Source of the DNA: a virus
IMG/VR virus record: IMGVR_UViG_3300037606_000599
Coordinates: 1 to 25,775 of that record
Length of the DNA stretch: 25,775 nucleotides
Strand: one strand, 5' to 3'
How positions within the stretch are numbered: position 1 is the stretch's first letter; every line of letters begins with the position of its first letter. The notes beneath the pieces are model-generated. The model did not search any database. It worked only from the letters and a program-made list of their open reading frames with translations, and was not told the DNA's origin. Position numbers and translations under genes: made by a program. This document shows positions 1 through 25,775 of the stretch, piece by piece.

Positions 1-269
1 TTAGCAAGGACAATTTCAATATCGATGGGTTTACCTTTCCGTTCAATCACAGGTACCAGATTGTAATCCAACCCCCGGACCAACTTGATGATTGCGTAAT
101 CGTTTTTAATTGTAGTGGTCCCTTTCCCGTCGGCCTCGGCGAGCTCCTTGGAAAAAAGGTGTTGCATGACTTCATTCCTCGCTTCTTTAAGCGTGGCAGC
201 CACTTGTCTTGCGTATTCCTCGCACTGGTTAATCAATGCGAGTTTTGTTTTTAGTTCGATTTCGTTCAT
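1..269 (-). CDS. Hypothetical phage protein, partial (3' end beyond window)
   Basis: The minus-strand reading frame starts with ATG at 269-267 and stays open to the window edge, giving 89 complete codons and no stop. The protein begins MNEIELKTKLALINQCEEYA. Its first ~45 residues look like a charged amphipathic helix, possibly coiled coil, followed by a short beta-rich part (TTTIKNDYAIIKLVRGLDYN). Small proteins of this make-up, a helix then a beta strand region with scattered basic residues, are common beside replication genes in phages, but I do not recognise a family with certainty. It is the only minus-strand gene here and is transcribed away from the HTH gene at 402, so 270-401 is a divergent control region. 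Coding status is supported by the long open frame and normal amino-acid composition. Confidence 0.6.
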   Translation of the reverse strand, partial: MNEIELKTKLALINQCEEYARQVAATLKEARNEVMQHLFSKELAEADGKGTTTIKNDYAIIKLVRGLDYNLVPVIERKGKPIDIEIVLA

Positions 270-401
270 ATTAAATCGCTTGGTTGCTTGCGACGACCCC
301 ACCCTATTCAATACAAGCGAGATTCGTCAAATGTTTTTTAAAATATATTTTAAAATGCCTTGCAAGCCTTGTTGTTTCAAGGCGAAGTTCGTCGCAGGAT
401 T
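270..401. promoter_or_regulatory. Divergent intergenic control region
   Basis: These 132 bases separate the start of the minus-strand gene (269) from the HTH gene (402) and should hold promoters for both directions. The segment is AT-rich in the middle. It contains the perfect palindrome at 336-355 and, just downstream, a small hairpin GCCTTG-TTGTTT-CAAGGC at 366-383 that would lie in the 5' leader of the HTH gene. A TTGACG hexamer on the minus strand (330-325) could be a -35 element, but no convincing -10 is found at standard spacing. Promoter placement is inference. Confidence 0.45.
336..355. promoter_or_regulatory. Perfect 20-bp AT palindrome, candidate operator
   Basis: The sequence TTTTAAAATATATTTTAAAA is identical to its reverse complement over 20 bases and consists of two TTTTAAAA half-sites around TATA. 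It lies 46 bases upstream of the HTH gene and between two divergent genes, the usual place for an autoregulatory operator. Such AT runs can also arise by chance or act as a promoter -10 or UP element. Binding by the HTH protein is inference. Confidence 0.4.
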
Positions 402-587
402 ATGAATTTATTAGATGAAGCAAAGCAATTACTAGCTTGCCGTCGGATTCAAGAAGTGGCTAATCAGACTGGATTTAGCTATCAATGGATCTGGCAAATT
501 GCCAAGGGGAAAAACAATAACCCCGGAATCGTCCGACTTGAAAAATTAGTTAAACACCTAAAGAAAACAAATGTCATACCAAGCTGA
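402..587 (+). CDS. Small HTH DNA-binding protein (Cro-like)
   Basis: A 61-residue protein starting MNLLDEAKQLLACRRIQEVA. Residues ~15-50 form a helix-turn-helix of the kind seen in small phage regulators: IQEVANQTGFSYQWIWQIAKG, then NPGIVRLEKLVKHL, where a Cro/XRE-type fold places the recognition and packing helices. No other domain is present. I chose ATG 402 rather than the in-frame ATG 360 because 402 gives a compact HTH protein and has a weak AGGA upstream, while the upstream extension is basic, cysteine-containing and includes the leader hairpin. The stop (585-587) lies 17 bases inside the next gene, so the two are probably co-transcribed and translationally coupled. It probably regulates the early/replication promoter, perhaps through the 336-355 palindrome. 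Confidence 0.65.
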   Translation: MNLLDEAKQLLACRRIQEVANQTGFSYQWIWQIAKGKNNNPGIVRLEKLVKHLKKTNVIPS

Positions 588-2871
588 GAACATCCCCCTT
601 GAATTGCGACAATTACCGCAATGGGTTTGCAGTGGGATTGATAAAGTCCCAATAAATCCGAATTCAGGTCGCCCCGCCGATCCGATGAATTCGGCAACCT
701 GGGGAACCTTTGAACAAGCGTGTAAATCAAACCAACCCAATATCGGATTTGTGCTTGGTTTCGAAGACCCTTATTGCATTATTGACCTTGACGATAAAGA
801 AGACAACCCAGCAACCGAAGAACAGCGAGCGCGATTCGCTGTAATTATCAACGCAGTCGATTCATATACTGAATTGAGTCAGAGTGGGCGCGGTATCCAC
901 ATTGTAGTAAAAGGTGCAATTCCGAAAGGTGTCAAACGTGACAACGTAGAAATCTATAGCTGGGGACGCTATATGATCTTCACCGGCAACGTAATCAAAC
1001 AAGCTCCAATCACCGATCAAAACGATATAATCCTAAAGCTTTACCGCGAAATGGAAACGATGAAGGGGACTGCTGAATTGAAATGGATACCTCCTATTCA
1101 AAGCGATCTCGAAGTTTGGCAAATGGCAAGCACCGCAGAGAACGAAGAAAAATTCAATAACCTATGGGAGGGCAAATGGGAACACTATCCAGACTACCAA
1201 GTGGAAAGACAATCGGGAGCCGACTTCGCCCTTCTTTCAATGCTTTGTTTTTATAGTCGATCTAATCACCAGGTTATTTCAATGTTTAGGCAGAGCGGGT
1301 TGGGTAAGCGCGAAAAGGCCCAGCGCGATGACTATCTAATTCGAAGTATCAAACGAATTAGAGCAGTGCAGGACATGCCCGAAATTGATTTCTCAAAAAT
1401 TGAATTTCCGGGAGTCCAATTTGATTCCCCTTTCATAGTAGGGACCCCACCCCCCTCGGCGACCACCACCCCATCATTACAGGACCCCATTGTTGATGCA
1501 CAACCGGCGATTGTAGCGATTGCGTCGCCCCCACCCATGCAACCTGGCGTTACGTTCCCCCCGGGCCTTGTGGGCGACCTGGCCTATTATATATACGCAA
1601 GCAGTCAACGACCAGTCGCTCATGTCAGCCTCGCTGCAGCCCTCGCCTTATGCGCCGGCATTTCGGGTCGTGCTTATAATGTCAGCGGCTCGGGTCTCAA
1701 CCATTACATTATTTTGGTCGCGGGCACAGGTCGAGGCAAGGAAGATGGTCCGAAAGGTATTGACCGAATTATGGGTTGCGTAAAGAAACAAATCCAAGGC
1801 GCGGAAATGTTCATTGGCCCCGGCGCTTATGCATCGGGTCAGGGGTTAATCAAAGTCTTGAATAACAAACAATGCTTCCTTTCAGTGCTCGGCGAGTTTG
1901 GTATCACCTTGCATGAGATGACAGGAAGAAACGCAAACCCCGCTTTGGTTATGCTTCGTAAGATGCTCCTTGCCCTTTATAGCAAATCGGGGTTTGCCGA
2001 TTTGTTGATGCCCACCGCATACAGCGACCAGGAAAAGAATACCGACATGGTGCAGGCACCGAATGTGACATTGCTCGGCGAGGGGTCAACGGCGACCTTT
2101 TTTCAAGGCCTTGAGGAGTCACATATTTTGGATGGATTGCTTCCCCGGTTCACGACTATTGAATATAAGGGACCTCGGGTCAAGCGAAATGAAAATGCCT
2201 ACTTTAACCCACCCCAAGAGCTGATTGATCGACTTTCTAATTTGGCAGTCACTTGTATGGCCACAATGAACAATACAGCATGCGCACCAATCAGTTTCAA
2301 TAGCGATGCTAAACGATTATTGGATGAATATGACACCGAGTGCGACCGGCGAATCAATGAAAGTCAGACAATGGTCGAAAGCGAACTCTACAACCGAGCA
2401 CACTTGAAGGCGCTCAAATTGGCGGGACTCGTCGCCGTGGGTTGTGACATTCAAACGCCCGTAATCACCCTACAAATCGCCCAGTGGGCAATTGACTTCA
2501 CGACCGCCGAAATCGACAACATGGCGCGACATTTCAACGTCGGCGACGTGGGAGAGGGGAATCATCGCCAAGAGCACGACTTCAAGCGATTGTTTGAGCA
2601 ATACATGATCATGACCCCGGTTCAGCGAGGTAATAGCGGTGTAAGAAAGAGTTTGTCAGAGCAACAGAATGTCGTTCCGAAAAACTATCTAAGGAAGCGT
2701 TTGAAAATGACGGCGAGTTTCAAAAACGATAAAGCAGGGTCAAACCGAGCAATCGAAAACCTCATAAATACGCTCACCGGTGACCACACAATTCAGCGGG
2801 TTCCCCCTGATCAAGCCCTTGAAATGTTTCAGACAAGGGCCGTTCTTTATACCTACGGTGAGTGCTGGTGA
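571..2871 (+). CDS. Primase-polymerase fused to DUF3987-like ATPase
   Basis: A 766-residue replication protein that probably primes and unwinds phage DNA. Residues ~1-165 resemble the archaeo-eukaryotic primase/polymerase fold of the phage NrS-1 polymerase family: an acidic CIIDLDD motif (metal ligands), SQSGRGIHIVVKG with the catalytic His, and EIYSWGRYMIFTGN. Residues ~175-270 (LEVWQMA, FNNLWEG, GADFALLSMLCFY, ISMFRQSGLGK) match the helix-bundle domain that follows in that family. A proline-rich linker (~285-330) leads to a DUF3987-like P-loop domain with AGTGRGKE near 383-390 and an acidic strand ending LGEFG near 440-444. The Walker A ends GKE instead of GKS/T, a form I associate with phage members of this group. 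The start overlaps the HTH gene. The last 14 bases are part of a direct repeat that continues into the non-coding block. Confidence 0.85.
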   Translation: MSYQAENIPLELRQLPQWVCSGIDKVPINPNSGRPADPMNSATWGTFEQACKSNQPNIGFVLGFEDPYCIIDLDDKEDNPATEEQRARFAVIINAVDSYTELSQSGRGIHIVVKGAIPKGVKRDNVEIYSWGRYMIFTGNVIKQAPITDQNDIILKLYREMETMKGTAELKWIPPIQSDLEVWQMASTAENEEKFNNLWEGKWEHYPDYQVERQSGADFALLSMLCFYSRSNHQVISMFRQSGLGKREKAQRDDYLIRSIKRIRAVQDMPEIDFSKIEFPGVQFDSPFIVGTPPPSATTTPSLQDPIVDAQPAIVAIASPPPMQPGVTFPPGLVGDLAYYIYASSQRPVAHVSLAAALALCAGISGRAYNVSGSGLNHYIILVAGTGRGKEDGPKGIDRIMGCVKKQIQGAEMFIGPGAYASGQGLIKVLNNKQCFLSVLGEFGITLHEMTGRNANPALVMLRKMLLALYSKSGFADLLMPTAYSDQEKNTDMVQAPNVTLLGEGSTATFFQGLEESHILDGLLPRFTTIEYKGPRVKRNENAYFNPPQELIDRLSNLAVTCMATMNNTACAPISFNSDAKRLLDEYDTECDRRINESQTMVESELYNRAHLKALKLAGLVAVGCDIQTPVITLQIAQWAIDFTTAEIDNMARHFNVGDVGEGNHRQEHDFKRLFEQYMIMTPVQRGNSGVRKSLSEQQNVVPKNYLRKRLKMTASFKNDKAGSNRAIENLINTLTGDHTIQRVPPDQALEMFQTRAVLYTYGECW

Positions 2872-3018
2872 TGCAAATTGCACGATTGAAGAGTGAAGCA
2901 ATTTGCAAAATACATTTTACAAACAACTACAATTTGCAAACTACAAGTGAGTGCTGGTGATGCAAATTGCACGATTGAAGAGTGAAGCAATTTGCAAACT
3001 ACATTTTACAAACAACTA
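2858..3018. repeat. Two 72-bp direct repeats, each with an internal hairpin
   Basis: Copies at 2858-2929 and 2947-3018 (period 89) differ at one base (2910 A, 2999 C). The first copy includes the last 14 bases of the primase-polymerase gene with its stop, so the second looks like a tandem duplication of the gene end plus adjacent DNA. Each copy contains a perfect 10-bp inverted repeat TGCAAATTGC/GCAATTTGCA with a 16-base spacer (2872-2881/2898-2907 and 2961-2970/2987-2996). A further CAATTTGCAAACTACAA lies between copies at 2930-2946. Iteron-like repeats next to a replication gene suggest an origin; a transcription terminator is less likely because no T-run follows. Confidence 0.8.
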
Positions 3019-3078
3019 ATGATGGCAAAATACATTTTACAAACAACTAATGATGGCAAAATACATTTTACAAAATAA
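3000..3078. repeat. 31-bp tandem direct repeats (two full copies plus part)
   Basis: The unit begins TACATTTTACAAACAACTAA and ends TGATGGCAAAA. Full copies lie at 3000-3030 and 3031-3061, and a third begins at 3062 and diverges after TACATTTTACAAA. The first 18 bases of the unit are also the tail of both 72-bp repeats, so the two repeat families interlock. The period is not a multiple of three, which argues against a coding role. Confidence 0.8.
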
Positions 3079-3090
3079 GGCATTCTATAC

Positions 3091-3376
3091 CTTCCCCCCT
3101 TTCCCCACGACCTTCCCCACATTCCTTCCCCCTGTCGTTTCATTGCAAGCAGAAGGGTTTGAGGGCGAAATTCCGCCGATGTGGGGATGTGGGGAAGGGG
3201 GGTGGGGGGCGTCACAAGGAAATCGAAATTTTGACTCCCTTAATTATTCATATTTTTTTGGGTACCCCCCCCTTCCCCCCTTCCCCACACTTATACATTT
3301 ACCCCCCTTATTTATTATACCTACAATGATTAAGCGTGGGGAAGGAATGTGGGGGCAACTGAGGGGAAAAAGGGGA
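3091..3376. repeat. Interdigitated C-tract/G-tract inverted repeats with G-quadruplex potential
   Basis: Order is C1 (3091-3132), G1 (3181-3209), C2 (3264-3288), G2 (3336-3376). G1 GTGGGGAAGGGGGG (3189-3202) is a perfect inverted repeat of C2 (3275-3288). G2 GGGGAAGGAATGTGGGG (3338-3354) is a perfect 17-bp inverted repeat of C1 (3115-3131). The octamer TTCCCCAC occurs three times forward (3101, 3113, 3281) and twice inverted (3189, 3336). G1 has four G-runs of at least four within 27 bases (3183-3209), a G-quadruplex pattern; C2 gives a poorer one on the other strand. Confidence 0.75.
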
Positions 3377-3458
3377 AGAAACAATCTAACGTTGCAAAAT
3401 GCAATGAATCGATGAAATTGTCATATTTAGATATTAACAATGTGAAGGGGGCGAACCA

Positions 3459-3671
3459 ATGTCTCAAGTGGTGGTTGGTCCATTCATATCTTTACTATGA
3501 GATGGGAAATTCATTACTCTTGGTAAGTGGTTAAAAGAATGTTGGCCGCTTGTAAATCATGAGCATTCTCATCTTGTGGACATCACCGCGCTGCCCTTCA
3601 CAGGCTACTTTAGATGGCATGGTGAAAGCATTAGAAGAAAAATGATTGCAAAGCGAAGATTGATTGTATAA
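3459..3671 (+). pseudogene. Small ORF interrupted by an in-frame TGA
   Basis: From ATG 3459, preceded by a GAAGGGGG purine run, the frame reads MSQVVVGPFISLL, then TGA at 3498-3500, then continues without a stop as DGKFITLGKWLKECWPLVNH and on to TAA at 3669-3671, 71 codons in all. The part after TGA has ordinary protein-like composition (TALPFTGYFRWHGESIRRKM) and no ATG, GTG or TTG near its beginning. It ends nine bases before the VRR-NUC gene, as a normal operon gene would. It could be a decayed gene, a sequencing error, a readthrough site, or a chance open frame. Other genes in the window end with TGA, so a general reassignment of TGA is excluded. No family is recognised. Confidence 0.35.
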
Positions 3672-3680
3672 AATCAAAAC

Positions 3681-4175
3681 ATGCCAGCAAAACCAGCAAT
3701 ACCTAATCTCATCATGACCAAACTTCAAAAGAGATACGGGACCGAATTATCGATTGGTCCGGAGATTGATAGAAGGATCAAAACAAGTTCGGCATGGCAA
3801 GGGACTGAGCATGATTTACAGAAAGCTTACTTTGCTCGAATTGCCGAAATAATAGTCATGTCAGATTTGCCCGAACTTTACCTTGCTCATGCCATACCAA
3901 ATGGCGACATTCGAGATCCTCGGGCGGGTGCTAGATTGAAAGCCGAAGGTGTCAAATCAGGTATCCCTGATGTTTTTATCCCCATTGTCGAATCTGCCGA
4001 TTTCAATGATCCTAAGTCAGGTCTTTATATCGAATTTAAGAAAGCGGGCGGGTCACCGTCAGAGCATCAACGGGCAATGCTTTTGATGCTTCAAGATCAA
4101 AATTTCAGGGTTATCGTTTGCAACGATTTGGACACGGCGGTTTATGTAACCAAAAAACATCTAGGTCTAGTATGA
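3681..4175 (+). CDS. VRR-NUC family nuclease
   Basis: A 164-residue protein of the VRR-NUC branch of PD-(D/E)XK nucleases. The conserved core is visible: HAIPNG and R in the first part of the domain, then GAxLKAEGVKSGIPDVFIP with Asp97, YIEFKKAGG with Glu118-x-Lys120, SEHQRAML with Gln130, and a closing strand FRVIVCND. Together these form the metal-binding and catalytic set. Stand-alone phage VRR-NUC proteins are thought to cut branched or replicating DNA, helping replication, recombination or packaging. The first ~60 residues are more variable and of unknown role. The gene ends with an ATGA overlap with the small terminase gene, placing it in the packaging transcript. The start at 3681 has no Shine-Dalgarno sequence but no better upstream start exists. 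Confidence 0.88.
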   Translation: MPAKPAIPNLIMTKLQKRYGTELSIGPEIDRRIKTSSAWQGTEHDLQKAYFARIAEIIVMSDLPELYLAHAIPNGDIRDPRAGARLKAEGVKSGIPDVFIPIVESADFNDPKSGLYIEFKKAGGSPSEHQRAMLLMLQDQNFRVIVCNDLDTAVYVTKKHLGLV

Positions 4176-4861
4176 ACGACGATAAGCCAAGTTGGTTATC
4201 CAATACCAAAACCTCGACTGAAATCATCCCGCTTAAAAATACACCCGCAGATGAGGTCAAGCGGGTTAAGTTCGCAAAGAAGAAAACTGCGATTGTAAAG
4301 AAAAAAGCAGTAGCTAAGATCTTGAAGGATTGTGGATTATCGATCATCACCGCAGATAACAATCCCGCTTTGATAGTAGACGAACTTCTAGACTCAGATG
4401 AAAATGCCGAGGGGAGATTGAAAGCTTGGGCTGATGGTCGGGTCATTAGCGAAAGCGGGCGACGTAAGCGGGATGCATTTGTGCTTGAGTATATCAAAGA
4501 CTTCAACGGTCCGGACGCTTGTGTGAGAGTTGGCTTTCGAGATGGCATCAGGGCATTTCATAGTTTCAAGAAATGCCCTTACACACTGAGCACCCTCGCA
4601 AGGAAGATGGAGAAATGGGAAGCCAGGGCATTGGTGACCAAGGACAAGGTTTGCGCTTTGCTATGGCGAGAGGCGAATGACTTTATCTATGGCACGCCGT
4701 CCAGTAGGGTTGCCGCTGCCAATCAACTTGCTAAGGCAACCGGCTTGTCCAATGACGATATAAATATAAATCTGGGGATTCAGAATAACACCTATGTAAC
4801 CGCACCTTTGAAAGAAGAGGAATTTGAAAATATGAAAAGGGTCTTCGATAGCGAGTATTAG
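4172..4861 (+). CDS. Terminase small subunit (putative)
   Basis: A 229-residue protein beginning MNDDKPSWLSNTKTSTEIIP. The start at 4172 overlaps the nuclease stop by ATGA and is preferred over an upstream in-frame ATG (4118) that would run deep into the nuclease gene. Residues 1-60 are lysine-rich, suited to DNA binding or disorder. Residues ~95-200 fit a small-terminase HTH domain: RRKRDAFVLEYIKDFNGPDA, CVRVGFRDGIRAF, then helices resembling the part that recognises the packaging site and oligomerises. The role is supported chiefly by its place, three bases before the large terminase. Sequence similarity to known families is moderate, as is usual for this protein. Confidence 0.72.
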   Translation: MNDDKPSWLSNTKTSTEIIPLKNTPADEVKRVKFAKKKTAIVKKKAVAKILKDCGLSIITADNNPALIVDELLDSDENAEGRLKAWADGRVISESGRRKRDAFVLEYIKDFNGPDACVRVGFRDGIRAFHSFKKCPYTLSTLARKMEKWEARALVTKDKVCALLWREANDFIYGTPSSRVAAANQLAKATGLSNDDININLGIQNNTYVTAPLKEEEFENMKRVFDSEY

Positions 4862-4864
4862 ATT

Positions 4865-6352
4865 ATGGCATTTGATATTGACAATCCGAGGGAATGCAAA
4901 GTCTGGCGAGCGAGGCTTGAAAATTCGCTAATGGATTTTACTCGTTTTTTTTTGAAGCATCGACTCGGTTACCGAATGATAGTGAGTCCGCACCACTGGG
5001 CAATTGTCAGGGCATTGGAAGCGGTTTATGATGGTAAGATAAAACGTCTCATCATGAACCTTCCCCCGGGTTATACTAAGACCGAATTCGTGATTGCATT
5101 TATTGCTTGGGGGATGGCCAAGAATAGTAAATCCAAATACATTCATACGACATATTCAGATGCCCTTGCTTTGGAAAACAGCGCGCAAGTTCGCGAGATT
5201 GTAAACAATCCTTATTACCAAGCAATGTGGCCTTGCGAGCTGCGAAAAGATACAAAGGCAAAGGGGGCTTGGAAGAACGTCAGCGGGGGTGGTATGCAAG
5301 CGCGACCGGCAGGGGGATCAATCACAGGCTTTCGAGCGGGACAACCTGAACCGGGGTTTAGTGGGGCCTTTGTTATGGATGACATGATCAAACCGGATGA
5401 TGCGTACAGCAAGGTCACTGTGGAAACCATCAATAAGCGCTTCAATGGAGTCTTCAGGTCGCGATTGATGCAAGAGCGGGTAACTCCCATGATCTTGATC
5501 ATGCAACGGATTGCCCAAAATGATCCAACTGGATTTTTGTTGCGAGGTGGGACTAATGAGAAATGGCATCATTTAAACTTACCTGCTTTGTATGATAAGA
5601 CCGCACCCTATCCAAAAGAATACACTCACGGTATTCAAATAGACCCACAACTTGACAGTGGTCCGATTTGGCCATACAAGCACGATAAGAAAGAATTGAA
5701 AGCTTTGGATTTGGCGGACCCTTATGTTTATAAAGCGCAGTATCAGCAAACGCCGGCCCCGCCTGGAGGTGGTATCTTTAAAAATGATTGGTGGAGTTAT
5801 TACACCTGGAAATCAGTTATCCCTGAGTTTCGAATTATTACGGCTGACACCGCGCAGAAAACAAGTGAACAAAATGACTTCAGTTGCTTCCAGTTGTGGG
5901 GTTATCTCAAAGGGAATATCTATTTGCTGGATTTAATTAAAGGGAGATGGGAAGCGCCTGAATTGAATAGACAATTTCAGCAATTTTGGATCAAGCATTA
6001 TGCAACGGGTGAAGCGATGACCACAAACAAACTTCGATATGCCGCGGTAGAGGATAAATCATCAGGGACGGGTTTGATCCAATTTATGAGAAAGCTTCCT
6101 AATATGACAATCCCAGTTAAGGCGGTCCAAAGGAATCGCGACAAGGTTTCAAGAGCGATGGACACCGTCCCATACATAGCAAGCGGCCATGTCTTCGTTC
6201 CCAGCGATGCACCTTTTACCCTTGACTTCATGAATGAAATGGGTAAGTTCAGCAGTGACGACACCCACGATTTCGACGACCAAGTAGATCCAATGATGGA
6301 TGCTTGTGACTTGTTACTCGCGAAAAATTCTAAAACAGCAAAAACATGGTAA
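4865..6352 (+). CDS. Terminase large subunit (ATPase-nuclease)
   Basis: A 495-residue packaging motor. The N-terminal ATPase has a Walker A-like loop NLPPGYTKTE (residues 65-74, PPGYTKT in place of GxxxxGKT), as in many Terminase_6-type proteins, and a Walker B strand GAFVMDDMIKP with Asp172-Asp173. The C-terminal RNase H-like nuclease shows three acidic positions: ITADTAQ (Asp328) with ENDF-type spacing, AVEDKSSG (Glu396/Asp397), and HDFDDQVD near residues 466-475. Length is normal. It docks on the portal, pumps DNA into the prohead with ATP and cuts concatemers at packaging start and end. The next gene starts inside its last codons (ATGGTAA), so terminase and portal are translationally coupled. 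Confidence 0.93.
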   Translation: MAFDIDNPRECKVWRARLENSLMDFTRFFLKHRLGYRMIVSPHHWAIVRALEAVYDGKIKRLIMNLPPGYTKTEFVIAFIAWGMAKNSKSKYIHTTYSDALALENSAQVREIVNNPYYQAMWPCELRKDTKAKGAWKNVSGGGMQARPAGGSITGFRAGQPEPGFSGAFVMDDMIKPDDAYSKVTVETINKRFNGVFRSRLMQERVTPMILIMQRIAQNDPTGFLLRGGTNEKWHHLNLPALYDKTAPYPKEYTHGIQIDPQLDSGPIWPYKHDKKELKALDLADPYVYKAQYQQTPAPPGGGIFKNDWWSYYTWKSVIPEFRIITADTAQKTSEQNDFSCFQLWGYLKGNIYLLDLIKGRWEAPELNRQFQQFWIKHYATGEAMTTNKLRYAAVEDKSSGTGLIQFMRKLPNMTIPVKAVQRNRDKVSRAMDTVPYIASGHVFVPSDAPFTLDFMNEMGKFSSDDTHDFDDQVDPMMDACDLLLAKNSKTAKTW

Positions 6353-7680
6353 AGAAATCAGAGTTCATGTCCAATGTAAACATGATAGCACGGAACATGC
6401 TGCAGAAAGCGGGCCTTACCTTTTCGGGTAAGCGAGATTTGTATGAAGTCCTTGGTTACAAAGAGTTCTTATGTCCCGCTGATTACAGGGCAAGGTATGA
6501 ACGTGGGGACATTACCCTGTCCATTGTTGATGCCTATCCTAATGCTGCTTGGGCATGTCCTCCCACGCCTAGTGATGATAAAGAAGCTGAAGATGAAACG
6601 CCATGGGAAAAGGAATTCAAAGTTTGGGCAAAGGAATTGAAACTTTGGCAAACAATTCGCAAGGCCGACATTCTCGCACAACTAAACGAATTCAGTATTG
6701 TCCTTTTCGGGATCAGGGGGGACAATGATTTGAAAGAACCCGTCATCGGCAAGAAACCGATTGCTTACTTGAAAGCCTACGGTGCCGACAATGTGACAAT
6801 TTGCAAGTGGGTCACCGATATGTCAGATGAGCGATTCGGTTTGCCTTTAACATACAAAATCCAGTTTGTTTCAAAACCAGGCGAGGGTGTCAGAGAAGCA
6901 ATCGAAGTCCATCATTCAAGGGTCTTGCATATTGCCGAGCGAACAATGGAAAGCGAAGTGGTAGGCATCCCATTTCTTAAACCCATTTGGAACACATTAG
7001 ATGACCTTGACAAAATCAGAGGAGGTAGTGCGGAAGTTTTTTGGTTGAATGCTCGGGCGGGTTTGAATTTGAACGTTTCACCTGAATTTGATGTTCCTGA
7101 TCAAGAAAGCATCAAAGACAACGTAGATAATTATCAAAACAATTTAACTAGGGTTCTTTATACTCAAGGAATCGACGTTAAAGTATTGTCCCAAGCAATT
7201 ACTTCACCAAAGGATCAATTCAATCTGTGCCTGACAATCATCTCAGCATACACCCGCATCCCCCGGCGAATTCTCGAAGGTAGTGAACGGGGTGAGCTTT
7301 CGAGTAAGCAAGATGAGAACAATTTCGATAGTAGGGTCAAGGAAAGACGAACTCTTTTTTGTGAACCCACCATCCTCGAACCGTTGATGAAGAAACTGAT
7401 GAATTTGGGTGTAATCAAAACCGTCGAATATATCTGGAGCTGGCCTGAACTTGTTACTCAATCTGAAAGCGAAAAAGCTGCTATTGCATCCACTAAAGCA
7501 ACTGCCATCAAAACCTTCACCGATGCAGTCAATGGGAATCGGGTTGTTACCGACCGACAATTCATGGAAGACATCATGAACATGCCCTATCTGGAAGATG
7601 AGATCATAGAAGACCTCGAAACCGAACAGAAAGAAATTGATGAAAGCGGACCCGACCAATACAATAACCCTCCGGCGTAA
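6346..7680 (+). CDS. Portal protein, DUF1073 type
   Basis: A 444-residue protein following the large terminase with a seven-base overlap. It has features of the DUF1073 phage portal family: an N-terminal helical part that ends YLGYKEF-like text before CPADYRARYERGDI, the ITLSIVDAYPNAAW segment, a central beta wing (LKAYGADNVTICKW), the HHSRVLHIAERT motif, and IPRRILEGSERGELSSKQDEN, which is the most diagnostic stretch. The C-terminus is acidic (EDEIIEDLETEQKEIDESGP). Portals form the dodecameric ring at one capsid vertex through which DNA passes. Some databases name this family after the anti-CBASS protein Acb1; here nothing suggests that activity. An alternative start at Met 8 (6367) is possible. 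Confidence 0.86.
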   Translation: MVKKSEFMSNVNMIARNMLQKAGLTFSGKRDLYEVLGYKEFLCPADYRARYERGDITLSIVDAYPNAAWACPPTPSDDKEAEDETPWEKEFKVWAKELKLWQTIRKADILAQLNEFSIVLFGIRGDNDLKEPVIGKKPIAYLKAYGADNVTICKWVTDMSDERFGLPLTYKIQFVSKPGEGVREAIEVHHSRVLHIAERTMESEVVGIPFLKPIWNTLDDLDKIRGGSAEVFWLNARAGLNLNVSPEFDVPDQESIKDNVDNYQNNLTRVLYTQGIDVKVLSQAITSPKDQFNLCLTIISAYTRIPRRILEGSERGELSSKQDENNFDSRVKERRTLFCEPTILEPLMKKLMNLGVIKTVEYIWSWPELVTQSESEKAAIASTKATAIKTFTDAVNGNRVVTDRQFMEDIMNMPYLEDEIIEDLETEQKEIDESGPDQYNNPPA

Positions 7681-8455
7681 AGCGGCCGCGGAAGTCGATG
7701 CTCGCTTTAACAGATTGAAGCGAGCCATTCGAAGTGCCTTCAAAGATGGTGGTCTCAAGACAAACATTGAGCGAGCAAGACAAGGGCGATTTGATGATTT
7801 ATTAGATCAAGTCAAGGTCGATGAATTCAACCGATATTTTCATGATCAGGTTGAGCTTGAAATTTTAAGACAAGACAATCTTAGTTATATTGAAAAGGGC
7901 AAAGAAGATCATTGGTTAAACAAACATATTGGCGAAGGATATAGAAGGGGGGCTATCAAAATGAGATTTGCGGCCGAGCGAATGATGCCCAACCTTTTGA
8001 AGCTTCCCGATTACAGTCCTTTCTCAAATCCCCAGCATGTTCAGCGCGCCGAACTCATTTTCAAAAAGGCATACTCGGACTTGGAAGGAGTCACCCAAGT
8101 GATGGAGAAGCAAATGAGTAGAATTCTAGCTGATGGCATCTTGCGTGGTCACTCGGTAAAGAAGGTTGCAAAAGAGATGGAAAGTCGAGTCGATAAGATT
8201 GGCAAAACTAGAGCGAAGCTGATTGCTCGGACTGAGATTATTGAAAGCCATTCCTCGTCTGCAATTATGGAAGCTGATCTTCTTGAACAGCAAACGGGGG
8301 TTACCATAAAAATGAAATGGATCAGCGCAGGGGATAGCAGGGTTCGTCCCGAGCATATTGACCGGGATGGTCAAGTTTACACAAGAGCGGAAGCATCAAA
8401 TCTGATCGGCGAACCTAACTGTAGATGCGCTTTGTCGGCCGTATTTGACCTCTGA
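7640..8455 (+). CDS. Phage minor head protein, Mu F/SPP1 gp7-like
   Basis: A 271-residue protein overlapping the portal gene by 41 bases. I chose ATG 7640; the codon before it is TTG and could also serve. The C-terminal ~90 residues carry the MuF/SPP1 gp7 signature: ARTEIIESHSS (near 196-206), DSRVRPEHIDRDGQVY, and the Cys motif GEPNCRCALS near 256-265. The first ~170 residues are helical and basic and may bind DNA or the portal. Family members sit inside or at the portal vertex in a few copies and are ejected or assist head assembly. No toxin domain is fused at the end, unlike some MuF proteins: it stops directly after the Cys motif. Confidence 0.87.
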   Translation: MKADPTNTITLRRKAAAEVDARFNRLKRAIRSAFKDGGLKTNIERARQGRFDDLLDQVKVDEFNRYFHDQVELEILRQDNLSYIEKGKEDHWLNKHIGEGYRRGAIKMRFAAERMMPNLLKLPDYSPFSNPQHVQRAELIFKKAYSDLEGVTQVMEKQMSRILADGILRGHSVKKVAKEMESRVDKIGKTRAKLIARTEIIESHSSSAIMEADLLEQQTGVTIKMKWISAGDSRVRPEHIDRDGQVYTRAEASNLIGEPNCRCALSAVFDL

Positions 8456-8513
8456 AAAATAAACCTTGCATGAATGACTGTTCCTTAAATACCGTCCCAA
8501 ATAACAAGACGAA

Positions 8514-9911
8514 ATGAGCAAATTATTATTCCTAAGCAATATCGCCCTTTCGGGACGACCGATGCGGAAGATGCTCAATGGATTAACTCATTTGGTCATC
8601 CCTGCGGTAGCAATTAAAGAAGGCGTTTTGAATAACATCTTCTATCCTAAAGAGGAACTCGAAAGCTTCTCGAATACATGGAACGGTGTCCCCGTCCCAG
8701 TCAATCACCCGCTACTTGCCGGCGTTCCCGTCACTGCGAACAGTACCGAAAGTGAAGAAAATCAAAACATCGGTCGCTTCTACAATGTGATATTCGACGA
8801 CTCATCCATTAAAGGTGAAATTTGGATCAATATCGAAAAGGCCGAAAAGTTGAATTTCGGTGACTTGATTCAACAACTCGAGTCTGGTGAATTGATGGAA
8901 GTTTCCACGGGATTGCATGCTTTCACCCGCGATGAAACGGGGGTTTTCAATGGCAAGTCTTATGACCGAGTAATCGAAAGTATTCGTCCAGATCACCTCG
9001 CCCTCCTTCCCGATAGCGAAGGTGCCTGTTCAATTGCAGACGGTTGTGGTGCAATGCGGACGAATTGCGGGGGCGACACTGATTGTGTTTGTGAAACGCC
9101 CAAACCCACTTGGATCAATCGACTGCGTGGTTGGTTTGGTTTGAACATTGATACTTCTTTCGAGGATCGCGAGCGCATGGTAAGTGGTGCACTGCGTGAA
9201 ACTTACGGCAAAGATTCATTCATTTACACTCTCAAGACCTATGATGGCTATGCTATCTTCGAAATGGGACCTTCGCTTTATAAGCAAAATTACACAATTT
9301 CAGACAATAAGGTAACACTTCAAGGCGACCGAATTGAGGTCAAAACTGAAGTTTCTTATGTCCCAGTTCTTAACGAAACCGAAAATAAAAATATGGACCC
9401 AACTAAACGGGTGGGACTTGTCAATGCACTAGCACTTTTGCTGGTGGCAAACAATGTCGCCGCCGTAACTGATAAAAGCAAAACCGATCTGGCTGCACTG
9501 CCTGATGATATGCTCTCTAATATGGCGAAAACCTACAAGCTGAATGATGACGGCACCCCCGTTGTTGAACAGCCCGCCCCGGCAAAGGTCGAACCTGTCA
9601 TTGTGGACAATGGTATTACATCTCAAGAGCGCCAACTGCTCAATGAGATGCTTGCCGAAAAAGCACAGCGCGTGAAGGACAAGGCGACTCAACTTGCCAA
9701 TGTCCGGAAGGATCTTGCACCCGAGGTCATTGCTACTTTTAATGAAGCAGCAATTGACGCCATGCTCGTTGCGATTGGAATTCATAGCAATACCAATTTT
9801 GGTCCTGCCGGTGGATTCACACAACCACAGACCCGCGATGCATATCGTTCCCCGTCGGTTTACCTCGCCAATGAGGAAGAAACCCCTAACAAGGAGGCAG
9901 TGAAAAACTAA
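8514..9911 (+). CDS. Prohead protease/scaffold fusion, DUF2213 type
   Basis: A 465-residue protein in three parts. Residues ~20-180 look like a DUF2213/capsid-maturation protease: PVNHPLL (His65), MEVSTGLH (Ser131) and DHLALLPDSEGACS (His161) provide a plausible His-Ser-His set as in herpes-type prohead proteases. A Cys cluster (CSIADGCGAMRTNCGGDTDC, 174-193) follows. Residues ~215-285 (LRETYGKDSFIYTL, YAIFEM, LYKQNYTI) form a small beta domain seen inside several such phage proteins. The C-terminal ~160 residues are Ala/Asp/Lys-rich and helical, suiting a scaffold that would be cleaved and expelled. The 58-base gap before it is the largest in the head cluster until the terminator and might hold a promoter, but no clear one is seen. 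Confidence 0.75.
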   Translation: MSKLLFLSNIALSGRPMRKMLNGLTHLVIPAVAIKEGVLNNIFYPKEELESFSNTWNGVPVPVNHPLLAGVPVTANSTESEENQNIGRFYNVIFDDSSIKGEIWINIEKAEKLNFGDLIQQLESGELMEVSTGLHAFTRDETGVFNGKSYDRVIESIRPDHLALLPDSEGACSIADGCGAMRTNCGGDTDCVCETPKPTWINRLRGWFGLNIDTSFEDRERMVSGALRETYGKDSFIYTLKTYDGYAIFEMGPSLYKQNYTISDNKVTLQGDRIEVKTEVSYVPVLNETENKNMDPTKRVGLVNALALLLVANNVAAVTDKSKTDLAALPDDMLSNMAKTYKLNDDGTPVVEQPAPAKVEPVIVDNGITSQERQLLNEMLAEKAQRVKDKATQLANVRKDLAPEVIATFNEAAIDAMLVAIGIHSNTNFGPAGGFTQPQTRDAYRSPSVYLANEEETPNKEAVKN

Positions 9912-10339
9912 TGGCTAAATTAAAATCTGAAACAATTATTCTGAAAGGTGAACCTAACCTTTTTGAAGGTGCTGCCGCGGCAGTGCTCAAGCCGGGGCAT
10001 GTCGTTCAATATACAGGACTTACCTTTTCGAAGCAATCAGTCGCTTTGAAAAAGACACCTCTTCGTGTTGTTACTGAACAAGATTTGATCGGCAAAGGAA
10101 TCGAAAGCACGATTCCTAGCGGCGAGAATGTCACTGTTCATTTCGCAACCCCGGGCCATATCGTTCAAGCAATGCTTCCGGCTTCGGCCGCCGCCATTGT
10201 CAAAGGCGACCAGCTCGAAATGAAGGGTGATGGAACCTTGCGTAAGATCACGACCGGTGCCGCAATTGCCGAGGCATGGGAGTCACTCGACAACAGCGCA
10301 AATGCCGCTGAAGTCCTCATTCAAGTTCAAGCTATCTAA
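9911..10339 (+). CDS. Head decoration protein (putative)
   Basis: A 142-residue beta-rich protein directly before the major capsid gene, the usual place for capsid cement proteins. Sequence features include GHVVQYTGLTF, a glycine- and alanine-rich middle (PASAAAIVKGDQLEMKGDG) and AEAWESLDNSANAAEVLIQVQ, resembling small trimeric decoration proteins of the DUF2190 or lambda D-like type. It would bind the outside of the expanded shell and stabilise it. The gene starts immediately at the stop of the protease/scaffold gene. It is one of the few genes with an AAGGAGG (9891-9897), although 13 bases before ATG is long for a Shine-Dalgarno. Family assignment comes mostly from position and size. Confidence 0.6.
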   Translation: MAKLKSETIILKGEPNLFEGAAAAVLKPGHVVQYTGLTFSKQSVALKKTPLRVVTEQDLIGKGIESTIPSGENVTVHFATPGHIVQAMLPASAAAIVKGDQLEMKGDGTLRKITTGAAIAEAWESLDNSANAAEVLIQVQAI

Positions 10340-10342
10340 TTC

Positions 10343-11323
10343 ATGAAACTAGGAATCTCAACTGCCACCGATTTTATCGGTAACTCCAACTCCGGAAACG
10401 GAGCACCCTTCATCAACTCCCGGGGACAACTTCAGCAAAATGTGAATACCACTTTGCTTGAAGATGAACATCGTCGAATTGATGCTGCCGTCCTCGCTGA
10501 ATCCCGTGCCATTCGTGGTGCATCGGAACATCTTCGGACTCGCGGACTAGTCGTCACCCTCGGTTCAATCGGGGTCCTCCTTTCGGACTACAACCGTGCC
10601 GGTAACATGACCGACGCTGAAGTTGATTTTGACGGCCGCTCTCGTGGTTTGAAAGATCGTCTGACGTTTGATCAAGTGGGTGTGCCAATTCCGATTTTCC
10701 ATAAAGAATGGGAACTCGGCGCTCGCCAACTCACCGCATCACGAAATGGTAACTCTCGTCTCGACACTACGCAAGCTCAGATTGCAACTGAGATCGTGCA
10801 AGAAAAATTCGAAAGTCATATCTTCAACGGACTTCCCGGATTGACTCTTGATGGTCGCACAGTCTACGGATACAATACTCACCCAGACCGCAATACCTAT
10901 ACTCTCCTAGCGGATTGGACAAGTGCAGCTGCTGGGGCTGCTATGATCACCGATCTGATCAATATGCTTAAACTTCTGAAAGCAGACAATCAGCGCGGAC
11001 CATTCATGGTTTATGTGGGGGATAACATTTGGCCAACACTTGAGCAGGACTACTCAACTGCGAAAGGAGACAACACAATCCTCCAGCGGATGCTCGCTAT
11101 TCGCGGTGTCGAGGGAATTGAGAACAGTGAATTTATGGATGCTGATACGGTGACCGTGGTTCAGATGAAATCGAAGACCGTTGACCTCGCCATCGCGGCG
11201 GATTTGCAGAACATTCAGTGGAGTGTTCAACCCATGTCCACAAATTACATGGTATACCTGATGGGTGCCGTTCGCGTCAAATCCGAAAAGAATGGACAGT
11301 GCGGCATTGTTCATGCGACCTAA
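10343..11323 (+). CDS. Major capsid protein
   Basis: A 326-residue protein with the HK97/encapsulin-like fold expected of a major capsid protein. Useful landmarks are the helical N-terminal arm with TTLLEDEHRRIDAAVLAESR, LSDYNRAGNMTDAEVDFDGR, VPIPIFHKEWELGARQL (the E-loop/peripheral strand region), a peptide resembling NGLPGLTLDGRTVYGYNTHP, the spine helix AAMITDLINMLKLLKADNQ, PFMVYVGDNIW, and a C-terminal beta strand near IQWSVQPMSTNYMVYLMGAV. Short N-terminal extension and no separate scaffold domain fit the presence of the DUF2213 protease/scaffold upstream. It lies between the decoration protein and a small protein, and a strong terminator follows 300 bases later, giving a high-expression capsid unit. 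Confidence 0.88.
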   Translation: MKLGISTATDFIGNSNSGNGAPFINSRGQLQQNVNTTLLEDEHRRIDAAVLAESRAIRGASEHLRTRGLVVTLGSIGVLLSDYNRAGNMTDAEVDFDGRSRGLKDRLTFDQVGVPIPIFHKEWELGARQLTASRNGNSRLDTTQAQIATEIVQEKFESHIFNGLPGLTLDGRTVYGYNTHPDRNTYTLLADWTSAAAGAAMITDLINMLKLLKADNQRGPFMVYVGDNIWPTLEQDYSTAKGDNTILQRMLAIRGVEGIENSEFMDADTVTVVQMKSKTVDLAIAADLQNIQWSVQPMSTNYMVYLMGAVRVKSEKNGQCGIVHAT

Positions 11324-11329
11324 AATATT

Positions 11330-11626
11330 ATGGCAAAGAAAACCCGAGCATATGTCCTGATTTCAGGGAGGCATGTTCATTACGACGGCAAAACTTACTA
11401 CAAGGGTGATAATATCGAATTGAATCCCCGTATGGCTCGGTTCCTTGTGAACAAGGTCAAGGCCCAAGAGGTCGCCGAACCCGCCCCTACGGGCGAGCAG
11501 GGCACCCTAAATACCCCTGCTGATCGGGAGGAATTGATTGCCGCACTCGAATTGGCAGGGGTTGACTTTGATTTGAGTGCATCAGACGAAGACCTCTTCG
11601 CTGCTTGGCAATTGATCACTGAATAA
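11330..11626 (+). CDS. Small head protein, unknown function
   Basis: A 98-residue protein six bases after the capsid gene. The first ~45 residues form a short beta unit (YVLISGRHVHYDGKTYYKGDN, IELNPRMARFLVNK) like the small N-terminal domain found in several phage head or tail accessory proteins. The second half has an acidic helical domain (REELIAALELAGVDFD, ASDEDLFAAWQLI) resembling a HeH/SAP-type helix-extended-loop-helix. Position would fit a lambda FI-like packaging factor or head completion protein, but I do not recognise a family. It is the last gene before the hairpin terminator at 11641-11672. Confidence 0.65.
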   Translation: MAKKTRAYVLISGRHVHYDGKTYYKGDNIELNPRMARFLVNKVKAQEVAEPAPTGEQGTLNTPADREELIAALELAGVDFDLSASDEDLFAAWQLITE

Positions 11627-11640
11627 GTCGCCCCAAACTC

Positions 11641-11672
11641 AAAAGGGGGTGGTCGTGAGATCATCCCCTTTT
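11641..11672 (+). terminator. Strong hairpin terminator after the capsid genes
   Basis: The arms 11641-11654 and 11659-11672 pair over 14 bp, 12 Watson-Crick and two G-T wobbles, closed by a GTGA loop of the GNRA class. The stem starts with four A-T pairs, so the 3' arm itself ends in TTTT, followed by CATTTAAAAT. That is the shape of a bidirectional intrinsic terminator. It lies 14 bases after the capsid-unit stop and 13 bases before the next ATG, so readthrough or a promoter in or near it must feed the connector genes. Confidence 0.82.
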
Positions 11673-11685
11673 CATTTAAAATAAG

Positions 11686-12066
11686 ATGGCATTTACCCCC
11701 CCAATAACTACCGAAGATGTCAAAGCGGTTGGTCAATTGATCGGCGACGACCTTTCGGTTCATATCAACTCAGCCGATTTGATTGTCAGTGAAAATCTCG
11801 AAGGGAAAGGTCTTTCTGCTGCAAGGTTGCGTTTGATTGGAGTCTATCTCGCGGCACATTTCGCCTTCGTTTTAGAAGGGCAAATTAAGAGTGAGAAAAT
11901 CGGCGATTCGGCCACCACTTTCAGTTTGGAATCAGGACAAGCACTTTCAAGCACGGTTCACGGTCAGCAAGCGATCTCACTAGATACCACCGGAACATTG
12001 GCAAGCATGAGCGGTTCGCCGACTGAAGGTTCGGTGACCAAAATGGCCACAATTTTAATTTGTTAA
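11686..12066 (+). CDS. Head-tail connector/adaptor-like protein
   Basis: A 126-residue protein, first after the terminator. The central helical block DLIVSENLEGKGLSAARLRL followed by IGVYLAAHFAFV and a GDSATTF motif is characteristic of small head-tail adaptor proteins of the DUF4054/HK97 gp6-like sort, which form a ring below the portal. The C-terminal third is serine/threonine-rich (LDTTGTLASMSGSPTEGS) and probably flexible. Order with the next three genes (adaptor, stopper, HK97 gp10-like, terminator) matches the standard neck module of siphophages. Function by family resemblance and synteny. Confidence 0.7.
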   Translation: MAFTPPITTEDVKAVGQLIGDDLSVHINSADLIVSENLEGKGLSAARLRLIGVYLAAHFAFVLEGQIKSEKIGDSATTFSLESGQALSSTVHGQQAISLDTTGTLASMSGSPTEGSVTKMATILIC

Positions 12067-12069
12067 ACT

Positions 12070-12396
12070 ATGCCCCTTAGAAAGATCGATCAAGTCACCC
12101 GCTGGAGAAAAACCGGGGTGGATAGATATGGTCAAGAGGAGTATGGTGATCCCGTTGTTTTGACTTTGAGATGGGAGGATTTTGTTACCGAAACGATGAC
12201 CAAAGAAGGCGATACTTTCAACTCACTTGGCGTGGTTTACGGTGACGTGGCAGATGAGTTGCGGGTCGATGACAGGGTGATCAAAGGCGAGGACCTTCTT
12301 GTGGACATCAAAATATCCTTCATAGTTCGAAGTTTACGAACTAGCAGAAACGGGGTAGGGACTAGATATCTTTACACCGCATACCTTTCAAAATAA
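12070..12396 (+). CDS. Head-tail stopper / minor capsid-like protein
   Basis: A 108-residue beta-rich protein (QVTRWRKTGVDRYGQEEYGD, VLTLRWEDFVTETMTKEG, DRVIKGEDLLVDI). Its composition and YGDPVVL...RWED pattern resemble the small neck or stopper proteins that follow the adaptor in siphovirus genomes and close the portal channel after packaging. The stop codon overlaps the next start (AAATAATGG). Assigned mainly by order in the neck module and by size. Confidence 0.62.
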   Translation: MPLRKIDQVTRWRKTGVDRYGQEEYGDPVVLTLRWEDFVTETMTKEGDTFNSLGVVYGDVADELRVDDRVIKGEDLLVDIKISFIVRSLRTSRNGVGTRYLYTAYLSK

Positions 12397-12782
12397 TGGC
12401 AACCGGAAACGAAAGATTCAAACAAAATTTTAAAAGTGCAATGACCGAGATGCGGGAAGGCGCTATTAAAGGATTGCGCTTGGGTGTTAAGTTAGTGGAA
12501 TATGAGTCGAAAGTTAGGACTCCGGTTGATGAAGGTAACTTAAAAGGTGGTACATATAGCACAGTGGTGGTGAGTAAAAGTAGGGCGATTGGTGAATTTG
12601 GTAACACTGTCGAGTATGCTGCCTTCGTCCATGAAATGACAAACCCGAGTTCTGGGGTTCCTCGAAAAGGAGGTAAAGGTTTGTATTGGGAAACGGGCAG
12701 GCCTAAATTTTTGAAAAGTGCTATCGATGATAAGATAGACGAAGTAGTTGACCTTGTCAGAAAGATGGCAAAAATTGTATGA
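12396..12782 (+). CDS. HK97 gp10-like tail completion protein
   Basis: A 128-residue protein with the HK97 gp10 family pattern: an N-terminal helix (ERFKQNFKSAMTEMREGAIKG), then RTPVDEGNLKGGTY, the strand GEFGNTVEYAAFVHEM with the conserved Tyr-Ala-x-Phe-Val-His-Glu, a glycine loop (SGVPRKGGKG), and a C-terminal PKFLKSAIDDKIDEVVDL helix. These proteins join the tail to the neck. The gene overlaps its neighbours at both ends by one and four bases. Confidence 0.85.
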   Translation: MATGNERFKQNFKSAMTEMREGAIKGLRLGVKLVEYESKVRTPVDEGNLKGGTYSTVVVSKSRAIGEFGNTVEYAAFVHEMTNPSSGVPRKGGKGLYWETGRPKFLKSAIDDKIDEVVDLVRKMAKIV

Positions 12783-13342
12783 ACTTTCACGAAGGCATCA
12801 ATACAATTGAAGAAGCGCTTTTGAGTGCGCTTTCTGAGATCGCTTCATTGGATTATATCAGTCCCGCTAAATTCTTTTCTGATTTGATTGGTAATACTTA
12901 TGCGTTTCTAACAATTGGCGAAAATTTATTTGTGGGAGCGATGCCCGACAAGCCCGATCTGTGTTTTTGCTTTTATGATACAGGCGGAGGGATGCAGAAT
13001 GATAGACTTGCAATCGATACTTCGAATGTTCAATTGACTGGACGTGGGGACTATGAAAGTTGTGCTAATTTCATGAATTTGATCCGAATAGCCCTCCAAT
13101 CAATCTCACCCATGACTTTGGTTCAATTAAATTTGGTTGGAATATGGATCATAACACCTCTTACTTGTTTGGGTAGAGATAACAAGAATCGTTTTCAATT
13201 CTCAATCAATTTTAAAGTTGCGCTAGAATTATATACCCATGGTAATCGCATGCCAGGTGGAGATGTTCCTGCAATTGCACCGCCTAATGATTGCACAAAT
13301 CTCGAAGGAATAATTATATCCGAACTACCACCCCTACCCTAA
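12779..13342 (+). CDS. Tail terminator / minor capsid-like protein
   Basis: A 187-residue protein whose core MPDKPDLCFCFYDTGG matches the strand-turn motif typical of phage minor capsid/tail terminator proteins (PDxPDxxxxxYDTGG), with later NVQLTGRGDYESCANFMNLI and a closing beta strand RFQFSINFKVALELY. It would cap the tail tube and provide the surface for head joining. The last ~35 residues are proline-rich and extended (GGDVPAIAPPNDCTNLEG), an addition of unknown role. The four-base ATGA-type overlap with the gp10-like gene shows coupling. Confidence 0.72.
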   Translation: MNFHEGINTIEEALLSALSEIASLDYISPAKFFSDLIGNTYAFLTIGENLFVGAMPDKPDLCFCFYDTGGGMQNDRLAIDTSNVQLTGRGDYESCANFMNLIRIALQSISPMTLVQLNLVGIWIITPLTCLGRDNKNRFQFSINFKVALELYTHGNRMPGGDVPAIAPPNDCTNLEGIIISELPPLP

Positions 13343-13348
13343 AATAAA

Positions 13349-13906
13349 ATGGCCTTAACTAATACAGACTTATTCATAGTTGAACGCGCTGGCGTCCAAT
13401 ACAAGATGACCGCCCAGCAACTTGCCGACTTCAATGGGGCGGTTCACGAATATACTGCAAACACAATTGGTGAAAGAGATGCAGGTACTCTTTCCCCGAC
13501 ACCTCCTGGGGGTGGGTTGAAAGTTGGCGACCGTGTCTTTGTGGTTGATGCGAGCGCCGACCTCACCGTCACCGCCGATTGGGCCGTGTATCGTGTTGGG
13601 TCCACCGGGCCGATTGTTTATGACAAGATCCAGGAAAAGGAGTCCCTTGACCAGGTTGTCAGCGGCGGTGGCAACCTGTCCTATACCCCATCGCCGACAA
13701 ATGGGGTTGTCACGAATTCAGGTGGAACGGATGCGACGATTCCTCTCGCGACCGATACTAACGCGGGGTTGGCGAGTCCGGCGATGTTTAACGCAGTCCA
13801 CCTCGCAGCAAGTGCCGGAGGGACCGCCGCCTCGAATCCCGTTGCCGTCAACGGGGGAACTCAAGTCATCACCTTTAATATCACTTCGCTTACCTCTTTA
13901 CCGTAA
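13349..13906 (+). CDS. Virion fibre-like protein, first of a three-gene cassette
   Basis: A 185-residue protein with a short anchor-like start (TDLFIVERAGVQYKMTAQQL) similar to phage fibre or virion proteins, a middle domain with TVTADWAVYRVGSTGPIVYD and VGDRVFVVDA, and a threonine/glycine/serine-rich end (SGGTDATIPLATDTNAGLAS, SNPVAVNGGTQVITFNITSL). Its N-terminal motif recurs in the next gene (TDVIYLERIGIPGRQTAAEM), so the two are likely related at that end. No catalytic motif. It stands where a tail tube gene would be expected, and its codon use seems richer in C and G than neighbours; both suggest an accessory virion component such as a head or neck fibre. Confidence 0.6.
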   Translation: MALTNTDLFIVERAGVQYKMTAQQLADFNGAVHEYTANTIGERDAGTLSPTPPGGGLKVGDRVFVVDASADLTVTADWAVYRVGSTGPIVYDKIQEKESLDQVVSGGGNLSYTPSPTNGVVTNSGGTDATIPLATDTNAGLASPAMFNAVHLAASAGGTAASNPVAVNGGTQVITFNITSLTSLP

Positions 13907-14490
13907 TGGCAGTCCAAGGAACAGATGTTATCTATCTCGAACGGATAGGAATTCCGGGAAGGCAAACCGCCGCCGAGATGGCGGCATATATGGCAAGCAT
14001 TGCTCAAACCTTGAGTAATAAAACCATTACTGCACCCGTATTTTCAGGGACCTTTACAGGGACTTATACTATTGGAGGAACCCCCACCTTTCCGACATCG
14101 GTTGCCACGCTCACGGGTACCCAGACGTTTTCCAATAAGACGCACACGGACCCCATTTTCATAGCATTCCGCGAGACTCAAAACGCCATCGGGACCGTCA
14201 CCACCACGCACACGTTTGTCATCACGACCGGCACGATCAAGACGGCGACCCTCACCGCCTCTACTGCTTGTGTGTTTACGATGCCATCGGTCACTCAAGG
14301 CCGCTCGTTTACCGTGTTTTTGAAGCAGGCTGCAAGCACCGGAAACGGGACAGCGACGTTCACGGGTGTTAAATGGCCGGGCGGAACCGCCCCCGTCATC
14401 ACGGCAACCGCTGGCAAAATGGATATCCTAAGTTTCGTCAATGACGGAACTAATTGGTATGGCTCAATCCTCCAAAACTTCACCCCGTAA
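13906..14490 (+). CDS. Fibre-like protein with NKT repeats and phage C-terminal beta domain
   Basis: A 194-residue protein overlapping the previous stop (TAATGG). After an anchor-like N-terminus it has the two repeats LSNKTITAPVF and FSNKTHTDPIF, a motif widespread in tail and neck fibres. The C-terminal ~80 residues (FTVFLKQAASTGNGTATFTG, VKWPGGTAPVITATAGKMDI, FVNDGTNWYGS) form a small beta domain common at fibre ends, often implicated in trimerisation or host contact. No enzyme motif is visible. Together with genes on both sides it forms a cassette of probable surface-binding proteins. Confidence 0.72.
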   Translation: MAVQGTDVIYLERIGIPGRQTAAEMAAYMASIAQTLSNKTITAPVFSGTFTGTYTIGGTPTFPTSVATLTGTQTFSNKTHTDPIFIAFRETQNAIGTVTTTHTFVITTGTIKTATLTASTACVFTMPSVTQGRSFTVFLKQAASTGNGTATFTGVKWPGGTAPVITATAGKMDILSFVNDGTNWYGSILQNFTP

Positions 14491-14493
14491 TCA

Positions 14494-14961
14494 ATGTTCG
14501 CTTCGCACGCCATCTTATTCAGCGCAGGAAGCCCGTCAGCGCCTCCCACTAATTTAGTAACAAACGGGGACTTTGCAACGGGCGATCTCACGGGATGGAT
14601 TAACACCAGTAGCCATTGGAGCAATGTGTCTAATAAAGCATTTCACCCGAACACGACTTCCTTTCTGATGCTGCTCACCAGCGGCATTCCGGCAGTCGGA
14701 ACCTCCGCCAGAATCCGATTTACCATTTCCGGGATCAATGCGGGCGGTCGCATCAGAGTCACATTCCGAGACTCGGGGGAGGGGAATGTTAACGGCCCGC
14801 TATGGGGAGCTAACCAGACAAATGACGTGATCTCCTCTGATGGTAGTTATGACATCACCGTCACAGTCCCGACTGGTTCGGTGTATCTCGCATTTGCTCG
14901 TGATAATGTTGGTTTCTCCACCCAATTCAGCCTCGACGATGTTATCGTGAACGCGCTCTAA
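14494..14961 (+). CDS. Carbohydrate-binding-like jelly-roll protein
   Basis: A 155-residue protein whose motif NLVTNGDFATGDLTGW (from residue 20) is the entry strand of many carbohydrate-binding or discoidin-like jelly-roll modules; the rest alternates short beta strands (IRFTISGI, GRIRVTFRD, SYDITVTVPTGSVYLAFAR, FSLDDVIVNAL) as expected. No signal peptide, no enzyme. As the third gene of the cassette between tail terminator and tail tube, it is probably a glycan-binding decoration on the virion. A 60-base AT-rich gap follows before the tail tube gene. Confidence 0.68.
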   Translation: MFASHAILFSAGSPSAPPTNLVTNGDFATGDLTGWINTSSHWSNVSNKAFHPNTTSFLMLLTSGIPAVGTSARIRFTISGINAGGRIRVTFRDSGEGNVNGPLWGANQTNDVISSDGSYDITVTVPTGSVYLAFARDNVGFSTQFSLDDVIVNAL

Positions 14962-15021
14962 AATTTTAAACTATGAAACATTTTCCTTTACAATCTAATA
15001 AAAAAACAATAAAAAACGACT

Positions 15022-15477
15022 ATGAGTTCGATTGCAGCATATAAAAAGAAGGTTCAAGTCTCAGCTGATGCCGGTATTACCTTCTATGACCTCCCCGCTA
15101 CCTCACCCTCGCTGGAAATTGCGGGTGATGTTATCGATGATACCGACCTTGCTTCGAATGAAGGTTATCGGACCAGTTGTCAGGGTTTGAATGATTGGTC
15201 TTCAAGTGCAGACTCCAACTTCAAACCTCTTACCGGTAATGTACCCAATGATACCGCGTCCGGTGCCAAGGGATTGTCCCTTGTCCTGAATGCCAAAGTG
15301 ACCCGCGGACAACTTGTTTACCGTTATCTCCCCACCGGTGTAGATGATGACGGTACCGGACTCCAAGGTATTGTAATTGTCGAAACATTCAGCTTCGCCG
15401 GCGAAATCGGAGGACTTGAAACAATTAGTATTTCGCTAAAACCCGCAGGTCCTTTGGAACTCCTCGAACTCCCATAA
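15022..15477 (+). CDS. Major tail (tube) protein, putative
   Basis: A 151-residue beta-rich protein. The segment IAGDVIDDTDLASNEGYRTS followed by CQGLNDWSSSADSNF is the pattern of siphovirus tail-tube subunits of the phage_tail_2/TTP type: an entry strand, a loop, then LSLVLNAKVTRGQLVYRYL and a last strand pair with FSFAGEIGGLETISISLKP. It sits two genes before the chaperone pair and tape measure, as major tail protein should. Its neighbour downstream is a paralogue, so which one forms the bulk of the tube is not certain. The leader from 14962 is very A-rich with no Shine-Dalgarno. Confidence 0.72.
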   Translation: MSSIAAYKKKVQVSADAGITFYDLPATSPSLEIAGDVIDDTDLASNEGYRTSCQGLNDWSSSADSNFKPLTGNVPNDTASGAKGLSLVLNAKVTRGQLVYRYLPTGVDDDGTGLQGIVIVETFSFAGEIGGLETISISLKPAGPLELLELP

Positions 15478-15479
15478 TC

Positions 15480-16088
15480 ATGTCATCTCCCGCTTATCTG
15501 ACCGAAATTTATAGTCACGGATTGCGGGTTGTCGTCACTGATGAACCCGCTCTAAGACTTTCAGCCAACAAGTATCAAATCACAGATACCACAAGACGTC
15601 TGATTGATCCTGATACTGAGGTTACGGTTACCGGTTTGACTGTTACCGCAGTCGATTATGTTCAAGGAATTGTGACGCTCGCCACTGATCCCGCTGGATC
15701 GATTGCAGTTGATTTTGCTTATCTGTCAAAATCAAAAATTGGAGGATCGAATAGTTATAGCGTTGAACTCGCCGGTGGAATTTTGGACAGTACTGAATTC
15801 GACAATGGGGGTTACAGAACTAATGTTTATGGACTCTTCGAAGTTACCGTGACTATTGATCGCTACGACGATCTTGTCCAGAAGTTCAAAATGCACAAAG
15901 CAGGCGGAGAAAAAGTATTCATCGAAATTCGCATTGGGCAGGGTGCACTTTTGCTCGCTGGATGGTTCATTTTGGAAACATCAAGTTCAGCGGGCGATCT
16001 GGGTTCGCTTGAAAGCGAATCTCTCAATTTTAAACTCGCTTCAATTTCGGGTCCTACTTCCTACTCATTCTCAATTATCGAAAATTAA
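15480..16088 (+). CDS. Second tail tube-like protein, paralogue of the preceding gene
   Basis: A 202-residue protein that shares the core of the gene before it: TEFDNGGYRTNVYGLFEVTV parallels DLASNEGYRTSCQGLNDWSS, and the ends AGWFILETSSSAGDLGSLES, LNFKL parallel SFAGEIGGLETISISLK. It also has an N-terminal extra domain (~35-85, TEVTVTGLTVTAVDY, YVQGIVTLATDP) absent from the shorter copy. It may be the main tube protein, a tube variant with a decoration domain, or a distal tube element. Two bases separate it from its upstream neighbour, two from the chaperone gene. Confidence 0.72.
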   Translation: MSSPAYLTEIYSHGLRVVVTDEPALRLSANKYQITDTTRRLIDPDTEVTVTGLTVTAVDYVQGIVTLATDPAGSIAVDFAYLSKSKIGGSNSYSVELAGGILDSTEFDNGGYRTNVYGLFEVTVTIDRYDDLVQKFKMHKAGGEKVFIEIRIGQGALLLAGWFILETSSSAGDLGSLESESLNFKLASISGPTSYSFSIIEN

Positions 16089-16090
16089 CC

Positions 16091-16489
16091 ATGACAAACA
16101 TCGACAAATTCCGTAGCCTTACAATTGGCAAGCCTCGCACTTTCAAATCAGAAACCGTCCCTATTGATGGTACCGATTTTGAAGTTCGTCAACCCACTAT
16201 CAAACAGCGGGGTACCATTCAAAACAAAGCACTTTGTTTCTCCGACGATGCTGGCAAACGTCTTGACGTGCCAGTGTTCAAGAGCTCGGAGTTTCAAGTC
16301 TGGGCTGTTATTGAAATGACTCACATCCCCGGCACCGACCAGCGAGTTTTCAGCGAGAAAGACTATGATATTTTGGTTGAACAACCGGCAGGCGGTTGGT
16401 TTGATACTCTTTCTAAAAAGGCAATGGAACTTGCCAATGTGGATGAGACAAACACAAAAAAGCCTTCCGTCGAAATCAAGAAAGAATAA
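16091..16489 (+). CDS. Tail assembly chaperone, G-like
   Basis: A 132-residue protein (MTNIDKFRSLTIGKPRTFKS) upstream of the tape measure, in the position of lambda gpG. A short beta part (FEVRQPTIKQRGTIQNK) leads to a helical core with AVIEMTHIPGTDQRVFSEKD and ends in a charged tail. It binds the tape measure during tail assembly and is not in the finished virion, by analogy. Its reading frame contains A AAA AAG at 16456-16462, where a fraction of ribosomes should shift by -1 and continue in the short gene after it, making a longer GT-like protein. Codon 124 is the AAG of the heptamer. Confidence 0.78.
   Translation: MTNIDKFRSLTIGKPRTFKSETVPIDGTDFEVRQPTIKQRGTIQNKALCFSDDAGKRLDVPVFKSSEFQVWAVIEMTHIPGTDQRVFSEKDYDILVEQPAGGWFDTLSKKAMELANVDETNTKKPSVEIKKE
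16456..16462 (+). promoter_or_regulatory. -1 programmed ribosomal frameshift site (A AAA AAG)
   Basis: The heptamer AAAAAAG is read A-AAA-AAG in the frame of the G-like gene, the classic X-XXY-YYZ slippery sequence. After a -1 slip the frame continues GCC TTC CGT CGA and reaches ATG 16489 in the frame of the downstream T-like ORF without a stop. The fusion would be 179 residues long. Placement near the 3' end of the chaperone gene before the tape measure follows the widely conserved tail chaperone arrangement. Confidence 0.82.
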
Positions 16490-16629
16490 TGCTTTACAGA
16501 GTTTCTGAACTTCTAGGGAAATTCCCATCTGAAGTAGAAGAAACAATGACAAACGAGGAAATGGTCGAAATGGTTGCATACCTCGAACTGAAAAGGGAAT
16601 CCGAACAATCAAAATCCAAAAATAAATAA
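16489..16629 (+). CDS. Tail assembly chaperone, T-like C-terminal extension
   Basis: A short frame encoding 46 residues from ATG 16489 (overlapping the G stop as TAATG) to TAA 16627-16629; the next base starts the tape measure. The peptide MLYRVSELLGKFPSEVEETM then EEMVEMVAYLELKRESE is an amphipathic, charged helix with a lysine/serine tail, like the small second tail chaperones. In siphophages this part is normally made only as a fusion to G through -1 frameshifting; here the -1 frame enters it nine codons upstream of the ATG. Independent translation from ATG is possible but not required. Confidence 0.8.
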   Translation: MLYRVSELLGKFPSEVEETMTNEEMVEMVAYLELKRESEQSKSKNK

Positions 16630-19600
16630 ATGTTCGGAGCTCTCGACTTAGGTAATCTTTACAGTAAGATTATTATTGATTTCGACCAGCTCGGCAAAGC
16701 AGAAGCATCGATTCGAAGATATGCAGACCAAAGCGTTAAAGGTTTAAACCGAGCAGAGGCTGCGGCAAAAGGTTTCAACACCGCGGGTAAAGGCTTGGTC
16801 GTTGCCGGGGCTGCAGTCACTAGTGCAATGGGACTTGCTACTAAAAAGGCACTTGAATTTTCGGATGTCTTTCTTGATGTCGAAAAGAACGTTAAAGGCT
16901 TGGACGATTCAAACGTCCAAGCGTTCAGAAACACCATACTTGACTTAGGTCGAGATTCATTGATTGGTGCAAATGGAATTGCCACATTGGTTTCAGAGGG
17001 TGGTAAATTGGGTGATGCTGCGGCCGAGGCATTAGTTTTCGCCAAGGCTTCTGAAAAGATTGCGGTGGCATTCGATTTTGGCAAGACGGTCGAGGCTGCT
17101 CAAGCTGCCGGAAACATTGTTGGTAAAATTAGATCATCGTTTGATTTATCGACCGAAGGCGTTTTGAAGTTTACCGATGCCTTTAACTACTTCGGTGACA
17201 ACACCGCTTCTACTGCCAAAAACATTACCGAAATCATTTCAAGGCAAGGAGCCACTGTGGCAAACGCCACCAACCTTACGCAAGGGGAATTAGCTGCACT
17301 TGCTGCTTCATTCGATGCCGTTGCACCTTCCGCTCAAATCGCAGCGACCGGCATGAAGAACATGATTCTCAGTATGGCCATTGGTGAAAAAGCAACGGAT
17401 GAGCAAGCTGCTTCATTTCGTGAACTTGGGTTTGATTCGGCAAAGATGGGACAAATGTTAAAAGATGATGCATCCTCGGCAATCATCGCAGTGCTTGAGG
17501 CCATCGGTAAAGTGGATGAAGCCAAACAAGCGGGTATCACAATGAAACTTTTCGGTCGTGAATCGATTGGTGCAATTTCCCCTCTTATCGGTAACTTAAA
17601 ATTGCTGAAACAAAATTTAAATCTTGCGAAAGACACTACCAAATTTGCAGGATCGGTTACTAAGGAATTTGATCGTCTGAATGACAGTGACGGAGCCAAG
17701 TTCACCAAAGCAATGAATAGCCTCGGTGTTAGCATGATCAAGATCGGTGACATTTTGGTTCCTATTGTTTCACAAATCGCAGTAAGCTTTTCAAGTCTTC
17801 TTTCAAAACTTGATTCCATAGATCCGGGGTTGACAAAAACAATAGTCCTCTTCACTGCGGTAGCAGGGGTCGCGGCGACCATACTGGGACCTTTATTGAT
17901 CGCCACAGGCGCTTTCATTTCGCTTGTAAGCGCAGCCGGAGGGGTCGCCGCAGTATTTGCAGGCATCGCGGCTGCAGCGCTCCCTGTGACCCTTGTAATC
18001 GCTGCAATCGCCGCCGGAGCATACTTACTATATAAGAACTGGGATATCGTTGTTAGATTTTTTCAAAGTGCCATCGGTGCAGTTGTGGGTTGGTTTCAAG
18101 AGTGGGCGGCAAATAATTCAGAGTTGTTAGATCGCATAAAAAACCAATGGAATCAACTAAAGAATGCGGCATCTATAGTATGGGGATTGATAGGGGAGGC
18201 GATTCAGAAGTTTGTTGCATCTGCAACAAACTGGTTAAATGATTTATTAACACCCATCGGCGGACTCGAAGGGGCATGGATGATATTCAAAGAAGTTGCA
18301 GGTTCCGCTTTAACTTTTGTAGGCGAAGCGATCTTTGCATTTCTGAAAATAGTCACCTCGGTTTTTGATAACGTCATTGCAGTTCTCACTGGGAACAAAA
18401 CTGTATGGGAAGCTCTTTCATCTTTCTGGATGACTTGGGTTGATACGGTTACCGAATTGTTTGCACCCATATTTCAGGGAATCAAAGAAGTCTTCGACTT
18501 GGTTTGGGGATATTTAAAAACCCTACCGCCTAAGTTCTTGCAAATCGGTAAGGACCTTATGAACGGACTTGCCGACGGAATCAAAGCCGGAGCCGCGGCC
18601 GCGGTAGATGCAATTAAAGATGCAGGGAACTGGGTGATCGAAAAAGCTACTAGCGTATTTGATACAAATTCCCCATCTAAAGTATTTGCGGCCATCGGTA
18701 CCTATACAATGCAAGGTCTTGCTATTGGTATTTTGTCCTCAATCCCGATGGCCACAAATGCCGCCGAACTCGCAGCAGCGAAAACCATTATTGCTTTTGA
18801 ACAAGGGATTGACAAAAAGAAAGAATCGCTTGATAAAAAGATGTCCGAATTACTCGGATTGAAAGACAGTGGATTTGGCGGGGGATTCGATGGGGGATTT
18901 GGCGGGGGATTTGGTAATAACGGTCCTGGAGGTGATCCCAGTTTCGGTCAAGGGTTTGGCGGTTTCGGTGGTGGGGCTCCTGCCGGTTTTCCTGATGTCG
19001 GTGAGATTTCGAATTACTATGATGAGAGGTTGGCGTTACTCACTGAAAAGGGACAAACAGAAAACCTTTTATTCAAGGCAATTGAATTGCAGAAAACAAA
19101 CGCTTTGGCAAACGCCCAGCAACAACAAGTAGAAATCTATAGCGGGGCATTTGATAGTGTTCTTTCTATTACCAAATCATTTGCAGGCGAACAGTCGGAT
19201 GTTTACAAGGTGATGTTTGCAGTATCAAAATCATTTGCAATTGCAGATGCTTTAATTAAGATTAAACAAGGGATTGCAAATGCCGCCGCAATCCCATTTC
19301 CCGGTAATATCGCCGCAATGGCAACCGTGGCGTCGGCAACTGCCGGTTTGGTCGGTTCGATTCAAAGCATTTCCGAACCGAAGGCCTTCTATAATGGAGG
19401 GACCTTGGCTGCGGGTCAATCGGGGATCGCCGGGGAAAAGGGTGTTGAAATTGTGGGACCTACCGGCATCATGAGCACCCAGAAAACTAAAGAGTTATTC
19501 ATGGGAATGGGTAAAGGCGGAACTTCGATATCTGTGGAAATTATCAACAATGCCGGTGTGAAGGTTTCGACAAAAACAAGCGAGAATGGAGATAGTACCA

Positions 19601-19716
19601 AACTCCAATTTATTCTTGATACTGTCGAAGAAAAGTTAATGGGTGACTTTTCAAATAGTGGACGGGTATCTGGTGCGATGGAACGCGCTTACAATTTAAG
19701 TAGAACCGGAAGATGA
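16630..19716 (+). CDS. Tape measure protein
   Basis: A 1028-residue protein, the largest gene here and directly after the chaperones. Residues ~40-360 resemble the phage minor tail/TP901 core (LDLGRDSLIGANGIATLVSE, GKLGDAAAEALVFAKASEKI). A long hydrophobic stretch (~402-467, VLFTAVAGVAATILGPLLIA, FAGIAAAALPVTLVIAAIAA) is typical and would insert in the host inner membrane at DNA entry. Then helical repeats with alternating Trp, a SPSKVF/IG motif near 680, a glycine-phenylalanine-rich segment (~748-790) encoded by 12-base repeats, and a C-terminal part (SGIAGEKGVEIVGPTG) of ~250 residues. By the usual rule of about 0.15 nm per residue the tail would be near 150 nm; that is an inference. A 24-base palindrome lies inside the gene at 18209-18232. 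Confidence 0.93.
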   Translation: MFGALDLGNLYSKIIIDFDQLGKAEASIRRYADQSVKGLNRAEAAAKGFNTAGKGLVVAGAAVTSAMGLATKKALEFSDVFLDVEKNVKGLDDSNVQAFRNTILDLGRDSLIGANGIATLVSEGGKLGDAAAEALVFAKASEKIAVAFDFGKTVEAAQAAGNIVGKIRSSFDLSTEGVLKFTDAFNYFGDNTASTAKNITEIISRQGATVANATNLTQGELAALAASFDAVAPSAQIAATGMKNMILSMAIGEKATDEQAASFRELGFDSAKMGQMLKDDASSAIIAVLEAIGKVDEAKQAGITMKLFGRESIGAISPLIGNLKLLKQNLNLAKDTTKFAGSVTKEFDRLNDSDGAKFTKAMNSLGVSMIKIGDILVPIVSQIAVSFSSLLSKLDSIDPGLTKTIVLFTAVAGVAATILGPLLIATGAFISLVSAAGGVAAVFAGIAAAALPVTLVIAAIAAGAYLLYKNWDIVVRFFQSAIGAVVGWFQEWAANNSELLDRIKNQWNQLKNAASIVWGLIGEAIQKFVASATNWLNDLLTPIGGLEGAWMIFKEVAGSALTFVGEAIFAFLKIVTSVFDNVIAVLTGNKTVWEALSSFWMTWVDTVTELFAPIFQGIKEVFDLVWGYLKTLPPKFLQIGKDLMNGLADGIKAGAAAAVDAIKDAGNWVIEKATSVFDTNSPSKVFAAIGTYTMQGLAIGILSSIPMATNAAELAAAKTIIAFEQGIDKKKESLDKKMSELLGLKDSGFGGGFDGGFGGGFGNNGPGGDPSFGQGFGGFGGGAPAGFPDVGEISNYYDERLALLTEKGQTENLLFKAIELQKTNALANAQQQQVEIYSGAFDSVLSITKSFAGEQSDVYKVMFAVSKSFAIADALIKIKQGIANAAAIPFPGNIAAMATVASATAGLVGSIQSISEPKAFYNGGTLAAGQSGIAGEKGVEIVGPTGIMSTQKTKELFMGMGKGGTSISVEIINNAGVKVSTKTSENGDSTKLQFILDTVEEKLMGDFSNSGRVSGAMERAYNLSRTGR
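18209..18232. repeat. 24-bp near-perfect palindrome within the tape measure gene
   Basis: AGTTTGTTGCA (18209-18219) and TGCAACAAACT (18222-18232) are exact reverse complements separated by only TC. The encoded peptide is KFVASATNW, with no reason at protein level for the symmetry. It could be a chance result, an RNA hairpin affecting translation, or a protein-binding site. Confidence 0.75.
18871..18918 (+). repeat. 12-bp tandem repeats encoding a Gly/Phe-rich segment
   Basis: Units GGATTTGGCGGG (18871-18882), GGATTCGATGGG (18883-18894), GGATTTGGCGGG (18895-18906) and GGATTTGGTAAT (18907-18918) repeat in frame. They encode GFGG-type units that begin a ~45-residue glycine-rich stretch. In-frame 12-base repeats can gain or lose units without disrupting the frame, so tape measure length could vary by four residues per unit. 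Confidence 0.8.
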
Positions 19717-20192
19717 ATAATTGGCCTTCTATATTACCAAATCCAAGGATCGGGCTTTCATATAGACCTGAAAGTAATCTAATTGTTCAGCAAATGGAAG
19801 CCGGTAATATAAGGCAACGGAAAAGATTTGACGGGAGTGTGAGTTACTTCAATGTTAAATTAGTCTGTTCAAATTTTCAAAGAAAAGTATTTGAGGGTTT
19901 CCACAAACATACTTTGGATGATGGGTCTTTGTTCATCGATGACTTTCCATTACCAAACGGGAACCAGTCAGTTTTCATTTTCGGCGGGAATTTCGAGGTT
20001 GTCGATTTGTCGGGGGGTGTTCTATGGGAAATCAGTTTTACTATAGTATCCGAAGTCGATACTATAGTAAGCAAAGAGGATCTCGATTATTATATTGCAT
20101 TTGGCGGCGATCCTTCGCTATTTTCAAATTTGTTAGTTTATCAAGGAAATCAATTAGTTTATATTTCAGAACCTCTAATTTTTACCGTTTAA
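19713..20192 (+). CDS. Minor tail protein (gpM/distal tail position)
   Basis: A 159-residue protein overlapping the tape measure stop by four bases (ATGA). It starts MNNWPSILPNPRIGLSYRP, followed by NIRQRKRFDGSVSYFNVKLV, then beta strands. The WP-LP-P-x-G opening and R-x-R-x-R-F motif occur in tail proteins encoded just after tape measures in lambda-like modules, where lambda places gpM and others place a distal-tail protein. It would join the tube to the tip complex. The family is not recognised with certainty. A 13-base inverted repeat lies near its 3' end, and the inserted block begins four bases after it. Confidence 0.55.
   Translation: MNNWPSILPNPRIGLSYRPESNLIVQQMEAGNIRQRKRFDGSVSYFNVKLVCSNFQRKVFEGFHKHTLDDGSLFIDDFPLPNGNQSVFIFGGNFEVVDLSGGVLWEISFTIVSEVDTIVSKEDLDYYIAFGGDPSLFSNLLVYQGNQLVYISEPLIFTV
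20038..20070. repeat. Perfect 13-bp inverted repeat with 7-base loop
   Basis: TTACTATAGTATC (20038-20050) and GATACTATAGTAA (20058-20070) are exact reverse complements around CGAAGTC. Each arm itself contains the palindrome ACTATAGT. It lies inside the minor tail gene, ~125 bases before the inserted adsorption/lysis block. It could form a stable hairpin, act as a binding site for a dimeric protein, or limit transcription. No T-run follows, so a standard terminator is unlikely. Confidence 0.8.
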
Positions 20193-20196
20193 TCAA

Positions 20197-21906
20197 ATGC
20201 CCGACTTAGAAACAAACAATCCAATTTCCCCGACTCTGGCAACAAAGGTCCCGACGGTCTCTCCGCTTGGATACCAGACAAACGCACAGATGGCAGCACT
20301 CGTCACCAAGGCGGATGTCGGATTGTCAAACGTAGAGAACTTTTCCCGCGCTTCGATGGCATCGACCGGGCCGATTGCTGATGCTATTGCGGCTGGTGGG
20401 GGGATGGCTGGGTATCTCAATGTTCTCGCTTACGGATCAGCCGGAGCCGCAGACTTTTCGATTGTCGTCAACGCGGCATTAGCCGCCGCGAGGCCGTTAG
20501 GATTCGGGGTCTACATCCCAAACGGGACCTACACTTGCTTGACTGCAATCACCGGGCTTAGCCATGGCTCATTTATCGTCGGAGAAAACAGATACAAAAC
20601 CGTTTTAGATTTTGTTGGTGCCGCGAAAACTGTCAACGGAATCGAAGTGCGCGCCGATCCAACATCGCATCTCCATGGAACTGGTAGCGTCTCGCGTGCT
20701 GGTGTTCATAACTTGTATCTAAAAGGCCATTCGACTAACGGAACATCAGCGACAGGGAATGGCGTGATGATTGTAGAGGAAGGAGATAGTCATACCTCAG
20801 ACTGGCTAGAACTTCAAAACGTCGAAATCAGGAATTGGAATGTCGGATTTTACTCGCAGGATGCCGCTCAAACAATCGCCCTTGGAACAAACATTGCCTA
20901 TTGCGATATAGGAGTCTCACTCAATGGCGGCTCGAACAATACTCACCGATTTAGCCAATGTGGATTTGGTAGAAATCGAGTTGGAGTAGTCGTCAATGGT
21001 GGCATTGGTTCCGTTTTCACGTCATGCGAATTTGGACTATGCACATTGACTGGATACCTCATCAAAGCATTTGCGCTCTGCAAAATCGAAAATGCAAACT
21101 GGGAAGGAAACTTGCGAGATGTAACGGTAGAAGGCTCGGGGAATTGTTCTATCACAAACGCAAACAGCCTTCGTGGAATCGCTGCCGCCACTGAGCCATT
21201 ATGGGTCCAAGCTGGCGGACAACTCACTCTCTCGCAAGTGGGAGCAGCGGGCGGAGAAGAAGGAGTTAACCTCATCAAAGCTGATTCGCTGGCGGTTGTC
21301 ACGATAACATCTTCGCCATCAATCATGCGTTTGAGCAATATCGGATTAGCGACAGACACATATGATACACTTCAAGAGGACACATTTGGACAAAAATTTG
21401 TCCCGCATTTGATACCGACTCGCTATTTCACGCAGATCAATACGAATTTTCCAAAAGTCTCTACTCGGGGAATTATCGTGAGGCGAGTAGGACTTGCGGG
21501 AACAACTCCTGACGACATACTTACCTGTGTGGCTGACGTAGGATCACCGCAGACATATTCAACTCAATCGCTTTTGAATCAAACTCTTGAGAAAAAACTA
21601 ATGACCGCCACAAGGGTGACGGCGTCTCAAGTTATTAAGGACCAGGTTTTGGAGCAAAACTCTGGATCTCTCCTCACGTTTGACATAGACGCTGATGCGC
21701 GATGGGTTAAAATTAGAGGAGGCGGAACTGGTGGATACCAAGTAAACCCGCCCGCTGACGCAAAGATCCGTTGGCTGAACGCCGAGTATTCTTATATCTC
21801 GACCAAACTTAATAATTTTGGCTGCATAGAAATCCATTACGAAACAGCAACGCGATGGATCGTCACAGCGACAAGCGCGGAATCTGAATTTGACGGAACT
21901 TTGTAA
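20197..21906 (+). CDS. Tailspike/tail fibre, right-handed beta-helix (pectate lyase-like)
   Basis: A 569-residue probable receptor-binding protein. The first ~85 residues form an anchor with the fibre motif ALVTKADVGLSNVENFS. LNVLAYGSAGAADFSIVVNA followed by GFGVYIPNGTYTC (around 85-125) is the entry of a Pectate_lyase_3/tailspike beta-helix (AYGA-x-GDGxxDDT-like, here degenerate). The following ~230 residues are repetitive short strands (VEIRNWNVGFYSQD, NIAYCDIGVSLNGGSNNTHR, CGFGRNRVGVVVNGGIGSVF). The C-terminal ~200 residues form separate beta domains, with RWVKIRGGGTGGYQVNPPAD near the end. Such spikes often degrade surface polysaccharide, but a catalytic pair cannot be assigned. First gene of the inserted block. 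Confidence 0.78.
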   Translation: MPDLETNNPISPTLATKVPTVSPLGYQTNAQMAALVTKADVGLSNVENFSRASMASTGPIADAIAAGGGMAGYLNVLAYGSAGAADFSIVVNAALAAARPLGFGVYIPNGTYTCLTAITGLSHGSFIVGENRYKTVLDFVGAAKTVNGIEVRADPTSHLHGTGSVSRAGVHNLYLKGHSTNGTSATGNGVMIVEEGDSHTSDWLELQNVEIRNWNVGFYSQDAAQTIALGTNIAYCDIGVSLNGGSNNTHRFSQCGFGRNRVGVVVNGGIGSVFTSCEFGLCTLTGYLIKAFALCKIENANWEGNLRDVTVEGSGNCSITNANSLRGIAAATEPLWVQAGGQLTLSQVGAAGGEEGVNLIKADSLAVVTITSSPSIMRLSNIGLATDTYDTLQEDTFGQKFVPHLIPTRYFTQINTNFPKVSTRGIIVRRVGLAGTTPDDILTCVADVGSPQTYSTQSLLNQTLEKKLMTATRVTASQVIKDQVLEQNSGSLLTFDIDADARWVKIRGGGTGGYQVNPPADAKIRWLNAEYSYISTKLNNFGCIEIHYETATRWIVTATSAESEFDGTL

Positions 21907-22811
21907 TGAAACTCCCCCTCACCCTCGCCATCACCCTAACTACGATTTCTCACGGGATCGTATTTAAGGATGAGAGCGCGTTTGACCCGAATCGGTTCTT
22001 GAATTTCTCTACCGTCCCAACCGCAAATCCGAATTTCGAGTTTCGAGATTTTGATCTTTCGGCGGTTGGGTGGATCAACGATAAGGCAGTGACTCTGATC
22101 TCTCCGAAATACATTCTTTACGCCGCGCATTTTCGTAATGGAGCGGGAACAACTGTCAGTTTCATGTCTCCCACCGGGGTGCTTGTGACGAGTGAAATAC
22201 TCATCAATCACCCCGCTCTTATCGCCATCAGCGGATCCGTTTCTGATCTCCAACTAGCGGAGTTAAAAACTCCAATCACGTTCGATCTCGGGATCACCCC
22301 GATGGCCTATTTCGACAATCCGACGAACATACCCGATGCTGAATACTACCATCAAAACAATCAACTTCTGATCGGTGGCGCAAAACAACGGTTTGGGACA
22401 GCCGTTGGCGATTTCGCAGGAAACTCTCCACTCGATCCCGGTGGTAACGGGAGGGGTAACGGTTCAGGATATTTATGGGGAGTATTCACCGATGAACGGA
22501 ACTCTGCGACAACAGCGACAACTGTCGGTGGCGATTCTGGGGGGCCGACGATGGCTATCATTGGAGGGCAGCTCGCATTAACTGGGATTCATTACAGCGC
22601 CGTCTCAGGAACCTACCGGGGAGAGCCATTTCGACAAACCGACGATTCGTTTGTCCCGCACCAGCCATTCATTGATCAAATCAACGCCGTCATGGCCAAA
22701 GACGGGTATTCCATGATGAAATTTTCTGACAGCATTCCCGAGCCAAAGCCTTCATTGATACTATCAATCACAGCCATAGTGCTATTTGTATTCTACCGGA
22801 AACGACCATGA
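21906..22811 (+). CDS. Trypsin-like serine protease with PEP-CTERM-like sorting tail
   Basis: A 301-residue protein overlapping the tailspike stop by one base (TAATG). It starts with a short signal-peptide-like hydrophobic segment (MKLPLTLAITLTTISHG). The trypsin fold has a full triad: LYAAHF (His75), SDLQLAELKTPI (Asp114) and GGDSGGP (Ser211). The C-terminus is a PEP-CTERM-type signal: IPEPKPS (PEP at 278-280), a hydrophobic span SLILSITAIVLFVFY and terminal RKRP. In bacteria, exosortases process this signal for proteins linked to extracellular polymer or the outer envelope, mostly in Gram-negative taxa including Verrucomicrobia and Planctomycetes. A phage copy would be exported in the infected host, for surface modification, receptor removal or lysis. 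A simple C-terminal membrane anchor is the alternative. It precedes the spanin candidate with an ATGA overlap. Confidence 0.85.
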   Translation: MKLPLTLAITLTTISHGIVFKDESAFDPNRFLNFSTVPTANPNFEFRDFDLSAVGWINDKAVTLISPKYILYAAHFRNGAGTTVSFMSPTGVLVTSEILINHPALIAISGSVSDLQLAELKTPITFDLGITPMAYFDNPTNIPDAEYYHQNNQLLIGGAKQRFGTAVGDFAGNSPLDPGGNGRGNGSGYLWGVFTDERNSATTATTVGGDSGGPTMAIIGGQLALTGIHYSAVSGTYRGEPFRQTDDSFVPHQPFIDQINAVMAKDGYSMMKFSDSIPEPKPSLILSITAIVLFVFYRKRP

Positions 22812-23485
22812 AAAACATCTCAATCATCGCCATCGCGTTTGTTCTCGCGTCCTGCTCATCTGCCCCTCCGGGGATGCCGCAGGAGAAAACAGTAGATTCA
22901 GTTTACGTTCCGGCAATCCCAAAAGCCCCCGACATTTCAGAGGTTGAAAAAACAGTTCGGGATCTGTCAGAAGAGGTTGGCGATGCTCGTGATGAGGTTC
23001 GCGCCGCGTCTGATAAGGTGGCCGAGGGAGTCAAAGAATCCGTCCTGCTTCGGGAGTTGATTGAAAAAGAATACAACGCCGCCGAGGTGACGGCACAGAC
23101 CGCGCTAGAAAATATCCGTTACGCGGCAGGTAGGACGGAAACAAAGCTCAATGATACAGTCGGGCTATTGGAGGCGGCATCATCGAAACTGATGGCCGCA
23201 AACTCTCGATCAAACGACCTATCTTCAAAAATATCCGCTCTCAAATCCGAGATCGCCGTTCAATCATCCCGAGTCGATGAGTTTGCCGCGATGGCCGAAA
23301 GCGCCAACGGCCAGGTGGTTCGGGCTAATGCTCAAAAAGACAGCTTCCGAAATGCTCTAAGCTCTGCCGAAGGGGAGAAAATCGCTCTAATGCGCGAACG
23401 GGATAAGGCCAGAACACATAGAATGTGGCTATCTGTCACAATTGTAATCCTCATCCTCGCCCTATTCATTTCCATCAAATTCTAA
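22808..23485 (+). CDS. Unimolecular spanin candidate (lipoprotein, coiled coil, C-terminal TM)
   Basis: A 225-residue protein. It begins MKNISIIAIAFVLASCSSAP: a short lipoprotein signal with lipobox LASC (13-16, lipidated Cys16, Ser at +2, so outer-membrane sorting in E. coli terms). Residues ~35-200 are a long heptad-rich charged helix (VEKTVRDLSEEVGDARDEVR, VQSSRVDEFAAMAESANGQ). Residues ~206-225 (MWLSVTIVILILALFISIKF) are a transmembrane helix with almost nothing after it. Outer-membrane lipid anchor at one end and inner-membrane helix at the other is the design of u-spanins such as phage T1 gp11, which fuse both membranes at lysis. It lies directly before the endolysin and holin-like genes. 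It is longer than T1 gp11. A structural periplasmic lipoprotein is the alternative. Confidence 0.72.
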   Translation: MKNISIIAIAFVLASCSSAPPGMPQEKTVDSVYVPAIPKAPDISEVEKTVRDLSEEVGDARDEVRAASDKVAEGVKESVLLRELIEKEYNAAEVTAQTALENIRYAAGRTETKLNDTVGLLEAASSKLMAANSRSNDLSSKISALKSEIAVQSSRVDEFAAMAESANGQVVRANAQKDSFRNALSSAEGEKIALMRERDKARTHRMWLSVTIVILILALFISIKF

Positions 23486-23489
23486 AATT

Positions 23490-24050
23490 ATGAAAAACAT
23501 CTCAATTGAAGAGCTTCAATCCCACGTTGGAGCAAGTCCCGATGGCCACTGGGGTCCGCTCTCAATCGCTGCCTGCCAGGATCATTTGAGAAAACTGATA
23601 CCCTACCCTAACCCATGGCCAAAGAGCGATGAATCGAGCCTCCGCGCATTTTACGGCAAGGCCGGGGATGAGAGCCAACTGGTCAACCTCGACGTGTCTG
23701 GATTCGGGGTGAGGTATGAGGGGCAGGAAATAAAGACGATCCGAGGCCACGGGAAACTCGCATCATCCCTCGGGCGGATCATTAAACAACTCTCGATCCA
23801 TCACCCGGAGATCCTCGCCGACTATAATGGATGCTATAATTTCCGCAAGATGAGAGGAGGCTCAAGCTACTCACTCCATGCCCGAGGCGCAGCTATTGAT
23901 TTCATGGCCGGGGAAAATGGCAACAAAACCAGTTGGCCATCCAAGGCGACAATGCCAATCACCGCAATGGAGATATTCGCCCGTGATGGATGGCTTTCCG
24001 CCGGAGCGTTTTGGGGTCGAGACGCGATGCACTTTCAAGCAACTCGATAA
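23490..24050 (+). CDS. Endolysin, peptidase M15-like (D,D- or L,D-peptidase)
   Basis: A 186-residue predicted cell-wall endolysin. Zinc-binding residues of the M15 family are visible: SLHARGAAIDF (His130 and Asp137, the SxHxxGxAxD signature) and DAMHF (His181, with Asp179 placed as catalytic acid/base). The N-terminal ~40 residues (LQSHVGASPDGHWGPLSIAA, CQDHLRKL) look like a small peptidoglycan-binding-like helical unit. No signal peptide is present, so it would need the holin. M15 peptidases cut peptide cross-links. It shares its first 17 bases (ATGAAAAACATCTCAAT) with the preceding gene. Confidence 0.88.
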   Translation: MKNISIEELQSHVGASPDGHWGPLSIAACQDHLRKLIPYPNPWPKSDESSLRAFYGKAGDESQLVNLDVSGFGVRYEGQEIKTIRGHGKLASSLGRIIKQLSIHHPEILADYNGCYNFRKMRGGSSYSLHARGAAIDFMAGENGNKTSWPSKATMPITAMEIFARDGWLSAGAFWGRDAMHFQATR

Positions 24051-24051
24051 A

Positions 24052-24279
24052 ATGGAAATATCAACTGAATGGGTCCTTGGATCATTTCTCGCTTTAACCG
24101 GAGTCATCGGGACGATGGCGAAACTGATTTACAATGCTCTATCTGAACGCATAAAGGATCAGAATACGTGCATCCATAGGCTACAAGACGACGTTGATCG
24201 ACTGTCAAAAGGTTGTGGGATTTACGAGTGTGCATGGGCGCATCGGGGCGAGATTAGGACAGATATCAAACAAACGTAG
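24052..24279 (+). CDS. Holin-like small membrane protein
   Basis: A 75-residue protein with one hydrophobic segment near the N-terminus (~8-28, VLGSFLALTGVIGTMAKLIY) and a hydrophilic, helical C-terminus (DQNTCIHRLQDDVDRLSKG) resembling small coiled-coil holins or XhlA-like membrane proteins. It starts one base after the endolysin stop (TAAAATG), and lysis context supports holin function. I chose ATG 24052 rather than an upstream in-frame start at 23878, which would be a shadow in the endolysin. Several Cys residues (43, 56, 61) are unusual and might allow disulfide-linked oligomers. Only one span makes it a class III-like candidate; sequence alone cannot prove it. Confidence 0.6.
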   Translation: MEISTEWVLGSFLALTGVIGTMAKLIYNALSERIKDQNTCIHRLQDDVDRLSKGCGIYECAWAHRGEIRTDIKQT

Positions 24280-24282
24280 ACA

Positions 24283-24780
24283 ATGAGTTATACCGATGCA
24301 GTAAAGGAAGCTTATGCTTTGGCGAAGCGAAACAATCCCGTCTTCGAGACACTCGAAGTATTGCATAGCTCTGCATCTGAAAGTTTCAAATTGGTAAAGA
24401 ATAATGCCGACATGAATCTTCCTTTGATTGAAGGAGGTCCTTTGCATTTGTTTCAAGCCGCTGGGCTGGAAATCGCCTTGTCAGGTTCAACGGGTGATAG
24501 TTTACAATCAATGGATATTGTCATTGGAAATGTTAATTTGGTTGCAAGTGATTTCCTCAAAAAGGCGATAGCAATTCCAAACGAACCCGTCCTGCTCAAA
24601 TACCGAGTTTATCTTGCAAGCGATTTGACGAAACCCCACAATGATCCACCTCTGATTTCATATCTAACCTCGGTCAAGATAACGTCCCAGCAAGTCTCTG
24701 GTTCGGCATCATTTGCCGACATTGCGAACAAAGCATTTCTAACTGAACTTTACACCTTGAACTCGAACCCTGCTTTATGA
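24283..24780 (+). CDS. Minor tail protein, DUF1833 (L-like position)
   Basis: A 165-residue protein beginning MSYTDAVKEAYALAKRNNPV. The start FETLEVLHSS and ends IPNEPVLLKYRVYLASD and PPLISYLTSVKITSQQVSG, with beta strands and ASFADIANKAFLTELYT at the C-terminus, match the DUF1833 family of tail-tip assembly proteins, located right before the NlpC/P60 gene in many siphophages, corresponding in order to lambda gpL. Its codon use returns to that of the tape measure region, unlike the inserted block upstream. Four-base overlap (ATGA) with the next gene. Confidence 0.8.
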   Translation: MSYTDAVKEAYALAKRNNPVFETLEVLHSSASESFKLVKNNADMNLPLIEGGPLHLFQAAGLEIALSGSTGDSLQSMDIVIGNVNLVASDFLKKAIAIPNEPVLLKYRVYLASDLTKPHNDPPLISYLTSVKITSQQVSGSASFADIANKAFLTELYTLNSNPAL

Positions 24781-25178
24781 AAATTCATGAAGTTATTTCC
24801 TATGTGGGGTTGCCTTGGGAACCAGGTGCGAGGGGTCCGAAGGCTTTCGATTGCTGGGGTCTCATTGTGGACATTTATTCAAAGCACTTAATCATCGAAC
24901 TTCCATTGTTTCCACATATTGACCGCAATCAAATCAGCGATCTCATTGAAGGTTTCGACAAGTATTCAGCTGACTGGGATTTGCTTAAAAAGCCAGTTGA
25001 ATTTGCAGTTGTCGGAATGGGTCTTTCGAGCAAAACGATAGGACATTGCGGTATCTTTTTAAAAGGCAAAATCCTCCATTCGACTCGGGGAACGGGAGTG
25101 GTATGTGAATCACTAGGTGAAGTGAAAAAGAAATTCAAAACAGTCAAATTCTATGGGATACGTAATACAGATAAGTAA
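24777..25178 (+). CDS. Tail assembly peptidase, NlpC/P60 family (K-like)
   Basis: A 133-residue protein with the NlpC/P60 cysteine-peptidase signature: FDCWGLI (Cys26), IGHCGIFL (His90) and LHST (His101 as third polar residue). Lambda gpK has such a domain in tail-tip assembly; this version is short and lacks the JAB/Mov34 domain of lambda gpK. It may cut peptidoglycan at injection or process a tail protein. Operon position between DUF1833 and the tip protein supports the tail role rather than host lysis. Confidence 0.86.
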   Translation: MKIHEVISYVGLPWEPGARGPKAFDCWGLIVDIYSKHLIIELPLFPHIDRNQISDLIEGFDKYSADWDLLKKPVEFAVVGMGLSSKTIGHCGIFLKGKILHSTRGTGVVCESLGEVKKKFKTVKFYGIRNTDK

Positions 25179-25775
25179 CTACTTCGAACCACACAAACAT
25201 TCCAAGGAAGAAGTGACGGGTCTTACTGTTTTAGAGTACCTTAAAAGCAAAGATTTAAATTGGAATCAATTCGAGATACCTACCTTGATTCAATTTAACG
25301 GACGGGCATTGATGCAAGTGGAGTATTGTCAGGTCATAGGGGAGGGCGATATCGTCACAATAACACCCCTACTAGGCGATTTCGTCACGATTGCATACGT
25401 TTTAATCGCCGCGGTCGCCGCCACCGCCCTGACCCTTGCATTTGCGCCGCAACCGCCAAAAATAGGGAGGGAAGGTGACGTTGACCCCACCTTTTCACTG
25501 AAGGGTCAAACCAATGCAAACAAACTCGGAAAACCTGTTCCTTGTTCTTTCGGTTATGTCAAAAACTGGCCCGATTACGGTGCTCGCCCTTACAATGTCA
25601 CAATTGGAAATGAGCAGTATCAATTTTCACTTTTCGAAGTAGGACAGGGATACCTCGAAATCACCGAAGCGAAACTTGATGATACCCCTATTGAAAACTT
25701 TTCGGACGTGACAATCGAAATTTACCATCCCGGCGAAACAGTAACCCTTTTTAGAGATGCGGTTTTGTCAGTAAC
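25153..25775 (+). CDS. Tail tip protein, J-like with I-like N-terminus (partial)
   Basis: An open frame from ATG 25153, overlapping the K-like gene by 26 bases, continues past the window end (207 codons seen). Residues ~1-75 form a small beta-grasp-like unit (VLEYLKSKDLNWNQFEIPTL, VIGEGDIVTITPLLGD), as in lambda gpI or the start of TipJ proteins. A hydrophobic segment (~78-97, FVTIAYVLIAAVAATALTLA) follows, then the J start with KLGKPVPCSFGYVKNWPDY, which corresponds to the typical 'PVPVVFGRVR' strand, and a first beta domain. It would be the central tip/host-specificity protein. The C-terminal receptor domains lie outside the window. Confidence 0.82.
   Translation, partial: MGYVIQISNYFEPHKHSKEEVTGLTVLEYLKSKDLNWNQFEIPTLIQFNGRALMQVEYCQVIGEGDIVTITPLLGDFVTIAYVLIAAVAATALTLAFAPQPPKIGREGDVDPTFSLKGQTNANKLGKPVPCSFGYVKNWPDYGARPYNVTIGNEQYQFSLFEVGQGYLEITEAKLDDTPIENFSDVTIEIYHPGETVTLFRDAVLSV

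Follow-up and report, generated by a model that had tools for sequence, protein, structure and literature searches.

A virus-encoded trypsin-like protease with a PEP-CTERM-like tail and homologues among secreted proteases of Verrucomicrobiota

The 25.8-kb virus record IMGVR_UViG_3300037606_000599, analysed here over 25,775 nucleotides (hereafter the window), carries a siphovirus-type late operon that includes a gene for a trypsin-like (predicted S1-fold) serine protease (21906-22811, + strand). The 301-aa product has a signal-like segment at its N-terminus and a PEP-CTERM-like tail at its C-terminus, and the occurrence of such a tail on a protease of Verrucomicrobiota type suggests that the virus uses the surface-sorting machinery of its host. 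We propose, with the odds about evenly balanced, that the gene is a captured exported protease gene of Verrucomicrobiota type, expressed late, whose product would be sorted by exosortase and would cut proteins of the host surface or envelope. That the phage delivers a protease of its own to the exosortase of the host for placement on the host surface or in the matrix during infection is, in our estimate, just as likely to be right as wrong; if true, this handover would be the first case of a phage substrate for the PEP-CTERM/exosortase system. It would also mean that this sorting route is usable by a virus, indicate a probable host group for the phage and provide a compact test substrate for exosortases, enzymes whose biochemistry is poorly known.

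The late operon runs from terminase, portal, capsid, tail and tape measure genes to a tailspike gene and the protease gene, and continues with genes for a spanin-like protein, an M15 endolysin and a small membrane protein, followed by DUF1833 and NlpC tail genes. The upstream neighbour of the protease gene (20197-21906, + strand) codes for a 569-aa tailspike-like protein with a pectate-lyase-type domain (PF12708, E=2.7e-6). The downstream neighbour (22808-23485, + strand) codes for a probable unimolecular spanin, recognised by hydropathy, by its coiled coil and by weak matches to Rz-like spanins; it combines an N-terminal LASC lipobox, a long coiled coil and a C-terminal transmembrane span (residues 203-225), and no relative of it was found in the phage collection. 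Next come the endolysin, an M15-type peptidase (23490-24050, + strand; PF13539, E=1.6e-6; phrog_17001 endolysin, E=3e-17), and a 75-aa protein with one transmembrane span by hydropathy (24052-24279, + strand), a possible holin or holin partner for which a search for family matches returned none. The initial annotation had located the protease gene between tailspike and lysis genes inside a virion operon, and this was confirmed by overlaps of 1 nt with the tailspike gene and of 4 nt with the spanin-like gene. Because the gene overlaps both of its neighbours it is part of the virion/lysis operon, which makes it unlikely that the arrangement is an assembly chimera or that the gene is a stray piece of host DNA. 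The tailspike, protease, spanin-like and endolysin genes overlap or lie only a few bases apart. The GC3 of the last three lies at 0.52-0.58, against 0.40-0.46 for the tape measure, tailspike, DUF1833 and NlpC genes, as if the stretch from protease to endolysin (21906-24050) had been acquired as a single module.

The catalytic domain covers about residues 41-262 (22026-22691, + strand), as judged from homologues and from a search of PDB with a profile of the family, in which the top matches were trypsin-fold chains (prostasin, E=8e-9, elastase and kallikrein). More specifically, the proposed triad of His75 (in YAAHF, codon 22128-22130), Asp114 (in VSDLQ, codon 22245-22247) and Ser211 (in GGDSGGP, codon 22536-22538), all on the + strand, proved exactly invariant, like M1, F31, D210 and P214, once the phage protein had been aligned with 16 cellular homologues. 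The three residues stand in trypsin order, with GDSGGP around the serine. General profiles responded weakly to the phage protein alone (Pfam Trypsin, PF00089, E=0.19) and a PHROG search with it returned no match; the same Pfam profile matched 3 of the 17 family members, with a best E of 1.5e-6. An AlphaFold model of the phage protease was poor (pLDDT 39.5), and the structural matches listed for it, none of which reached E<0.001, were nearly all trypsin-type proteases, which is consistent with a trypsin fold.

At the N-terminus the layout is K2, LPLTLAITLTTI and S-H-G. The first 17 residues, MKLPLTLAITLTTISHG (21906-21956, + strand), align with the signal peptides of cellular homologues and form a putative signal peptide, with cleavage expected after S-H-G. 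The signal-like character first attributed to this segment is thus supported by alignment, whereas its hydropathy stays below the window threshold of the hydropathy scan. No further membrane span was seen by hydropathy between this segment and the PEP motif.

The protein ends in SIPEPKPSLILSITAIVLFVFYRKRP, of which residues 277-301, IPEPKPSLILSITAIVLFVFYRKRP (22734-22808, + strand), make up the tail: the PEP motif (22737-22745), a hydrophobic part (about 22752-22796) and the basic end RKRP (22797-22808). IPEP occupies residues 277-280, 21 residues before the end of the protein, and the sole strong hydrophobic span of the protease by hydropathy, at residues 280-299, is followed by RKRP. A fixed architecture test was applied, which looks near the stop for PEP, an acid-free hydrophobic stretch and then at least two K/R. 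None of 5763 background ORF tails passed it, and the protease ORF was the only one to pass among the 139 ORFs of the window; shuffling the last 26 residues gave 73 passes in 200,000 (0.04%) and shuffling the whole protein gave 2 in 100,000. The layout claimed at the outset therefore stood, but the curated profiles did not recognise it above their cut-offs. With TIGR02595 the isolated tail scored 12.5 bits, below the curated cut-off of 16, and PF07589 gave no match, although the two best family matches of the isolated tail were both PEP-CTERM profiles. Isolated tails of cellular homologues scored 18.7-27.9 bits with TIGR02595, and the phage tail was the lowest scorer among all PEP tails tested (12.5 against 18.7-31.6 bits); as whole proteins, the cellular homologues L135 (13.8 bits) and L136 (15.4 bits) also fell below 16 despite clear motifs. 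A local model derived from 30 PEP-CTERM tails of Verrucomicrobiota gave the phage tail 0.1 bits, which is background level, so that the argument relies on the layout of the tail and on homology over the full length of the protein. Since layout and homology agree with PEP-CTERM proteins and the score lies below the curated threshold, we call the predicted tail PEP-CTERM-like.

Homologues of the phage protease were found chiefly by sampling genomes of Verrucomicrobiota. Among eight PVC genomes examined first, the two with homologues were both Verrucomicrobiota; phylum-wide, 17 of 388 Verrucomicrobiota genomes held homologues at E<=1e-4, and within the family that holds G243 and the Verrucomicrobiaceae MAG G003 the count was 52 of 150 genomes, with a best E of 5.7e-32. 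A second phylum sample gave homologues in 1 of 380 genomes; it is read as Planctomycetota because a Planctomycetota centre (G006) returned the same genomes. The sampling covered Verrucomicrobiota and, apparently, Planctomycetota, a scope that matters because PEP-CTERM is also found in Pseudomonadota. The genome of L045 (G396) is titled Alphaproteobacteria bacterium IP29b_bin.190, a title that is probably wrong, as it draws the same phylum set as G006.

The cellular homologues constitute an unnamed family of secreted trypsin-like proteases found in the present analysis, and they occur in several builds: a protease followed by PEP-CTERM, a protease extended by long domains at the C-terminus, and a lipoprotein. 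At least 13 carry PEP-CTERM tails (two in L122 and one each in L130, L135, L136, L145, L185, L200, L211, L212, L213, L214 and L216). L200 (G834) aligns with residues 8-300 of the phage protein at 31% identity (E=8e-28), tail included, its tail TPEPSSTLLLLSATFGFALRRKR running against that of the phage, and the alignment with L211 spans residues 1 to 300, again with the tail. The PEP of the phage protein occupies the same alignment place as that of the cellular homologues. The phage protein shares with L200, L211, L212, L213, L122 and L136 the order of signal peptide (putative in the phage protein), trypsin-like domain and PEP-CTERM, the triad and a length of about 280-320 aa, with 28-31% identity end to end to L200 and L211; it differs from them in that they are cellular and have clearer tails, and many of their relatives end differently at the C-terminus or start as lipoproteins. 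Two of the PEP-CTERM proteases are tandem paralogues in Verrucomicrobium sp. BvORR034 (L122, 1405-3246). The lipoprotein-type branch, likewise from Verrucomicrobiota, comprises L123, L140, L146, L217-L220 and L222, which start with a lipobox cysteine and lack a PEP tail.

The properties of the tail also bear on an alternative explanation, which we regard as possible but unlikely, in which the tail is merely a C-terminal anchor and the protease, tethered in the inner membrane, would cut envelope proteins on the periplasmic side and act at lysis together with the spanin-like protein and the endolysin, with no part for an exosortase. The scores below the curated cut-offs and a span bulkier in L/I/V/F than those of cellular tails speak for such a lysis aid, as do the position of the gene immediately upstream of the spanin-like, endolysin and holin-like genes and the GC3 that it has in common with the adjoining lysis genes. 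An anchor of this kind fits less well with the two PEP-CTERM profiles at the head of the matches to the isolated tail, when the C-terminal span of the spanin-like protein matches no PEP-CTERM profile, and with a PEP motif located where cellular homologues have theirs.

Exosortase sorting would further depend on machinery in the host. The organism in which the PEP-CTERM domain was originally identified, Verrucomicrobium spinosum, carries 65 copies of it (PMC1569441), and six Verrucomicrobiota genomes gave 14-102 PEP-CTERM matches each. The search for an exosortase in candidate hosts that had been suggested with the initial annotation was made in homologue-bearing Verrucomicrobiota genomes, and PF09721 was encoded in all 18 of those tested. 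Compared with the PEP-CTERM/exosortase (EpsH) system (Haft 2006, PMC1569441), the phage protein has the same PEP motif, single transmembrane span and basic end, and the same signal-like start with no other span between; the differences are that the substrate is phage-encoded, that its profile score is sub-threshold and that exosortase was seen only in homologue-bearing genomes. As regards the host, the presumed origin of the protease gene points to Verrucomicrobiota. The genes for virion and replication functions have their closest counterparts, at about 42-47% identity, in phages that infect Pseudomonas, Burkholderia, Stenotrophomonas and Variovorax, which is too distant for host assignment. 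A search of 388 Verrucomicrobiota genomes for a close terminase gave one weak match only, and a search for CRISPR spacers matching the window phage gave none; the best 32-bp DNA match was rejected as a spacer, as it sits inside a moxR-type ATPase gene and not in an array.

Overall, we propose that the phage captured a cellular gene for a secreted protease of a trypsin-like type that many Verrucomicrobiota carry, sorting tail included, and would express it late, along with its genes for tail and lysis proteins. The product would be exported by the Sec route and its signal peptide removed, after which the C-terminal span would tether it to the inner membrane, the enzyme lying on the periplasmic side. 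The host exosortase would then recognise the PEP motif, cut the tail and transfer the protease to the outer surface or to exopolysaccharide. The protease is thus probably handled by the host exosortase and active late, at the cell surface or in the periplasm; the first steps of this scheme draw on sequence, and the exosortase step, the most likely fate of the tail, rests on the tail itself and on the exosortases found in likely hosts. The most likely substrates are proteins of the host surface or associated with its envelope, and their cleavage may help progeny to leave cell and matrix and perhaps prevent readsorption, the most likely purpose given the position of the gene. The low profile scores of the tail and the kinship of the virion and replication genes, with no close terminase in the 388 Verrucomicrobiota genomes and no spacer match, count against this reading.

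It is known that phages exploit the Sec export and the lipoprotein sorting of their hosts, and superinfection-exclusion lipoproteins are phage-encoded proteins exported into the host envelope. These resemble the present protein in that a phage protein is directed to the host envelope, and differ from it in being lipoproteins or small membrane proteins rather than proteases with a sorting tail. A displayed protease might remodel the surface and exclude superinfection by stripping the protein receptors of competing phages, a role that export and display would suit and that draws on the same sorting evidence; we nevertheless consider it rather improbable, since the position in the late operon suits release better and no separate transcription unit was seen. 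The initial annotation knew of no described phage that passes a secreted enzyme to the host exosortase, and a search of the open-licence literature on phages, prophages and viral genomes agreed with it, which is weak evidence: neither a description of a phage PEP-CTERM protein nor a report of the PEP-CTERM/exosortase route for a phage protein was found, and the passage concerned in a Microcystis phage paper deals with host PEP-CTERM genes and not with phage ones.

Close relatives of the phage protease were absent from the viral contigs, phages, plasmids and genome contigs searched. A scan of viral contigs with the family alignment revealed two distant relatives, L142 and L143, and from one of these a third, MW202510 (UOF78081), was reached. 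The trypsin-like gene directly follows a gene for an Mtd_N-domain (fibre/spike-type) protein in L142 and a gene annotated as rhamnogalacturonan lyase in MW202510, and in L143 it comes after a large gene without clear family. All three share with the window protein a distantly related catalytic domain, and in at least two a fibre/spike gene adjoins; they differ in having their own N-terminal domain and no signal peptide or PEP-CTERM tail, and in belonging to another clade. In the tree the window protein was placed, with moderate support, among secreted Verrucomicrobiota proteases, its exact neighbour being uncertain because the branches are long, and the three other phage proteases fell near the cellular lipoprotein branch. 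A clade uniting them with the window protein was rejected (p-AU 0.0149 with 24 rows and 0.0063 with 34 rows). Given this separate placement, this type of protease seems to have entered phages at least twice, in a secreted and a fibre-neighbouring form, and among the phage proteases found only the window protein seems to have kept (or gained) export and sorting signals. The least probable reading, that of a virion-associated tail component digesting surface proteins at adsorption, draws on these fibre- or spike-type neighbours and on the place of the window gene directly after the tailspike gene, but it is at odds with the lack of signal peptide and tail in the other three proteins, with the rejected grouping (p-AU 0.006) and with export features that would be superfluous for a virion part assembled in the cytoplasm.

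In L142, a 166-kb phage contig, what we take from our own reading of the sequence to be a papain-like protease lies close to the Mtd_N-type tropism protein, the trypsin-like protein and a sulfotransferase (7046-11508), and the phage contig L143 (G789) has trypsin-like protease matches in two places. The relatives of the window phage itself, L001 and L002 (78-80% in terminase and capsid), end before the protease locus. L186 (44% in the tail-tip protein), whose contig start lies just upstream of the corresponding region, has an amidase, small membrane proteins, DUF1833 and NlpC at the corresponding place, and it has a 90-aa one-span protein where the window has its 75-aa protein. Lastly, two adjacent genes at 13349-14490 of the window have similar starting motifs, TDLFIVERAGVQYKMTAQQLADF and TDVIYLERIGIPGRQTAAEMAAYM, and are apparently paralogues.
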